DNA from: an uncultured Oscillospiraceae bacterium
Lineage (GTDB): Bacteria > Bacillota > Clostridia > Oscillospirales > Oscillospiraceae
Reading direction: 5' to 3'
DNA length: 64,000 nucleotides
Assembly: GCA_947629795.1 (NCBI GenBank)
Contig: CANRFC010000001.1
Span: 1 to 64,000 of the forward strand
The notes under the pieces: generated by a model
What the model was told of the DNA's origin: nothing
Database searches by the model: none
What the model saw: only the letters and a program-made list of their open reading frames with translations
Shown here: positions 1 through 64,000 of the stretch, piece after piece
How positions within the stretch are numbered: position 1 is the stretch's first letter
Layout of the letters: every line of letters starts with the position of its first letter
Translations under genes and position numbers: made by a program

Positions 1-99
1 GGGGGAAAGGACGGTCTTGCCCTTGGCGGTAAACTCTTTTCCGGCACAGGTGAATGTGGCGGTGACGGCCTCATAGAGGTGAAATTCAAAACTCAGGTT
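1..99 (-). pseudogene. possible topoisomerase III (TopB) fragment
   Basis: Read on the minus strand this edge segment gives an open frame with the stretch YEAVTATFTCAGKEF followed by TAKGKTVLSP. This resembles the central beta-strand region of the topoisomerase III proteins carried by integrative conjugative elements, where a similar FTAKGKTVL motif occurs. The frame runs off the left edge of the window. On its 5' side (higher coordinates) the sequence passes directly into an integrase fragment on the opposite strand, so at least this end is truncated. The assignment rests on about 30 residues and is tentative. Confidence 0.35.
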
Positions 100-293
100 C
101 CACCCGCCCTATGACCCACCATGGTCTGCGGCACACCTACGCCGCCCGGACCTATCAGGAGTTGATCGACAAGGGTGTTTCTCCCACCGATGCCCACTAC
201 CAAGTCTCCCGCCTTCTGGGCCACGAACGCCCCGACGTCACCGACATCTACCTGGCTTCCCTCACCCCCAAAGAAGGTGGCCCAAATGGTTGA
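66..293 (+). pseudogene. tyrosine recombinase/integrase, C-terminal fragment
   Basis: Only the C-terminal part of a phage/transposon integrase is present. It shows the catalytic HGLRH box, the LLGH box and the nucleophile context DVTDIYLAS, ending in EGGPNG. An in-frame stop at 63-65 and the change of sequence upstream show that the N-terminal and core-binding domains are gone, so it cannot be active. The closest relative in this window is the integrase fragment at 27.2-27.6 kb, which shares the RPMT.HGLRHT and KEGG.(D/N)G ends. The stop codon overlaps an ATG at 288 that is in frame with the next small ORF, a coupling pattern also seen at the 27.6 kb copy. Confidence 0.85.
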
Positions 294-345
294 TCCTGGC
301 ATGAAATCCTTTCCTCCGGCGCAAACTACCGCTGGAGGTGTATCA

Positions 346-501
346 ATGGAGCAACAGGATATCCAGCTTGGCCCGGTGACCTATGAGATCCAGCGGGTCT
401 ACCGGGGCGACCAACCCATTCAGGAACTTGTGATGGCGCGCCTCGAGCGCGAATATTTGGCACATCCTGCCTTTGACGGAGACACCAAGGATACGGTATA
501 A
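346..501 (+). CDS. small transposon-associated protein, TnpW-like
   Basis: This 51-residue ORF begins at an ATG preceded by a good GGAGGTG ribosome binding site. The frame is also open back to an ATG at 288 that overlaps the integrase stop, so a 70-residue coupled form is possible. The core LGPVTYEIQRVY followed by a short charged helix (ELVMARLERE) resembles the small TnpW-type proteins encoded beside serine recombinases of Tn4451-like elements. Its position between an integrase tail and a serine recombinase gene fits that. The function of this family is not known, and the match is by pattern only. Confidence 0.45.
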   Translation: MEQQDIQLGPVTYEIQRVYRGDQPIQELVMARLEREYLAHPAFDGDTKDTV

Positions 502-502
502 T
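473..502 (+). promoter_or_regulatory. sigma-A-type promoter for the serine recombinase pseudogene
   Basis: TTGACG at 473-478 and TATAAT at 497-502 are separated by 18 bases. They lie in the last codons of the small ORF, about 37 bases before the recombinase ATG at 539, which has a strong GGAGGG site. A perfect -10 and near-perfect -35 make this one of the clearest promoters in the window. Confidence 0.6.
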
Positions 503-538
503 AAGTTCCGATGGGTCGGTTCGTCGAAGGAGGGAAGC

Positions 539-1870
539 ATGAGAACCGACAAAATGACACTGGCCTTTGCCTATCTGCGGCTCTCCAACGAGGAGGCCCG
601 GGAGGGGGAATCCTCCAGTATCGGCAGCCAGCGCATGATGATCCAAAATTATTGCAAACAGCACGGCATCACCCTGATCCGGGAGCTTGCCGACGGCGGC
701 TGGTCCGGCGGCAACTTTGACCGCCCGGCCTTCCAGAAGATGCTCGACCAGCTGGAAAAGGGCACGGCCAACCTGGTCATCACCAAGGACCTCAGCCGCC
801 TGGGCCGCGATATGCGGGAAGCCAGCTACTACGCCGAGCAGTTTTTCCCGGAGCACGGCATCCGTTACCTGGCCCTGGGGGACACGACACCGAGCACGAC
901 AACATCATGGCCTCCTTCCTTTTCGCCATGAATGAGGTCTACCTGCGGGACGGCTCACGGAAGGTCAAAGATGTGCTCAGGAGCAAGCGGGAGAGCGACC
1001 AGTACTGCGCCTGTCCTCCCTACGGCTACCGAAAGAGCCAGGAGGACAAACACCATCTGGCTCCGGACGAGATGACGGCCCTCGTGGTGCGCCGGATCTT
1101 TGAGTGGACCGCCGCCGGGGACTCCTCCCGGAAGATTGCCATGGACCTGAATGGGGATGGGGTCATCCCGCCGCTGAAGTACCGGGTGCTTTACCGGGAC
1201 GAATTCAGCGACGAGGGAGCCACTCGGGCGTCGGACACCTGGAACTGCACCACAGTGAAGCGCATCCTGAAAAACCCGGTATATCTGGGCCACACCCTGC
1301 TGGGCAAGAGCCGGAAGGTGAGCGTGAAGTCCAAGAAGAAGGTACCGGTGGACCCTGAGGAGTGGGTCGTGACGGAGAACACCCACCCGCCCCTGGTGAC
1401 GAAAAAGCTCTACGAGCGGGCGCAGATCAATCTGGGCCGGGGCAGTCGGGACTACCGGGCCTATGACCACGTCCGCAAGAGCATCTTCGGCGGCGTGGCG
1501 GTGTGCGCCAAGTGCGGCCACGCCCTGTGCTCCTGCGGCACGGTGTACAAGGGTGAGCGGGAAAAGTACTGGTATCTGGACTGCACCCACAAGCGCCGGG
1601 ACTTTTCCGACCCCTGCAAGGGAGTACACATCCTCTATGTCGACCTGATGGATCTGGTCCACCGGGGCCTCAGCGCCTTCCTCTCCCGCAGCAACCAAGA
1701 CATGGACGCTCTGTCCAGAGGGGCAGTGCGCCGGGTGGGCTGTGAAGAGATCGTCAACAGGCGGAAACGCTGGCAGGAGCAGGCGCGTCATCAACAGGAT
1801 GGTGGCAAAACTGTGCCTGGACAACACCGATGGCGGGATCGACGATGACCGTTTCCAACGGCTCTTTGGG
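539..1870 (+). pseudogene. serine recombinase, frameshifted
   Basis: This is a large serine recombinase of the TnpX/Tn4451 type. The N-terminal resolvase domain starts MRTDKMTLAFAYLRLS, with the catalytic serine at residue 16. The central recombinase domain (YLRDGSRKVKDVL, PPYGYRK) is followed by a zinc-ribbon (CAKCGHAL, later C residues). The reading frame is broken near 880-890, where LALGD leads into a wrong frame while TEHDNIMASFLFAMNE continues in another, consistent with loss of about 4 bases. It is broken again near 1785, where RRVINRMVAKLCLDNT continues in a third frame, and degrades after about 1865. The start has a strong RBS (GGAGGG). Several indels make this a dead gene; the right boundary is approximate. 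Confidence 0.85.
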
Positions 1871-2040
1871 TTGGAACCTTCCCCCAGCAGAACTACGTGC
1901 CCGCCAGTACCACAGCATCCAGGATCTTGGTAGCTTCCCCATCAAACGGGCCTCGCAGACGCTGTGCACTCTGTCGGCTACCCCTGTGGTCTCTCGCTTC
2001 TTTGAGGTACAAAAATTTGAAATCTACCCATGAATTAGCA

Positions 2041-2076
2041 TTGGCCCGGGCGCATATGAATGTGCGCCCGGGCCAA
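2041..2076. terminator. GC-rich perfect hairpin, possible terminator
   Basis: A perfect 14-bp stem (TTGGCCCGGGCGCA pairing with 2063-2076) encloses an 8-base loop between the dead recombinase and the SASP gene. There is no T-run on either side, so it is a hairpin with only a possible terminator role. Confidence 0.45.
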
Positions 2077-2138
2077 ACTATGCTCGGATTCTCGATCCAC
2101 GAATCTCAAACCAACAAACAGAAAGAGGAGAGAAAATC

Positions 2139-2339
2139 ATGAGCAAGAGCAATTCTAATCAGCCTGTCGTCCCCACTGCCCGCGAGGCCCTGGACAAGTT
2201 CAAGATGGAGGCCGCCAACGAGGTGGGCGTCAACCTGAAGCAGGGCTACAACGGCGACCTGACCAGCCGTGAGGCCGGCTCCGTGGGCGGCCAGATGGTC
2301 AAGAAGATGATCGAGGCCTACGAGAACGGCATGAAGTAA
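2139..2339 (+). CDS. alpha/beta-type small acid-soluble spore protein
   Basis: The 66-residue product matches the alpha/beta SASP family. These proteins coat spore DNA, protect it from UV and heat, and are degraded by the GPR protease on germination. Visible family features are the first conserved block ALDKFKMEAANEVGV, which contains the GPR cleavage region, and the second block TSREAGSVGGQMVKKMIE. Length is typical. The ATG follows a GAGGAGAG ribosome binding site at good spacing, and a strong terminator follows at once, so it is monocistronic. Expression is expected in the forespore (sigma-G), but no convincing sigma-G promoter could be picked by eye. It identifies the host as a spore former. 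Confidence 0.95.
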   Translation: MSKSNSNQPVVPTAREALDKFKMEAANEVGVNLKQGYNGDLTSREAGSVGGQMVKKMIEAYENGMK

Positions 2340-2366
2340 TTTTTCCCCTCCGGGAAAAAGCATGCG

Positions 2367-2406
2367 CCGGGGGCGGAGGGAATTCCCTCCGCCCCCGGTC
2401 CTTTTT
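2367..2406 (+). terminator. Rho-independent terminator of the SASP gene
   Basis: A perfect 14-bp GC-rich stem (CCGGGGGCGGAGGG, loop AATT, complement at 2385-2398) is followed by TCCTTTTTG. It also lies 60-100 bases beyond the stop of the convergent subtilase gene. Confidence 0.9.
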
Positions 2407-2467
2407 GTCTTCCGTCCATACAGCACCGAAGGGGCAGCCCTCCGGACCGCCCCCTCGGAACTCTCTG

Positions 2468-5400
2468 TCATTTTTTCAGCAAATAGGGCACAAAGCGCTG
2501 GAACATCACAGCCACCTCGGCTCTGGTAGCGCCTGCGGACGGATCCAGCACCTTCCCCGGTCTGCCGGTGACGATACCGCTCTCCACTGCCCAGGCCAGG
2601 GCCTGATCTGCCCAGGAGGAGACCTTGTCCCCATCGGCATAATCGGTGAGCCCGCCCTTCACCTCGGGGCAGCCGGCGTAGCGCCACAGCAGGGTGGCAA
2701 GCTGCTCCCGGCTCACCGCCCCCTCCGGGTCGCTGCCGTCGGTGAGACCGCTCTCCACGCCCCAGGCCAGGGCCGGACCGTACCACTTCTCCCCCACCCC
2801 GGGGGTCGGATCGCTGCCGTCCAGCCGCGCCAGTACGGTGAAAACCATGGCCCTGCTGGTACCCATATCCGGGGAGAAGGCTCCGCCGCCGGTGCCCTGG
2901 AAGAGCCCATGGCTGGAGACGAACCCGGCGGCTCCCGTCGCCCAGTGGCTCCCCATGTCGGCATACTCCACCGGATTGTCCACGATCTCATACTTTCCCT
3001 CGGCGGGAGCCACGAAGAGGACCTGATCGGCCTCCACCAGGCTGACGGGCACGATGTGCCGCTCCCCCTTGGCGTCCACATAGGCCACCACCTCGCCGGC
3101 CTTGCCGGTGGCCTTCCCGGCGTCGGGGATCATGGCCGCCACATCGGCGTCCTTGGACAGGGTCCCCGAGGGGATGATCACCGTGACCTTCTCGGTCTTC
3201 ACGGTCACCGGCGCCTCCTCGTTGGCCTTCACCACCGCCTGGGCCTGGGCCTTGGAGACGGTCTCCTCCCCCTCGGGCAGTTCCAGCAGGGCCGAGCCGT
3301 CGGGATTCGTGGTCACGGCAGGCGCCGGGGTGGGCGTGGGGGTGGGCTCGGCCACGAAGCCGCCACCGCCGCCTCCGCCGCCTCCGCCGCCTCCGCCGCC
3401 TCCGCCACCGCCGGAAGTCCCGCCGCCACTGGGATCGGCGGGGGTGGGAGTGGGCGTGGGAGTGGGCTCGGGCTTGCCCGAGACCGTGACGGTATAAGTC
3501 ACGGGCCGGGCCCCCTCCGGGGCGTCGTTATCGCTGGAAAAGTGCAGGAAAAATGCCTGTTCTCCGTTATTCAGAGTACTTAAATAGGTCCCTTTGAACA
3601 CCACGGCATTGAGCCGCAGCGGGTCGTCCACAGGGGGATCTTCCAGATTTTGGGCCGTCTCATCGGCCCCATTTTGGGTCTCTTCAGCCCTGTTTTTGGT
3701 CTCATCGGCCCCATTTTTGACCTCTGCACTGGTCTCATTTGACCCATCCCGGGCCACATCCTTTTGGGTCGTCTCATCGGCCTTGGTTTCGGCTTCGTCA
3801 TCCACCTCCTGGGCCTGGATGACGGTGTAATCGGTGTCCTTTGTCAGGGTCTCCTCACCCAGGGTCACCGAATCCAGGGTGGCGCCGTAGGTGGTCATGC
3901 CCACTGTGAGGTCGGGGGCGGGGCTGGCGGCGGCGTCAAAGGTCCCAGAGGTGCTCTCCAGCACCGGGGCGCTGTATGGCAGGGCACCCACGGTGAGGGT
4001 GAGCTCCACCGGCGCGCTGACGATGGGACCGTCGGCGGCGGTGACCTGCACGTGATAGGTCTTCCCGGCGTCGGCGGCGGCGGGGGTGTAGGTCAGCGCG
4101 GAGCCTGCCAGCTCCAGGCCCACGGGCAGCGTGCCCTCCGGGTCAATGGGGGCGATGGCGTAAGTCAACTCGGGAGCGGTCTCACCGGAGGTCTCCTCGG
4201 CCAGGGCGGTGGCCGAACCCTCTCCGCCGGACTCCCCGCCCTCGCCGGAGCCTGTCCCCGGCTGGGTCTCAGTCGCCCCGGTGGTGAACCAGGTTGCCAC
4301 ATCGGCCGTATATGCCGTTGCCTCCGTCTTTCCGTCCAGGGAGCCGGGGGTGGCCTCGCCGGTCTGGGCCTCCACCGCCGGGATCGCCTTCACATGGCTG
4401 GCGTCCACGGTGACGGTGTAGGTCTCCACAATGCTGGGGTCCTGTGCGGTGATTTTTATGGTCCAGACCTTATTTCCTGTCGTTATGTCCATGGTCGATT
4501 TTTCCACACTGCGCGTAACCTGTACCCCGCAATTGGAAAAATCGGTCCCCTTGGGCACGTAGATGGTGATGGCGTTGCCCTTCGTGGTCTGGGGAGCGTC
4601 CTTATATTCTGTGGTCGTGTTGGTGGCATCGTCGTGGCTCCAGAAATAGACTTCCTTCAAAGTCGCATCGGTGTTGAGCCACTTGGCGTAATACTCCTTA
4701 TTAGCCCTGGTCTTACCCTCCAGCTCGGTGACCCCGGTGCCGGAGAGGTCCTCCTTCTCATACCACCCGGCGAAGCTGTACCCCTCCTTGGTGGGCACGG
4801 GCAGGGCGATGGTCCCGTCGTAGCTGTGGTAGGTGGCGGTCACCGGGGTCTCGGCAGGGGTCTCTCCCCCGGCGGGGGTATCCCCCTCCGCCGCCGGGGC
4901 GGCCTGGGTGGGCATGGTCCCGCCGTTGAGGTGGTAGGTGATGGTGTAGTTCTGGATCTCGGCCATCATCGCCGGGGCGTTGATGATGCCCCAGCCGTAA
5001 TCGTAGTCATACCCCGCCTCTCCCGCGTCCTTGGCGGTGAAGGCCAGCAGGTCCTGGAAACCCTGGGGGGTAAGGTCCACCTTTTCCTTCCTGGCCTTCT
5101 CCAATGCCAGGGCCGCCAGGCCGGAGACACAGGGTGCGGCAAAGGAGGTCCCGCTGCCCGAGGTGTACCCGTTGGGATTGGTATAGCTCAGGCTCCAGAT
5201 GCCGCTGCCGGGGGCGGCCACCCAGACGCTGTCGTTGCTCTGGGAGTAGCTCGCCTTGGCGCCGGCGCTGTCGATGGCGCCCACACCCACCACCTGGTCA
5301 TAGGCGGCGGGGTAGTAGAGGGCGGTGCCGTACCCGTTGCCCACGGCGGAGACCACGATGATCCCCGCGTCCACCGCCGCCTGGGTGGCGGTGTTCATGG

Positions 5401-6142
5401 GCTTGGAGGAATTGTCCTTGGTGGCGCCGCAGCTGAGGTTGATGATGTCGCACCCCTCATTCACCGCTTCATTGATACCCCGGACGATGAGGGAGATCTT
5501 GGTGGTCCGCCCCACAAAGCACTTGATGGGCAGGATGGTGGCCCCCGGCGCCACACCGGCCACGCCCTTGCTGTTGTGGGCGGCGTTGATGATGCCCGTG
5601 ACCATGGTGCCGTGGCTCAGCTCATCGGTGACCGCTTCCCGGCCCGGGGTCTTGGCGATGGTGCTGCTCCCCTCGGGGTAGGCCAGGCTGAACCCCTCCA
5701 GCACGTGGCCGTCATAATCCAGGTCCTCATGGTCAGGGATAAGCCCCGAGTCCACCACGCCGATCTTGACGCCCGCGCCGGTGTAGTTGTCCCACACCCC
5801 GGCCAGGTCCATGCCATATCCGCCCTGCAAATGCCACTGGTCTTTATACTTGGCATCGGTGGGCGCGGCGAAGAGCTCCACCTCCCCGTCGGGTTCGGCA
5901 AACTCGGCCAGGCCGTCCTCCATCAGGGCCCGGGCCTGTTCCTCCGTGACCAGGAACATCCCGAAGCCCAGGGCGGTGTCGGCCTCCTCGTCCGCCGAGA
6001 GGAGCATGGGCACATCCTCCCGCAGCTTGACAATGTAGGTCCGCTCCTCCGCCGCGGTCGTCTCCTCCGCGGCCCACGCAGCGGCCGAGGGCACACAGAG
6101 CACCGCAGCCAGCACAGCGGCCAGGACCCGTGCCTTTTTCAT
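2468..6142 (-). CDS. secreted subtilisin-like serine protease with SLH anchor
   Basis: This is a 1224-residue S8 family protease expected on the cell surface. Domains in order: signal peptide 1-26 (MKKARVLAAVLAA, cut near AWA-A); an I9-like propeptide about 33-92; the catalytic domain about 110-385 with Asp131 (VVDSG), His177 (SHGTM), Asn269 (GNG) and Ser333 (GTSFAAP); an InlB/Flg_new-type beta repeat (YTITYHLNGGTM to YYAKW); Ig-like modules; an X2-like module interrupted by an NGADET repeat; a linker of PTPTPT and a long glycine run; and three SLH repeats ending at the C-terminus. The ATG at 6142 has GGGAGGAG before it. The longer open frame upstream (to 7156) only runs antisense through the kinase gene. 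The protein probably trims or digests extracellular proteins while bound to secondary wall polymer. All catalytic residues are present. Confidence 0.95.
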   Translation of the reverse strand: MKKARVLAAVLAAVLCVPSAAAWAAEETTAAEERTYIVKLREDVPMLLSADEEADTALGFGMFLVTEEQARALMEDGLAEFAEPDGEVELFAAPTDAKYKDQWHLQGGYGMDLAGVWDNYTGAGVKIGVVDSGLIPDHEDLDYDGHVLEGFSLAYPEGSSTIAKTPGREAVTDELSHGTMVTGIINAAHNSKGVAGVAPGATILPIKCFVGRTTKISLIVRGINEAVNEGCDIINLSCGATKDNSSKPMNTATQAAVDAGIIVVSAVGNGYGTALYYPAAYDQVVGVGAIDSAGAKASYSQSNDSVWVAAPGSGIWSLSYTNPNGYTSGSGTSFAAPCVSGLAALALEKARKEKVDLTPQGFQDLLAFTAKDAGEAGYDYDYGWGIINAPAMMAEIQNYTITYHLNGGTMPTQAAPAAEGDTPAGGETPAETPVTATYHSYDGTIALPVPTKEGYSFAGWYEKEDLSGTGVTELEGKTRANKEYYAKWLNTDATLKEVYFWSHDDATNTTTEYKDAPQTTKGNAITIYVPKGTDFSNCGVQVTRSVEKSTMDITTGNKVWTIKITAQDPSIVETYTVTVDASHVKAIPAVEAQTGEATPGSLDGKTEATAYTADVATWFTTGATETQPGTGSGEGGESGGEGSATALAEETSGETAPELTYAIAPIDPEGTLPVGLELAGSALTYTPAAADAGKTYHVQVTAADGPIVSAPVELTLTVGALPYSAPVLESTSGTFDAAASPAPDLTVGMTTYGATLDSVTLGEETLTKDTDYTVIQAQEVDDEAETKADETTQKDVARDGSNETSAEVKNGADETKNRAEETQNGADETAQNLEDPPVDDPLRLNAVVFKGTYLSTLNNGEQAFFLHFSSDNDAPEGARPVTYTVTVSGKPEPTPTPTPTPADPSGGGTSGGGGGGGGGGGGGGGGGGFVAEPTPTPTPAPAVTTNPDGSALLELPEGEETVSKAQAQAVVKANEEAPVTVKTEKVTVIIPSGTLSKDADVAAMIPDAGKATGKAGEVVAYVDAKGERHIVPVSLVEADQVLFVAPAEGKYEIVDNPVEYADMGSHWATGAAGFVSSHGLFQGTGGGAFSPDMGTSRAMVFTVLARLDGSDPTPGVGEKWYGPALAWGVESGLTDGSDPEGAVSREQLATLLWRYAGCPEVKGGLTDYADGDKVSSWADQALAWAVESGIVTGRPGKVLDPSAGATRAEVAVMFQRFVPYLLKK
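3355..3427. repeat. glycine-codon repeat in the subtilase linker
   Basis: A run of CCGCC/ACCGCC triplets encodes about 20 consecutive glycines on the minus strand, flanked on both sides by PTPTPT-coding repeats. It is a simple in-frame triplet repeat, liable to length change by slippage, and forms a flexible linker between the enzyme part and the SLH anchor. Confidence 0.85.
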
Positions 6143-6209
6143 ATAAACTCCTCCCGGGAAGCAAAATCGTTGGCAGACTGAGTGCCAGATTACATAATTG
6201 TGCAATATT

Positions 6210-6238
6210 ATCATAGCAAAAATGGAGGAAAAAGGCAA
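6210..6238 (-). promoter_or_regulatory. promoter of the subtilase gene
   Basis: Read on the minus strand, TTGCCT (6238-6233), a 17-base spacer and TATGAT (6215-6210) form a good sigma-A promoter. It implies a leader of about 60 bases before the ATG at 6142. Confidence 0.6.
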
Positions 6239-6246
6239 GAGAAACG

Positions 6247-6275
6247 TGGAAATCCTGCCCCCGCCGTGGTATGAT
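6247..6275 (+). promoter_or_regulatory. promoter of the orphan histidine kinase
   Basis: TGGAAA, 17 bases, then TATGAT preceded by TGG (an extended -10). It lies 41 bases before the kinase ATG and faces away from the subtilase promoter. Confidence 0.5.
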
Positions 6276-6316
6276 GGAGGGGTCCCAAGAACGTGTCCAA
6301 GCAAGGAGGTCTTCCC

Positions 6317-7228
6317 ATGCCCCCCCATCTCACCGTCTTCGTCACCCTGGCCTGCCTGGCCCTGCTGGTGGGCCTGACCCTGCTCTTCACCCTGCCCACC
6401 CTCCGCCTGCGGCAGGTGGCCCGGTATCTCCGCCAGGTCCTCTCCGACCCCGCCGCCTGCCCCGACCCGCCCAAGTCTCTGCGCTCGGTGGCCGGGGACC
6501 TCACCGGCCTGCGGGACCGGCTCCGGCTCCAGGCCGAGGAGGTACGCCAGGCCGAGCGCCGCCGCCAGGACCTCATCGCCTTTCTGGCCCACGACCTGAA
6601 GACCCCCCTGACCTCGGTGCTGGGCTATCTGGAGCTTCTCCACGACGAGCCCGACCTGGAGCCGGACCTGCGCCGGAAGTACACCGACGTGGCCCTGGAC
6701 AAGGCCAAGCGCCTGGAGGAGCTGGTGGGGGAGTTCTTCGACATCAACACCATGGACCTCACCGCCGTGGGCACCGAGGAGGTCCAGCTCTCCTTCCTCC
6801 TGGAGCAGCTGGCCGACGAGTTCTACCCCCTTCTCTCCGCCCACAGCCTCACCTGTACCCCCGATGTGGAGCCCCACCTGGCGGTCCGGGGGGACGGGGA
6901 TCGGCTGGCCCGGGTCTTTGACAACGTGCTGCGCAACGCGGTGAGCTACTCCACCCCCGGCAGCGCCGTGGGGCTTACCGCCCGGCGGGAGGGGAACAAG
7001 GCGGTGGTGCGCATCAGCAACCAGGGCCTGGAGATCCCCGAGGGGGAGCTTTCCAACATCTTCCAGAAATTCTACCGGCTGGACGCCGCCCGGTCCACCC
7101 GCACCGGAGGCGCCGGCCTGGGGCTGGCCATCGCCAAGGAGATCGTGGAGCGCCACGGGGGCACCATCGCCGCCGAGAGCACCGGCCGGCGCACCACCTT
7201 CGTCATCTCCCTTCCGCTGATCTCATAG
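6317..7228 (+). CDS. VanS-like sensor histidine kinase, orphan
   Basis: The 303-residue protein has one N-terminal membrane helix (about 5-27), a short linker in place of a large sensor domain, then a HisKA domain with the phospho-acceptor His92 in FLAHDLKTPLTS. A HATPase_c domain follows (Asn207 in NVLRNAVS, GGAGLGLAIAKEIVERHGG). The H-box and N-box resemble VanS-type kinases. In the G1 region the usual acidic residue is replaced (ISNQGLEIP). The start was set at the ATG with AAGGAGGT seven bases upstream rather than the GTG at 6293. No response regulator gene is adjacent, which is unusual for the family. It is divergent from the SLH subtilase, so a role in cell-envelope sensing is a reasonable guess only. 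Confidence 0.9.
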   Translation: MPPHLTVFVTLACLALLVGLTLLFTLPTLRLRQVARYLRQVLSDPAACPDPPKSLRSVAGDLTGLRDRLRLQAEEVRQAERRRQDLIAFLAHDLKTPLTSVLGYLELLHDEPDLEPDLRRKYTDVALDKAKRLEELVGEFFDINTMDLTAVGTEEVQLSFLLEQLADEFYPLLSAHSLTCTPDVEPHLAVRGDGDRLARVFDNVLRNAVSYSTPGSAVGLTARREGNKAVVRISNQGLEIPEGELSNIFQKFYRLDAARSTRTGGAGLGLAIAKEIVERHGGTIAAESTGRRTTFVISLPLIS

Positions 7229-7314
7229 AGGCTGCGGTTTGGGGCGGGGGGATCTGCCATATGATGCCGGCGCCAACGACATTCTCCATTGCATGATGTG
7301 AGGAGGCAATACGT

Positions 7315-8124
7315 ATGTCTAAGAGAAGAACCTCTACGATTTCTGTCCAAGGCACACCGGTTACGATTTTGAATCTGGACTAGGATGACTATATCAGCCT
7401 TACTGATATGGCCAAGGCCCGGACGGATCCTGTGCGGGCAGCGGACGTGATCAAAAACTGGCTGCGCACTCGCTCTACCCTGGAGTTTTTAGGTGCCTGG
7501 GAGTTGATGTATAACCCGGATTTTAAAGTGGTCGAATTCGACCACTTTAAGAGCGAGGCTGGTCTGCACACCTTTACACTCAGTGCGAAAGAGTGGATCG
7601 AGAAGACCGGGGCCATTGGAATGTATGTCCAGGCGGGACGCTACGGCGGCACCTATGCCCACAAAGACATCGCTTTCGAATTTGGCTCCGCCATCAGCCC
7701 GGTGTTCAAGCTGTATCTGCTCAAGGAATATCAGCGGCTTAAGGCAGAGGAGACTGACCGTCTGAAACTGGAGTGGGACGCCAAGCGGTTCCTGTCCCGG
7801 AATAACTACCTGATCCATACCGACGCCGTCAAGCACTACGTTCTTCCCCAGAGCAGCTACACAAAGAGCACGGAATGGCTGGCCTATGCAAACGAGGCCG
7901 ACCTCCTGAATGTGGCCTTATTCGGCTGTACCGCCAAGGCGTGGCGGGACTCCGATCCGGAGCTTGCCAGGAAGGGCAATATCCGGGACTATGCCACCAT
8001 TGCGGAGTTGACCGTCCTCTCCAATTTGGAAACCCACAATGCCGGGCTGATCAAAAGCGGAGTTCCCAAGGCTGATCGGTTTGAAACGCTCCGGAGGATC
8101 GCCCAGTACAGCTTCAGGTATTGA
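7315..8124 (+). pseudogene. KilA-N domain protein interrupted by an amber codon
   Basis: The ATG at 7315 has a clear GAGGAGG site and begins MSKRRTSTISVQGTPV. After 22 codons a TAG (7381-7383) interrupts the frame, and the same frame continues with DDYISLTDMAKARTDP, exactly as KilA-N proteins read. The rest is intact: KilA-N core (NWLRTRSTLEFLG, AGLHTFTLS, GRYGGTYAHKDIAFEF), then a helical C-terminal region ending AQYSFRY. KilA-N domains bind DNA and are common in phages and mobile elements. Translation could restart at ATG 7408, but no ribosome binding site is visible there, so a single nonsense mutation probably silenced the gene. Amber readthrough is a less likely alternative. Confidence 0.8.
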
Positions 8125-8283
8125 CTGAGGCAGAGCGGATCAAGGAACTGCCGGAAATCGGTACTGTATGAGTCTTTCCTCTTCTCCCCACGCAGAGTCC
8201 TGCTGCCGGGGACATAAGCATTCCAATGTACAATGCTCTCGGTCAATGTACATCTATTCTGATCACAAGGATCGCTAAAGGAT

Positions 8284-8329
8284 GGGCAAGGGGCCAGGCA
8301 TCTGATTTCAGGTGCCTGGCCCCTTGCCC
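8284..8329. terminator. long perfect hairpin after the KilA-N gene
   Basis: A 17-bp perfect stem (GGGCAAGGGGCCAGGCA with its complement at 8313-8329) has a 12-base loop. Only a short TTT follows on the plus strand. It lies between convergent genes and may stop transcription from either side. Confidence 0.55.
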
Positions 8330-8665
8330 TTTCCACCGGCTGAGTCCGGTCCGACTTGTGCTCTTGCGGAAATCATTCCTTTGAGATAGGGCGCGTCAGC
8401 TTCCCCGCACATGGCATAAACGCCGGAAGTACCTGGCGGCGTCCTCTCTGGGCGGTTCATAGGCTGCATGTCGGGCCATGCTGCCGAAGGCAAGGCTGAG
8501 CAGCCAGTTTTTCAGAGGTTGACACTCCCCATGCCTAAAGGCAAGGGCTTTACGCCACATTTTTCATAAACGAACTGGAACGGTTTTGATCCACTTCCAG
8601 CCTGCCGGGGCCGGTAGGCTGTGGGAGACGGAAGTGCAGACTTGATGTGATCTGCGCCTGTCGGC
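8330..8665. other. non-coding interval with decayed transposon sequence
   Basis: No supported gene is present in this interval. It contains the IS605-like end listed separately at 8519-8556 and a second inverted repeat near 8598-8620 (AGCCTGCCGG facing CCGGTAGGCT). It reads as decayed insertion-sequence DNA between the KilA-N pseudogene and the GHKL kinase. Confidence 0.5.
8519..8556. mobile_element. IS200/IS605-type end remnant
   Basis: The sequence TTGACACTCCCC followed by a small GCCTAAAGGC hairpin matches the subterminal hairpins of IS200/IS605-family elements. It resembles the ends seen in this window at 26.6 kb (next to a TnpB fragment) and 40.95 kb. No transposase gene is attached here. 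Confidence 0.5.
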
Positions 8666-9964
8666 TCATGGGTCCAGCATGACTGCGGCGTAGAAGATGC
8701 CGTCCTCCCACTTGAATTTCGCCACGCCGCCATACCGGGCGGCGATGTCCTTCACGGACTGGGTCCCGATGCCGACGCCCTCATGGCGGCTGGAGAGGAA
8801 CTCCCCGTCCCGCTGTTGGGGCGGCGTGGGGGCGGTGTTGTCCACCACGAGGATAAGCCTTTGACGCTGGGCCTCGATGACCACCCGCACCCAGGCCTCC
8901 GGCCCGGCGCTCTCGCAGGCCTTCAGGGCGTTGTCCAGCAGATTGCCCAGGATCACACACACGTCGGGCTCCGCCGCCGGCAGCTCCTCGGGCACCTCCA
9001 CCCGCAGCTCCAGCCGCACCCCCAGGGCGGTGAGCTTGTCCGCATAGTAGCGCAGGATGGTGTCCACCATGGAATTTTTGCTGTACCGCCGGTCGGAGAC
9101 GTCCGCCAGGCGGTTGGTGTGCTCCGAGAGGTAGGCCCGGAGCTTGTTCAGGTCCCCGCTGTCCAGATAGTTCCGCATGACGTTCAGGTGGTGGCGCAGG
9201 TCGTGGTGGGCCCGGCGGGTCTCCTCCACGCTCTTGCGCAGGCCCTCATACTGGGCGGTCTGGAGGGCGAGCTGGTCGTTCTCCCGCTGGAGGCGCAGGT
9301 TTTCCCGGCCCTCCTCCAGCAGGCGGGCGATGAGGTTGGTCACCAGCATGGACCCGGCGTTGATGATCCACAGAAACAGCACGTTCTTCCAGGAACCGGA
9401 AAAGGCCCGCAGGCCGCCGCCGGTGAAGAGAAGGTAGTAGTACACGGCGCAGAAGGTGGCGGGGACCGCCCACAGGTAGTGCCAGAACTGCTCGGCGTTT
9501 CCCGCCGTCACCTGGGGGCGGATGCGCTTGTCCAGCATGCGGAAGTAGAAGGGAAAGGGCAGGAGCAGACCCAGGGCGTACAGGCCGATGTACCCCCAGG
9601 TGTAGAGCTGTGTCACCAGCTCCGGGGCCAGAGTCAGCATAAGGAAATAGGCGGTGACCGAGGCAAGGCTTGCGAAGTTCATAATGATCAGCAGCACCGC
9701 CAGCAGCTTCAGCGGCCCCGCCCGGACTGCCGCCAGGTAGAACGCCAGATAGAGGATAATGGACAACACGGACAGGAGCGCAGCGGACGCGCCGTGCATG
9801 GACCACCAGGAAGCGGCGGCGTTGACCATACACAGGAGCAGAGCCAGGACCGCGATCCCCCACGCCCGCAGGCGCAGGCAGTCCCGGAAGGGCAGGATCG
9901 CCAGGGCCGCCAGGGGGAGGATGTTCACCATGGTATACCCGATCAGCATCAGCCAGTCCGCCAC
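8666..9964 (-). CDS. GHKL-type membrane sensor histidine kinase
   Basis: This is a 432-residue AgrC/LytS-type sensor with six or seven membrane helices in residues 1-213. A coiled-coil linker follows (about 215-250), then the phospho-acceptor region AHHDLRHHLNVMRNYL (His253/254) and a GHKL ATPase domain (ILGNLLDNALKACE, GVGIGTQSVKDIAARYGG). The start is a GTG at 9964 with GGGGAG upstream, one base after the stop of the LytTR regulator gene, so the two are co-transcribed and probably translationally coupled. The family senses peptides or membrane ligands and phosphorylates a LytTR regulator. No agrB/agrD-like peptide genes are adjacent, so the ligand is unknown. Confidence 0.93.
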   Translation of the reverse strand: MADWLMLIGYTMVNILPLAALAILPFRDCLRLRAWGIAVLALLLCMVNAAASWWSMHGASAALLSVLSIILYLAFYLAAVRAGPLKLLAVLLIIMNFASLASVTAYFLMLTLAPELVTQLYTWGYIGLYALGLLLPFPFYFRMLDKRIRPQVTAGNAEQFWHYLWAVPATFCAVYYYLLFTGGGLRAFSGSWKNVLFLWIINAGSMLVTNLIARLLEEGRENLRLQRENDQLALQTAQYEGLRKSVEETRRAHHDLRHHLNVMRNYLDSGDLNKLRAYLSEHTNRLADVSDRRYSKNSMVDTILRYYADKLTALGVRLELRVEVPEELPAAEPDVCVILGNLLDNALKACESAGPEAWVRVVIEAQRQRLILVVDNTAPTPPQQRDGEFLSSRHEGVGIGTQSVKDIAARYGGVAKFKWEDGIFYAAVMLDP

Positions 9965-9965
9965 G

Positions 9966-10667
9966 TCAATCTCCCCTCACGTCGTTGAATTTCCGGTCGG
10001 CCATGGCGTCCACCAGGGCCTGCCGCCGGCGGCGGCTCACGGGAAGGCGGGCCCCGTCATCCATGAGGATGGCCTTGGCCTCGATCCGGGAGACGTGGTC
10101 CAGATTGACCAGGATCCCCCGGCTGCACTCCACAAACCGCCCGTCCTCCGGCAGCCGGGAGCGGAGCTCCCCCATGGACAGGTCCGGAAAGCAGTCCCGC
10201 ACGGCGGTGTGTACCTTCAGGCAATGGTCGGAGGCGGCGACGTACAGGATGGCGCCGGCAGAGAGCTCCATGTCCGGGGAAAAGTCCAGCAGCACATCGG
10301 GCTTGAGCTTCCGGGCCAGGCGGTCCAGGACCTGGTGAAAGCGCTCCTCTTCCGCAGGCTTCACCAGGAAGGCCGCCGCCTCCACCTCGTAGCCCTCCAC
10401 GGCGAAATCCACCTCCACCGTGACAAAGACCACCTGGGCCTTTCCGCCCCCGGAGCGGTAGCGCCGGGCGGTCTCCAGCCCGTCGATGCCGCCCATGACC
10501 ACGTCCAGGAATACGATGTCAAACTTCCCCCCGGCGGCCAAAAATGACTCGCCGCTGGGGTAGGTCTCCACCGTGTAGGCCCACTCCCGCGCCCGGGCCT
10601 CCCGGGAAAACAGTTCCCGCAGGGTCTCCTGGTCCTCCGCCTTGTCCTCGACAATGGCGATCCGCAT
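9966..10667 (-). CDS. LytTR-family response regulator
   Basis: The 233-residue regulator has an N-terminal receiver domain with phospho-acceptor Asp55 (FDIVFLDVVM), Thr in FVTVE and Lys103 in FLVKP. A C-terminal LytTR DNA-binding domain follows (LYVAASDHCLKVHT, ECSRGILVNLDHVSRIEA, LPVSRRRRQALVDA). The third of three nearby ATGs (10667) was chosen because GAGAGG lies nine bases upstream. It is the first gene of the pair with the GHKL kinase. LytTR proteins bind two 9-bp direct repeats about one helical turn apart; such repeats lie just upstream of this gene (10681-10709), suggesting autoregulation and possibly control of the divergent surface-protein operon. Confidence 0.94.
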   Translation of the reverse strand: MRIAIVEDKAEDQETLRELFSREARAREWAYTVETYPSGESFLAAGGKFDIVFLDVVMGGIDGLETARRYRSGGGKAQVVFVTVEVDFAVEGYEVEAAAFLVKPAEEERFHQVLDRLARKLKPDVLLDFSPDMELSAGAILYVAASDHCLKVHTAVRDCFPDLSMGELRSRLPEDGRFVECSRGILVNLDHVSRIEAKAILMDDGARLPVSRRRRQALVDAMADRKFNDVRGD

Positions 10668-10680
10668 CGTCATCATCCTC

Positions 10681-10720
10681 TCAGTTGACCGCTCGCGGAA
10701 AAAATTGACCGCTCGCGGAA
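10681..10720. promoter_or_regulatory. candidate LytTR operator: two direct repeats
   Basis: TTGACCGCTCGCGGAA occurs twice, at 10685-10700 and 10705-10720, exactly 20 bases apart. The overlapping 9-mers TCAGTTGAC (10681-10689) and AAAATTGAC (10701-10709) match the published LytTR half-site pattern [TA][AC][CA]GTTN[AG][TC] at nine and eight positions. They begin 14 bases before the response-regulator ATG, so they would act at the leader or promoter of that gene, or on the divergent operon. The 20-base period is slightly shorter than the usual 21-22. Confidence 0.5.
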
Positions 10721-10893
10721 TTTTTTGTTGTGTCGTTTTGGGAAATCATGCTATTTTTAGGTTGGAGTGCATTGCCACAGGCCCGCAGGCTGCGACCACC
10801 GGCCCCTACGGCGTGGTGCGCATCATTCCGGCCACTTGGAACTATTATAGCACAGATGCGCAGCGGCGTTGTGCTATATTCATTCCAGTCAAA

Positions 10894-10917
10894 ATAATAG
10901 CCGCTTGCGGCTATTAT
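10894..10917. repeat. perfect 11-bp inverted repeat in the divergent intergenic region
   Basis: ATAATAGCCGC and GCGGCTATTAT face each other around two central T bases. It sits about 85 bases before the large surface-protein ATG. Parts of it (CTATTATAGCA) recur at 10843-10853. It could be an operator or RNA hairpin. On the minus strand it contains a TATAAT. Confidence 0.6.
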
Positions 10918-10941
10918 AGCATAAAAAGCCGGCGGTGAAAA
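10913..10941 (-). promoter_or_regulatory. possible distal promoter for the LytTR/GHKL pair
   Basis: On the minus strand TTTTCA (10941-10936), a 17-base spacer and TATAAT (10918-10913) fit a sigma-A promoter. The -10 overlaps the inverted repeat at 10894-10917. It is about 245 bases from the regulator ATG, so another promoter nearer the gene is possible. Confidence 0.35.
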
Positions 10942-11000
10942 GGCGGCAGCGCCCTCACCGCCCCTTGAAAACCACGGTGAATTTAGGGGGAAGGATTCTC

Positions 11001-14000
11001 ATGATGATGAAAAAGCGACTGCTCAGCTCGGCGCTCGCCCTGGCTCTGTGCCTGGGGATGGTCCCGGCGCTCCCGCCGGCCCGGGCGGCCAACGTCACCT
11101 ACGAGCCCAAACGGCTGGAGGCCGTGGTGCTGCCCAAAGCGGCGGCGGGGGACAGTGCCTTCCTGCGCACCAGGGTGCGGGTGGAGGACAGCCCTTTCCA
11201 TATCGACAGCGGCTTCAAACGGGTGACGGCCCAGAGCCTGTCCACCAGCGGCAGCGATGACCACACGACCCTCTCGCCGGCACTCTCCTTCATGCACAGC
11301 GAGAATGAGAAGTGGAAGGCCTCCTACCGGTGGCTGTTCACCTCCGATTACGAGACCCAGAAGGCCTCGGCCCTCAACGACCTGATCCTGGCCGGCCAGC
11401 TGGTGGTCACGGCCCAGGCCAAGCTCACCCCGGATAAACACAGCCACCTCGGCTCCCACAGCAGCCTCACCGACCGGGCCCAGCTGGTCATCACCGACCA
11501 CCGCAACGGCATCGAGGTGCTGAAGCTGCAAAACGACAAGTCTGACGGCGACGGCGTGGGCAAGGTCATGGAGGCCTCCGGCGTGCCCAAGGACACCCAC
11601 TACCTGGGCCTCCAGGTGACCATGTCCTGCACGGACTGCTCCTGTGGCTCCTCCAAGGTCAGCAACGTGTACATCCACCTCTCGGACGTCACCGCCCCCA
11701 CCGTCTCCGCCATCTACCCCAGTGACGCGGGCGGGACCAAGACCGCCAAGGAGTACTACAAGACGGGGAATACCATTTATTTCACCATGGAGTTCTCCGA
11801 GAACATCCGCTTTGCCGACGACAAGATCCACGACCTGACCCTGATACTGCCCCTCATCGACAACGCCACCGGCTCCACCTCCACCGTCCTGAGCAGCCTC
11901 CAGGCCGACCTTGTGGCCCTGAAGGAGAACAAGCTCATCTTCTCCTGCACCGTGCCCGACACGCAGCTGGACGTGCAGGTGGGCGCCGTGTCCCCCACCG
12001 CCCAGAGCTGGACCCGCCAGAAGACCGACCTGGCCATTCTCAGCGGTGCCGGCGCCGTGCTGGACAGCACCACCTTTGACGCCGACTGCCCCATCACCGA
12101 CCTGGCGGGCAACGCCATGGTGTGGACCAGCAGCATGACCATGTCCGCCAAGACGGTCATCGACACCAAGGCTCCCCAGGTCACAAAGGTCACCGCCACC
12201 GCCTCCATGGTGGGGGACTATCAGCCCGGCGCCGACGGCGAGTGGCCGGAGGACATCCCCGCTTCCGCCATCTGGGCCGGAGCCTGGGACACCATCTCCT
12301 TCACTGTGGTGGTGGACGAGGAGGTGGGCTACATGGTGGGGAACGAGTTCCGCCGCTTTGGGGGATATCTCTCGTCCCCCACCGCCACGCTGAACCTCCG
12401 GAACAACGCCGGACCGATCAAGAAGACCGCCTCCAGCGTGGAGTACCGGGCAGACTCGGTGAACGACGGGAAGATCAGCACCATCTTCCACTTCGGGCCG
12501 ATCCAGATCGGAAACAATATGCACCTGCCGGAGGGCGAGGACTATTTCCGCATCACGGGCATGTCCTTCCAACAAGGCATCTTCGACCCCACGGGGAACC
12601 CGGCCCACATTGATTTTACCAACTTCCCGCCCCAGGAGAAGTTCAAGCTGGACGTGACCAAGCCCACGGTCACCCTTGACGAGAATCCACTGCCTGAGAC
12701 GGACGAGACAGACGCCACCACCTTCTACCGCACGGTGCCCTTCACCATCACCGACGTGGGCTCCGGCGTGGACCTGGAGACCGTCAAATGTAAGGTGGAG
12801 CTGTGGCACTGGGACGACTCCACGGTGCGCTGGTGCGTCACGGACAGCCCCACAAGGCCCACAGATGATGACGCCTATCAAACGTCAGAGGAGTTCCTGT
12901 ACCAGCCCCTGGCGGGCGGCCAGATGTACCTGCACGCCAAGGTGGAGAACGTGGATCCGACATACAGCACGGTGCGCCTGATCTGCACCGTCTCCGCCAG
13001 GGACTACGCCGACAACTGGAACGAGGCCGTCAAGTGGTACACCGTCGGCACGGACACCAGCGCCCCCCAGGTGACCGGGACCATCGACCTCTCCATGGCC
13101 CGCAAGATCACCGCCCACGTACAGGTCTTCGACAATACCAGCGTGGACAACCTTCAATATTGGTGGGAGTTCAACGGTGAAGCACAGGATCCAGTCACCG
13201 TATCTGCCGGGAAAAAGAGCGTGTCGTTTGCCGCCTCGACGGGGTATCTGACCGGGCAAAAGGGCGAGGCCACCCTGCATGTCTCCGCCGAGGACCCGGA
13301 CGGGAGACTCACTACAGAGACCTTTGGGCCTGTCAGCTTTGACTTCTCGGCGCAGAAAGCCAACTACACCGTAGAAGACCCGGCCACCCCCGCCCGGACG
13401 CCGGTACTCACCATTGAGCCGCCGGAGGATACCGACTCGTCCGATTACGTGACGGTGGCCATCATCGGCATAAACGACGGCAACAACAACGGTTTTAGCT
13501 ATAACGCATATCGCATCGATACGGCCGTTCTTGCGCCCTTCAACGCTGCGCCCGCCGTACAGCCGTCGGCATTATGCCAGCGGCCGGAAGAGCTTCTCAA
13601 TGCCGGCGTCAGCGGAGCGGTCACCATTCACTGTGCTTCCAACCCATCGAGTTTCAAGGACTTCTCCTCCGACGCCAACGGCGAGGTGGAGGTCTTCCTT
13701 GTCACCGGGCCAAGTGATCAGGTGAGCACAAGTCAACTGACCATTGACGCCAGCACCACCATCGAGTACTTCACCATCGCCTGCGGCGTCGGGCGGAGCT
13801 ATGGCATTACAGCCACGGCCAGGAACGTGGTGGTGGGAAATGAGACGGCTGTGCCCGCCAACCCCGTCCAGACCCTGACGGGGAAGACGGTGTCCGTCAC
13901 CGTCACCCCCAACGTCTCCACCTCCTTCAACTTCCGGGACCTGGACTTCTCCGGGGCCAGGGCGTGGCTGGAGGACGTCAACGGCGACGTGCTGGAGGGC

Positions 14001-17000
14001 AGCGAGCAGGAGCTGCCGCCGGCCACCGTCGGCGAAGGCAGCTACACCTTCAACTACCTGATCGCCAACCAGTTCCCCCAGGAGAAGGTCCACTGCAAGC
14101 TCCACGTAGAGATCCCCTACACCGAGAGCATGGCGGACGGCGAGACCAAGACCGTCTCCGGCGACTTCTGGCTCTACATGGACGACGAGCCCTTTGACGA
14201 CTACTACCCCGTGGCATACGAGCAGTATTACGGCATGGTCTCTACCACTGACCCCACATACGCCGCCCTGGGCTTGCGTCAGGAATCGTTGGTGGTGACG
14301 GATGAAGAAAGCGGCACCTCCTATGTGCCCCAGTTGACAGTGGGCCTGGCGGAGGCGCCAACGACGGGCTTCGGCTACGAACCCTCCCGGACCCTGACTT
14401 TCGCAGCCGAGCGGGATGGCGAGCTGCTGCCTCTCCAGGTGTGGACCGGAGAGACGCCGCCGGAGGGCGGCACCTTCCTGACCAACGCCTCAAAGACGGA
14501 CGACGGGTATTACGCCCTGAGCCTGGTCCTGGGCGATGGGGGCGACACCAACTGCGATAAAGAGCTGACCCTTCGGGCCGGGGAGAATCGGGTCTACTAC
14601 CGGGTGCAGCTGCCCAACGGCACCATGACCACCACCAAGGTGCTCACCGTGGTGGGAATGGCCCAGCAGCCCAAGGCCGCGATAACCTTTACCCAGGCCG
14701 GCGACAGCCTGATCTCCATCGCCGTCACCCCCAGCGACAACTACACCGCCCAGCAGATGGACCTGACCGGCAACGAGATCATTGCCCGAAGTGTCAATAA
14801 CACAGGCAAGCACCTTCAGCTGGACGCTGCCCGGCAGATCCGGGTGGAGTTCTGTGAGGAAAACGAATACCTGGCCAATTCCTCCAACTACTTCCTGGTG
14901 GACAGCTACGGCAACCTGGGCGTGGCCACCTGTGAAGACGAGGACTGGTCCCACTACGCCAGCAGCTACAACGTCGCCCAACACTTTGACCTGTGCGCCC
15001 CCACGGTAACGGTGGAGGATCAGGGGACGTCCCTCTATGGCGCCGGGTCGTACTCCCTCAGTATCACCATGAAGGACAAGGAGAACGCCCCCAGCTGGGC
15101 CAACCAGTATAATACCAAGACCGGAACCCTGGACCTGTCCACCCTGCAGGTCTCGGTGGCGTACACCAACGCCGCCGGGGAGAGCGTGACCAGTACCCTC
15201 ACCCCGCCCCTGCCGGCCGGCTTCGACCCGGACACATATGTAGCGGGCGGCAGCTGGTACGATCAGATCACGGACGGCAGCGGGCCCTTTGGAATGATCT
15301 ATGTGGGGCTCGAGAATCCCGATTATTCCGGTTCCAAGTATGATAACCTGCGCTTGTTCATCGCAGGCATCCTTCCCCCTGAGGCCCGGGCCGCCGGGGG
15401 CAAGGTCTTCACCGTCACCGTCTCCGACGACGCCGGGAACGTGGGCCAGGGCACCGGGACGCTGACCTTGACGGAAACCGTCCCGGAGGCCATCACCTTC
15501 ACCCAGTCAGAGTCGGGAGGAAACTCCTTCACCAGCTCCTCCCCCGTGCGGCTCCTGTCCCCCATTGAGGAGGACACCATGTGGACCTCCCATGACAACC
15601 TCCCCTTCTACCAGACCGGCACCTACACCGTCCGGTTCCTGGACCCCTTCGGCAACATCCACACCCAGGAGGTGGCGTACACCGCCCCGGACTACTATAC
15701 CGTGGAGCTCTCCACCGAGGACAAGACCACCGGAGAGGTCACCGTCACCGTCACCAGCACCTACAACGGCAGTGAGGGCACCGGAAACCTTCTGGGCTAC
15801 ACCCTGGGAAGCGAAGTGATGGGCACCCCGTCGTGGAGGGACGTCACACATCAGATTGAAGGAGCCCCCACCCTCACGGTCACGCTGGACGCCAACGACA
15901 CTCTCTATTTCTGGCAGGACCAGAGCGGGGGAACGCCCGATGACTACATGCCCGCCAACGGCATGGTGCGCATCACCAACATCGTCACCGCGCCCGAAAC
16001 GCCCCCGGTCAGCACCGCCCAGGTCGTCTGGTACGACGGGGACGGACAGCGTCTGGAGGGGTCCGTTTCGGTCCCCGTAAAGGGCCCCGTCACCGCCCTG
16101 GTGGAGTGCGATGACGAACTCACCGGCGACACCCGGTACATGTTCCCCTGCGGCTCTGCCGCCGGGATGAGCCATACCTTCACCTTTACCGACAGCTTCG
16201 GCAACGAGAGGACCCTCCCCGCCGCCCTGCCCTGGGCCGTGGCGGCGGCGGAGCAGTCCGGCGTCTCCCCCGCCGATACCGACGCGCCCACGTACAGGGC
16301 CCGGCTCTACCAGCAGTACGGCGGCCTGTGGCAGCAGACGGCCACCTTCGACTCCCAGCTCCTGGGAGCCACGTTGGAGGACGGGTCGGCGTCTCCCCAA
16401 TCGCCCAAGAACCTGTCCGCCGCCATGACCAACGCTCTCGCCACCGGCTGGCAGGCGGCCTTCTCGGCGGAGGATGCCTCCCAGGTCAAAATGGTGGTCA
16501 AGCTCACATCGGCTCCGGTGACTTACAGCAGCGCCAACGATACCGGCCTGCCCGCCGGGCTGACGGTGGGGGCGGCCTCCCTGACCTGGACGGGGGAGAC
16601 GGCCTCCCCCACGGTCTATGTCTCCCTGGTGGACAGCTTCGGCAACGCCACCGAGCCCCTGCCCGTGCAGTTCCCCGGCGTGTATGTGCCGGGCAAGCCC
16701 ACCGCCACGGTGAAGTACGCCTACACCGACCACAACACGGTCCGGGCCTACCTGGTGCCCGGCGAGAACGCCGAGGGCTTCACGGTCCAGGACCCGGACC
16801 ATAAACTCACCCTGGACAGCGGGGGCGGCACCTACAACGGCCTGTACTATTACGAATTTGCCGAAAACGGCTCCTACACCTTCTCCTTCACCAACGCCGG
16901 CGGCAAGTCGGGCTCGGTGACCGCCACGGTGGACACCATCGACAACCGGGAGATGAAGGTCACCTCCGTGGGCTGGCTGGCCGGCGGCAATTGGTACGAC

Positions 17001-18323
17001 GGGTCGGTGGAGGACGGGGAAGTGACCTGGGACCAGGCCGAAGTCTTCACCAACGCCAACGTGGTGGCGGAGGTCTACACCACCCTGCCCATCCAGACTG
17101 TGGAGTTCCCCGATTCCGTGGCGGTCTCCTACGCCGCCAACAAGGCCACGGTGGTCTTCCACGACAACACGGATGCGGCCACAGGCCTGCGCCTGTTCGG
17201 ACGGAACGGAAAGGTCGCCGCACTCTCCTTCCCGGCCATCACCTGTATCGACAGGACCGCGCCGGTGGTGAGCAGTAGTGCCGGAACGATAGAAAACGGT
17301 GTCCTCACCGTCTCCGGTGACGGAAAGCGGACGGTGACCGTGACCTTCACCACCAACGAGAAGACCAGTCTGGACGGCGGGTCGGAGCTCGCCACGGAAC
17401 ACACCTACACCGTCAGCGCAAACGGCGACTACGACCTGACCTTCGCCGACCGGGCGGGGAACGTGACCCCCGTCAGGGTGACCGTCACCGACCTGGACGG
17501 CAAGCTGGAGATGCGGTTCTCCAAGTCTTCCGACGGAGCTAACGCCACCGCCAATCCCGGTAAGGACTGGAAGGGGACTCTGAATGGCAACGACACCTTC
17601 TACGTACAGTTCACCCGGGCCGTGACCGCCTCCCTGGCGGGCGGAGAAACGAAGGGCTACGCAAAGAATGTCTGGAATGAGTTCACCGTCCCCGCGGCGG
17701 GCGGCCTCCTCACCCTGCGGGCCGAGGACATTGACGGGAAGGTCATCTACACCTACCTCCAGGCCAACTCCGCCGACTCCCAGCCCCCCACCATCCTCTT
17801 TGCCGCCGGCACTGTCTACGGCAAGGCGGGCATGGCCCAGGCGGAGAGGGATGCTCTCCTGGAGGGCGGCGTCACGGTGCGGGATGACCGGGATACCACC
17901 CCGGTGCTCACCGTAGCCGACAGTGCCGTCAACTGGAACGCTCCGGGCACCTATACCGTCACCTACACCGCCACCGACGACAGCGGCAACGCCGCCACTG
18001 CCACCCGGACCCTGGTGCTGCTCTCCCAGGATTCGGCCACCATCCGCATCAACGGCGAGCAGGCCATCCCCTTCGGCACCAAGGTGCTCTCCACCAGGGA
18101 GCTCAAGGTCGCCCTGGAGGGCGTCACCGGCCCGGTTTTCGTCTCGGTGAAGCCCGGACGGCTCACCCAGGCCCAGATGAAGCTGGGGGCCAAGACCCTG
18201 CTCTCCAACGAAGCCTACACAGTCCCGCTGACCTACACTCTCACCCGGTCCGGCTTCCACACCCTGTACCTCCGCACCCAGGACCGGGGCGGCATCCTCA
18301 TCTACCTCTACGTGACGGACTGA
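11001..18323 (+). CDS. very large secreted protein with Ig-like repeats
   Basis: The 2440-residue protein has a classical signal peptide (MMMKKRLLSSALALALCLGM, cut near ARA-A at about 33) and is otherwise a string of beta-sandwich modules. Recognisable near the C-terminus is a DUF5011/HYR-like module (GGVTVRDDRDTTPVLTV then GTYTVTYTATDDSGNAATAT). Several earlier modules have D-x-AGN or D-SFGN turns. No SLH repeats, LPXTG signal or enzyme motif was seen, so retention at the surface may depend on partners. AGGGGGAAGGA lies before three tandem ATGs; the first was used. The second operon gene, an SLH protein, starts 19 bases after its stop. The LytTR/GHKL pair is divergent. Function unknown; adhesin or wall-matrix protein is the likeliest class. 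Confidence 0.88.
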   Translation: MMMKKRLLSSALALALCLGMVPALPPARAANVTYEPKRLEAVVLPKAAAGDSAFLRTRVRVEDSPFHIDSGFKRVTAQSLSTSGSDDHTTLSPALSFMHSENEKWKASYRWLFTSDYETQKASALNDLILAGQLVVTAQAKLTPDKHSHLGSHSSLTDRAQLVITDHRNGIEVLKLQNDKSDGDGVGKVMEASGVPKDTHYLGLQVTMSCTDCSCGSSKVSNVYIHLSDVTAPTVSAIYPSDAGGTKTAKEYYKTGNTIYFTMEFSENIRFADDKIHDLTLILPLIDNATGSTSTVLSSLQADLVALKENKLIFSCTVPDTQLDVQVGAVSPTAQSWTRQKTDLAILSGAGAVLDSTTFDADCPITDLAGNAMVWTSSMTMSAKTVIDTKAPQVTKVTATASMVGDYQPGADGEWPEDIPASAIWAGAWDTISFTVVVDEEVGYMVGNEFRRFGGYLSSPTATLNLRNNAGPIKKTASSVEYRADSVNDGKISTIFHFGPIQIGNNMHLPEGEDYFRITGMSFQQGIFDPTGNPAHIDFTNFPPQEKFKLDVTKPTVTLDENPLPETDETDATTFYRTVPFTITDVGSGVDLETVKCKVELWHWDDSTVRWCVTDSPTRPTDDDAYQTSEEFLYQPLAGGQMYLHAKVENVDPTYSTVRLICTVSARDYADNWNEAVKWYTVGTDTSAPQVTGTIDLSMARKITAHVQVFDNTSVDNLQYWWEFNGEAQDPVTVSAGKKSVSFAASTGYLTGQKGEATLHVSAEDPDGRLTTETFGPVSFDFSAQKANYTVEDPATPARTPVLTIEPPEDTDSSDYVTVAIIGINDGNNNGFSYNAYRIDTAVLAPFNAAPAVQPSALCQRPEELLNAGVSGAVTIHCASNPSSFKDFSSDANGEVEVFLVTGPSDQVSTSQLTIDASTTIEYFTIACGVGRSYGITATARNVVVGNETAVPANPVQTLTGKTVSVTVTPNVSTSFNFRDLDFSGARAWLEDVNGDVLEGSEQELPPATVGEGSYTFNYLIANQFPQEKVHCKLHVEIPYTESMADGETKTVSGDFWLYMDDEPFDDYYPVAYEQYYGMVSTTDPTYAALGLRQESLVVTDEESGTSYVPQLTVGLAEAPTTGFGYEPSRTLTFAAERDGELLPLQVWTGETPPEGGTFLTNASKTDDGYYALSLVLGDGGDTNCDKELTLRAGENRVYYRVQLPNGTMTTTKVLTVVGMAQQPKAAITFTQAGDSLISIAVTPSDNYTAQQMDLTGNEIIARSVNNTGKHLQLDAARQIRVEFCEENEYLANSSNYFLVDSYGNLGVATCEDEDWSHYASSYNVAQHFDLCAPTVTVEDQGTSLYGAGSYSLSITMKDKENAPSWANQYNTKTGTLDLSTLQVSVAYTNAAGESVTSTLTPPLPAGFDPDTYVAGGSWYDQITDGSGPFGMIYVGLENPDYSGSKYDNLRLFIAGILPPEARAAGGKVFTVTVSDDAGNVGQGTGTLTLTETVPEAITFTQSESGGNSFTSSSPVRLLSPIEEDTMWTSHDNLPFYQTGTYTVRFLDPFGNIHTQEVAYTAPDYYTVELSTEDKTTGEVTVTVTSTYNGSEGTGNLLGYTLGSEVMGTPSWRDVTHQIEGAPTLTVTLDANDTLYFWQDQSGGTPDDYMPANGMVRITNIVTAPETPPVSTAQVVWYDGDGQRLEGSVSVPVKGPVTALVECDDELTGDTRYMFPCGSAAGMSHTFTFTDSFGNERTLPAALPWAVAAAEQSGVSPADTDAPTYRARLYQQYGGLWQQTATFDSQLLGATLEDGSASPQSPKNLSAAMTNALATGWQAAFSAEDASQVKMVVKLTSAPVTYSSANDTGLPAGLTVGAASLTWTGETASPTVYVSLVDSFGNATEPLPVQFPGVYVPGKPTATVKYAYTDHNTVRAYLVPGENAEGFTVQDPDHKLTLDSGGGTYNGLYYYEFAENGSYTFSFTNAGGKSGSVTATVDTIDNREMKVTSVGWLAGGNWYDGSVEDGEVTWDQAEVFTNANVVAEVYTTLPIQTVEFPDSVAVSYAANKATVVFHDNTDAATGLRLFGRNGKVAALSFPAITCIDRTAPVVSSSAGTIENGVLTVSGDGKRTVTVTFTTNEKTSLDGGSELATEHTYTVSANGDYDLTFADRAGNVTPVRVTVTDLDGKLEMRFSKSSDGANATANPGKDWKGTLNGNDTFYVQFTRAVTASLAGGETKGYAKNVWNEFTVPAAGGLLTLRAEDIDGKVIYTYLQANSADSQPPTILFAAGTVYGKAGMAQAERDALLEGGVTVRDDRDTTPVLTVADSAVNWNAPGTYTVTYTATDDSGNAATATRTLVLLSQDSATIRINGEQAIPFGTKVLSTRELKVALEGVTGPVFVSVKPGRLTQAQMKLGAKTLLSNEAYTVPLTYTLTRSGFHTLYLRTQDRGGILIYLYVTD

Positions 18324-18342
18324 CCGGAAAGGAGAAAGGAAT

Positions 18343-21300
18343 ATGAAACACAGGAACATGCGCCTGCCGGCCGCTCTGCTCACGGTGTCCCTTCTGCTTG
18401 GGCTGCTGCCCTCCGCCGCCGTGGCGGAAGCCCTGGACAGCACCGCCTCCATCCAGAACGCCAACATCCTGGCGGAGGTCTCCAAACGCACCGGCGGCTT
18501 CTCCATCCGCACCCTGGAGGGAGACGCCATCCAGAAGGACGACGACAACAAGAACCTCCTCTTCCCCCTGGGGGACGATGACACCTCCTTCGCCTCTCTC
18601 CGGGTGACCCGGGGCAACGTCACGAAGGACTACGTCTTCGGCGGGAAGTATGACGGCTCCAGCGACGTGGCCGTTGCCGCCACAGACACTGAGATCACCG
18701 CCACCTGGTCCGTGGACGGCATCACCGTCACCCAGACCCTCCGGCTGGCGGGCGGGAACGAGCACGGCATGGCCTACCTCAGCTACAGTGCCAAAAACAC
18801 CGGTGCCCCGGCGAACGTCCAGCTCCGGCTGGTGATGGACACCGCCCTGGGGACCCAGGACTTCGGCCATTACCAGGTCTCCAGGACCACGGGGGAGGGC
18901 GGCGGCTACCTGACGGTGGAAAACGAGAAGACCGTCACTTCCTACGGCAACGCCTTCATGACCTACGACGACCTGCGCAACCCCAGCGTCATCGCCTATT
19001 TCCTCAACGGCGCCGTGGGGGATGCCGTGTCCGTTCCGAAGCAGGTCACCTTCGCCCACTGGGTCCACCTGGCCTCCACGGTGTTTGACTATGAGCCGGA
19101 CCCCGATTTCTCCTTCGTCACCCCCTACAACGCCGAGACCCTCACCGCCGACTCCGCCTTCGCCCTCTATTACGACCTGGGTGAGGTGGCAACGAACGGC
19201 ACTGGGGCCATGGCGGCCTACTACGGGGTCTTCTCCAACCAGGGGGTGGCCCAGAACGACCGGGTGACCATGAACTTCACCGCCCTGCCCGAGGCCCTGG
19301 AGCTCACCCCAGACAAGAAGGGCTACACGGACGGCGGGGACTTCACCGTCACCATGCAGCTGCAGAACATCACCGCCGAGACCCTCTCCAATATCCGGGT
19401 GGCGGTCTACCCCGGCACCGGCATCACCCCCTACGACGCCACGGGGACCGCCCTGAAGGAGGAGGCCACCTATCTGGACCCCCACTACCTGGAGGTGGTG
19501 GACCTGGCCCCGGAGGGCAGCCGGTCCCTGACCTTCCGGTTCCACGCCACCCCCGAGCGGGCCGCGGCCTACCGAAAGCTCACCTTCCGGGCCTGCCTGA
19601 TGGACGGGACCGGCGATACCTTCAAGCAGAATAACCTGCTGTGCGAAAAGACGGCCTGGATCGTCTGCCCCGGCACCGAGAGCGCTCTGCCCGAGGTCAC
19701 CTTCACCGGCTCCTCCCCCGACCTGCTGTATGTGGAGGGGACCCGCTCCCTCTTCCTCACCGGCACCAACTTCTCCATCCTGGACCGGCAGCGGGGCAGC
19801 TACATCCTCACCCTGAAGCGCACCGACGGCAGCAAAATTGACGGAAAGGATCAGCTCACCGTCTTCAACAACAGCGAGGAAGCGCTGAAAAACCGCTTCC
19901 CCATCGATGTGGACGCCAACACCGCCCAGGTGGTGCTTACCGAGGACCTGCTGCCGGGAGAGTACCAGCTGACGGTGGACTACCAGGACACCCAGACAGC
20001 GGACCTCACTGCCCCCGCCCTCCGCTTCGCCGTCACCGACGACCCGGCCTACCGCAGCGACGGCTACGGCGTGGTGACGGTGGAGAACGACGGGAGTAAC
20101 CGGTACTCCATCCACGCCTACCGGAGCGAGGAGGTCTACGAGTCGTCCGGCAAGGAGCTGGACAACGAGACCGTCCTGCTGGAGTTTCGGGGCCTGTTCA
20201 CCGAAGAGGACGGGGGCTACACCGCCGTCTCCCTGAACAAGAACGACAACCCCGTCTCCCTCAACGGTTGCCTGGACATCCGGGACGGCCGGGTGACCAT
20301 CACGGACCAGGGCGGTGTCATTAACGTGGACTTCGACGCCTCCCTCACCCTGCCCGGGGTGGGGACCTCGGTGTGGAAGGGCCCCTGCTGCCTGACCTCC
20401 ATCGAGGATGGAGAGGAGGCCGCCCTCACCGCCTACGATGAAAAGGGCGAGAGCAAGGGCGGCACCATCACCCTGCTGTGGCCCAGTGTGGGCCAGGCCG
20501 CCCAGGAGCTGCTGGGCCTGCTCTTCGAGTTCAAGTACGGCGAGCTGGGCATCCTGGACGACGGCACCGGCGTCATCGGCTTCGGCGGCGCCCTGGACCT
20601 GTCCTTCCTGGTGCCTGCGTCCCTCCAGAGCGAGGACGACCCCAACGCCCTGGACCAGGCCCGGCAGGAGATGCTGGAAAGCGGCGGGGGCAGTCCCCAG
20701 GACCTGCGGGAGCTGGAGGAGCAGATCCCCCACGACGCCTACACCAGCCAGCCCTTTGAGACCGCCACCGACACCGGAGACGGTGCCGACGCCGGGGACG
20801 GGGACAGCCGCTCCGCCTCGGTGGAGGTGGACGACATCCTCTTTGGAGACGGCCGCTTTATCGGCGTCAACTTCGCCGTGGCCATCGGCCTGCCCAGCTA
20901 CATTGAGGGGATGCCCGGCATCGAGGGCGTGCTGCGGATCAACACCATCGACAACTGGTCGGTGGGGGTGTCCGGCGCCGCCAGCTTTGCCACCTTCAAC
21001 CTGTCCGCCGAGATCTCGGTCATCAGCCGGAACAACATCCCCGTGCCTGACACCCTCAGCTTCTTTGTGGGCGGTTTCGTCCCCGGGGTGAACGTGGACG
21101 GCTTCGGCGTGCTGTGGCTCCAGGGGGCCGGCGGCGGCATCGAGAACCTCTACGACACCATCTTCCTCACTGAGGCCGTCCCGCCCCTCCAGCTCATCCT
21201 CCAGGCCCAGTTCTCCATCCTGCAGGTCATCTCGGCCAAGGCCACCCTGGAGCTCTCCCTCCGGGGCATCGGCGCGGAGCTCAGCAACGGCACGGTGGCC

Positions 21301-24300
21301 AATGCCCTTGTGGTGATGGATTCCGCCCGGGTGGAGCTGGACTGGTACCCGGAGTTCTTCTTCCTGTCCTCAGTGAATATGAACATTGCCGACGTGATCA
21401 CCGGCGGCGGCTACATCGTGGTGGAGGGGTCCGGCTTCTTTGAGTTCTTCATCAAGGCCGCCCTCCAGCTCCCCGGCTCCCTGCCCCTGATCGGCGGGCT
21501 GACCCTGGCCGACGTGGGCCTGGGGGCCAACGCCGACAAGATCTGGGGCGCGGCCAATGCCCTGGGCGTCGACGTGGGCGTGACCTACTTCTGGGGCGGC
21601 GACCTGGAGTGGAACGGCAGCTCCGCCGCCCCCAGCTATCCCGACCTGCTCAGCGTCCAGGCGGTGTATACCTCCCCGGACACCGGGCGCACCCTCTACG
21701 CCGGGGTGGGCAGCAACCTCACCGTCACCGCCCGCAGCGATAATCAGGGGATCATGCTGCTGGCGGATGACGGCGATACGCTGACCAGCGCCGACCTGAA
21801 AACGACCCACACCCTGACGCTCCAGGAAAGCGATCAGGCTGCCGCCCTGTCCATCACCTGGGACAGCGCTTCCCTGGCGGACGCCCAAAAGGAGATGGCC
21901 CTGGTGACCGTCTCCGGCGGCTCCTTCACTCTGAAGCCCGTCCGGCTCAATGCCGACGGCACGGTGGACACCAGAGCGGAAGCCAACACCTCCGCGTCCT
22001 ATGACGAAGCCAACAAGAAGGCCATCATGACGGTGACCTTCCAGCCCGACGAGGCCGGGCCCTACGCCATCACCACCCCCAAGGCCGCCGATCTGACCCT
22101 CTACCGGGTGGGGGCCCTGCCCAAGCTGACCGATGTCACCGTGGCCGGCGATAACAGCAAGGTCACCGTCTCCGGCACAGGCCTTGACCAGTACAGCACC
22201 ATCTACGTGACGGCGGTGGACGCCGCCAACCCCGACAACACCCGCCTGCTCAACAGGGTGGAGGGTACCTTCGTCGGCAGCTCCGTGGATGTGCTCCTGA
22301 ATATCCCGGCAGACCTGCCCTCCGGCAGCTACACCATCCGGGCCGCGGCCTACGACGCCGACCGCACCGTCACCGGCCTGGCGGAGACCGAAACGCCGTG
22401 GACGTACGCCAATCCCAACCAGCCCAATGCGCCCACGGTCACCGGGACCAAGCCCGCCGGTGACTGCAAGGTCTCCTTCACAACCACTGGAGATGCGAGC
22501 ATCGCCGGTTATCGGGTGAATTTCTACGATGCAGATGGCAGCATCGTCCCCGGCGTCAGCGGCGTGGAGCTTGCCAGGAGCGACAATGATGCCTACACCG
22601 CCGGCGGCCGGTACACCAACTACTTTGAGAAATTCCAGGCGGAAAACCCGGCGGCAGACGGATCGGTCTCCGAGACCATGGGCCTCCAGCCCAACATGAC
22701 CTACACCATGGGCGTCTCGGCCTACACGGAGACGGCTGATGGCGTCCGGATCTATTCTGAGGAGGCCAAGACCCAGGTCACCGTCCCCGAGCCCACGCCG
22801 CCGAAAATCACCTGGTCCGCGACCGAAAAGGCCGTGACGGTGACCCAAACCCGGGGGGATGAGACCTTCCCCACCGACGCCTACACCATCAACGCCTTCA
22901 CCGCCACCCTCACCGCCGACCAGGCGGTCACCGGGGCCTGGACCCTGGACGGCGGGGCGGAAACAACGGTCAGCAGCTCTAAAAACGTAGATATTCCCCT
23001 GCAAAATCTCTCCGAGGGCAGCCACACTCTCCAGTTCTGGGGGACCAACGCCGGCGGCGACGCCTTCCGGTTCACCAAGACCTTCCTGGTGGACACGGTC
23101 CCTCCCCTGCTCCAGCTCTCCGGCCCGGTGGACGGCAGCTTCTTCGGCAGCACCGCCGTGACCCTCTCCGGCATGGCCGAGGGGACCACCCTCACCCTGG
23201 CGGTGGATGACGGAGCGACGCAGGAGATCGATGTGGTCGGCGGCATCTTCTCCGTCCCCCTCACCCTGGATGCCGACAGCGCCCGCCATGTGCTCACTCT
23301 CACCGCCACCGACGAGGCCGGCAACCAGACGGTGCGGACCCGGACCCTGGTCAACGACCGGCTGGGCCAAATGACCGGTCTGGCCCTCTACCGGGACGGG
23401 GTGGACATCACCGGAAAGACCGTGGCCCATGGTGGGACCACCCTGGAACTCCGGGCGGTGCTGGAGGATGGCTCCACCCTGGTCCTCAACGACCCGGCCA
23501 TGGTGGAGTGGTCCCTCCAGACCGTGGCGGGCAGCCCCACCCTGGAGGACGGCGTCCTGACCTTCCAGAAGGGTGATATCGCCATGATCCAGGCCAGCTT
23601 CCAGGTGCTGGACGCCGAGGTGCGCACAGCCTACGCCGTTCTGGACTCCACCAAGGAGGAGACCGACCCGGCTGGGCCCGGCTCCGACAGTCCCGGCACC
23701 TCGGTGGTCCCCTCCTCCGGCAGTGGGTACTATGCCGTCATCTCCCCCCAGGTGTCCCACGGAACGGTGACTGCCTCCCCCACCAGGGCCCGTTCCGGCC
23801 AGACGGTCCAGCTCACCGTCACCCCGGAGCAGGGGTATGTGCTGGCGGCTCTGACCGTGGAGGACAGCCGGGGCAGGCAGCTCACCCTCACTGACCTGGG
23901 CGGTGGGAAGTTCAGCTTCCAGATGCCCGCCAGAGCCGTGACGTTGAAGGCCGTCTTCCAGCGCGGCAGCCCGGCCTCCTCCTGCGACCGGGGTCCGGCG
24001 TGCCCTGCCGCCGTCTTTGACGATGTGGTCCTCACCGCGTGGTACCACGATGGCATCCACTACTGCGTGGAGGAGGGCCTGATGATCGGCACCTCTGCCA
24101 CCGCCTTCGAGCCCAACGCCCCCACCAGCCGGGCCATGATCGCCACCATCCTGTGGCGGCTCCGGGGCAGCCCGACGGTCCGGGAACCCCTCCGCTTTGC
24201 CGATGTGGCCGAGGGCCAGTGGTACAGCGAGGCGGTGCGCTGGGCGGACAGCCAGGGCATCGTCGAGGGCTATGACGCTGAGACCTTCGGCCCCCACGAC

Positions 24301-24552
24301 AACATCACCCGGGAGCAGCTGGCCGCCCTCCTCTGGCGCTGCGCCGGAAGCCCGGAGAGTTCGGGCAGCCTGGAGCAGTTCACCGACGGGGAAACGGCCG
24401 GCAGCTGGGCCGCAGCCGCCCTGGCCTGGGCCGTGGAGCAGGGGATCGTCACCGGCAAGGGCAACGGGATCCTGGACCCCAGGGGCAGCGCCACCCGCGC
24501 CGAAGCCGCAGCCATGCTCATGCGGTATTGCGAGTCTCCCAGCACTCAGTAG
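18343..24552 (+). CDS. very large SLH-anchored surface protein
   Basis: This 2069-residue protein starts with a signal peptide (MRLPAALLTVSLLLGLLPSA, cut near VAEA) after an AAAGGAGAAAGGA site. The N-terminal 300 residues (SIRTLEGDAIQKDDDN, DYVFGGKYDGSSDVAVAATD) and the central region with many hydrophobic beta stretches (about 700-1080, e.g. GVLWLQGAGGGIENLYDT) match no family I can name. Fibronectin/Ig-like modules follow, including an IPT/TIG-like segment (TDVTVAGDNSKVTVSGTGLD), then a TVTASPTRARSGQTV repeat and three SLH repeats (SRAMIATILWR, REQLAALLWR, RAEAAAMLMRY) at the C-terminus. SLH repeats bind pyruvylated wall polymer. It is the last gene of the operon and may anchor its SLH-less partner. 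Confidence 0.92.
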   Translation: MKHRNMRLPAALLTVSLLLGLLPSAAVAEALDSTASIQNANILAEVSKRTGGFSIRTLEGDAIQKDDDNKNLLFPLGDDDTSFASLRVTRGNVTKDYVFGGKYDGSSDVAVAATDTEITATWSVDGITVTQTLRLAGGNEHGMAYLSYSAKNTGAPANVQLRLVMDTALGTQDFGHYQVSRTTGEGGGYLTVENEKTVTSYGNAFMTYDDLRNPSVIAYFLNGAVGDAVSVPKQVTFAHWVHLASTVFDYEPDPDFSFVTPYNAETLTADSAFALYYDLGEVATNGTGAMAAYYGVFSNQGVAQNDRVTMNFTALPEALELTPDKKGYTDGGDFTVTMQLQNITAETLSNIRVAVYPGTGITPYDATGTALKEEATYLDPHYLEVVDLAPEGSRSLTFRFHATPERAAAYRKLTFRACLMDGTGDTFKQNNLLCEKTAWIVCPGTESALPEVTFTGSSPDLLYVEGTRSLFLTGTNFSILDRQRGSYILTLKRTDGSKIDGKDQLTVFNNSEEALKNRFPIDVDANTAQVVLTEDLLPGEYQLTVDYQDTQTADLTAPALRFAVTDDPAYRSDGYGVVTVENDGSNRYSIHAYRSEEVYESSGKELDNETVLLEFRGLFTEEDGGYTAVSLNKNDNPVSLNGCLDIRDGRVTITDQGGVINVDFDASLTLPGVGTSVWKGPCCLTSIEDGEEAALTAYDEKGESKGGTITLLWPSVGQAAQELLGLLFEFKYGELGILDDGTGVIGFGGALDLSFLVPASLQSEDDPNALDQARQEMLESGGGSPQDLRELEEQIPHDAYTSQPFETATDTGDGADAGDGDSRSASVEVDDILFGDGRFIGVNFAVAIGLPSYIEGMPGIEGVLRINTIDNWSVGVSGAASFATFNLSAEISVISRNNIPVPDTLSFFVGGFVPGVNVDGFGVLWLQGAGGGIENLYDTIFLTEAVPPLQLILQAQFSILQVISAKATLELSLRGIGAELSNGTVANALVVMDSARVELDWYPEFFFLSSVNMNIADVITGGGYIVVEGSGFFEFFIKAALQLPGSLPLIGGLTLADVGLGANADKIWGAANALGVDVGVTYFWGGDLEWNGSSAAPSYPDLLSVQAVYTSPDTGRTLYAGVGSNLTVTARSDNQGIMLLADDGDTLTSADLKTTHTLTLQESDQAAALSITWDSASLADAQKEMALVTVSGGSFTLKPVRLNADGTVDTRAEANTSASYDEANKKAIMTVTFQPDEAGPYAITTPKAADLTLYRVGALPKLTDVTVAGDNSKVTVSGTGLDQYSTIYVTAVDAANPDNTRLLNRVEGTFVGSSVDVLLNIPADLPSGSYTIRAAAYDADRTVTGLAETETPWTYANPNQPNAPTVTGTKPAGDCKVSFTTTGDASIAGYRVNFYDADGSIVPGVSGVELARSDNDAYTAGGRYTNYFEKFQAENPAADGSVSETMGLQPNMTYTMGVSAYTETADGVRIYSEEAKTQVTVPEPTPPKITWSATEKAVTVTQTRGDETFPTDAYTINAFTATLTADQAVTGAWTLDGGAETTVSSSKNVDIPLQNLSEGSHTLQFWGTNAGGDAFRFTKTFLVDTVPPLLQLSGPVDGSFFGSTAVTLSGMAEGTTLTLAVDDGATQEIDVVGGIFSVPLTLDADSARHVLTLTATDEAGNQTVRTRTLVNDRLGQMTGLALYRDGVDITGKTVAHGGTTLELRAVLEDGSTLVLNDPAMVEWSLQTVAGSPTLEDGVLTFQKGDIAMIQASFQVLDAEVRTAYAVLDSTKEETDPAGPGSDSPGTSVVPSSGSGYYAVISPQVSHGTVTASPTRARSGQTVQLTVTPEQGYVLAALTVEDSRGRQLTLTDLGGGKFSFQMPARAVTLKAVFQRGSPASSCDRGPACPAAVFDDVVLTAWYHDGIHYCVEEGLMIGTSATAFEPNAPTSRAMIATILWRLRGSPTVREPLRFADVAEGQWYSEAVRWADSQGIVEGYDAETFGPHDNITREQLAALLWRCAGSPESSGSLEQFTDGETAGSWAAAALAWAVEQGIVTGKGNGILDPRGSATRAEAAAMLMRYCESPSTQ

Positions 24553-24604
24553 ACAAAAGGGAGCGTTGCAGAATGAGAAATTTTGCAACGTTCCCTTTTT
24601 GTCT
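24551..24604 (+). terminator. terminator of the surface-protein operon
   Basis: A stem of about 20 bp (AGACAAAAGGGAGCGTTGCA with 24584-24604, one G-U pair) begins at the stop codon and carries CCCTTTTT at its end. It closes the two-gene operon. Confidence 0.9.
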
Positions 24605-24721
24605 GCGACGGGGGATGCGGAAAAAACATGTGGAAAAAACGGGGTCTGTTTTGCTGTTATTGGTATAGCAAAGCCGGCTCCGGAGAGAAACCCGGCGCCA
24701 AATGTGGAGAGGGCTGCTCAG
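24605..24721. other. short spacer with no supported gene
   Basis: Nothing convincing is visible here. The end of the segment (TGGAGAGGGCTGCTCAG) supplies a ribosome-binding-like GGAGAGGG for the micro-ORF that follows. The integrase that precedes the sister cassette at 27.6 kb is missing in this copy. Confidence 0.5.
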
Positions 24722-24784
24722 ATGGATAAGTTTGGTATAAATCTCGCCGCCTCAGTCCACATTATCCAGCAAGGAGGCGGTTAA
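24722..24784 (+). CDS. 20-residue micro-ORF, copy A
   Basis: A 20-codon ORF beginning MDKFGINLAASV and ending IIQQGGG lies directly before the 77-aa ORF. Its last codons (CAA GGA GGC GGT) form the ribosome binding site of the next ORF, and its TAA ends one base before that ORF's GTG. The sister copy at 27626-27688 encodes the same peptide with only A9 changed to S, while other differences are silent. It may be a coupling leader or a true microprotein. Its own initiation site GGAGAGGG is plausible. Confidence 0.45.
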   Translation: MDKFGINLAASVHIIQQGGG

Positions 24785-24785
24785 T

Positions 24786-25019
24786 GTGGAAATTAAAACG
24801 GAGCCTGGCGGCAAAACAGTGGAAATATGGCTGACCCAGGCGGAAAGTCAGGACACCGCCATCCAATCGCAGCTAAAACCGCTCTACCAAAAGTGCAAAG
24901 CGCAGGGTTACACAGTGGTCGTATTCTGCTCCGGCAGCGAGGACTTGGTCGACACCACCAGTACTCTGCTCTGCTCCAACCGAAATCGGATGGCCCAGGC
25001 CGAAAACAGTCTCGCATAG
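24786..25019 (+). CDS. small element-associated hypothetical protein, copy A
   Basis: This 77-residue protein starts at GTG (MEIKTEPGGKTVEIWLTQ) with AGGAGG eight bases upstream. The ATG two bases earlier opens only a short unrelated frame. It is a close paralogue of the 70-residue protein at 27690, sharing KTVEIWLTQ, QDTAIQ, LKPLY and KAQGYTV with a divergent, longer C-terminus (NRMAQAENSLA). The roughly 240-base DNA segment is about 80% identical between copies. I do not recognise a characterised family. In the sister copy it follows an integrase, so it belongs to an integrative element's accessory genes. A strong hairpin terminator follows. Confidence 0.7.
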   Translation: MEIKTEPGGKTVEIWLTQAESQDTAIQSQLKPLYQKCKAQGYTVVVFCSGSEDLVDTTSTLLCSNRNRMAQAENSLA

Positions 25020-25023
25020 GACA

Positions 25024-25076
25024 GCAAAAGGCCGGGTGCCAACGGCGTATCTCGCCGTCGGCACCCGGCCTTTTGC
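25024..25076. terminator. bidirectional terminator between convergent genes
   Basis: GCAAAAGGCCGGGTGCC pairs with 25060-25076, with a nested ACGGCG/CGCCGT stem. It gives TTTTGC on both strands. It serves the small ORF on the plus strand and the ATPase gene (stop at 25086) on the minus strand. Confidence 0.9.
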
Positions 25077-25085
25077 GAAATGTGG

Positions 25086-26408
25086 TCATCGCTGGAGGAA
25101 CATCACATAGTAGATAGGCAAGTAGACGATCTTGCCCTTTGTGGTGATCTCCCGCTCGTTGGAGAGCACAAGGGCCTTTTTGACATGATAGTCCTCGTTG
25201 GCGACGAAGGCATTCAGCGCACTGTGGACGGTGTAATCCTTGCCCGACTTCACCTCGATGGGCACGGCGCTGAGGCTGTCGTAGTCGTCAATGAGGTAGT
25301 CCACCTCGCCCTTGGTGCGGTTGTCGTAGTAAAACAGCTTGTGACCGTGGGCGATCAGCTCACTGGCCACCACGGTCTCATAGACCGAACCCAGGTTGAC
25401 ACTCCGCTCGTCACCCAGAATGGCGCGGATGTTGCTGCCGTACAGGATGCCCGTCAGGATGCCCACATCGTTCAAGTAGAGCTTCAGGAGGTTTTTGCCC
25501 GACGACTCTACCAGCGGAAACACCGGCGTGGAGATAGCCTGGACATTCAGGGCAATGCCGGCGCTGATAAGATATTCAAACTCGTCGTGGTAGTCGCCGA
25601 ACGTTTTCCCCTTTTTGTTTTCGATGCGCTGGGCCACCACTCGCTTTTTCTTGTTCTCCATGTTGGAAGGGATCATGTCGTAAATGCGCCGAATTTGCAG
25701 CTTTTTCTCGGCATCGTACTTGGAGGCGTCGGCGCCGTAATACTCGTGAATTTCCCGCTGGATGTCCCGGACGGTCTGGATGTTCTTTGTCTCCAAATAG
25801 GTGTTGACCGCGTCGGGCAGACCGCCCACCAGCAGGTATTTGCGAAACAGATCCATCATCTTGTTGTGGGTGGGTTCGTCCAGAGCTTGCAATTGCTGAA
25901 ACTTCCCGCGGATAGCCGAAACCGCCGTCGCATTCATGCCGTTGGCGTACAAAAACTCCTCAAAGTCCAGCGGAAACATCTGCACCCGGCGGATGCTGCC
26001 CATTGGGATGGAGGTGGTTTGCGCCAGAGTGACCCCCAGCAGGGAACCGCTGGCCACATAGGTGAATTTTCCATCCTGGGAGAGGAATTTCAGCAACGTC
26101 AACAGATGGGGATATGCCTGGATTTCGTCCAGAAAAATCAAAGTGTTGGACTTCTCCTTCATCTGGTTGCCCGCAAGCATACTGACCCGAAGATAAAAGT
26201 CTTCTACCGTCCGTGTCTCTGCAAACAAGCGGGGGCCTATGGAGTCCTCCACCATGTTGAGCTCAATAAAGTTTGGAAACAGCCTTTTCCCCACATAGCG
26301 GACAATATAGGTCTTGCCGATCTGACGGGCGCCATCGATCAAAAGGATCTTGTCCGAGCCTGATTTCAGGTGGTCTTCCAGGGCTGCCGCAATTTTTCGA
26401 TAGAGCAT
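25086..26408 (-). CDS. AAA-type ATPase with DUF4143 C-terminal domain
   Basis: A 440-residue protein with an N-terminal AAA_14-type ATPase domain: Walker A GARQIGKT at 26-33 and Walker B LIFLDEIQ at 90-97. The sensor region (YVASGSLLG, PLDFEEFL) is followed by a DUF4143 domain ending in a PD-(D/E)XK-like fold region (GEVDYLID, PIEVKSGKDY). The family is abundant in gut Bacillota and Bacteroidota; its role is not established, though nuclease-associated or defence roles have been proposed. The start at 26408 has GGAGGTG upstream; the ATG six codons earlier has none. Upstream lies an exact 33-base-period repeat array whose nearest unit ends 15 bases from the start. Confidence 0.92.
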   Translation of the reverse strand: MLYRKIAAALEDHLKSGSDKILLIDGARQIGKTYIVRYVGKRLFPNFIELNMVEDSIGPRLFAETRTVEDFYLRVSMLAGNQMKEKSNTLIFLDEIQAYPHLLTLLKFLSQDGKFTYVASGSLLGVTLAQTTSIPMGSIRRVQMFPLDFEEFLYANGMNATAVSAIRGKFQQLQALDEPTHNKMMDLFRKYLLVGGLPDAVNTYLETKNIQTVRDIQREIHEYYGADASKYDAEKKLQIRRIYDMIPSNMENKKKRVVAQRIENKKGKTFGDYHDEFEYLISAGIALNVQAISTPVFPLVESSGKNLLKLYLNDVGILTGILYGSNIRAILGDERSVNLGSVYETVVASELIAHGHKLFYYDNRTKGEVDYLIDDYDSLSAVPIEVKSGKDYTVHSALNAFVANEDYHVKKALVLSNEREITTKGKIVYLPIYYVMFLQR

Positions 26409-26422
26409 GAACGCACCTCCAA

Positions 26423-26533
26423 CCAACTTTTCAAAAAAATTATGCTACGCCAAATCAAACTTTTCAAAGAAATAGTACCACATCAAAGCCAACTTTTCAA
26501 TAGAAAATCGTCGATGCTTTTCCAACTTTTCAA
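26423..26533. repeat. four-unit array of CAACTTTTCAA at 33-base spacing
   Basis: The decamer AACTTTTCAA starts at 26425, 26458, 26491 and 26524, exactly 33 bases apart each time; the 23-base intervals between copies are unrelated to one another. In the minus (gene) direction each unit reads TTGAAAAGTT. If translated in frame with the ATPase they give FEKL/IEKL/FEKF/FEKL every 11 residues, but a TAG at 26445-26447 separates the last unit from the rest. Repeats are too short for a CRISPR. It occupies the leader of the DUF4143 ATPase gene. Confidence 0.85.
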
Positions 26534-26627
26534 AATCCCGATGGCTGGCGGAACATTTTTCCGACGTCTGCCATTCAAAATATTCAATGTGGAACGGTTG
26601 CGTCTTTACTTTTCCTTTGACACTCCC
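26534..26627. other. spacer between repeat array and IS605 end
   Basis: No gene is supported. On the minus strand a 61-codon frame (26445-26630) covers this spacer and three repeat units, with no ribosome binding site seen. It begins next to the IS605 end, so it is treated as non-coding. Confidence 0.4.
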
Positions 26628-27180
26628 CACGGCTAAAGCCGGGGGATTCTCGGCTCAACCACCACCGCCTGCACCAGCGAGGTCTTACAAGGTGTCCCCG
26701 AGCGTATGGGTTCGGGCGTGTCCTGCCCTACCATATAGACAGACTATGCCAGCAGATGCAGCCCTTCGTTCAGAATGTTCTTCGCGGCGTTGATATCCCT
26801 GTCGTGGACGACCCCGCAGCTTGGGCAGGTCCACTCCCGGACGGAGAGGTCTTTGGTTCCGGGCCACTGAGTGCCGCAAGCAGAGCAAAGCTGACTGGAC
26901 GGGAAAAAGCGGTCAACGGTGACCACCTGTTTCCCATACCAGGATGCCTTGTATTCCAGCTGCCGCCGGAACTCGCCCCAGCTTGCATCAGAGACAGACC
27001 TTGCCAGCCTGCGGTTCTCCACCATTCTCTTGGGGGCCAAGTCCTCAATACAGATGATATCGTTCTCTCTCACCAACTTTGTGGACAGCTTATGCAGCAT
27101 GTCATTCCGCTGGTTGGCGATGTGCTCGTGGAGCATTGCCACCTGCACCCGTGCTTTCTCCCTGCGTTTGCTCCCCTCTT
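26628..27180 (-). mobile_element. partial IS200/IS605-family element (right end plus tnpB 3' part)
   Basis: The right end is marked by TTGACACTCCCCACGGCT with a CGGCTAAAGCCG hairpin at about 26625-26650, downstream of the tnpB fragment. The left part of the element, including any tnpA, is missing; the sequence switches to an integrase coding region at about 27172-27180. The 3' part of tnpB with the right end is the region from which TnpB guide (omega) RNAs normally derive. Confidence 0.75.
26744..27180 (-). pseudogene. tnpB: TnpB (IS605 OrfB) C-terminal fragment
   Basis: About 145 residues of the C-terminal half of the RNA-guided nuclease TnpB remain. Visible are [19 protein letters not shown], the RuvC-II glutamate in DIICIEDL, the zinc ribbon CSAC...CPSC and the RuvC-III aspartate in [11 protein letters not shown]. 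The N-terminal part with the wedge domain and first RuvC aspartate is absent, so it cannot cut DNA. The frame continues upstream into unrelated integrase sequence. TnpB normally supports retention of the transposon by cutting empty donor sites. Confidence 0.85.
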
Positions 27181-27633
27181 CGCATCCACGAGTGCTTCCG
27201 CATTGATACCGTCACCGCAGGAAAGGTGGTAAAAGAAAACGCCCTCACCATCAAGGGCAAGGGCGGGCTGGTGCGGACGGTGCCGCTGAACGATCTGCTG
27301 GTGAAACGGCTCCAGCTTCATTTGGAGACGACGCCACGTGGTCACAAACTGTTTGTGTCTGATGATGAACAAACTCATGAGGCTATCAAGCGGTTCCAGG
27401 CGTTCATCTACCTCCAGCGCCAAACTGTGCAAGACCCGGACTCCTCCCGCCCTATGACCTTCCACGGCCTGCGGCACACGAAAGCCGCGGAGTGGTATCA
27501 GGAATTTATACAGGAGGGCAAAAGCCCCTATGAGGCCCGGAAGGCCGTCTCCAAACTTTTGGGGCATGGCAGAGACGATGTAACCCGTATCTATCTGGCG
27601 TCCATCAAAAAAGAGGGTGGCACAGATGGATAA
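27172..27633 (+). pseudogene. tyrosine recombinase/integrase, N-terminally truncated
   Basis: The catalytic domain of an integrase survives from just before the first catalytic arginine ([10 protein letters not shown]). It continues through ENALTIKGKGGLVRTVPL, the HGLRH box, LLGHGRDDV and the tyrosine in RIYLAS. The core-binding and arm-binding domains are lost at the junction with the tnpB fragment on the opposite strand. All visible catalytic residues are present, but without the N-terminal half and start site it should be inactive. Its stop codon (GAT GGA TAA) overlaps the ATG of the downstream micro-ORF (ATG GAT AAG), as expected for an operon. Confidence 0.88.
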
Positions 27634-27688
27634 GTTTGGTATAAATCTCTCCGCATCAGTCCACATTATCCAGCAGGGAGGCGGTTAA
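27626..27688 (+). CDS. 20-residue micro-ORF, copy B
   Basis: It starts MDKFGINLSASV and ends IIQQGGG. Its ATG overlaps the integrase stop codon, GAGGGTGG lies upstream, and its final glycine codons make up the ribosome binding site for the 70-aa ORF that begins two bases later. The peptide is conserved against copy A at 24722 in spite of silent DNA changes. Confidence 0.45.
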   Translation: MDKFGINLSASVHIIQQGGG

Positions 27689-27689
27689 T

Positions 27690-27902
27690 GTGGAGATCAA
27701 AAGGGAGCCTGCCAGCAAAACAGTGGAAATATGGCTCACTCAAGTGGAAGGCCAGGATACTGCCATCCAGGCACGACTGAAACCTCTCTACAAAAAGTAC
27801 AAGGCCCAGGGTTACACGGTGGCTATCTTTTATTCCGGTACACAGGATCTGGCCACCGCCACCAGTGACCTGCTCTGTTATAACCGCAAGCATTTGGCGT
27901 AG
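27690..27902 (+). CDS. small element-associated hypothetical protein, copy B
   Basis: A 70-residue protein starting at GTG (MEIKREPASKTVEIWLTQ) with GGGAGG upstream. It is the paralogue of the 77-aa protein at 24786. The pattern KTVEIWLT..E.QD..I...LKPLY.KYKAQGYTVAIF.SG suggests a compact alpha/beta fold, but no known family is claimed. It follows the integrase and micro-ORF in a coupled arrangement and is closed by its own terminator. It is probably a conserved accessory gene of an integrative element. Confidence 0.75.
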   Translation: MEIKREPASKTVEIWLTQVEGQDTAIQARLKPLYKKYKAQGYTVAIFYSGTQDLATATSDLLCYNRKHLA

Positions 27903-27909
27903 CATTTGT

Positions 27910-27944
27910 GGAGCCGCAGGGTAGCCTGCGGCTCCATTTTGTTG
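27910..27944 (+). terminator. terminator after the 70-aa ORF
   Basis: GGAGCCGCAGG, loop GTAG, and CCTGCGGCTCC (27925-27935) are followed by ATTTTGTTGTT. Confidence 0.88.
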
Positions 27945-27973
27945 TTGTCATACCATCAAATCTATGATACAAT
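27945..27973 (+). promoter_or_regulatory. promoter of the RhuM-family gene
   Basis: TTGTCA at 27945-27950, a 17-base spacer and TACAAT at 27968-27973 form a strong sigma-A promoter about 36 bases before the ATG. It overlaps the tail of the preceding terminator. Confidence 0.75.
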
Positions 27974-28008
27974 ATTATCTAAAGAAATGAAACCGGGGGT
28001 GCATATAA

Positions 28009-29034
28009 ATGGATAACAAGCCCGTGAAATCCGGTGAGGTGTTGCTTTACAGTGACGGCAGCGGCAAGGAATTTGTCAGTGTGGTTTTTCAAGATGAGAA
28101 TTTCTGGCTGACCCAAAGCGGTATGGCCCAACTTTTTGACTGTACCCCGGAGAATGTACTCCAACACTTGAAGAATATCTACGCCGAGGAAGAACTGGAG
28201 CAGGGGGCAACTACTAAGAAATTCTTAGTAGTTCGCCAAGAGGGCACACGGCAGGTCCAGCGTAACCTGGATCACTATAATCTGGACGCCATCATCGCCG
28301 TGGGATATCGTGTTAACTCCAAAAAGGCCACCCGATTCCGCCAGTGGGCCACCAAGACGCTGAAAGAGTACATCCAAAAGGGCTTCGTCCTCAACGACGA
28401 ACTGATGAAGAACGGCAGGCCCTTTGGAAAGGACTACTTTGACGAGCTCCTGGAGCGCATTCGGGAGATCCGAGCCAGCGAGCGCCGCGCCTACCAAAAA
28501 ATTGCCGACATTTTTGAGCAGTGCAGCTACGACTACGACAAGAGCAGCGAGACAACCAAAGCCTTCTACGCTTTCGTCCAGAACAAACTCCACTACGCCG
28601 TCACCGGCAAGACGGCGGCGGAACTGATCGCCGAGCGGGCTACCCTGGACAGCCCCACCATGGGGCTCACTACCTGGAAGGCCGCCCCGGACGGGAAAAT
28701 CCTGAAAAGCGACGCCCTCATCGCCAAAAACTACCTGAACGAGAAGGAGATTTCCCGCCTCAATCGCCTGGTCACCATGTTCATCGACTACGCCGAGTTG
28801 ATGGCAGAGGATCAGCAGCTTATGAGCATGAAGGATTGGCTGGACGAGGCGGACCGCTTCCTCACAAACAACCGCCGGAAGGTGCTGGAGGGCAAGGGTA
28901 CCGTCTCCCATGATGAAGCGGTGCGGAAAGTCACTGCTGTCTACGAGGAGTTCCGTAAAAAGCAGGATGCCGACTACATCTCCGAGTTTGACCGCCAAAC
29001 TGCGAAATACCTGAAGGGTGAAACCGATGATTGA
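28009..29034 (+). CDS. RhuM-family protein
   Basis: The 341-residue protein matches the virulence RhuM family. The N-terminal winged-helix/antirepressor-like part reads FWLTQSGMAQLFDCTPENVLQHLKNIY. The family block LDHYNLDAIIAVGYRVNSKKATRFRQWATKTLKEYI follows, then a helical region and a Fic/DOC-associated C-terminal part (NKLHYAVTGKTAAELI, YLNEKEISRLNRLVTMFIDYAELMA). It has a strong promoter and GGGGGTG site. Its end overlaps the recombinase start by eight bases (ATG at 29027, TGA at 29032-29034), so the two form an operon. Despite the name, the role is unknown; RhuM genes are common on mobile elements and in defence-related clusters. The frame is intact. Confidence 0.92.
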   Translation: MDNKPVKSGEVLLYSDGSGKEFVSVVFQDENFWLTQSGMAQLFDCTPENVLQHLKNIYAEEELEQGATTKKFLVVRQEGTRQVQRNLDHYNLDAIIAVGYRVNSKKATRFRQWATKTLKEYIQKGFVLNDELMKNGRPFGKDYFDELLERIREIRASERRAYQKIADIFEQCSYDYDKSSETTKAFYAFVQNKLHYAVTGKTAAELIAERATLDSPTMGLTTWKAAPDGKILKSDALIAKNYLNEKEISRLNRLVTMFIDYAELMAEDQQLMSMKDWLDEADRFLTNNRRKVLEGKGTVSHDEAVRKVTAVYEEFRKKQDADYISEFDRQTAKYLKGETDD

Positions 29035-30795
29035 AAGATTTGACCTGGCCGGCTACTGCCGCATTTCAGTGGACGAAGAGCTGGGCCGGGACAACACCTC
29101 CATTGAAAACCAGAAGGTCATCATTGAGGACTTCGTGAAGCACAAATTCCCCGGCTCCACCCTGACTTTCTATGAGGACCGGGATAAGTCGGGCTACACC
29201 TTCGACCAGCGGCCCGGCTATCAGGTCATGCGGCAGGAGTTGATGGGCCACAAAAAGGACATCCTCATTGTCAAGGACTTCTCTCGGTTCTCCCGGCGCA
29301 ACAGCCGGGGGCTGGTGGAACTGGAGGACCTGCGGGACGCCGGTGTCCGCATTATCTCCATCGGAGACAACATCGACTTTCCAAACGATGACGACTGGCT
29401 GAAAATCCAGTTCCAATTTCTAATTAACGAGATGCCCGTCACCGACGCCAGCAAGAAGGTCAAATCGGTCATCCAGCGCCGTCAGGCCGACGGCAAGTGG
29501 ATCTGCGCCGCCCCCTACGGCTACATCGTCAACAAACACCAGGAGTTCGAGATCGTCCCCACCGAGGCCGAGATCGTCCGGGAGATCTTCCGGCTCTACA
29601 TCGACGGCTGGGGCTATAAGAAAATCGCCAACTACCTCACCGGCCGGGGTATCCCCACCCCCCGCACGGCCGAACAGCAGCGCCGGGAGGCGGAGGGCCA
29701 GGAGGTCAAGCGGCAGGCCAAGCTGACCTGGGCCATCGTAACGGTGCAGGGCATCCTGGACAACGACTTCTACATTGGCACTCTCCGCCAGGGGAAGTAC
29801 ACCTGCAGGAAGATCAACGGCAAGGACGTGAAGCGGGACGAGTTAGACCACATCGCCATCGAGCATCACCATCAGGCCATCATCGACTACCGCACCTTCG
29901 CCACCGTCCGGGCCCTGCGGGAGACCCGCTCTACCGCCCACTACCGGGGCCAAAAGAAGTATGACAATGTCTATTCTGGATTTCTTTTCTGCGGGGACTG
30001 CGGCTCCCCCATGTTCGCCATGAGCCGCCAGGAAATTAAGGACGCATACCGCTGCGGGGAGTACCACCGCCGGGGCCTGAAGGGCTGCACCAGCCACCAC
30101 ATCCGGGTGGACAAGAGCTGGACGAGCTGCTGAAAATCTATGTCCGCAAGGTGAAGGACAACTCCGCCGCCATGCTGGATCGTCTCAACGCCGACCTTGC
30201 CAAGGAACAGGAGGATGTGGCAGAGACCGAGCAGGCTGCCGTCCATTTGGAGGAAGTTCTGGCCGACCTGCAGGAGGAGTTGAAAGCCACCAAACGCCAA
30301 CACATCCGGGACATTATGAAGCACCCGGAGCAGGAGGAGACTCTGGAGGAAACCTACAACGAACTGGAATCCGACCTTCTCCACCGCATGGAGGGTATCC
30401 AGAACCAGATCGCCATGACCCAGGACAAGCGCAACACCATCATTCGGGTGAACCGGGCGGCCAAGACGGCCTTGGATGTCTTTGACGACATTCTGAACAA
30501 GCCCAAGCTGGACCGGAACGACCTCCAACTCATCATCGAGAAGATCAGGGTCTACGAGGACCACATAGAAGTCCAGCTCAAGGCCGACATCGACAGCATT
30601 CTCCGCTGCGGGGAACTGCCGGAGGAATTCACTGAGGAACAGCCCAAGGCAGTGGCAGCTATGGCCCCTGTCAGCCTGGACAGGCCGGAAAAGGCCAAGC
30701 CCTATGAAATACAGATCATCCAGGAGAGCGACAAGCACCGGGGCAAGGTTTTCACTGTCAAGGTTATCAGTAACGGCGAGCCTTGCCGAAATTGA
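29027..30795 (+). pseudogene. large serine recombinase, single frameshift
   Basis: The gene encodes a TndX/TnpX-like recombinase: resolvase domain with catalytic serine (GYCRISVDEE) and DFSRFSRRNSR; recombinase domain (APYGYIVNK, YKKIANYLTGRGIPTP); zinc ribbon (CGDCGSPMF); and a coiled-coil/DUF4368-type C-terminus. The frame breaks at 30113-30117, where AAGAG appears to carry a duplicated AG: the first frame ends WTSC at 30133, while LDELLKIYVRKVKDNS continues two bases out of frame to the TGA at 30793-30795. Restoring the frame would give about 588 residues. Either a recent inactivating indel or an assembly error would explain it. Confidence 0.88.
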
Positions 30796-30818
30796 CCGGC
30801 AAGGCTCGATTATTTTTG
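30778..30818 (+). terminator. terminator overlapping the recombinase stop
   Basis: GAGCCTTGCC pairs with GGCAAGGCTC (30798-30807), followed by GATTATTTTTG. The stop codon lies in the loop region, so it ends the RhuM-recombinase operon. Confidence 0.85.
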
Positions 30819-30826
30819 TAAAATGT

Positions 30827-31453
30827 TCACTCCCGGCGCACTTTTACGAGCAGCAGGCGTCCCTCCCGGACTGTGATCTCTGCCTTTTTTCCCGGGAGCA
30901 CCTCATTGCTGATACAGTACTGATACTCGCAGGTGATCTCCCCGTTCTCCAGCGGGTACTTGGCGTTTCTCACGGTGATCCCCCTTGCCGTCCCGCTGAT
31001 ATTCAGCAGGGAGAAAAAGCCATAGCTGTCTTCCACCCGGGCCGGCCCGGAGGAGACGATCCGGAGCTCCGAATAGTCGTCCAGCGCAGCCGCTTTGCAC
31101 CCCGCAGCGTCCAGCATCAAGAGGATGGACACATTCCCCAGCGTATGATCCAGCCGGCCGCCGATCACGCCCACCAGCAGGAAATCGGTAAAGCCTCTCG
31201 CCAGGGCTTCCTTTACCGCAAACACCGTATCGGTATCGTCCTTTTCACAGGGGAGCACGATGGTCTCTATGTCCAGATGGGGATCTTCGTGGGAATCAAA
31301 ATCCCCGACGATCAGGTCAGGCACGATGCCAAGTCCCTCCCGGTGCTTCAGCCCGCTGTCGCAGCAGACATAGAAGTCATCCTTCCCGAGCTTTTCCCGG
31401 ATCAGATCATAGCGGCCGATGTCCGCCCCGCCGATAATGACACATCGATTCAT
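30827..31453 (-). CDS. thiN: thiamine pyrophosphokinase
   Basis: The 208-residue enzyme transfers pyrophosphate from ATP to thiamine, giving thiamine pyrophosphate. Family motifs are CDSGLKH, VPDLIVGDFDSHE, EKDDTDT and GVIGGRLDHTLGN in the N-terminal catalytic domain, and a C-terminal beta domain (LLNISGTARGITVRNAKYPL) that forms the thiamine pocket. Length is typical of bacterial ThiN. It is the last gene of the operon, ten bases after tenA, with only a weak GGTGATT site, so it may depend on coupling. It completes the salvage route from thiamine to cofactor. Confidence 0.94.
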   Translation of the reverse strand: MNRCVIIGGADIGRYDLIREKLGKDDFYVCCDSGLKHREGLGIVPDLIVGDFDSHEDPHLDIETIVLPCEKDDTDTVFAVKEALARGFTDFLLVGVIGGRLDHTLGNVSILLMLDAAGCKAAALDDYSELRIVSSGPARVEDSYGFFSLLNISGTARGITVRNAKYPLENGEITCEYQYCISNEVLPGKKAEITVREGRLLLVKVRRE

Positions 31454-31463
31454 CTAATCACCC

Positions 31464-32126
31464 TCAGTCCCGCTCATACCACGCCATATCCCAGAAAGCC
31501 GCCTCATAGCGGGAACAGGCCACAAAGACTTCCTCCAGATACTTCAGCTGCGCCTCGGTATAGTCTGCAGTCAGCCGGTCCAGCGTCTCCATCAGGATCA
31601 CATTGTTTCCGGTATAGCGCTCGGTGATATAGCCGCGCACCCATCTTCCATAGACCGGGTGATTCGGCGCATCGGGGACCTCCTCCACGATCCTTGCGGC
31701 GATCACCTCATAGCTGTAAGCGCAGGAGAGGATCGCCGTCAGGATCTCGGCCTCCCCGCCTTCATAGGCCACACGCAGCATATAGGAGGTGTAGGAGCGG
31801 TTGTCCTGCGCGATAGGCGTACTTTCCAGCTCCTCCCGGGAGATGCCCAGGTCGGTCATATATCCGTTGTGGACATTGACCTCTCCGCCCAGGATCGCCT
31901 GAATGTACTTTGCAAACAAGTTCATGGTCGCCACGCTTTTGCTCTTGGCAACGCCAATGCCGAAGACCTTGGTATAGTCCATCAGGTACCAGTAGTCCTG
32001 GATCATATAGCGGCGGAACTTCCGAATGTCCAGCGTTCCGTGCTTCAGCCCCTCCACAAAGGGGTGGGTGTGATAGCCCGCCCAGATCTCCTCCGCCGCC
32101 TTCAGCAGCCGCTCCGATGTCTTCAT
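31464..32126 (-). CDS. tenA: aminopyrimidine aminohydrolase / thiaminase II
   Basis: TenA-family protein of 220 residues, all-helical. It hydrolyses degraded thiamine products such as aminomethyl-HMP to HMP for reuse. Visible family features: HPFVEGLKHGTLDIRKFRRYMIQDYWYL, the active-site cysteine in SCAYSYEVIA, and YGRWVRGYI near the end. The ATG at 32126 has GGGAGGAG and overlaps the stop of the preceding ThiT gene (ATGA). The longer open frame is only antisense overlap. It feeds HMP to ThiD in the same operon. Confidence 0.93.
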   Translation of the reverse strand: MKTSERLLKAAEEIWAGYHTHPFVEGLKHGTLDIRKFRRYMIQDYWYLMDYTKVFGIGVAKSKSVATMNLFAKYIQAILGGEVNVHNGYMTDLGISREELESTPIAQDNRSYTSYMLRVAYEGGEAEILTAILSCAYSYEVIAARIVEEVPDAPNHPVYGRWVRGYITERYTGNNVILMETLDRLTADYTEAQLKYLEEVFVACSRYEAAFWDMAWYERD

Positions 32127-32737
32127 TTTGCTCCTCCCTTTCCGCTTACCGCCCGCTGCAGAACGCCCAGCGGCAGCATGGACACGATCAAAATACTCAG
32201 GACGCCCTCCGGCAGCCGGGAGGAGAGGTTGAAGGCCAGGCTGTAACCCCATGCGCCCCAGCCATCCCACGCGTTCTGAGAGTAGAAGATCACCCCGCTG
32301 AGCACGTGCCCGCAGATGCGCAGAAGCACGGCGAGGGACATACCCATGACCGCCTTCCACTTTTTATCGCTCCCGAAGGCCCCCGCATAGCCCAGGCAGG
32401 AAAAACAGACCAGCTGCTGCACGAAGATCTGCGCCCAGTGGACGGCCTGCCATCCCGGAATGAGGATCATCACCAGGAGGCCGCAGATCCAGCCTGCAAG
32501 CATGGCGAGCCGGTGATCGTAGATCAGGGCCAGGACCATCAGCGGGATCCAGGACCCGCAGGTGATATTGGAGCCGGTGGGCAGAGGGATCCGGATACCG
32601 GCCAGCACCACCGTAACGGCACATACCGCGCCGCCCAACGCCAGGTCCCGGGCACTGAGCCGGAGCCCCCTGCACATCCATATCGTCAGGATCAAATATC
32701 CCACCGCAAACACGGCGGTCATCACAGCCGTTATCAT
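32123..32737 (-). CDS. thiT: ECF-type thiamine transporter S component (ThiT-like)
   Basis: The 204-residue protein has about six hydrophobic helices. It carries ThiT hallmarks: GSNITCGSWIPLMVLALIYD, then GWQAVHWAQIFVQQLVCFSCLGYAGAF, and RICGHVLSGVIFYSQ with a later YSLAFNLSSRLPE, the region that holds thiamine in known ThiT structures. The S component needs the shared EcfA1A2T module, which is not in the window. It overlaps thiD upstream and tenA downstream by four bases each. Uptake of thiamine is the likely role; another thiamine-related substrate is possible. Confidence 0.85.
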   Translation of the reverse strand: MITAVMTAVFAVGYLILTIWMCRGLRLSARDLALGGAVCAVTVVLAGIRIPLPTGSNITCGSWIPLMVLALIYDHRLAMLAGWICGLLVMILIPGWQAVHWAQIFVQQLVCFSCLGYAGAFGSDKKWKAVMGMSLAVLLRICGHVLSGVIFYSQNAWDGWGAWGYSLAFNLSSRLPEGVLSILIVSMLPLGVLQRAVSGKGGAK

Positions 32738-33531
32738 CTCACAAACCTGCCGTTCAGATCAAAGAGGTGGTCCATAGGGCCGCGGCCGCGGCCCAGGTCC
32801 AGCTGGGCCGCCAACGCGCCGGAGATGTACTCCTTTGCCAGGCGCACCGCATCCTCCAGTCCTTTTCCCTTTGCCAGATTGGAGGCAATGGCACTGGAGA
32901 GCGTGCAGCCGGTGCCGTGGGTATTGGGGTTGTTGATGCGTACGCCCCGGAACCAGCGGCCCGCGCCGTCCTTCCAAAGGAGGTCGTTGGCGTCGTTCAG
33001 ATCATGCCCGCCCTTGCAGAGCACCGCACAGTGGTACTGCTCGCTGATGAGCCGAGCAGCAGTCTCCATGTCGGCGGGGGTCCGGATGTCCATCTCCGCA
33101 AGGATCTCAGCCTCCGGTATATTGGGCGTGACCACTTCCGCCAGATGCAGCAGCTCCGCTTTCAGCGTCTCCACGGCGTCCTCCTGCAGCAGGCGGGAGC
33201 CGGAGGTGGACACCATCACCGGGTCGACCACGATGTGGCGGGCCTCATATTGGCACAGCTTCTGTGAAATGACACGGATCAGCTCCGCCGAGGATACCAT
33301 GCCGATCTTGACCGCATCGGGGAAGATGTCGGTAAATACGGCGTCCAGCTGTGCGGCAAGGAATTCGGGGGTAGAGTCCAAAATGTCTGTGACGCCGGTG
33401 GTATTCTGGGCAGTCAGGGCGGTTATTGCGCTCATGGCATATACGCCGTGGGCGCACATCGTCTTGATATCTGCCTGGATCCCGGCGCCTCCGCTGCAGT
33501 CGCTGCCTGCAATGGTCAATGCTGTTTTCAT
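32734..33531 (-). CDS. thiD: hydroxymethylpyrimidine (phosphate) kinase
   Basis: The 265-residue ribokinase-fold enzyme phosphorylates HMP and HMP-phosphate to HMP-pyrophosphate. Motifs: TIAGSDCSGGAGIQADIKT at the start, VDPVMVSTSG, TPNIPEAEIL, CKGGHD and the anion-hole NPNTHGTGCTLSSAIA with the catalytic aspartate position replaced by the usual GTGC context. It is bifunctional in most bacteria. A 100-base gap separates it from thiE upstream, the largest inside the operon, with no terminator seen there. Confidence 0.95.
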   Translation of the reverse strand: MKTALTIAGSDCSGGAGIQADIKTMCAHGVYAMSAITALTAQNTTGVTDILDSTPEFLAAQLDAVFTDIFPDAVKIGMVSSAELIRVISQKLCQYEARHIVVDPVMVSTSGSRLLQEDAVETLKAELLHLAEVVTPNIPEAEILAEMDIRTPADMETAARLISEQYHCAVLCKGGHDLNDANDLLWKDGAGRWFRGVRINNPNTHGTGCTLSSAIASNLAKGKGLEDAVRLAKEYISGALAAQLDLGRGRGPMDHLFDLNGRFVR

Positions 33532-33631
33532 GTGTTTGACTCCTTTCCAATTTCAGCATTGTTTTATTATGCGGCACAAGGTGGTGCCCCCAATGTGCCG
33601 CCTGAGGACCTCAGTTATTTTCCGATAAGCA

Positions 33632-34276
33632 TCACGCCTTTGCTCCTATTCCCAGCTCTCTCGCCCGATCGCGAAGGTCCATCGCGGCCTGCTTCGGATC
33701 CGCTGCTTTCATGATCGCGGAGACCACGCAGATACCGGCGATGGGGATGCCCTGAAGCACATGGATATTGTCCTTGTTCAGCCCGCCTATGGCATTGACG
33801 GGGATGGGGACCGCCCGGCAGATCTCCCGCAGGGTCTCCGTGGAGGTCAGGACGGTCTTGACCTTGGTGGTGGTGGGATAGATGGCGCCCACGCCCAGAT
33901 AATCTGCCCCCTGCTCATAGGCCTCCAGCGCCTGAGGGACCGTCTTCGCCGTTGCGCCGACGATCATCTCTTCGCCCGCGATCCGTCTGGCAAGGCCAAT
34001 GGGCATATCGCTCTGCCCCAGATGGACCCCCTCCGCACCGATGGCCATGGCCACATCCAGCCGGTCATCCACGATCAAGGGCACGCCCCAGCGCAGGGCA
34101 AGCTCATGGGTCTTCTGCGCAAGGGAGAGGTACTCCCGCGTGGATTTTTCCTTTTCCCGGATCTGCAACAGCGTAATGCCGCCCTGAAGTGCCGCCTCGG
34201 TCCGGGCCAGAAACGTCTCCTCGCTGAGCCCGGTGCTGTCGGTGATGAAATACAGGCTGGTGTCAAGGTCCTTCAA
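33632..34276 (-). CDS. thiE: thiamine-phosphate synthase
   Basis: The 214-residue TIM-barrel enzyme joins HMP-pyrophosphate and thiazole phosphate into thiamine phosphate. Visible are LLQIREKEKSTREY, VPLIVDDRLDVA, GVHLGQSD, VGATAKT, GADYLGVGAIYPTTTK and VNAIGGLNKDN, all family blocks. The start is a TTG at 34276: GGAGGAG lies seven bases upstream, no ATG or GTG fits, and the site is inside the last codons of thiM (14-base overlap), so translation is probably coupled and possibly limited by the weak start. Confidence 0.94.
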   Translation of the reverse strand: MKDLDTSLYFITDSTGLSEETFLARTEAALQGGITLLQIREKEKSTREYLSLAQKTHELALRWGVPLIVDDRLDVAMAIGAEGVHLGQSDMPIGLARRIAGEEMIVGATAKTVPQALEAYEQGADYLGVGAIYPTTTKVKTVLTSTETLREICRAVPIPVNAIGGLNKDNIHVLQGIPIAGICVVSAIMKAADPKQAAMDLRDRARELGIGAKA

Positions 34277-35072
34277 TTCCGATCTCCTCCATGTCCATGT
34301 ATTGTTCTATGTCCCCATCCGTCACAGTCGAGAGCGCGTCCATCAGCCCCACCATAAAGCTGCCGGTGCCGCGGTCTGTTTTAGCAAGCTGGCCGCAGAT
34401 GCCCAGCATCACGCAGGCGGTGACCACGGCGTCCATATCCGGCTGGACCGACAGGTAGGCCGCCGCCAGCGCGCCCAGCATACAGCCGGTCCCGGTGATC
34501 CGGGAGAGCTGCGGGGTGCCGTTTTTGATGTGGATCAGGCGGGAGCCGTCGGTGATGATATCTACCTTGCCGCTGGCAAGGATCACCGTATGACAGGTGC
34601 GCGCCAATTCCGCGGCAGCCCGGTCCATCACCCGCTCGTCCAGCCCGGGATCCGCATCCACCCCGGAGGAGCAGTAGTCCTCCCGGAGCAGCGCGTTGAT
34701 CTCAGAGTAGTTCCCCTTGAGCACCGTCGGCCTCGTTGTCTTTATCATCCCGCAGACATAGTCCCGGCGCATTTGGGAGCAGGCCACGCCCACCGCATCC
34801 AGAAGGATGGGGATCTGTCTCCCGGCCGCCGCCCGGGCGGAGATCTCCATGGAGGTCATCCGCGCATCCGTGATGTTTCCGAGATTCAGCATCAGCGCCC
34901 GGGCGGAATCCGTGATCTCCCGGACCTCCTTCGGATGCTCCGCCATGATGGGGCGGGCGCCCACGGCAAGGATCGCATTGGCGCACTGGTTGATGGAAAT
35001 GGGATTTGTGATGCAATGGATCAACGGGGCCTGCGCCCTTACCTTCTCACGGATCTTATGAATGCGCTGCAT
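34263..35072 (-). CDS. thiM: hydroxyethylthiazole kinase
   Basis: A 269-residue ThiM that phosphorylates the salvaged thiazole alcohol THZ. Motifs: PLIHCITNPISINQCANAIL at the N-terminus, GARPIMAEHP, LNLGN, LDAVGVACS, LKGNYSEI and the ATP/phosphate loop RITGTGCMLGALAAAYL. Its ATG at 35072 lies inside the end of the thiW gene (17-base overlap). Together with ThiW it forms the thiazole uptake-and-trapping branch of the operon. Confidence 0.95.
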   Translation of the reverse strand: MQRIHKIREKVRAQAPLIHCITNPISINQCANAILAVGARPIMAEHPKEVREITDSARALMLNLGNITDARMTSMEISARAAAGRQIPILLDAVGVACSQMRRDYVCGMIKTTRPTVLKGNYSEINALLREDYCSSGVDADPGLDERVMDRAAAELARTCHTVILASGKVDIITDGSRLIHIKNGTPQLSRITGTGCMLGALAAAYLSVQPDMDAVVTACVMLGICGQLAKTDRGTGSFMVGLMDALSTVTDGDIEQYMDMEEIGIEGP

Positions 35073-35784
35073 CGGTCGTTTTCACCTTCCTGACGATATA
35101 GTAAATGATCGCCGCCACGATACAAGCTCCCAGCGCAGCATAGGACAGGATATCCCAGACCGGACCGGCCAGCTCGAAGATCCCGGCTGCCAGCTTGATC
35201 ACGACAAAGAGGATGGCGCCGAAAGCCGCAATGGTCAGCGCATCAGAGAACACGCTGCTTTTATCGGTATAGCTCCTGGAGTCCAATTTGGTTTGGATCT
35301 GGGCCAGCATCCCGTTGGCGGCAAACTTGCGCAGGAAGACATAGGCAATGCTTCCCCCGATCAGCGTACCGCAGATGAAGGAGGGGACATAGAACAGCCA
35401 GCTCAGCCCCTCCTTCCCCCACAGGAAGGTCATGACCGGGTAGGACACGATGGCCCCAATGATACCGGTGCCGATGATCTCGCCGATCACCGCGCAGATG
35501 ATCTTCCCCTTGGACAGCCGGTAAAACACCCCGGACAAAAACGCGCCGAAGATGGCGCCGGTCAGGGCGAGGGGCGGGATGGCCATGGTGGCCATCCGGA
35601 TGATGCCGATCAGTGTGGCACAGACCAGAGAATACCACGGGCCCAGGAAGACCGAGCAGACGATGTTGATGAAGTGCGCCATGGGGCACATGCCCTCGAC
35701 CCGGAGGATGGGGGAGATCACAACGCCCAGGGCGATGAGCATGGAGAGCACCGTCAGCTTCAGCACACGTTTTGAGTTTTTCAC
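35056..35784 (-). CDS. thiW: ECF transporter S component ThiW with C-terminal extension
   Basis: Thiazole-precursor S component. The first 160 residues follow the ThiW family (LSMLIALGVVISPILRVEGM, CPMAHFINIVCSVFLGPWYSL, ALTGAIFGAFLSGVFYRLS, GEIIGTGIIGAIVSYPVM). The remaining about 75 residues add two extra membrane segments (ALTIAAFGAILFVVIKLAAG, LGACIVAAIIYYIV) not expected in this family of about 160 residues. I used the GTG at 35784, which has AGAGGCG and directly precedes the conserved part. An ATG at 35844 with AGAGGAG would add 20 residues of unrelated sequence and is a real alternative. It is the first gene after the TPP riboswitch and needs the shared ECF module for energy. Confidence 0.88.
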   Translation of the reverse strand: MKNSKRVLKLTVLSMLIALGVVISPILRVEGMCPMAHFINIVCSVFLGPWYSLVCATLIGIIRMATMAIPPLALTGAIFGAFLSGVFYRLSKGKIICAVIGEIIGTGIIGAIVSYPVMTFLWGKEGLSWLFYVPSFICGTLIGGSIAYVFLRKFAANGMLAQIQTKLDSRSYTDKSSVFSDALTIAAFGAILFVVIKLAAGIFELAGPVWDILSYAALGACIVAAIIYYIVRKVKTTDAAHS

Positions 35785-35949
35785 TTGGATCGCCTCTTTC
35801 GTATTTGATACGAAGCAACAAACTTCGCCCGGTCGAGAATCCATTTTCTCCTCTCACCCCGAAACACGGGTTCCCATCGCAAATTACAAGACACAAGGCG
35901 CTCCCCTTCTATCCGCCCGAAACCACTCGGGATAGGTCTCCCACATCCT

Positions 35950-35999
35950 CTCTTTCAGAAAAAACAAAACGGAAGTTACCCCTGATCCGGGTAACTTCC
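35950..35999 (-). terminator. riboswitch-controlled terminator of the thi operon
   Basis: On the minus strand GGAAGTTACCC, a 7-base loop and GGGTAACTTCC are followed by GTTTTGTTTTTTCTG. It lies 15 bases after the TPP aptamer and before thiW, so it is the expression platform for transcription attenuation. Confidence 0.9.
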
Positions 36000-36014
36000 G
36001 CAGCATGCGTAACA

Positions 36015-36102
36015 CAGGCGTCCCTACGTTGGCATTATCCAAATCAGGTTATCGGTCGAAGGTCACACCTTCCTCTCAGCCTGTCACACAAGCTCCCGTC
36101 TG
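36015..36102 (-). promoter_or_regulatory. TPP riboswitch (THI element)
   Basis: On the minus strand the aptamer shows the conserved GGCTGAGAGG, then GACCGATAACCTGATTTGG and ATAATGCCAACGTAGGGA, which are the two TPP-contacting halves. The closing helix is CAG-CG with CG-CTG at 36102-36097 and 36020-36015. Binding of thiamine pyrophosphate should favour the downstream terminator and switch off uptake and salvage genes. Confidence 0.95.
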
Positions 36103-36117
36103 TTCAATTGTGCTTTT

Positions 36118-36146
36118 ATTATACGTGCGTTCAACGCAGATTGCAA
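36118..36146 (-). promoter_or_regulatory. promoter of the thi operon
   Basis: TTGCAA (36146-36141), a 17-base spacer and TATAAT (36123-36118) lie just before the riboswitch. The -35 is within the last codons of the upstream gene on the same strand. Confidence 0.8.
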
Positions 36147-36883
36147 GCAGAATTTTCCCCTGGCCCCACATATTTTCTGAGTGCCCGGCATGTCCTCAGC
36201 AGGTTGCCCAGCACCTCCCTGCTAATTTTGCGCCGGGTCTCTGCCTCCTCCTCTTCCGTCGGCTCCGGAAGTCCCAATTCCGCAAAGACCTCCTCCGCAG
36301 GAATGTAATACTTCTCCTGCTCCTCCTTCGGAAGCTTTCTGATCTCCTCTGCCACCTGGAGGGAGTCGGTCAGCTCCTGCCGCTTTTTCTCCACCGTCTC
36401 CTCGTCAAATCCGAAAAATGTCATCTCCTGAAGGATGCCGGTGCACAGTGCGTCGGCGCCCACCTCCTGCACATTGTCCGGATCCACCTCACAGCCCAGG
36501 ACCTCCTCCCAGGGGGAGAGCTCAAACCCATAAGCGTCCGGAAGCCGCGTCTCCTGTGCCAGCCGCTGGATCTCTTCCTCCGCCAGCCCCTCGATGCCCT
36601 CCAGCCCTGCAAGCTCCCCCGGGGCTTCCCAGCCTCTCAGGTCCTCCTTGCGGTACAGGCAGGGCTCCAAACACACTTCATCCCCATGGATACGGGAAAT
36701 GCCCAGGATCACCCTCCCGGTATCAACGGGCTCCATCCTCAGCAGCTTCCGGACAAATTTCCCCATGAAGTCCACGGCCTTTTCTCTGTTTTGGCCGCTC
36801 TGGGCGTCCACCCCGATCCTCTCCGCAAAGGCAGAGGCGATCTTCTCTGCCGGTCTGTCCATCATCAGGTCCTTTACGTTCAT
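36131..36883 (-). CDS. conserved hypothetical protein, DUF6557-like
   Basis: A 250-residue acidic cytoplasmic protein with no signal peptide or membrane helix. The ATG has GGAGGTG upstream. Segments such as FGFELSPWEEVLGCEVD, QEMTFFGFDEETVEKKRQEL and IPAEEVFAELGLPEPTEEE resemble a family of clostridial proteins of unknown function (DUF6557 by memory, not verified). The C-terminal EEEEAETRRKI segment is strongly charged. It precedes the thi promoter and overlaps its -35 element. No functional prediction is offered. Confidence 0.75.
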   Translation of the reverse strand: MNVKDLMMDRPAEKIASAFAERIGVDAQSGQNREKAVDFMGKFVRKLLRMEPVDTGRVILGISRIHGDEVCLEPCLYRKEDLRGWEAPGELAGLEGIEGLAEEEIQRLAQETRLPDAYGFELSPWEEVLGCEVDPDNVQEVGADALCTGILQEMTFFGFDEETVEKKRQELTDSLQVAEEIRKLPKEEQEKYYIPAEEVFAELGLPEPTEEEEAETRRKISREVLGNLLRTCRALRKYVGPGENSACNLR

Positions 36884-37075
36884 CTTTGCACCTCCTGCGA
36901 TCTCCTGGTCTCTCTTCTCTCTTTTGGCGGCCCACCCGCTCGGAGCGGAAATCCCATTTCACGGTCTGCCGCCTTCTTCTCTCCCCGCATCCCCGGGCGC
37001 TGCGGAGGCACAGGCAGTCCGCCCATGCAGGATCCGGCGTCTCGCGTCATCCGATGCCCGGGTCTCCTTCTTCCT

Positions 37076-37615
37076 TCACTTGGCCGCCCTCGCCAGGAGC
37101 TCTGCCCCCTTCTCCCGCAGCCAGCGGTGCCGCTCCCCGTACTCCGGCATCACCTGCAGCACCTCCCGGTAGAACCTGTCCGAGTGGTCCATCACCTTCC
37201 GGTGGCACAGCTCGTGGACCACCACGCTGTCCAGCACCTCGGCCGGCGCCAGCATCAGCAGGCAGTTGAAGCTCAAATTCCCCTTGGCCGAGCAGCTCCC
37301 CCACCGGGTGCGCTGGCAGCGGATGGTGACCTTCCCGTAGCTCACCCCCACCAGAGGAGCGAAAAAGGCCACCCGCCGGGGGATGTATTCCTTGGCCGCC
37401 CGGGCCAGCTCCGTCAGCTCCTCCCGGGTGAGGGGCTCCGCCGCCTGGGCCTGGGCCTGCCGCGCCAGGGCCTTCTGGAGCCACCGCCGGTGCTGGCCCA
37501 CAAAGGAGCGGATCTCCTCCTCCGAGACCCATCGGGGCGCCCGGACCACCAGTTCCCGGTCCCTGAGCTCCATGCTCAGCGTCCGCCGCCCCGACCGAAT
37601 GACCGTATACTCCAC
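37076..37615 (-). CDS. YgjP/SprT-like M48-type metallopeptidase
   Basis: A 179-residue DUF45 protein. The zinc site is seen as HELCH (His134, Glu135, His138) with His144 in HSDRFY. The preceding RTRWGSCSAKGNLSFN is the other family signature. Length is shorter than E. coli YgjP (about 230) because the N-terminal part is compact. The start is a GTG with GGCGGAG upstream. The substrate of this family is unknown. It stands alone between the hypothetical gene and a terminator, without a clear operon partner. Confidence 0.9.
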   Translation of the reverse strand: MEYTVIRSGRRTLSMELRDRELVVRAPRWVSEEEIRSFVGQHRRWLQKALARQAQAQAAEPLTREELTELARAAKEYIPRRVAFFAPLVGVSYGKVTIRCQRTRWGSCSAKGNLSFNCLLMLAPAEVLDSVVVHELCHRKVMDHSDRFYREVLQVMPEYGERHRWLREKGAELLARAAK

Positions 37616-37726
37616 GTCTCCGCCCCCTGTCTTCTTTTATTTTACCACATCTCCCCCTCCCCGTCCACCTCTCCGCCCCTTTTCCTCTGCCTTCCGGCCC
37701 CTCTCCTGTCTGTGCGCTCCAGCAGA

Positions 37727-37752
37727 AAGACGGCCCACAAAAGGGCCGTCTT
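37727..37752. terminator. hairpin terminator after the FAD/Rieske gene
   Basis: AAGACGGCCC and GGGCCGTCTT enclose a 6-base loop, 19 bases beyond the stop codon of the oxidoreductase. The minus strand continues TTTCTG. Confidence 0.75.
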
Positions 37753-37770
37753 GCGTCTTTTCGCGCCGTT

Positions 37771-39171
37771 TCAGAACTCCTTGTCTCCGTTGGCCGGGCC
37801 GTCCAGGACGGTGCCGTGGCGGTCAAAGCGGGAGCCGTGACAGGGGCAGTCCCAGGTCCCCTCCTCCCCGTTCCAGCGCAGGGCACAGCCCATATGAGGA
37901 CACCGGGGCGCCGTGGGTCGCAGCAGCCCCAGAGTGGACTCCACAGCGTTGAAAAGCAGCTGGGGGTGGAGGACCGAGCGGGAGGGCGAAACCGACACCG
38001 CCCAGGGATCCTCCCGCTCCAGGATCAGGTCCCGCAGCACCATGGCCGCCGCCATGGCCCCGGTCATGCCCCATTTGTTGAAACCCGTGGCCACGTAGAG
38101 GTTGGGGGTGTTTTTGGAGTAGGGGCCAATATAGGGGCGGCCGTCCAGGGTCATGCAGTCCTGGGCCGCCCAATGGGCCACCTCTTCGGCCTGAGGGAAA
38201 AGCCCGGAAACCATGCGGCCCAAAGGTTTTCCGTCCTCTGGCTGGGGCAGCAGGCCGGCGGCCTGACGCAGAGCCCGCCAGCCGCCGACGGGCTTTCCGG
38301 GGCGGACGGAACCGCCGCCAAAAAGCAGCAGATTTCCGGAATTCCGGAGGGAAAAGCCGCCTTTTGCCTCGTCAATATACATTCCGTCCACGGAAGGGGC
38401 GTTTTCCAAAGCCAGGACGTAGGAGCGGCTTTGGTAGAGCTTGAGAAAATAGCTCCCATGGTTGTTGATAAAGGGAAAATGGGTAGCTATGACTATGTTT
38501 TTGGCAAAGATGGTTCCATTTTCAGTAACTGCCCGGCCGGGCGCCCAGGCCAGGACACGGGTGCGCTCATAGATGGGAAACGGGGGATTTGGAAAATTCT
38601 GCGCAGCGCCCAAAAGGGCGGAGACAAATTTCAGGGGGTGGAACTGGGCCTGGTGGGAGACCCGGACCGCGCCCAGGGTGGAGAAAGGCAGCTCGGGGGT
38701 GTCCGTCAGGTCGGCGGGGACCCCCAGGCGCTCCAGGGCCCGCACCTCCCGCTCCAGCTTGGCGGGGTCGTTGAGGGAGTAGACGTAGTTGTCCTTCTCC
38801 TCAAAGTCGCAGTCCACCCCGGCGCACAGACTCCGCCAGCGCTCCAGGGCGGCGCGCTGGAGGTCCAGGTACCGCCGGGCACCCTCCTCCCCCAGGAGCC
38901 GGAGCTGGTGGTGGGCGAAAAGTCCGTGCTGGAAGGTGATCTTGGCGGTGGTATTGCCTGTGACACCGCCGCACAGCCGCCCGGCCTCCACCAGAGTCAC
39001 GTCCACGCCGGCTCTTTGAAGCTCCAGGGCGCAGAGAAGGCCGGCCAGGCCGCCGCCGATGACCAGGACGTCGGTGTGCAGATCGCCCTTCAGGGCGGGA
39101 TAATGGGGCAGGCTGACGGTCTGATGCCAGAGGCTTTTGGCCCTGGGGCTGTCCTTGTGGGTGGTGTTCAC
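37771..39171 (-). CDS. FAD-dependent oxidoreductase with C-terminal Rieske domain
   Basis: A 466-residue DAO-family flavoprotein: Rossmann FAD motif VIGGGLAGLLCALELQRAG (about 37-56), substrate-domain segments (GNTTAKITFQHGL, GRPYIGPYS, LYVATGFNKWGMTGAMAAA) and a Rieske [2Fe-2S] domain at the end with Cys424-x-His426 and Cys442-x-x-His445 (CPHMGCALRW, CPCHGSRFD). The arrangement matches the YhfW-like group of Bacillus, whose substrate is not known. The start is a GTG at 39171 with GGAGGG eight bases upstream; the longer frame upstream lacks support. All cofactor ligands are present. It is monocistronic. Confidence 0.93.
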   Translation of the reverse strand: MNTTHKDSPRAKSLWHQTVSLPHYPALKGDLHTDVLVIGGGLAGLLCALELQRAGVDVTLVEAGRLCGGVTGNTTAKITFQHGLFAHHQLRLLGEEGARRYLDLQRAALERWRSLCAGVDCDFEEKDNYVYSLNDPAKLEREVRALERLGVPADLTDTPELPFSTLGAVRVSHQAQFHPLKFVSALLGAAQNFPNPPFPIYERTRVLAWAPGRAVTENGTIFAKNIVIATHFPFINNHGSYFLKLYQSRSYVLALENAPSVDGMYIDEAKGGFSLRNSGNLLLFGGGSVRPGKPVGGWRALRQAAGLLPQPEDGKPLGRMVSGLFPQAEEVAHWAAQDCMTLDGRPYIGPYSKNTPNLYVATGFNKWGMTGAMAAAMVLRDLILEREDPWAVSVSPSRSVLHPQLLFNAVESTLGLLRPTAPRCPHMGCALRWNGEEGTWDCPCHGSRFDRHGTVLDGPANGDKEF

Positions 39172-39446
39172 GCAGCATCCCTCCTGGAGGGAGTATTCCT
39201 TTGTCGTGGAGGATCTATTCTGCGTCTGATGCCCCCCGGAACACCAACGACGGGAAGTTTGAGCAGACAGCGGCAGAGCCCGAGGATGGCGGCGCTGTTT
39301 CGGCAGCTTGCCGGCGTTTCCCATGGTGGCCCATACCGTCCATCCTGCCTCAAAACCGGTCTGTGCGAGTGTCTGGTCCGCACCTGCACCGACGGGGAGC
39401 AGGTGATGGCAGCCATCTGCGCAGGAAGCAGCGCAACGGCGCCGGC
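39172..39446. other. non-coding interval upstream of the FAD/Rieske gene
   Basis: No gene is supported; the open frames here lack ribosome binding sites and family resemblance. No clear promoter was found. It may be decayed insertion-sequence DNA contiguous with the IS66-like end that follows. Confidence 0.45.
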
Positions 39447-39622
39447 CGTGTCGGCCATTCCGCCATTTTATTCTGTGCGTTCAGCGCCTGCAATCCCTGT
39501 GCCATTGAGCCATCCCCTTCTTGCGGATAGTTTATGCGACTCGCATATACTTTCCGCTGCTATATGGGGATCTTCTCATACTTGCCGCTTTCTCGCATGC
39601 CGACAGGAAATTTGACGGTTAC
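39447..39622 (-). mobile_element. IS66-family left-end fragment, copy 1
   Basis: On the minus strand the segment begins GTAACCGTCAAATTTCC, the GTAA start typical of IS66-family inverted repeats. After about 115 bases it opens an ORF MAQGLQALNAQNKMAEW that resembles the start of the IS66 accessory protein TnpA. The ORF then loses similarity. A second copy about 85% identical is at 40978-41183. Confidence 0.6.
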
Positions 39623-39630
39623 CAAAAAAA

Positions 39631-39655
39631 CAGGAGTTCACGGGTGTGAACTCCT
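39631..39655 (-). terminator. terminator of the DUF1016 gene
   Basis: CAGGAGTTCAC and GTGAACTCCTG with a 3-base loop are followed on the minus strand by TTTTTTTGG. It lies 48-72 bases past the stop at 39703 and immediately abuts the IS66-like end. Confidence 0.9.
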
Positions 39656-39702
39656 GGCCTTTTGCCGGGGCACCTTTTACAGCCCCTTTTGTTGCGTATC
39701 TC

Positions 39703-40731
39703 TTAGCAGTCATTATCCGTATGCCAGCGCTCCAGTACTTCCTCGACCTGTTTGATCAGCTGCTCCTTATCAGGCATATAGAGGACATAGCGGGAAGCGA
39801 AGATATTGTTTGAAAGGCCTCCCAAAGCATACTCAGCGGCTACGTTATCCTTATCAGTGCAGAGAATGATCCCAATGGGTGGATTGTCATCCGGGTCGTT
39901 GACCTCGGCGGCATAGTAGTTGAGATACATATTGATTTGCCTCGCCGCCTCGGGGGTCAACTTCCCGGTTTTCAACTCGATCAGCACATAGGCCCGCAGG
40001 ATCTTGTTGTAGAAAACCATATCCACATAATAATGTGTATTGTTCAGAGTCACCCGTTGCTGTGTGCCCACAAACATAAATCCTCGGCCCAGTTCCAACA
40101 GAAACTTCTCAATTTGAGCCACCAACGCCCGCTCCAGGTCGCTTTCCAACAGGGGTTTGTCCTCCGGAATGCCCAGGAACTCAAAGACGTAGGGATCGCG
40201 AATGATATCGGCAGGCCGCGCCAGTTCGATGCCGTTTTGGGCCAGAGACAGCACTTTCTCCTTGTTGGTGGCTCCATCAGAGAGCAGTAGACGCTCATAC
40301 AGAGAGCTGTTGATCTGCCGCTTTAACTCCCGCACCGACCAGCCAGAATTCAGCGTTTCCCTTTCATAGAAGCTCCGTTTGTTCTCGTCCGAAATGGTCA
40401 ACAGTTCACAATAATGCGACCAACTCAAATTGCCAGACAGTGTCTGGCAATTTGGATAGGCGAGATAGAGTACACGCATATTCTGCAAATTGGACCGGGA
40501 AAATCCCTTTCCAAACTCAGCCGTCAAAGCCTTGGACAGCTCTCGCAGTGTCTGTTTCCCATACTCTGCCCGCAGTTGATTCTGCTGCTCATATTCCACG
40601 ATGATCCGCCCGATCTGCCAGTAGGTGGACAAAAGCTGCGTGTTCACCTGCTGGGCGACTGTTTGGCGGGCAGTCTCCAACAGGGTGCGGATTTCCGCTA
40701 TGATAGAGCTGTTTCGTTTTAGATCATTCAT
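39703..40731 (-). CDS. DUF1016 (YhcG-type) PD-(D/E)XK nuclease-domain protein
   Basis: The 342-residue protein has the N-terminal YhcG domain (LLSTYWQIGRIIVEYEQQ, FGKGFSRSNLQNMR, LSWSHYCELL) and a C-terminal nuclease fold with the motif YVDMVFYN then YVLIELKTGKLTPEAARQINMYL (Asp, Glu, Lys of a PD-(D/E)XK site). Length is typical. These genes are scattered by mobile elements and often sit near restriction or defence genes; the biological role is not fixed. A strong promoter and a terminator make it a single-gene unit, bracketed by two copies of an IS66-like end, which suggests acquisition or rearrangement through those repeats. Confidence 0.93.
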   Translation of the reverse strand: MNDLKRNSSIIAEIRTLLETARQTVAQQVNTQLLSTYWQIGRIIVEYEQQNQLRAEYGKQTLRELSKALTAEFGKGFSRSNLQNMRVLYLAYPNCQTLSGNLSWSHYCELLTISDENKRSFYERETLNSGWSVRELKRQINSSLYERLLLSDGATNKEKVLSLAQNGIELARPADIIRDPYVFEFLGIPEDKPLLESDLERALVAQIEKFLLELGRGFMFVGTQQRVTLNNTHYYVDMVFYNKILRAYVLIELKTGKLTPEAARQINMYLNYYAAEVNDPDDNPPIGIILCTDKDNVAAEYALGGLSNNIFASRYVLYMPDKEQLIKQVEEVLERWHTDNDC

Positions 40732-40765
40732 ATCGGCACCCCACCAATTCAGTCAGGTTAATTGA

Positions 40766-40794
40766 AGTATAACACTGAGCTCCTAATTTTGCAA
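40766..40794 (-). promoter_or_regulatory. promoter of the DUF1016 gene
   Basis: TTGCAA (40794-40789), a 17-base spacer and TATACT (40771-40766) lie 35 bases before the ATG at 40731. Confidence 0.75.
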
Positions 40795-40865
40795 TTTATC
40801 TTCTCCTCTTTGCCACCTAAGGTTATTGCATTGAGTGTCTGAATGGATTTCCTGCTGCCCCTCAC

Positions 40866-40899
40866 AGCACCGGACGTGCGATTTTCCCGCATCCGGCCC
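40866..40899 (-). ncRNA. group II intron domain V remnant
   Basis: The 34-base minus-strand segment GGGCCGGATGCG, GGAAAATC, then a complementary CACGTCCGGTGCT arm has the shape and sequence of a bacterial group II intron domain V hairpin, including the GAAA-type tip and the two-base bulge. The catalytic triad position reads GGC rather than AGC. It is followed by CTGTGAGGGGCAGC, as in domain VI. No intron-encoded reverse transcriptase is present, so it is a dead 3' end. Confidence 0.6.
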
Positions 40900-40936
40900 T
40901 TCAAGCAATCTTCATATCTGTAGTCAAATACGGCTC

Positions 40937-40976
40937 CTTGACGCTCCCCCTGCCTTTAGGCTTGGGGAGTGTCAAG
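40937..40976. mobile_element. IS200/IS605-type terminal hairpin
   Basis: CTTGACGCTCCCC and GGGGAGTGTCAAG bracket a GCC-TTTA-GGC hairpin, giving an almost perfect 40-base palindrome like the IS605-type ends at 8519 and 26628. No transposase accompanies it. Confidence 0.55.
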
Positions 40977-40977
40977 C

Positions 40978-41183
40978 TCTGCCCGCTGTTTCTGCATGCC
41001 GATATCCGTGCCGCCCACTCTGTCATTTTGCCCTGCGCGTTCAGTGCCTGCAAGCCCCGTGCCATTGAGCTGTCCCCCTTCTCGCGGATAGTTTATGCGA
41101 CTCGTATGTACTCTCCGCTGCTATATGGGGATCTTCTCATATTTGCCGCTCTCTTGCAAGCCGACTGGAAATTTGACGGTTAC
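40978..41183 (-). mobile_element. IS66-family left-end fragment, copy 2
   Basis: Starts on the minus strand with GTAACCGTCAAATTTCC and opens MARGLQALNAQGKMTEW followed by AARISACRNSGQ, an IS66 TnpA N-terminus longer than copy 1. It then runs into the IS605-type hairpin, showing one element interrupted or truncated by another. It is a direct repeat of 39447-39622. Confidence 0.65.
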
Positions 41184-41195
41184 GTTACTTACAGA

Positions 41196-41226
41196 GGAAG
41201 CCCCCGGCCGGTGGCCGGGGGCTTCC
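41196..41226. terminator. hairpin downstream of the 366-aa SLH gene
   Basis: GGAAGCCCCCGGCC, loop GGT, and a perfect complement lie 40-70 bases beyond the stop at 41266. There is no T-run on the minus strand, so termination efficiency is uncertain. Confidence 0.65.
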
Positions 41227-41265
41227 TTGCGGTTTGGTTCTTTTTTGCGCTCGGGTCCTCTGCGC

Positions 41266-42366
41266 TCAGGACTGGGGGCTGCCATCGTTGGCGTCGTCGT
41301 GGTAGCGCCAGCGCTCGTCGATCCAGACCTTGGTCCACTTCTCGGGGGGCTCGGGCTTCTCGGGGTCGGGCCAGTCATAGTTGTGATCGTTGGCGGCCTC
41401 GATGATCTCATAGTAGGCCCAGTGTCCCTTGGGCACGTCGGGCCAGGTCATGTACTCATCGTTGCCGTCGCCGCTGTTATTGCTGGCCACGCCGGTGTGG
41501 ACGTACTCCTTCATGCCCTCCAGGCCCTGGGCATCCACGCCGCGGCCCAGATAGCCGTTGAAGATCTTCACGGCCTCAGCCCGGCGGAGGTTGTTCAAGG
41601 GGCGGAAGGAGCCGTCCTCGTAGCCGTTGACCCAGCCGTTGGCATAGGCAGTGTAGACTCCGTCAGCGGCCCAGGGAGCCACGTCGTCCCCGTCGATGAA
41701 GGGGGTGCCCTCGTTGGTCTGCATGCCGGCCAGACGGGCAATGACAGTGGCGAACTCCTGGCGGGAGATGGCCTTGTCGGGACGGAAGGTGCCGTCGTCG
41801 TAGCCCTCAAACACGCCGTGCATGGAGCAGAAGGAGATGGCGGAATAGGCCCAGTGCTTGGTCACATCGGAGTAGCCGCCGGGGTTGCCGTAGTCGGAGC
41901 CCTCCACGAAGCCGTCCAGGCAGGCCCGGGCGATGATGGTAGCCACCGATCCCCGGGTGATGTCATCCTCGGGGCCGAAGGTGCCGTCGGGATAGCCGAT
42001 GACGTAGTGAGAGTGGTCAACGATATCCCCCTCGGCGCCGTAGACGGCGTAGAAGATGGTGTCCTTGGTGATGGTCACCTTGGTGGGATCCACCAGCTCG
42101 GGCTTCTCCCCCGCCTTCAGGGTGGCGGGGTCGGTGAGGGACCAGCCCAGAAGTTCGTCCTCAGTGAGAGAGGTGACCTCGGGAGGCGCCTTGGGGGTCT
42201 TGCCCTTGACCACCGCCTCGGCGGTGAGGTCCTCGCTGACCCCCTGCTCCCCCAGGACGTAGTTGACCTTGCAGGGGCAGTCTGCGGCAGCGGCGGGCAG
42301 GACCGCCGCTGCGCAGAGCAGGGTGAGGGAGAGGAGGGCCGCGGTGCATTTCCGGATGAGTTTCAT
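41266..42366 (-). CDS. SLH-domain surface protein, duplicate of the giant protein's tail
   Basis: A 366-residue secreted protein: signal peptide (MKLIRKCTAALLSLTLLCAA, cut near AAA-D), a short InlB-like segment (VNYVLGEQGVS to LLGWSLTDPATL), then three SLH repeats (DDITRGSVATIIARACLDGF, DKAISRQEFATVIARLAG, LRRAEAVKIFNGYLGRGVD) and a C-terminal WPDVPKGHWAYYEIIEAAND segment. From ELVDPTKV onward it is about 85-90% identical to the C-terminus of the giant protein upstream, so it arose by tandem duplication of that anchor. AAAGGAGTGGAG precedes the ATG, 21 bases after the giant gene's stop; they are co-transcribed. Confidence 0.94.
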   Translation of the reverse strand: MKLIRKCTAALLSLTLLCAAAVLPAAAADCPCKVNYVLGEQGVSEDLTAEAVVKGKTPKAPPEVTSLTEDELLGWSLTDPATLKAGEKPELVDPTKVTITKDTIFYAVYGAEGDIVDHSHYVIGYPDGTFGPEDDITRGSVATIIARACLDGFVEGSDYGNPGGYSDVTKHWAYSAISFCSMHGVFEGYDDGTFRPDKAISRQEFATVIARLAGMQTNEGTPFIDGDDVAPWAADGVYTAYANGWVNGYEDGSFRPLNNLRRAEAVKIFNGYLGRGVDAQGLEGMKEYVHTGVASNNSGDGNDEYMTWPDVPKGHWAYYEIIEAANDHNYDWPDPEKPEPPEKWTKVWIDERWRYHDDANDGSPQS

Positions 42367-42387
42367 CTTGTCTCCACTCCTTTCACA

Positions 42388-45300
42388 TTAACCCTGGGGG
42401 CCGTCGTTGGCGTCGTCGTGATAGCGCCAGCGCTCGTCGATCTTGGCGGAATCCCAGGTCTCGGGGGGCTTCTTCGTGGTCTCGTCTCTGAAGTAGAAGG
42501 TGTGATCGTTGGCGGCCTCGATGATCTCGTAGTAGGCCCAGTGCGCCTTGGGCACGTCAGGCCAGGTCATGTACTCATCGTAGCCGTCGCCGGTGTTGCT
42601 GGCTACGCCGGTGTGGACGTACTCCTTGAGTCCGGAGAGGCCCTCGGCATCCACGCCGCGGTTGAGGTAGCCGTTGAAGATCTTCACGGCCTCAGCCCGG
42701 CTGATGTTCCTCAGGGGACGGAAGGAGCCGTCCTCGTAGCCGTTGATCCAACCGTTGGCGTAGACGGTGTAGACGCCGTCAGCGGCCCAGGGAGCCACGT
42801 CGCTCCCGTCGATGAAGGGCGTGCCCTTGTTGGACTGCAGGCCGGCCAGACGGGCGATGACAAGAGCGAACTCCTGGCGGGAGATGGCCTTGTCGGGACG
42901 GAAGGTGCCGTCGTCGTAGCCCTCAAACACGCCGTGCATGGAGCAGAAGGAGATGGCGGAATAGGCCCAGTGCTTGGTCACGTCGGAGTAGCCACCGGGG
43001 TTGCCGTAGTCGGAGCCCTCCACGAAGCCGTCCAGGCAGGCCCGGGCGATGATGGTGGCCACCGAGCCGCGGGTGATATCGTAGTCGGGGCCGAAGGTGC
43101 CGTCGGGGAAGCCGATGACGTAGTGGGTGTGCTCGATGAGGGTGTGGTCACCGGTGGAGTAGACTGCGTAGAAGGTGGTCTCCTCGGTGATCTTCACCTT
43201 GGTGGGATCCACCAGCTCGGGCTCCTCGCCCTGCTTGAGCTTGGCGGGGTCGGTGTCGGTCCAGCCCAGGAACCTGTAGCCCTCCAGAGGTGTGACGGTG
43301 GGGACGGAAACGGGGGTCTTGCCCTCCTCCACGGTCTCAATGGTGGGATCGGAGGTCTGGCCGGAGAGGCCGATCCAGTAGTAGACGGGGTAGCAGCCCT
43401 CGGGGACCACCACGCCGCCACCGCCGCCGGGGCCGGGGTTGGGAGTATTGTCAGTAACGGGATACTCCTTGGAGATGGTGATGGTATCGTTGGTCTCATC
43501 AACCGTCACGGTCACAGGACCAGCTGCGGTAGCGCCCGTGCCATCCCAGGTGGGGAAGAGCTTTTCGATGACATTATCCTGGGTGATGGCAGTCCAATCA
43601 ATGTTGCTGCCGGGCTTGGGCTTGATGGTAACACTGGCCTTGTACTTCTGGTCACCAGTGGTGGGCACAAACGTGTCGGTGGAAGTCATCGTACTACCGT
43701 CAGGTTTCGTCCACTCCACATCGTGGCCATTCTTCTGGACAATGTCGAAGCGGGTGTTGTCCTCGGTATTGGCATCAAAGTCAGGAGTCTGATCCTTCTT
43801 GGGGGCGGTAACATCCTTGACGCCCACGTTGGTGACGGTGTACTTGGCAGTGTAGGTAGCTTCACCGTCCTGGACACCCTTGACGGTGATGGTAGCGGTG
43901 TACTCACCGATGCCCTTTGTCAGCTTGTTGCTGCTGAGCTTGGGGGTAATGGTGAAGGTGCCCGTTTCGGTGGTCTGCTTGCCCATTTCCGTGTTGGTGT
44001 TCAGCTTGGTGTCGGACTTGACAGTCACGGTGAAAGCGCCGTTGGTATCGCTGGTCGTGTGGGTGACCTTCTGAGCGTCCTGGTCGTTCGTCACGTCCAC
44101 TTCGGTCTTGGGAACATCGGTGTAGGTCACGCCGGTGTAGAGGACGCCGAAGTTGTGGCTGTCGTTGGGATCGACCTTGTCGCTTACGGAGACGCTGTAT
44201 TCGGGGGCCTCGACAAAGAAAGCGGTAACTACTGCGTCATGAGTGGGGTAGAAGGTCGTGCCGGCGTTCTTGGAGTTGGCGTCGGTCTCAGTGGGGCTGG
44301 CCTTGAAGCTGCCGAAGGCGCCGTAGTAGACCTTAGTCGTACCGCTGTCATCGTTCACTTCCCAGTAATCGAACACGTAGCCGGAATTGGGGATGGCCTC
44401 GATGGCCAGGCCCTGCTGACGGAGGACGGCATTGTCCGGGCTCTTGGTCGTGCCGGCTGCGGGCAGGCTGTTCACCTTGACCAGGCCCTTGGTCTCATCC
44501 GTCCAATCGTTATCATTGTCGGTATCCTGGACCTGGACGGTGACCTTGTAGGTGGGCTTGGCCACGGGGACCTTGTCGAAACGCTTACCAGTGTAGTCGC
44601 CGGTGCCGGTAGCGATGACATAGATACAGCCGTCGGAGTGGGCGTTCAGGATGGTGTCCACTGTGGCAGCATCCAGCTTCCAGGTCTTTTCGGTCTTTCC
44701 ACCGATGGCGACCAATGCGGAGCTGGCCGGATTGTTAAGGTCGGGAGAGGTCACGTTGGGACCGTAGTACCACTGATAGGTAGCGGTGACGCTGGCATCA
44801 TCCGTGGTGAACTTGGCCTTCAGATCATCGTCGGCGGTAACGGAGGTGGTGTAAGAGGCATCACTGTTATCAGGATCGACGATGTCCACCGGGGGCAGGG
44901 TCTTCTGGGTGTTCTTGATGGTGAGGGTGACGGTGGTGTCGTAATCCTCACCCTTCACGGTGTCCTTGTAGGTGACGGTATAGCTACCGGCACCCAGGTG
45001 GGCCTTCACATCCGCCGCGGCAAGCGCTTTCGTGCCGGAGGTAGTGATGGTTTCAGTCTCCGCAACGACCCAGCCAGTGGTCTTCTCCCCAGGTATCACC
45101 ATGGTATTGGGATCGTCGGGGGTAATGATGATTTTCACAACTCCGGAGCCCTCATTCACAGTATAACCAAGCTCAGGCTCTGTGGTGTTGCTGGTGGCAC
45201 CCGCACCATAGTCATAGGTGTAGTCGGTGCCGGTCTTGGGCGTAGCGCCCTTCGCATAGATGTTCAGCTCAGGGAGTTGGGCGAAGATAGCCTGGAGCTT

Positions 45301-48300
45301 CACGTTGGTGGAGGGATAGAAGTCCACGGAGGCAGTGTCAGCAGTCTCATCGCCAGTCTTGCTGCCGAAGCCGCCCTTGTCAGTGGCCTTGCCCTCTACC
45401 TGCCAGCGGAGGAAGGTGTAGCCGGAATCGGGAACGGCTGTGACGGTCACCTTACCGCTGGAGGGCTTGCCGGTGGTGGGGTTGATGGTGACGCTGCCGC
45501 CGCCGGCGGTGCCGGTGTCGGTGTCATCCTTGTAGTCCTTGAGGGCTTCCACAGCGACTACCATGTCCACGGTGACGGTGCCGGTAATGCCGGTCCCCTT
45601 GTAGTTGTAACCGATATCGTTCGTGGAAGGATTCTTAGCCGTACCACCCTCGGGATAGGCGGTGACATCGCCGGTGACGACGGCGTAGATGGTCTTGCCG
45701 GCGTCCGCGTCAGTGATGGTGAGGGAATCCTTGTTGACGTTACGGCCAGTGACACTGCCGGAGTAACCAAGGCCCTGAATGAGGGTGTCGGTGCTGGGAT
45801 TCTTTGTTTTGCCGTCCATGTAGTACCAGTTGACAACAACTTCGTTCTTGTTGTAGACGGGCTGGGTAACGCCATTTACGTTCCGAAGGCCGGCGCCTAC
45901 ACCATTGGCGGTGGGAGTGACGGTAAGATTAATGGTCTCAAGCAGGCCGGTATTCTCATCATCGACAGTGGTAAGCTTCACATCGTCGTCCTCAATGAGA
46001 GGCGTGGAGTCAAACAGTTCCATGGTCAGAGTCTTGGTCACTGTGGAACCGCTATCATTGTGGAGGGCAAACTCCACAGCGAAGACGTCGCCGTCCTGGG
46101 GCTCATAACCCGCAATCTTATCCATCATCTGGAGCCAAGTGGGCTTACCGTCCTGGGCTGTAAACTTCAAGAGAGCCTCAGACCAGTCGTCCGTTGTCTG
46201 GGCAAAGGAATAATAGGTGACAGAATCCGAATTGACCAGAGCCTCGTTTACAGTGTGCGGCGTTCCGTCACGGGTCCAACTGACCAACTTGACGGCAGAT
46301 TCAGCGTGGTCATTCTTATCCTCGCTATCACCATCGTTCTGGCCCAAGTAGCGCCAACCGTTGGTAGTGATCTTCACTTCCCAATAGGGAGCCGCATTAG
46401 AGGGGTTAACGGACTGGGAGTGGTGGGTCGCATCGGTCTCACCAAAGAGCAGATACTTGGGATCATAGTTGTTCAGATCCCACTTCACCCGGTTGGAGGG
46501 GTTGGGGATATAGCCGTCGTTGGAGGCGATGGTAAGACGCAGGTCGGCCACATCATAGATGGTCTTATTCTCCGCATCGTAGGCCCACAGCTTGGCGAGA
46601 TAGGTGGTGGTACCGTCGGCATTGACTGTGACGTTGCTGGGATCGATGGTCGCCAGATTTGTGCTGTTTACCACGCCGGTGGCGGTCAGATTATGCCCAT
46701 CATACTTGCCGGCCTTTACCGTCAGGTTGGCATACTCACCAGCGCCCAGCACATAGCTTGTGCCGGAGTACTTTGTCGTCTCTGCAGTGAAGTAGGTAGA
46801 CGCCATACTGGGGTCTGTAAAGTTGTCCGCTGTCGCCTCGGTCTTGGTAACGACCAGGGTCACGTTACCCTTGAGGCTTCCGGTACCCACGTTGGTAACA
46901 CGGCCATCTGCGGCGGCCAGGAGGACGAAACCATCGGGATAGTCCGAACTGACCTGCTCGCTGCGCATGTTCCACGGGTCACCATCATTGAGCTGCAACG
47001 CGGGCTGCGCGCCGAAGGTGGCGGTAATCACCGCATTGGCTGTGGGGGTAAAGCTCGTAAAAGCGGTGCTGGCATCCGGGTCCCAAGCGCCGGTACTGCT
47101 GGCCTCAGCCCAGTTGTCAAAGACGTAATTGGTGTTGGGGTCAGCAACGAGGGTCACAGTGCCGCCGGGATTCGCACCCTTAGGAGCCTGAACATAGACG
47201 GTAGTGCTGGTGGTGTCCTTCACCTGGTCATTGTTCTGGCCGTTGGGGTTAACAGGGGTCACGGTGAGGCTGCCATAGCTGGTCTGGTCATCGGCCACCT
47301 TCACATCGACCTTATAGTCGGTGGTGAAGCTGTCCTGGGCCACCTCGGAGACATTGTCAGCGGTGGTCTCCCTGTCGGGCACGGTGACGGCATAGACGTA
47401 GTAGGTAGTGCCGGTGGACAGGCCGTTGATCCTCTGGTTAAGGCCCGTCAGCTCCACCTTACCACCGGCGGCGGGGCCGTCCACCTTGCCGTAGGCGCCA
47501 GCCACAACGTTACTAATACTGCTGGGGTCGGTGACGATCTTGCCGGCTTCGGGGGCCGTGTTGCTGGTGGTGACCACGTAGTAGAAGTCCACATCGGTGG
47601 CACTCTGGGCGGTGAGCTTGGTGATCTTGCCGGACTCAAAGGTGGCGCCGGACTGGTGGGGAATGGTCTCGGCCTCCACGGTGACGCCGCCAGCGGCGGT
47701 GACCGGGAAGAGATAGGTCAGGGTGAGGGTGCTGATACCAGCATCATTGGTGCTCACCGTGGCGGTGACCTCGCTGGCGGTGGAGTTCTTGGCCAGGATG
47801 GTGTAGTTGGCGACCTCCTCACTGCTGAAGATGTAGTTGGCATCCTTGGCGGTGAGGATAACCTCCACCTTATAGGCGGTGCCGGCGGCGAAAGTGGAAG
47901 GAGCGGGGTTGCCGCTGGGACCCTTCCAGGAAATGCTGGTGACCTTGGCGGCGCCAGTATCCGACGTATTGGTCGCGGGGCTGTTCACCTGGAGGTTCTG
48001 CAGACCGGGAAGGGTGGTCTGCGGCGTCTCGCCCTTCTTGGGTGCGGTGATGGTAACCACGTCCGCCTTGGTGATGACGGTGGGGCTGACAGTGTACTTG
48101 GCGTGGAACACGGGGCCAGTGGCAGTTGTCAGCTTATTATGGGTGGGCGTGAAGGCGGCGGCGTGGGTACCCTTGCCAATGCCGGTGGGCACATCCACGG
48201 GGATGGTGAGGTAAGCGCCCACGGGGAAGTTGAAGCCATTGTTCTTGATATTGGCATCGTTAAGGTTGATGGTCTCGGTCGTATTGTCAGCCTTATGCAG

Positions 48301-51300
48301 GGTCGCGTTCCAGGCCTTGCCGGAATCGGGCCAGTCTGTGCTCAAAGTGGTACTGGTGGTGGCGTTGCCGTCGAGAGTATCCTCGGCAAAGGGCAACTTG
48401 AGGCCGTTCAGGTCGGCGGTGCCGGTGTTGGTCAGGCGGATGGTGAAGTCGTTGTTAGAGTTGTACTTATAGGTCAGATCAATGGTGTCATTGGTGTTCT
48501 GGTCCACCACAGTGTTACCAGCCTTTTCCACGGACCACTTGACCGAGTAGCTCTCGGCGGTGATGACGACCTGGTACTCGTGACCAGCTGCAGCCGTGGT
48601 AATGTCGTTGGTGACAGTGAACACTGCATCCGTGGTCTTGGTGGTGCCGTCAACCTTGTAGTTCTTGATCACGGTGGAGGCGCCAGGGATGGCTGTGATC
48701 TCGTAGCTACCGGCAGGGACTTTGAAGGTGATCTTGTCTCCGTGATGGCCGTCGCTGCCCAGGGTGCCATTGACGGAATAGGTGTTATTGCTTCCGCCAT
48801 CCTGGTAGTCCAGCTTGGCGCTGGCTACGCTGGAAGTGTTTTCCTGGGGATCGGCCACGATGTCGAAGACCACGGTGTAAAGCTTCTGGGTGAGGGTGGC
48901 AGTGACGGGGGCGGCAGCGGTACCAACGGTGGCAGTGACGTCCGTCACCTTGGCAGTGCCGGCATTGGCATAGGTGCCATCAGCACCCTCCGCGGTGGCC
49001 ACAGTCCAGCTCATGGTGTAGTGAGGTTTGGTATCATCGCTGTTCCAGGTCTTATTGTCGGTCTGGGTCGCGGCTTCCTTATTCGCCGTAAAGGTGATGT
49101 CCTGGCCCTTGAGGACCTGGCCCTGGTCCTTCACCGCCACATCGCCAACCTCGGCAGTAACAGTGTCAGCGGCATAGGTGCCGGTGATGGCAGAGGCGAC
49201 CGCGACGCTGCCCTGGTTATTGACCTGGATGGCATCCTTGAGGTGGACGGTGTAGTAGTCCACGGTCTTGGTCTCTTCGGTGCCCTTGGCAGCGAAGGTC
49301 GCAGCTTCCACCTTGGTGGTGTCTCCGGCAGTGTTGGTGCTGGCAGCCCAGACGGTGTAAGCCTTGGCGGGGTCAATGGAAAGCCAGGTCGAATTGCTAC
49401 CGTCAGTCTTCTGCGGACGGTAGCCGTTGGCAGTCTTGTCCCAAACCAGGGCTACAGCCTCCGCATCGGTGGTGCCGTCATCGCCGGTCAGGTCCATGTA
49501 GAGCTTGTAGCCGGGGTCATCGTCACCCGTGACCGGGGTGCCGTCGGCCTTCACCTGGACCAGGGGAATGAACTGGGTCTTCACGGGGCCGGCTACGATA
49601 GCACCGGCGGCGTTGGCAGTGGCGCCGGTCTGGTAGATAGCCAGGTAGAGGTCGGAACCCATGTCATCGGCAGTGACGGTGTAGGTCTTGCCGGTCTCCC
49701 CACTAATGACCGTACCGTCAGTGACGGTGAGGGTATAGGCAGCCGCACTCGTATCCAGAGCCACGGTAGGTGTGGTCCCGGCAGTGGCCCTGATCCATTG
49801 GTACTTGATGTCGGGGGTAGTAGTGTCCAAAATCTCGGCATCCTTGGCGTTGGTGTCGGCAGTGCCGGTAAGGATGATCTTGCTCAGGTCGGCAGCCTGC
49901 CCTTCAAGCTGGGCAGTATCGCCCACGCCGGCGGTGACATCGGTGCCGGACTTGCCGGCAACCTCTGTGGTGGCGCTCTTCAGGGTCAGAGGATCAACGA
50001 CCAGCTTGTAGGTGTAGGTGACAGCAGGGCCAGTGGCTCCGGTGGTAGCATCCTTGGAAGTGAAAGCGAACTTGTACCACACGTCATCGCTGTTCACCAG
50101 GCCGGTACCTACTGTGAGGGTACCCAGAGTTGCCTCATCGGCGGTGCTGGTGGTACTGTCATTCTTCGCCAGAGGAATGGTCGTGTTTGTGTCATCCACG
50201 ATGGAGTCTTCCAAGGTCACTTCTGTGTGGCTAAAGACCGGGGTGCCGGTGGCATCAGCGCTGCTCCACTTCTTGGTCCAGTTGGAGCCGCCATCGGTGC
50301 TCTCACTGATCTCCAGGCTGACAGTCAGGGGGCTGTTGCCCTGGTTGGTGAGCTTGATGGGTGTGGTGATTGCGGAGCCATAATGATAGTAGATGGTTTC
50401 GGTATAGTCGCCCTCACCGGCCTGAGCAATCGTGCCGGTGATATCGCTATGGCTGGCGTTGACGGTAAGACCGTCCTTCGCCGTTTCCAGCTTCACCGTA
50501 AAGGTCAGGCGGTCCTGGTCGCCGTCCTTAGGAACGTTTGTCAACACGATGGTGTTGGTTGTGGTAGCCGTCTCGCCGGCAGCCTCCATGCCAATAACAG
50601 ACTTGCCCTTGGTGGAGTCCGGTGTGGCGGTGATGGTGTAGGTGCCCTTGGGGACCTTGAACTTTACAGAGTTCGTATCGTCCAGGGTGGCGGCGTTGTA
50701 GGTCTTCTCGCCGCCGTCTGTCTTGTCAGCGCCGGTGGTGAAGGTCACATTGCCCTTTACCAGGGTGATGAGGGACAGGTCGGTGCCCACGCCGCCGGTG
50801 ATGGTGCCGGTGACGGTGTAGGTGTTCTGGGTCAGCTTGGCGGTGACCTCGGTCTTGCTGTTGATGGTCAGGGTCTCGCCGGTGGTGCTGGCGGTGGTGC
50901 TGTCCTGGTTGGCACCGGCGCCGGTGGCATCGGTGTAATCGGCGGGCAAGGTGCCAGGAGTAGCGGTATCAGCCACCTTGTTCTGCCAGGTCAGAGCGTA
51001 ATCCTGAGACCAAGTGGCAGCAACCACCTTAACCTGCTGTCCCTTAAGGACGGGGGTCTCAGAGGTGTAACTCGCAGCACCATGGGTGGCGGAGAGACCG
51101 GGGATGGGATTGGTGGTGTCAAAGGTCTCGCCAGTACCGGTCTTGTATTCCACAGTGGAAGTCGGTTTCACCAGCTTCACGGTGTAGTAGTCCACCGTCT
51201 TGGCCTTATCGGTGTAGGTCACATCAAGGTTTGTATCCACCAGGTTGGCGGCATCGCCGGCGATGGCGCTGGCCTTGATGGAATAGGTGTGACCGGTGAT

Positions 51301-54300
51301 AAGGTCCTCGGCCTTGAAGGTCTTGGAGCCGTCATTCCAAGTGGCAAGAACCTCAATGGTCGTATCCGCGTCGTCCACCAGTGTGATGGTGTAGGCGGGG
51401 TCAGTGTTGCCGGTGATGGCGGCACTGTCCTTCTGCACCGTGATGGTGGCGGTGTACTTGACGACAGCGCGGTGGGTAATGACCGAGCCGGTGACAGGAG
51501 AAGTGGCATCCTTGGGCTCGACGAGAACGTAAATGTCCTTGCCTTCATAGGTGTCGGCAACACCCGGATAGGTATCTGTGGTAACGCCGGAAATGACAGT
51601 GGCCTTGTTGTCGGTCTTCAAAGTTTCGAGAGAATCCTTATCAGTGACGGTCTCGTCATGGTCCACGGCATACCAGGTGAATTTCAGGTCGGTGTGGTCA
51701 ATTTCCACATCGCCGCTCTTCACAGTCTCGACCTTAAGGGTGTCACCCACTTCGACATTTTCAGTATCATCCGCAATCTTCACATCGGGCTCAGGCGTGG
51801 TGTCATAGAACTCTGCGCTGCTCAGCCCCTGGGCCTGGACATTCAGGACCAGGATATAAGTCAGCGTTGTTCCATTGCTGGCAGTCCCATCGGCCTTTGT
51901 GGCGAAGTTCATGGTGTACTTGGCCACATGGACGCCGGCGGGAATAGGCTTGCTGTCCTTCTTATCCTTAATGGTGATCTTGAAGGATTCGTTCTTGCCG
52001 TCCTTCGCAATATCCGGCGTGGCGCTGGCGAAATCGCCCATGGTGGGAACAAAGATATCCCCATCGTTGGAGCTATCAGCCGCAATGCTCACCTTGTAAA
52101 GAATATCTGTGCCCTCGTTGACCAGGTTCACAGGGACTTCCACATCGCCAGTCCAACCGTAACTCTTCGTCACCACCGCGATGTAGGTGTTGCTCACCTC
52201 GGTGGGGGTGGGAGAGACATTATTTGTGGAACTGTAATCGCCGGTGTGGCTCTCAGTTACCACAGCGCTGATCTCGGATGTCTTGGTGTGGTCGGTAATG
52301 CCGTCGTCCACTTTCAGCTTGAACAAGGACCCTTGCAGGTAGATACCGAAGCTGTGGTTGGCCGTGGTATCAAGGGCGTTCGCCAATGCGGTGTCACCCT
52401 CTGTAGCGCTTGCATCATAGGGGACTTTCAAGCCGGTGGTACCCTTAATGGAGCTACCATCCGCCAGGGTAAAGCCAATCGTATAGGTCCCCTTGGGAAC
52501 TTCGAACTCTGCAGTGCCGCCACCGGCAAGGCCGGACACTGCGCCGCCTATGGCATTGAACTTATGGCTGTTCGCGGCTCCGCTCGCGGCGGTCGTGTAA
52601 GTATTATGACCGTCGGACATGGTGATCTCGGTGGCCGTACCAGTGCCCTTGACGTACGCCGTCACAATGTAGGTCTGCTGCTTCAGCTCCGCCTTGATGG
52701 TACCAATGGCAGTGCTGTAGGTCTTGGTGATGCCATTGTTGGTAAACGCCTGATCCGCCGTGTCAGCGGTGGCGTCCACAAACCAGCTCAGCTTGTAGTC
52801 CTGGGTTCCCCAGTCCTTGGTCTCGGCGAACTTGACCTCGGTGCCGGTGAGGACGTGCTTGCCGGAGGCTACCACAAAGTCGCTGGCCGTAGGCACGGTG
52901 GCCTGGAGCTTGTAGTTCGCATCGGTGTTTTCGATGATGCCGGTCTCGTCCATATCCTCGTAGGCGTTCTTGACGGCGGCGTGGTCGTCCAGGGTCACCG
53001 TGTGGTAGATCACGCCGGCGCTCTGGCCCACAGCCGCGATGGTCTTGCCGGTGTTCTTCATGGTGCCATCGCCCTCGGCGATGTTGGTGAAGACGTAGTA
53101 GGTGGTGCCGGGAATGAGGTTAGTGACATTGTAGTGGTTGGTGTCAAATGTCACTCCAACGGTGGCATCCTTCGTGTAAGTGTCACCGCTCTTGGTGTAA
53201 ATCTCCACGGTATAGTCGGTGCCGCCCAGCTTGTTGCCGCTGGTGGAGTCCTCATAAAGGGTCACGGTGGAATCATAGGGAAGGGCAGTCACCGTGGTGG
53301 TAGCGGTACCGGTGGCGTTGTTGGCGCCCTTGACCCGCAGCCACAGATACTTGCCGGCGTCGCCATCGACGGAGGTGTAGGTTGCCTCCGTGCTTACAGC
53401 ACCAGTCGCATCAGCGGCAGGCTCGTCGGCAGTCTCGGTAATGAACCACTCATAGGTCACGTCGGAGTCAGTCTTGCCAGCGCTGTTTTCCTTTTTCAGC
53501 GTGTAGGTATAGGGCTTGGTAGCGTCATCCGTTGCCCGATCCTCGCTGTCTGTGTAGGTAATGGTGTCGGCGCTAAAGGTGCCGCTGCTCTCCTTCATGG
53601 TCACGGCGGTGATCTTGGCCTGGAGGACGGTGTACTTCACCGTGTAGGTCACGGCGGGGCCGTCGGTGGTTCCGTCCACCTGCTTGGAGGTGAAGGCCAG
53701 GGGGACGTCATAGGAGGTCACGGTGCCGTCGGTCTTCTTCACGTTCAGGCCGTCGGCAAAGGCCACCTTGAACTCCTTGGACGCACCGGCAGCGAGTTCA
53801 AAGCCGGTGCCGTAGGTCACACCGTTAGGCACGGTAACAGTGATCTTGCCGGTACTGTCGTCCATTGTGGCAACATTGGGGTCGGCAAGGCTCACCGTCA
53901 ACTTGGTGTTGCCGGTGTTGGTGAGGGTGATGGTGTAGGTGTTGGTGTTGTAGTCCAGCTCCACCGACTTTGCCAAATCTTCGGCAACTAAGGCGCCGGT
54001 GCTCTCGGCGGTCACGCCCTCGCCCTCGGCCTTCAGCTTGTAGACGGTCTTGTCCACATAGACCCGCAGGACGCCTGTGGCCGCACCGCTCACCGTGTAG
54101 GGAGTGACACTCGCATCAGGATCGGTACTGCTTGTCGCGTTCGCACCGGTCCGATAGCCCAGGATGGTGCTGCCGTCGGCCTCGGTGGCACCCAGGGTGT
54201 AGCCGGCATTGGTGATAGTACCGCCGGTCAGGCCGCTCTTGGGAACGTTGAAGGTATAGGCTCCATCCGTGGGCGTAACCTTGAACACATGGCCGTCGTT

Positions 54301-57300
54301 GGTCAGGGTGACTTCGGTCACCGAAGCGCCGTTGGTCTTGGCGTAGACGTCGCCGGTGATCTCATAGGTGTTCTGCTTCAGGACGCCGCCGATATAGGTC
54401 TTGGCGGTCACTTCAGTGGTGTAGCCGGTGCCGGTGGCGGCAGTCTTATCCTGGGGATCGCCCCGATCGTGGCTTTCCGCCCAGGTGGGCTCTACAGTAA
54501 CGTTGTTCGCCATACGCCAGGTGAGCTTGTAGTCCTGGTCCCAGCTCTTGGCCTTGGCGGTCACCTTGGTGCCGGTGAGCACGGCGGTGCCGGAGGCTAC
54601 GTCGATCGCAGCCTCGTTATCATTGCCGGTCTGCAAGGTATCCACAGCGTAGGTGCCGGAGGCAAAGCTCTCGCCCACCTCGTTAGTGTCGCTGTCCTTG
54701 GCGTGCTCCTGGCTGAAGTTGGAGGTGGTCACGGTGTAGAAGTTCACCTCAGCCTCAGGAACGGTGGGGGTCACTTCCTCACCGGTTTCCACCTTGGGAG
54801 ACGTGGTTCCGGCCACCCGGTTGATGGTAACGCTGTAATCCACGCCACCCACAAGGGCGGAGCTGGAAGTGCTGTGCTTGTCGCTGCCGAAGTTGGCTCC
54901 AGTCAGAGTGACGTTCTTTGTCTCGTCAGTGGGGTGCACAAGAACTATCTCGTAATTGCCCTTCGCGGCATCCGCAATGGCGTTGTCATCCACATTCACC
55001 ACCACGCTGGCGTCGTAGTCCACGGGGATGACGTTGGACAGAACGGAGTTGGGATTGGCGGTCTGCGCGTTTTCAACCACGCTCACCACTGCGTAAACGT
55101 ACTTACCCTTGGCGGCGGCGGGCACCTCAATTGTGCCGTCAGCCTTGGCGGTAATCTCTGTGCCGGTCTCGCCGGCAGTAACATTGCCGGGTTTGCTGTC
55201 GGCGTAGTACCAGGTCCAGATCAGCTCGTTGGGGTCGATCTTCGAGTCGGTATAGCTGACCTTCTCCACGAACTTGTGATCATCATGGTCCACATTGACG
55301 GTGCCCACACGGGTACTACCGTCCCCAGTAGCCAGCTTGACGCCGATCTCAGCCTTTGTGAGGTTCTTCTTATCGGCTGTGATGTCCAGCGTGACAGCCT
55401 CAGTCTTCGCGTTCGCCTTGGCGTTGGGAGCATCGGTCGGGCCCAACTGATAGTCGGCCACGAAGGAATAGCCATTCTTGACGTCCTTTGCCTTGAGCCA
55501 AGCCGGTTTCAGAGTATAGGTGACCACACCGGTAGAGTCGTCCTTTGTCACGACAACCTTATCGGCTTCTGCTGTCAGCTCATTGCCGTCCAGCGTGATC
55601 TTGTTGAGATTGGTGCCGCTGTTGGGGGTAAAGGTCAGCACCACATCACCCGTGCCGTCAGTCTTGCTGTATGTGTTCGGATCAATGGCCAGCGTAGCCA
55701 CCTTATAGAACACAGGCGTCAGGGTGATGGTGTCACCGGCCTTAATGGTAGCATCGGTGGGATCGAAGACAGCGGGGTTGGAACCAACGCTGGCATTTGT
55801 ATCGCCAGCCTTGGCAATCACGATACCAGTGCTACCATTCTCGCCAGCAGTCACATTCCACTGCTTGAAGACATAGCCGTCGGGCACGGTGACCATAATG
55901 CCTGCGGTGGCGTCAGCGCCGGTGAGGTACAAAGAAGTCCCAGAGTTGCTCCCAGCCGTCACAGTGCCGGTCACGCCGGAAACTGCGGCGCCCTTATCAT
56001 CCTTCGCAGCGTCGATCTTCACAGCATAAATGGGCTTGTACGCAGCAGTGAGGACCACCTTTTCGGTGACGGTCAAATCAGAGTTTGCTGTCGTAATCTC
56101 GCCGGTGCTGTTGTCGCTCTTCGGATAGGTATACTTGCCAAAGGCATATTTGGATGTCTCCGTGATTCCTGCGGCCAGCTTTACTGTTGCGCCGGAGGGC
56201 ACAGCAATGCGCTTCGTAGAGGTACCAGCACCAGCGGCATCGTTGTTCGCCGTGCGGACAATGGTGTTTGCTGTGATGGTAGGCTCACCGCCGGTAAAGG
56301 CCTTATCTGCCCACTCAATGCTCAGCAGGTCAACATTGAACGGCTCATCCGGATTGCCGTCCTGGTAGTTGTCAGATGTGATCTTAGTCGTAGTGGCATA
56401 GCCATTGACATAGACCGTGTAATCAACGCCGGTCGTCAAATCCTCAAATTTGTAGCCCTTACCGTTCACACCTGTACCAGTGGCATATTCGGTCACAGTC
56501 GTGCCATTGTTGCCGTGCAGTGCAATGGTCTCAATACCAACATTGTCGGTAGCCGTGTGCGCAGTATCATTAATGTAGGTATCCACCAGAGCGTAGAATT
56601 TGCTGCTCTGGTTGACCACCAACTTCAGGGGTACCTCGATGGTCAGGTCACCATCCGTGACCTCCAGCGTAGCGGTATAACCATCGGTCTTCACGGCCTT
56701 GCCGGCCTTATAGGGCACCGTAATGGTAGCACCTGTGGTGCCAGTCACCAAGGCTGCGCCACTGACGGTGCTGGTAGGATCACCGAAGGCATCATTCGTA
56801 TCATCGCCCTTAATGCTGATCGTCAGGTTACCGGTGGCCACATTGCCCAGGTTCTTGATGGTCACAACAGCGTCACCGGCAGCATAGCCAGCCTCCACCG
56901 TGATGGTCACACCGGCAGTGGTCATAGTCTTCGTCTCGCTCCCCACCGCATACTCCGTAGCCTGGAGGTTCTTGAAGTTCGCAGTGAGGGTAGTGTCGGC
57001 AGTGGGATGGAAGAACACAGGGTTGTCGGTAGCAGCCTTATCGTTTCCAATGGCCGCAGTGCTGCCGAACGTGCCCTCACCGCCGTCCTCAATGCTCCAA
57101 CCGGTAAACTTACCCCGATTGATGACGGTATCGGTGGTCACTCCGGCTTCCACTTCGGTCCCCGTGCCGTGGTCCACCTTGACCTCGCCGGTGGGCTTGG
57201 TCACAGTGCCCACGTCGGTGGCGCCGGACCGGACCTTCACCGTGTAAACGGCGGTAAAGTCAGCGGTGAGGGTAATGTCATCGGTGCCGTCCGCTTTGGT

Positions 57301-60300
57301 CGCGTAAGCTGTCCACCCCGTGAAGCTGCCGCCGGCAGACCCGTCCGTCCACAGAGTCTCCCCGTCCTTGTTGCTCAGACGGTAGCCCTCAGCCTCCGTA
57401 GCGGTCAGCTTAATGGTCTGCGCCACCCCGGAGGGAACGTAGAGGGCTACACAGGCAGTGTTATACGGGCCAACATTGGAGTTGGTCTGGATTTGTGCCT
57501 TGTTTGTGGAAGAATCAACAGTAGTTCCGTTCTCGGATACCGCCGTGACCACTTTCAGCATAGGTACCGTAGCCACTACCGCGCTTCCATCAGCCACAGA
57601 TTGGAAATTCGAGCTCGCCGGTGTGGGGCACCCGTTCACGTAGATCTTATAGGTAACGCCACCGCCACCCACACTCAGATTATTGACCGTGTAAGTGCCG
57701 TCATTATTATCCTTGATCTGCTTTGTACCGCTTTGGTCCGTGCCGGCCACAAGCGTCTCGGTGCTGCCGTTTACCTGCATGACTTGAATATGCATGCCCT
57801 TCAGATCGGCAGACACAGCATTCTTGTAGGTCAGCTTAACGGTTGCAGTAAAGTTGTCATCCTCCATGTTGGCGGTCATGGTGACATCGCTGGTGGGCTG
57901 CACATAGAGAATGGTCTTCGTCCCATCCTTGTAGAGGCCACTTATAGCGTTTACCGCACTGCCGCTGGTCGCCGCGTCATAGGCGCCCTCCAGGGTGCCG
58001 GTGGTAAGCGCCCAGCCCTTCAGCCGCTTGCCGCTGGCGGCGGCCACGTTCACGCTGATCCGCTTGCCGGCGTCCACGTAGGCCACAGCGCTGGAGGCCT
58101 TCTTAGTAGTGTCCGCAGAGACTTCAGAAGCCCAGGCGGCACCAGTGGGTGTAAATGTCGCCGTCACCTTATACTGCTGGGTCAGGTGGGCAGTAATAGC
58201 CACGTCAGCATCAATGCCGGCGATGCTGTACGTCTCTTCAACAGCATTCACGTTGGCTGTGGTAAGACCGCTATTCTTATCGGTAGCCCCGGCGGCAGCG
58301 GTCCAAAGGTTATTGGCATCGCCGCTCTTATTCAGGCGGTAATGCTTGGTGGTGGAGGTATTCAAGGTAGCCTTTACACCCACGGTAGGCGTTCCGTCAG
58401 CAGTGGCAGGCACGCGGATAGGCCCAGCGCCATAGCTGCCGGCCGTGGTCTTGATTTGCACCGTGCAGGCCCCATTCTCCAGGGTATCATCCGCCGTATC
58501 GCTCACAGCGGCCACCGTAAGCTCATACATGACGACGTCCTCCGACATATCTTCGGCGGTGTCGTACTTGATTTGCTGGGTGGTCTTGTAGCCGTTGACG
58601 TACACATCGTACACCGGCACACTATCCAGAGTGGATCCTGCGTACACCTCGGTATTAGTATAAACACCGTTGCTGCTCGCCGAGGTCAGGGTATAACTCT
58701 TAGTGCTGTCGGCAGAGTTGACCAGCTTCACCTCGGTGACCAGAGTACTGTCGGCAGCATTATTATACTTTGTAGTGACCGTGGCGGTGAACTCGTCCTT
58801 CACGAACACCGCCTCGATGGTGGCGTTGTCATCCGCGGGGAAGAAGTAGGCGGTTTCCTCGGTGCCATCGGCGGTTGTGCCATCAGAAGCAGCCGTCTTC
58901 TTCAACTCGCCGCCAATGACCACCCACTTCTCAAAGCGGTAGCCATCATCCGGAGTCGGGTCACTCAAAGTCACATAGCTGCCCTTATCCACCTGGGCGT
59001 TGCCGCCGGTGGCCGGCGCGCCGCCAATCGTCGCCGAAGGCGCCTTCACCTCGGCGGTATAAACGCCGTGATCATCGCCATTACCCGTCGGCGTAGTCGT
59101 ATCGCCGCCGTCCACCAGCTTGTACACAGTGTACTGCTGCTGGAAGTTGGCCTGCAGCGTGACCGCATTCGCGGGCATAGCAAAGGTATTTGCCGCCGTA
59201 TCAGTCTTGAATCCTTCGGGCACATCCGTAGCCGGATCCCAACTGTCAAAGCGGTAGTCGGTGGCAGCGGTCACCGAGGTGGTCACGCTGGTCCCACTCT
59301 TGCAATAGACGGTCGTTCCGGTTGTGTTGTTCACCGTCTGCCCAAGGGCGGCAGCGCTGTTGCCCGTGGAACCGTCGGTCTTAAGTGTCAGGCTGTACAG
59401 CTCAATAACGATCTCAGCCAGATCCTCGTTAGCGCCTTTGATTTTATCAGCCGCCAGGGTCGCCTCAGCACCCACAAAGGTCTTCGGAGCACCCGTCGGC
59501 CCGCTCACTGTGAAGGTATAGGGAGCCAAAGTGTCCTTGATCCCGTTAAATGTGGCGGAGCCACCTGTCGTGACCTTATCCTCTACCTTGTTGTTATCCT
59601 TATTCGTCAGGGTCACAGTCAAATCAGTCTGCGCCGTACCGTTGATTTTCACAATGACCTTTTGGGCATAGGATTCCAGCACAAACTTAGCTGTCAGTGT
59701 AGCCTGGCTTGTGCCCACGGTATAGGTGGCCTTCCAATTGTTGGTACTATCAATTGTCAGTCCAGCAGTATTAGCGCTCGCCGCCCAGGACGGGTTACCC
59801 ATCGTATAGTTGGTCTTCGGCTTGGCAGCCACAGTGACAGTCTGCCCAGGCAGATAGTAGTTGGTCAGATCGTTGGTTTCTGTTGCTGTCAACGGCTGCG
59901 TTGCACCAAACGCCACAAAGCCATTCGCCTGGTCCACCGGGTCCGTCGCCAGGGTCACACCGTAGAAAATCACATCGGCAGTGACAGTGCTGCCGTCAAC
60001 AGTGCTTTCAGTGTCGTTGAGTGTAACGTTCACCGTGCTGTCCACATCTCCGACGAAAATATCATAGTCGGCGGCGTCAAATGCGACGTTAGCAAAGGTA
60101 GCCGATTGCCCATCAGCCGCCAGAGTACCGGTATACTTCACGTCTGTACCCTGCTTCAATGTCACCGCCGTGCCGGCGGTCAGGGCATGAGCCGTACCCT
60201 TAGCGTTCTTCCAGAAGTTCACCGTCACATTGGCGGTCTTCTTCGCAAAGGTAGCAGTATGGCTGGCAGCAGTGGTGATGCCTGTTTCCTTCAGGGGATT

Positions 60301-61443
60301 GGTCGTGCCCGTTCCGCTGTCCCAGTGATCCAGCTTATAATTGGCAGCCGGTGTGGCGGTCCAGGTCACATCCGTCCCGCTCAGCACCCACAAGACAACG
60401 GAAGCGTTGCTGGTATCAGTCTCGACCGTGGTGTAACCCGTGGCCGCCACCGACACCTCGCCGTTATCCCCAGCCGCGCCCGTAGCCGACACCAGGGGGA
60501 CGGTAACGTCCGTTCCCTGGCTCAGGGTATCTGTCCACTTATGCCCGTCTACGTACACATCGTAGGTCTTTCCCGCCGCCAGAGCGGAGAACGTGACCGC
60601 GCCGGCCGCATTCGTCGTCCCGGTAAACGCCGCATCTGTGGAAGCAGCTGCGCCGGCCTCCCGCAACGCCACCCCCGCAGTCGTCCCGCTGGCAGGCGCC
60701 GCGCCGTCCCAAGTCACGGTGACAGTCTGCTCATAAACGCTGGATTTGAAATGGGCAATATAGGTTTTGGGTGTATCAGCGGTAGAGAAATCTATAAGCG
60801 TAAGCACATTATCGGTCGCCGTTTCTGTAGAATCATCCGGAGTTCCACTTTCTCCCACGGTCCACTCCACAAACTCGCAATTATCCTTCGCCGTCGCCGT
60901 TATCTCATAAGTGGAGCCTAATGTATCCTCGTCAACAATAAACGTTGCGTCTGTGACGCCCACGGTATCCTCAACCCCATCATCAGCGTAGGTCAGATAG
61001 CCCAGGTTGGCGTCATTTACCTTCACGTTCACGGTATAGAACTGCAAGATCTTCTCCGTATTAGCCGAGATCTTGATATCCTCCGAATAGCTGCCTTTAA
61101 GCAAGCTGTCGTTTGTGATCTTGATCGTATAATCCCCGGCAGACAGCTCCGCAAAGCTCACGGTGCCATCGGCGGCCACCGTCCCAGACTTCAGCGCGGT
61201 GGCCCCACCCTTTTGATACAGCTCCACAACCTGGCCGATCCACGGCTTGGCGTCGGTTTCCCGGTCCTTGTTTACCGTCAGGTTCAGAGTATATGTAATG
61301 GGCTTTACTTCCTCATAGACGGCAGTGACAGTAATGCCGCTCGAACCGTCCATTGAGGCGCCATCGCCCCAAACTGTGCTCGCTACAGCAAGTGAACCAG
61401 TTAGATCATCCGAAGCAAGTGCCCATTTCGAACGACTGTCCAT
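42388..61443 (-). CDS. giant SLH-anchored surface protein, main part (frameshifted from its signal peptide)
   Basis: This open frame of 6351 codons has no start site of its own (the ATG at 61443 lacks a ribosome binding site). It continues the 236-codon frame at 61401-62108 after a one-base loss; adding one A to the minus-strand AAA at 61426-61428 joins them (VVRKWALASDDLTG) into about 6573 residues. The first third holds carboxypeptidase-regulatory/Cna-B-like modules with a recurring Y-x-VYVNGY motif and InlB-type F-x-x-W repeats. The middle is built from super-repeats of about 600 residues, and three SLH repeats end the protein. The acidic, Thr-rich composition and lack of enzyme motifs suggest a very long wall-bound fibre or adhesin. 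Only the SLH copy following it is closely related in the window. Confidence 0.88.
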   Translation of the reverse strand: MDSRSKWALASDDLTGSLAVASTVWGDGASMDGSSGITVTAVYEEVKPITYTLNLTVNKDRETDAKPWIGQVVELYQKGGATALKSGTVAADGTVSFAELSAGDYTIKITNDSLLKGSYSEDIKISANTEKILQFYTVNVKVNDANLGYLTYADDGVEDTVGVTDATFIVDEDTLGSTYEITATAKDNCEFVEWTVGESGTPDDSTETATDNVLTLIDFSTADTPKTYIAHFKSSVYEQTVTVTWDGAAPASGTTAGVALREAGAAASTDAAFTGTTNAAGAVTFSALAAGKTYDVYVDGHKWTDTLSQGTDVTVPLVSATGAAGDNGEVSVAATGYTTVETDTSNASVVLWVLSGTDVTWTATPAANYKLDHWDSGTGTTNPLKETGITTAASHTATFAKKTANVTVNFWKNAKGTAHALTAGTAVTLKQGTDVKYTGTLAADGQSATFANVAFDAADYDIFVGDVDSTVNVTLNDTESTVDGSTVTADVIFYGVTLATDPVDQANGFVAFGATQPLTATETNDLTNYYLPGQTVTVAAKPKTNYTMGNPSWAASANTAGLTIDSTNNWKATYTVGTSQATLTAKFVLESYAQKVIVKINGTAQTDLTVTLTNKDNNKVEDKVTTGGSATFNGIKDTLAPYTFTVSGPTGAPKTFVGAEATLAADKIKGANEDLAEIVIELYSLTLKTDGSTGNSAAALGQTVNNTTGTTVYCKSGTSVTTSVTAATDYRFDSWDPATDVPEGFKTDTAANTFAMPANAVTLQANFQQQYTVYKLVDGGDTTTPTGNGDDHGVYTAEVKAPSATIGGAPATGGNAQVDKGSYVTLSDPTPDDGYRFEKWVVIGGELKKTAASDGTTADGTEETAYFFPADDNATIEAVFVKDEFTATVTTKYNNAADSTLVTEVKLVNSADSTKSYTLTSASSNGVYTNTEVYAGSTLDSVPVYDVYVNGYKTTQQIKYDTAEDMSEDVVMYELTVAAVSDTADDTLENGACTVQIKTTAGSYGAGPIRVPATADGTPTVGVKATLNTSTTKHYRLNKSGDANNLWTAAAGATDKNSGLTTANVNAVEETYSIAGIDADVAITAHLTQQYKVTATFTPTGAAWASEVSADTTKKASSAVAYVDAGKRISVNVAAASGKRLKGWALTTGTLEGAYDAATSGSAVNAISGLYKDGTKTILYVQPTSDVTMTANMEDDNFTATVKLTYKNAVSADLKGMHIQVMQVNGSTETLVAGTDQSGTKQIKDNNDGTYTVNNLSVGGGGVTYKIYVNGCPTPASSNFQSVADGSAVVATVPMLKVVTAVSENGTTVDSSTNKAQIQTNSNVGPYNTACVALYVPSGVAQTIKLTATEAEGYRLSNKDGETLWTDGSAGGSFTGWTAYATKADGTDDITLTADFTAVYTVKVRSGATDVGTVTKPTGEVKVDHGTGTEVEAGVTTDTVINRGKFTGWSIEDGGEGTFGSTAAIGNDKAATDNPVFFHPTADTTLTANFKNLQATEYAVGSETKTMTTAGVTITVEAGYAAGDAVVTIKNLGNVATGNLTISIKGDDTNDAFGDPTSTVSGAALVTGTTGATITVPYKAGKAVKTDGYTATLEVTDGDLTIEVPLKLVVNQSSKFYALVDTYINDTAHTATDNVGIETIALHGNNGTTVTEYATGTGVNGKGYKFEDLTTGVDYTVYVNGYATTTKITSDNYQDGNPDEPFNVDLLSIEWADKAFTGGEPTITANTIVRTANNDAAGAGTSTKRIAVPSGATVKLAAGITETSKYAFGKYTYPKSDNSTGEITTANSDLTVTEKVVLTAAYKPIYAVKIDAAKDDKGAAVSGVTGTVTAGSNSGTSLYLTGADATAGIMVTVPDGYVFKQWNVTAGENGSTGIVIAKAGDTNASVGSNPAVFDPTDATIKAGDTITLTPVFYKVATLAIDPNTYSKTDGTGDVVLTFTPNSGTNLNKITLDGNELTAEADKVVVTKDDSTGVVTYTLKPAWLKAKDVKNGYSFVADYQLGPTDAPNAKANAKTEAVTLDITADKKNLTKAEIGVKLATGDGSTRVGTVNVDHDDHKFVEKVSYTDSKIDPNELIWTWYYADSKPGNVTAGETGTEITAKADGTIEVPAAAKGKYVYAVVSVVENAQTANPNSVLSNVIPVDYDASVVVNVDDNAIADAAKGNYEIVLVHPTDETKNVTLTGANFGSDKHSTSSSALVGGVDYSVTINRVAGTTSPKVETGEEVTPTVPEAEVNFYTVTTSNFSQEHAKDSDTNEVGESFASGTYAVDTLQTGNDNEAAIDVASGTAVLTGTKVTAKAKSWDQDYKLTWRMANNVTVEPTWAESHDRGDPQDKTAATGTGYTTEVTAKTYIGGVLKQNTYEITGDVYAKTNGASVTEVTLTNDGHVFKVTPTDGAYTFNVPKSGLTGGTITNAGYTLGATEADGSTILGYRTGANATSSTDPDASVTPYTVSGAATGVLRVYVDKTVYKLKAEGEGVTAESTGALVAEDLAKSVELDYNTNTYTITLTNTGNTKLTVSLADPNVATMDDSTGKITVTVPNGVTYGTGFELAAGASKEFKVAFADGLNVKKTDGTVTSYDVPLAFTSKQVDGTTDGPAVTYTVKYTVLQAKITAVTMKESSGTFSADTITYTDSEDRATDDATKPYTYTLKKENSAGKTDSDVTYEWFITETADEPAADATGAVSTEATYTSVDGDAGKYLWLRVKGANNATGTATTTVTALPYDSTVTLYEDSTSGNKLGGTDYTVEIYTKSGDTYTKDATVGVTFDTNHYNVTNLIPGTTYYVFTNIAEGDGTMKNTGKTIAAVGQSAGVIYHTVTLDDHAAVKNAYEDMDETGIIENTDANYKLQATVPTASDFVVASGKHVLTGTEVKFAETKDWGTQDYKLSWFVDATADTADQAFTNNGITKTYSTAIGTIKAELKQQTYIVTAYVKGTGTATEITMSDGHNTYTTAASGAANSHKFNAIGGAVSGLAGGGTAEFEVPKGTYTIGFTLADGSSIKGTTGLKVPYDASATEGDTALANALDTTANHSFGIYLQGSLFKLKVDDGITDHTKTSEISAVVTESHTGDYSSTNNVSPTPTEVSNTYIAVVTKSYGWTGDVEVPVNLVNEGTDILYKVSIAADSSNDGDIFVPTMGDFASATPDIAKDGKNESFKITIKDKKDSKPIPAGVHVAKYTMNFATKADGTASNGTTLTYILVLNVQAQGLSSAEFYDTTPEPDVKIADDTENVEVGDTLKVETVKSGDVEIDHTDLKFTWYAVDHDETVTDKDSLETLKTDNKATVISGVTTDTYPGVADTYEGKDIYVLVEPKDATSPVTGSVITHRAVVKYTATITVQKDSAAITGNTDPAYTITLVDDADTTIEVLATWNDGSKTFKAEDLITGHTYSIKASAIAGDAANLVDTNLDVTYTDKAKTVDYYTVKLVKPTSTVEYKTGTGETFDTTNPIPGLSATHGAASYTSETPVLKGQQVKVVAATWSQDYALTWQNKVADTATPGTLPADYTDATGAGANQDSTTASTTGETLTINSKTEVTAKLTQNTYTVTGTITGGVGTDLSLITLVKGNVTFTTGADKTDGGEKTYNAATLDDTNSVKFKVPKGTYTITATPDSTKGKSVIGMEAAGETATTTNTIVLTNVPKDGDQDRLTFTVKLETAKDGLTVNASHSDITGTIAQAGEGDYTETIYYHYGSAITTPIKLTNQGNSPLTVSLEISESTDGGSNWTKKWSSADATGTPVFSHTEVTLEDSIVDDTNTTIPLAKNDSTTSTADEATLGTLTVGTGLVNSDDVWYKFAFTSKDATTGATGPAVTYTYKLVVDPLTLKSATTEVAGKSGTDVTAGVGDTAQLEGQAADLSKIILTGTADTNAKDAEILDTTTPDIKYQWIRATAGTTPTVALDTSAAAYTLTVTDGTVISGETGKTYTVTADDMGSDLYLAIYQTGATANAAGAIVAGPVKTQFIPLVQVKADGTPVTGDDDPGYKLYMDLTGDDGTTDAEAVALVWDKTANGYRPQKTDGSNSTWLSIDPAKAYTVWAASTNTAGDTTKVEAATFAAKGTEETKTVDYYTVHLKDAIQVNNQGSVAVASAITGTYAADTVTAEVGDVAVKDQGQVLKGQDITFTANKEAATQTDNKTWNSDDTKPHYTMSWTVATAEGADGTYANAGTAKVTDVTATVGTAAAPVTATLTQKLYTVVFDIVADPQENTSSVASAKLDYQDGGSNNTYSVNGTLGSDGHHGDKITFKVPAGSYEITAIPGASTVIKNYKVDGTTKTTDAVFTVTNDITTAAAGHEYQVVITAESYSVKWSVEKAGNTVVDQNTNDTIDLTYKYNSNNDFTIRLTNTGTADLNGLKLPFAEDTLDGNATTSTTLSTDWPDSGKAWNATLHKADNTTETINLNDANIKNNGFNFPVGAYLTIPVDVPTGIGKGTHAAAFTPTHNKLTTATGPVFHAKYTVSPTVITKADVVTITAPKKGETPQTTLPGLQNLQVNSPATNTSDTGAAKVTSISWKGPSGNPAPSTFAAGTAYKVEVILTAKDANYIFSSEEVANYTILAKNSTASEVTATVSTNDAGISTLTLTYLFPVTAAGGVTVEAETIPHQSGATFESGKITKLTAQSATDVDFYYVVTTSNTAPEAGKIVTDPSSISNVVAGAYGKVDGPAAGGKVELTGLNQRINGLSTGTTYYVYAVTVPDRETTADNVSEVAQDSFTTDYKVDVKVADDQTSYGSLTVTPVNPNGQNNDQVKDTTSTTVYVQAPKGANPGGTVTLVADPNTNYVFDNWAEASSTGAWDPDASTAFTSFTPTANAVITATFGAQPALQLNDGDPWNMRSEQVSSDYPDGFVLLAAADGRVTNVGTGSLKGNVTLVVTKTEATADNFTDPSMASTYFTAETTKYSGTSYVLGAGEYANLTVKAGKYDGHNLTATGVVNSTNLATIDPSNVTVNADGTTTYLAKLWAYDAENKTIYDVADLRLTIASNDGYIPNPSNRVKWDLNNYDPKYLLFGETDATHHSQSVNPSNAAPYWEVKITTNGWRYLGQNDGDSEDKNDHAESAVKLVSWTRDGTPHTVNEALVNSDSVTYYSFAQTTDDWSEALLKFTAQDGKPTWLQMMDKIAGYEPQDGDVFAVEFALHNDSGSTVTKTLTMELFDSTPLIEDDDVKLTTVDDENTGLLETINLTVTPTANGVGAGLRNVNGVTQPVYNKNEVVVNWYYMDGKTKNPSTDTLIQGLGYSGSVTGRNVNKDSLTITDADAGKTIYAVVTGDVTAYPEGGTAKNPSTNDIGYNYKGTGITGTVTVDMVVAVEALKDYKDDTDTGTAGGGSVTINPTTGKPSSGKVTVTAVPDSGYTFLRWQVEGKATDKGGFGSKTGDETADTASVDFYPSTNVKLQAIFAQLPELNIYAKGATPKTGTDYTYDYGAGATSNTTEPELGYTVNEGSGVVKIIITPDDPNTMVIPGEKTTGWVVAETETITTSGTKALAAADVKAHLGAGSYTVTYKDTVKGEDYDTTVTLTIKNTQKTLPPVDIVDPDNSDASYTTSVTADDDLKAKFTTDDASVTATYQWYYGPNVTSPDLNNPASSALVAIGGKTEKTWKLDAATVDTILNAHSDGCIYVIATGTGDYTGKRFDKVPVAKPTYKVTVQVQDTDNDNDWTDETKGLVKVNSLPAAGTTKSPDNAVLRQQGLAIEAIPNSGYVFDYWEVNDDSGTTKVYYGAFGSFKASPTETDANSKNAGTTFYPTHDAVVTAFFVEAPEYSVSVSDKVDPNDSHNFGVLYTGVTYTDVPKTEVDVTNDQDAQKVTHTTSDTNGAFTVTVKSDTKLNTNTEMGKQTTETGTFTITPKLSSNKLTKGIGEYTATITVKGVQDGEATYTAKYTVTNVGVKDVTAPKKDQTPDFDANTEDNTRFDIVQKNGHDVEWTKPDGSTMTSTDTFVPTTGDQKYKASVTIKPKPGSNIDWTAITQDNVIEKLFPTWDGTGATAAGPVTVTVDETNDTITISKEYPVTDNTPNPGPGGGGGVVVPEGCYPVYYWIGLSGQTSDPTIETVEEGKTPVSVPTVTPLEGYRFLGWTDTDPAKLKQGEEPELVDPTKVKITEETTFYAVYSTGDHTLIEHTHYVIGFPDGTFGPDYDITRGSVATIIARACLDGFVEGSDYGNPGGYSDVTKHWAYSAISFCSMHGVFEGYDDGTFRPDKAISRQEFALVIARLAGLQSNKGTPFIDGSDVAPWAADGVYTVYANGWINGYEDGSFRPLRNISRAEAVKIFNGYLNRGVDAEGLSGLKEYVHTGVASNTGDGYDEYMTWPDVPKAHWAYYEIIEAANDHTFYFRDETTKKPPETWDSAKIDERWRYHDDANDGPQG
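47560..54745. repeat. super-repeats of about 1.7-1.9 kb inside the giant gene
   Basis: The block (V/D)xxYTV followed by LKG/LTGxxV, a W-xQDY-LTW segment, VTAxLxQNTYxVTG, FxVPKGTYTI, LTNxGxxxLxVSL and an Ig-like YxWxxx module recurs with its start near 54740, 53010, 51190, 49260 and, degenerately, 47580 on the minus strand. Copies are diverged rather than identical. Confidence 0.65.
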
Positions 61444-62108
61444 CTATACTGCATAAAACCACTCGATACACCGTCGGGGTCAAGAGTGCTTGATGCAGTA
61501 CAGGCAGTCGTCTTTTTATTGGTCTCAAAATAGTTCGTGTCAAATATACCTTTTGGTGTTTCCGTTATAAATGACAATGTATATACAGTGCCATCCTTAC
61601 TGATGGGCACATTTGTAAGTTCAACAGAACCGTTAACCGAGCCATCTTCACCAATACTGAGTTTCCATGATTTCACGCTTGCCAACAGCAGCTCGATTTC
61701 CCCATCGTCCTCCCCAGTTCCGAGCAGATCAATATCAGCCCCTCCCTCGGGGGAGGTGCTGGTAGTAGGGACGGGTGTGGGCTCTATCGTGGGCTCCCCA
61801 TCGGGCGCGGGCTCAGTGTCAGCCGGCGTAGGTGTGGGTTCCGCGTCAGGCGGCGTAGGCGTCGGCTCTGTGTCCGGCGTCTCCTCCGCAGGCTCCACGC
61901 TGGACGTGGTCTCAGCGTCTGCCGGTGCAGACGTCGGTTCCCCACTGGGCTCCGAACTCGTCTCGGCAGTAGGCTCCACGCTGGCGCTCACCTCCACCGG
62001 CGGTTCCTGCGTCTCCTCTTCCCCCAGGGCAAACGCCGAGGTCGGAAGCATGGAGATCAGCATGGCCGCGCAGAGCATAGACGCCGTCATTCTCTTCAAG
62101 CTTTTCAT
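61401..62108 (-). CDS. giant surface protein, N-terminal part with signal peptide
   Basis: A 235-residue frame starting at an ATG with AGGAGG 8-9 bases upstream (the earlier ATG at 62171 has none). It carries a signal peptide (MKSLKRMTASMLCAAMLISM, cut near AFA-L), then a Pro/Thr/Glu-rich spacer with repeated PTPTPPDAEPTPTPAD units. A folded segment (SWKLSIGEDGSVNGSVELTN) precedes the run out of frame into NGHLLRMI and a TAA. The overlap with the 6351-codon frame and the clean join after a single added A show that the two are one gene. Whether the break is genuine or an assembly error cannot be told here; if real, the cell secretes only this short piece. Confidence 0.85.
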   Translation of the reverse strand: MKSLKRMTASMLCAAMLISMLPTSAFALGEEETQEPPVEVSASVEPTAETSSEPSGEPTSAPADAETTSSVEPAEETPDTEPTPTPPDAEPTPTPADTEPAPDGEPTIEPTPVPTTSTSPEGGADIDLLGTGEDDGEIELLLASVKSWKLSIGEDGSVNGSVELTNVPISKDGTVYTLSFITETPKGIFDTNYFETNKKTTACTASSTLDPDGVSSGFMQYRWTVVRNGHLLRMI

Positions 62109-62207
62109 GGTAAAATTCCTCCTGCCGAGTATTGATACCAGCTTCATAAGTAGCCGTTTAAGCTCGTACATATTTTCTGGTGCCGATAGAACGCACCAGT
62201 TTATGGT

Positions 62208-62236
62208 ATTATAGCACCAAAATTATGTAAATGGAA
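62208..62236 (-). promoter_or_regulatory. possible promoter of the giant surface-protein gene
   Basis: TTCCAT (62236-62231), a 17-base spacer and TATAAT (62213-62208) lie about 100 bases before the ATG at 62108. The -35 is poor, the -10 perfect. Confidence 0.5.
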
Positions 62237-62324
62237 GTGCAAATCCCGGATTTTTCCCCTCTTTTTTCCGTTGGCTTCCTGGTAAATTCATGAAATTTGT
62301 AAAATTTTACCAGTTGCTGAGTAA

Positions 62325-62359
62325 AACAAAACCTGACAGCCACGTCAGGTTTTGTTTTT
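62325..62359 (-). terminator. terminator between the partial gene and the giant gene
   Basis: AACAAAACCTGAC and GTCAGGTTTTGTT form a perfect 13-bp stem with a 6-base loop. Both strands end in T-rich sequence. It lies 14-50 bases after the stop of the upstream minus-strand gene. Confidence 0.85.
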
Positions 62360-62372
62360 GGGCCTTTGAATT

Positions 62373-64000
62373 TCAACATCGCTGCACGGAACTGGCCTGG
62401 CCGGCACGGCTCGCCAACACCTCCGGCGGCAGGACCCAAGCCACCGCCAACACCTCTGCCGTCTCATCCTTTGGCAGCTCTGTGGCGGAACCGCCGGTCT
62501 CCTCCGCAGGTGCCTTGGTCTCCTCCGCATCGGTCGTCTGTGTCCCTTCTGCCGCGCCGGCATTCCCATCCGTGGGAGTCTTTTCCTCATTCTCTGTTGC
62601 CGTTGTCCCATCAGGTTTCTGCGTCTGCGCAGCTGACGGGGTTTCCGGCTCCGTAGGCTCCGTTGTCTCTGTTGGCTTTTGCGTCTCTTCCGGAATAGGA
62701 GTCTCCGTGGTCGGTTCAGAGGGCTCCGGTTCGATGGTCTCCTCTGTCGGCTTCTGCGATGTCTCCGGCTCAGGGCTGTCCGTGGACTCCGGCGTGGGAC
62801 TCTCAGTCTCCGGCTCTGTGGTCTCAACCGGCGTATCCACCTTCTCACCGGTCCCCGGTTGGAATATCTCTTCCAAATCTGTAACCTCAGCCTCCTGTTG
62901 GACCTCCGCTAACTGGAGGCCTTCTGGCAACAGCATTTCGATAATAACCAGTTCTGGATCTTCTGTTATGCTGATCCACTGCAAATTCCAACCACTTTTT
63001 TCTGTTGTCGCCTTTGCGGCAGCTTGATGACTGAACCCTTCTACCTCAATGTGATTTTTCACCACGGTTTTGTAGCTGATCCGCAAAATGCTGTCACAGC
63101 CCAGGAATCGAATACCACACTTGCTTTCAATTATATTTTCAATGTCTATAATTGTATCGCCAGTATCTGTGACCACCTGGGTACAGTTGTCTGACTTCGT
63201 CTTGGTCCTCTCATCCTCCGAAAGCACTTCCTGAACTGTCGCAATAATGTCTTCAACATTTCCAGCTATGCTGATAGTATTCGACTCGGAAATTGAACTT
63301 GGCTTCCAGGAGTAATCGCCGTCATTCAGTGCACTGTCCGCCTTAACACCCGCTCCCATAAGATACGCTTGCACCTGTTTCCACGTCATTTGCGCATAGC
63401 CGCCATCCGTAACGAGTGCGGACAGGAAGTCCTCCCAGCCATCCTTTCCGCTCTTTCCATAGCACAAGGTCGCCAATGTATCCAACTTCTTCGATATCTC
63501 TGTTACGTCTGCCGCATCGCTGCCGGAATAGAATCCTTGGTCTACTCCGCTTACAGGCTTTTTCTTGAGCTTTAGCTGATCCAAATACTTCGCGATCTGC
63601 TCCTGCAGCTTTGCATCGTCTCCTCGGACCGATTCTCCAGTCCACTTCCTATTGATCGTACTCGCCTCTACCAGCAGTTCCTTTATCACCTCGTCTGGGT
63701 CAAATCTAACTTCGCCCGGACGAAGTCCGTCACCTTGCTCTGTCCACCAATAGGTCTCTCCAACAGGCGACGCATTGTATACGCCCCCATTGAAAAGGCC
63801 ATCTTGGGTTTGTAGCCAGCTCAGTTCCGTCGGATCAACGATCCCTGCCGCATATGCATTTTGCACCAAGGCTTCCATCAAATTCTTGAACTCGTCCAAA
63901 TTGTCACTGGCAAAATGTTCAAGTTTGCTAAACCCGTCCCCAGCCTTTCGCTGATCCTCAGGTAGGTCTGCTTTTGCAAGGAACAATTTGTTAACTGCAT
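62373..64000 (-). CDS. acidic Pro/Thr/Glu-rich protein, C-terminal part only
   Basis: The frame is open to the window edge (AVNKLFLAKADLPED...), so the start lies outside. At least 542 residues are present. The first about 350 form a mixed, probably globular region (NLDEFKNLMEALVQNAYAAG, YWWTEQGDGLRPGEVRFD, KDGWEDFLSALVTDGGYAQM, IIDIENIIESKCGIRFLG) that I do not recognise. The last about 190 are a low-complexity tail of TEPETESPTPEST-type repeats ending LPPEVLASRAGQASSVQRC. There is no LPXTG sorting signal, membrane anchor or SLH repeat in this part. The composition and location before the giant gene suggest an extracellular protein, possibly functionally linked to it. Confidence 0.75.
   Translation of the reverse strand, partial: AVNKLFLAKADLPEDQRKAGDGFSKLEHFASDNLDEFKNLMEALVQNAYAAGIVDPTELSWLQTQDGLFNGGVYNASPVGETYWWTEQGDGLRPGEVRFDPDEVIKELLVEASTINRKWTGESVRGDDAKLQEQIAKYLDQLKLKKKPVSGVDQGFYSGSDAADVTEISKKLDTLATLCYGKSGKDGWEDFLSALVTDGGYAQMTWKQVQAYLMGAGVKADSALNDGDYSWKPSSISESNTISIAGNVEDIIATVQEVLSEDERTKTKSDNCTQVVTDTGDTIIDIENIIESKCGIRFLGCDSILRISYKTVVKNHIEVEGFSHQAAAKATTEKSGWNLQWISITEDPELVIIEMLLPEGLQLAEVQQEAEVTDLEEIFQPGTGEKVDTPVETTEPETESPTPESTDSPEPETSQKPTEETIEPEPSEPTTETPIPEETQKPTETTEPTEPETPSAAQTQKPDGTTATENEEKTPTDGNAGAAEGTQTTDAEETKAPAEETGGSATELPKDETAEVLAVAWVLPPEVLASRAGQASSVQRC

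Follow-up and report, generated by a model that had tools for sequence, protein, structure and literature searches.

What is an array of four identical decamers, spaced at exact 33-base steps, doing in front of an ATPase gene, and which protein would read it? The array lies in a window of 64,000 nucleotides (the whole stretch of DNA that was analysed), and the original prediction offered three readings of it: a cooperative operator, a structured leader, or the relic of a repeat peptide once fused to the ATPase. We compared the array with those of its relatives in other genomes, and the most likely answer is a DNA site whose geometry varies little and whose word differs between relatives, bound by the ATPase that it precedes, itself a member of an abundant candidate defence family.

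The array in the window

The decamer AACTTTTCAA (forward strand) is found exactly at positions 26425-26434, 26458-26467, 26491-26500 and 26524-26533, and each of the three steps measures 33 bases, just as had been reported. The ATPase gene is on the minus strand, and the word therefore reads TTGAAAAGTT in the direction of the gene. Counted in that direction, word 1 (26524-26533, an exact match) is the farthest from the gene and is followed by word 2 (26491-26500), the penultimate word 3 (26458-26467) and word 4 (26425-26434), which ends 16 nt before the ATG, and not 15 as first counted; a Shine-Dalgarno sequence, GGAGGT, can be read directly at 26415-26420 on the same strand.

Beyond these four, no further exact copy of AACTTTTCAA is present in the whole window. 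Allowing at most one mismatch there are five matches, against 1.31 expected from shuffles, so that four exact decamers in register are far beyond chance; the genome from which the window comes has 11 exact decamers, namely the four of the array and seven scattered singles. The spacers had been called unrelated, and they are indeed mostly divergent, but a G or T follows each decamer and hexamers resembling a -10 element recur inside the units. The equation of the period with three helical turns holds only approximately: with 10.5 bp to the turn, 33 bp makes about 3.14 turns, and a spacing of 32 comes next in frequency. Chance or a recent tandem duplication might be suspected from the output of Tandem Repeats Finder, which calls part of the array as a 33-bp repeat at 78%; this explanation is already refuted by spacers that diverge while the words stay and by the recurrence of the period in dozens of independent clusters (see below), and its probability is practically nil. 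A CRISPR array, which would have repeats of at least about 23 bp and cas genes in its vicinity, was considered and rejected, the words being only 10 bp long and the scanned neighbouring genes including no cas gene.

The surroundings are those of a mobile element. Directly upstream of the array (window 26610-27148) is a TnpB fragment (26744-27148, minus strand) with an IS605-like end (CCCCACGGCTAAAGCCGGGGGATTC), and a partial tyrosine integrase, a RhuM-family protein and a serine recombinase are encoded at 27079-30133. Two near-copies of a short sequence (24690-25030 and 27600-27905) flank the ATPase region; they encode MDKFGINL..ASVHIIQQGG / MEIK.EP..KTVEIWLTQ and resemble a duplicated element end. 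An inverted repeat (25024-25076) follows the ATPase gene closely on its 3' side; it has sub-threshold matches to miRNA models and is probably the terminator of that gene.

The ATPase encoded behind the array

The gene (25086-26408, minus strand, with its ATG at 26408-26406) encodes an AAA_14-DUF4143 ATPase of 440 amino acids, recognised by its domains and by a full-length match (E 3e-179, PADLOC) to the model of the candidate defence gene PDC-S01, a model that is also matched by all 93 of its aligned relatives. The AlphaFold2 model (mean pLDDT 90.7, pTM 0.90) was built from an alignment of 83 homologues, with proteins from plasmid records left out. Taking domain limits from our own reading of its secondary structure, it comprises an AAA+ domain (residues 1-148; 25965-26408) with Walker A residues G31 and K32 and Walker B residues D94 and E95, a helical lid, a predicted winged helix-turn-helix (about residues 233-312; 25473-25712) that is the candidate DNA-reading domain, and a PD-(D/E)XK nuclease fold (residues 340-440; 25089-25391). 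The Walker residues, E368 and K387 are invariant among the aligned homologues, D370 and E385 are conserved in at least 90% of them, and all are present in the window protein. A sequence search of the PDB with this protein gave no match. The solved structures placed nearest to the model by Foldseek were the archaeal Walker ATPase 2qen and then ORC/Cdc6, MuB and TnsC; these neighbours include origin-bound Cdc6/Orc1 and DNA-bound filaments of MuB and TnsC.

Conservation of the array with the ATPase gene

One genome per species, for 84,980 species, was scanned for two such decamers 33 bp apart. Among the 88 stretches recovered, 35 are situated directly before an orthologue of the ATPase on the same strand (34 identified by tblastn, plus L082, which is at a contig end with the first codons readable). 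More than one 33-bp pair was present in 25 of the 88 stretches, and 17 of these 25 precede the ATPase; the other eight are gene-deletion remnants (L052, L061), a leader minus its gene (L097), low-complexity or whole-unit repeats (L043, L065, L088) and true orphans (L036, L049). The single pairs found elsewhere look mostly like chance occurrences. In the main clade, to which the window belongs, 35 distinct upstream regions provide 74 spacings, 68 of them of 33 bp, three of 32, two of 34 and one of 30, with three copies of the word in 24 of the regions and four copies in eight. A lack of conservation at related loci had been named as a refuting outcome; both the period and the word do recur there, and the selection on position that was proposed for this one locus turns out to be larger than stated, being a property of the ATPase family.

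Arrays with at least three copies of the word were also seen apart from an intact gene (L036, L049, L061, L052, L097). The orphans L036 and L049 are in genomes without a detectable cognate ATPase; in L061 and L052 the array is joined to remnants of the ATPase, in what look like deletions, and L097 retains the Shine-Dalgarno sequence and ATG of a gene that has been lost. Two arrays follow in succession in L045. In the archaeal-labelled contigs L018 and L026, apparently one stretch placed in two bins, a distant DUF4143-like protein is preceded by the same decamer at 33-bp spacing, in reversed orientation. A search for phage-borne decoy arrays gave 21 and 13 viral matches for two words, with a third copy only in L285, a viral contig of 34 kb, where three GTCGAAAAAGTGTAT (one with a mismatch) are spaced at 33 bp at about 3782-3890 on the reverse strand. 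No ATPase was found on this viral record, and much of the unit repeats there, unlike in host arrays; a phage decoy or a phage promoter is possible.

A constant period and a variable word

Relatives at 35-45% identity have arrays made of other words, for example GGAAAAAGTGT, GAAAAAGGTTACA, GAAAAACGGACA, CTAAAATCGGCA, TAAAAACGTGCG and CTATAGAAAAATA, with more besides. The period was examined in a motif-free test, in which the self-identity of the upstream 200 nt was calculated at each lag and averaged over 47 homologues less than 70% identical. The highest value was obtained at lag 33 (0.076 above expectation), followed by lags 66 and 32; the profile of 333 upstream regions of other genes in the same loci was flat, with 0.006 at lag 33, and the peak persisted at 0.068 after the removal of all TTGAAAAGT[TG] clusters. 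When clusters were scored individually, 37 of 67 had a significant array (p<0.01 against 200 dinucleotide shuffles), with spacings of (33,33) in 24, (32,32) in six and (32,33) in four; a shuffling test had been named as a possible refutation, and the shuffles do not yield such arrays. A period centre of 33 was passed by 34 of the 60 homologue clusters (<70% identity), and centres of 21, 26, 40 and 47 by 0-1 of the 60. Thirteen of 250 control upstream regions also pass at 33, some perhaps on account of the loci themselves having been selected for a 33-bp pair.

Many of the words consist of an A-tract followed by a variable half, and most have the same orientation as the gene, orientation being our own call and a weak one for palindromic words. 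The arrays are unevenly distributed over the tree: 28 of the 36 clusters in one part have one, against 6 of the 24 in the other part. About 40% of clusters, mostly of one other clade, have no array by this test, several of these showing two visible copies or a marginal score. The lag-33 signal is absent before other DUF4143 proteins of about 400 amino acids and before DUF234 ATPases (24 and 27 tested), and no array was seen at the other DUF4143 paralogues of the window's own genome.

Upstream of DUF234 ATPases, a different leader array was observed between the -10 and the ATG (L331, L337, L338, L339), in which units such as TAACTTTAAAGTTAG repeat at a 15-bp period. The N-termini of two DUF234 ATPases match PDC-S27, a sister candidate of PDC-S01 that may have an array of its own, made of 15-bp palindromic units; the array habit may accordingly be general in genes for ATPases with a PD-(D/E)XK domain.

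The word tracks the protein

For pairs of less than 70% identity, the similarity of the words rises with the identity of the proteins (Mantel r=0.18, p=0.002), and that of the spacers in the same pairs shows no rise (r=0.003, p=0.47). Word similarity is 0.71 at 55-70% protein identity, where spacer similarity stays at 0.47; at 70-86% identity the values are 0.85 and 0.48. In another phylum, plasmid copies from Segatella and Prevotella, which share 61-63% identity with the window protein, are preceded at 33-bp steps by GAAAAGTGTA and TTGAAAAGTGTA, both related to the window word, and no neighbour gene is common to the annotated plasmid copies, which therefore present no candidate for a separate regulator. 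Two paralogues in one genome, having the same period and different words, were found in G107, G144, G599, G640, G087 and G360, and hence no single host factor can read all of the words. From the tracking of protein by word, the words of paralogues, the related words across phyla and the unshared neighbours, we argue on the basis of sequence comparison that the reader of the word is probably the ATPase itself and not a host factor.

The alternative that some other host protein, be it a nucleoid protein or a dedicated repressor, reads the array has a precedent in RptR, a small separate repressor whose target at a defence island comprises three direct repeats (PMC12255303). It would also be in keeping with our search for co-variation between the word and the winged helix, which found none: the partial correlation was about 0, the nuclease and lid domains scored higher, and no single column rose above the permutation maximum. 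Against it are the different words of paralogues sharing a genome, the related words of related ATPases in different phyla, the lack of conserved neighbour genes, and a genome of origin in which the decamer forms no other array; we regard this alternative as quite improbable.

Placement at predicted promoters

All promoters considered here are predictions made by sigma-70 scoring. The promoter predicted for the main clade takes its -35 from the penultimate word, whose TTGAAA is followed, after a 17-bp spacer, by TATAAT as the -10, and the last word lies over the predicted start point. The corresponding -35 position in the window is 26467-26462, inside word 3; the predicted -10, 17 bp away at 26439-26444 on the minus strand, is CATAAT where orthologues have TATAAT, and word 4 covers the predicted transcription start. 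The TTGAAA of word 2 is a possible -35 too, with TACTAT at 26477-26472 after a 17-bp spacer. A tandem promoter in every unit was considered and rejected, as a good -10 is kept by the penultimate unit only: at least five of six matches to TATAAT are present there in 23 of 31 orthologues, against 7 of 31 one unit upstream.

Outside the main clade the placement varies by cluster. The array is just upstream of the predicted -35 in L118/L119, L124, L125, L219 and L220, the words begin near +1 in L120, L126 and L198, and about 10 of 53 arrays lie entirely upstream of the promoter predicted for them; a word at or beside the predicted core promoter is seen in the main clade and in several others.

These positions bear on the remaining readings from the outset. 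An RNA-level element, whether a structured or a protein-binding leader, or a repeat-peptide relic would be favoured by the transcription of the words expected in some clusters. The predicted fold of the leader, however, is no better than those of its shuffled versions (z=0.27), Rfam gave only sub-threshold chance matches to miRNA models, all outside the array, and the frame encoding FEKL, from which the peptide relic had been proposed, is interrupted by a stop in 28 of the 31 arrays of homologues. The arrays predicted to be outside the transcript, in several subfamilies, further argue against a general RNA mechanism, and explanations of this kind are scarcely credible.

The variation in placement also means that activation is possible in some clusters. 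An operator of the same geometry could serve a bound ATPase that activates or toggles transcription, or the array could be a storage or assembly site of the defence complex. A last word just upstream of the -35, as in L118/L119 and the clusters named with it, occupies the place of an activator, and AAA+ filaments on DNA are among the PDB neighbours of the model; the overlap of the window clade's words with the -35 and the start point is, by contrast, the usual place of a repressor, and the words beginning near +1 in three clusters likewise speak against activation or storage. We consider it unlikely.

A putative operator of the ATPase gene

The cooperative operator is thus the one of the three original readings that finds support: the repeats have a constant spacing at a predicted promoter, and the site evolves with the protein encoded behind it. 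We propose, with a probability of about 0.63, that the array is a putative operator for the ATPase gene, bound cooperatively by the ATPase, which would repress its own gene. Several ATPase protomers would bind in a row, one to each word, with the winged helix as the candidate reader, and contacts between the proteins would set the distance at 33 bp, sometimes at 32; a distance fixed in this manner would entail cooperative filling of the array. In the window clade, the bound protein would cover the -35 hexamer in the penultimate word and the transcription start in the last one, and with its promoter covered the gene would be repressed until the ATPase was titrated, released or changed, for instance during phage infection.

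A farther-reaching reading, which we offer tentatively and think rather unlikely, is that a large share of the PDC-S01 candidates carry private DNA addresses, in which the word diversifies with the protein and the AAA+ oligomer keeps the geometry close to 33 bp. The array would then be more than a feedback operator, being the resting and sensing place of a nuclease assembly that infection releases or re-arms, and several copies, each with an orthogonal word, could work side by side within a cell.

In the literature searched, to the extent of the text available, PDC-S01 is an abundant putative defence gene without target, trigger or regulation. The conserved cis-element supplies a concrete DNA ligand for studies of binding, structure and regulation, the presumably orthogonal pairs of protein and word offer a route to the residues that do the reading, and the array provides a marker both for intact systems and for their relics in genomes.

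Comparison with known systems

S01, an ATPase fused to a PD-(D/E)XK domain, is described in the available part of one survey as ranking fourth in frequency among the defences of prokaryotes, with most PDC candidates awaiting experimental validation (PMC12988326), and in the available part of another as the individual defence locus found most often in rumen genomes (PMC13356809). The searched literature, again as far as its text was available, yielded nothing on how PDC-S01 is regulated, nor on an array or operator upstream of it, and DUF4143 is scarcely mentioned in it. The restriction-modification defence island controlled by RptR also has direct repeats, to which a repressor binds (PMC12255303), but RptR is a protein in its own right, a small dimer that recognises a 6-bp palindrome, whereas the words of the window system are about 10-12 bp long and, in the main clade, non-palindromic, and no separate regulator is visible.

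Cdc6/Orc1 on origin repeats shares with the window ATPase an AAA+ domain plus a winged helix, and the Foldseek neighbour 2qby is Cdc6/Orc1 on origin DNA; the global TM is low (0.26-0.34), the window protein has an added PD-(D/E)XK domain, and its site is a promoter, not an origin. The best solved fold match, 2qen (E 8e-08, TMq 0.45), is the Walker-type ATPase PABY2304 of Pyrococcus abyssi, which is 13% identical to the window protein and for which we know of no DNA site.

Plasmid iterons are direct repeats of fixed spacing upstream of an autoregulating Rep gene, whose promoter they overlap. The window array is alike in having fixed-spacing repeats before the gene of a DNA-binding protein and over its predicted promoter; it differs in its longer period, the lack of a replicon context, and an ATPase-nuclease in place of Rep. 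An iteron- or centromere-like site, on which the ATPase would load for the replication or partition of a mobile element, is suggested by this likeness, by the resemblance of the AAA+ and winged helix to Cdc6/Orc1, and by the copies on plasmids. It is nonetheless highly unlikely: each copy is a lone gene, and the surroundings of the copies have nothing in common; orphan arrays are retained where the genome has no detectable cognate gene; and the array overlies a predicted promoter. Cooperative autorepression by the ATPase, the reading that we prefer, is a known kind of mechanism; what is new, as far as the literature searched shows, is that it occurs in this family, that the 33-bp geometry extends across phyla and that the words are private.
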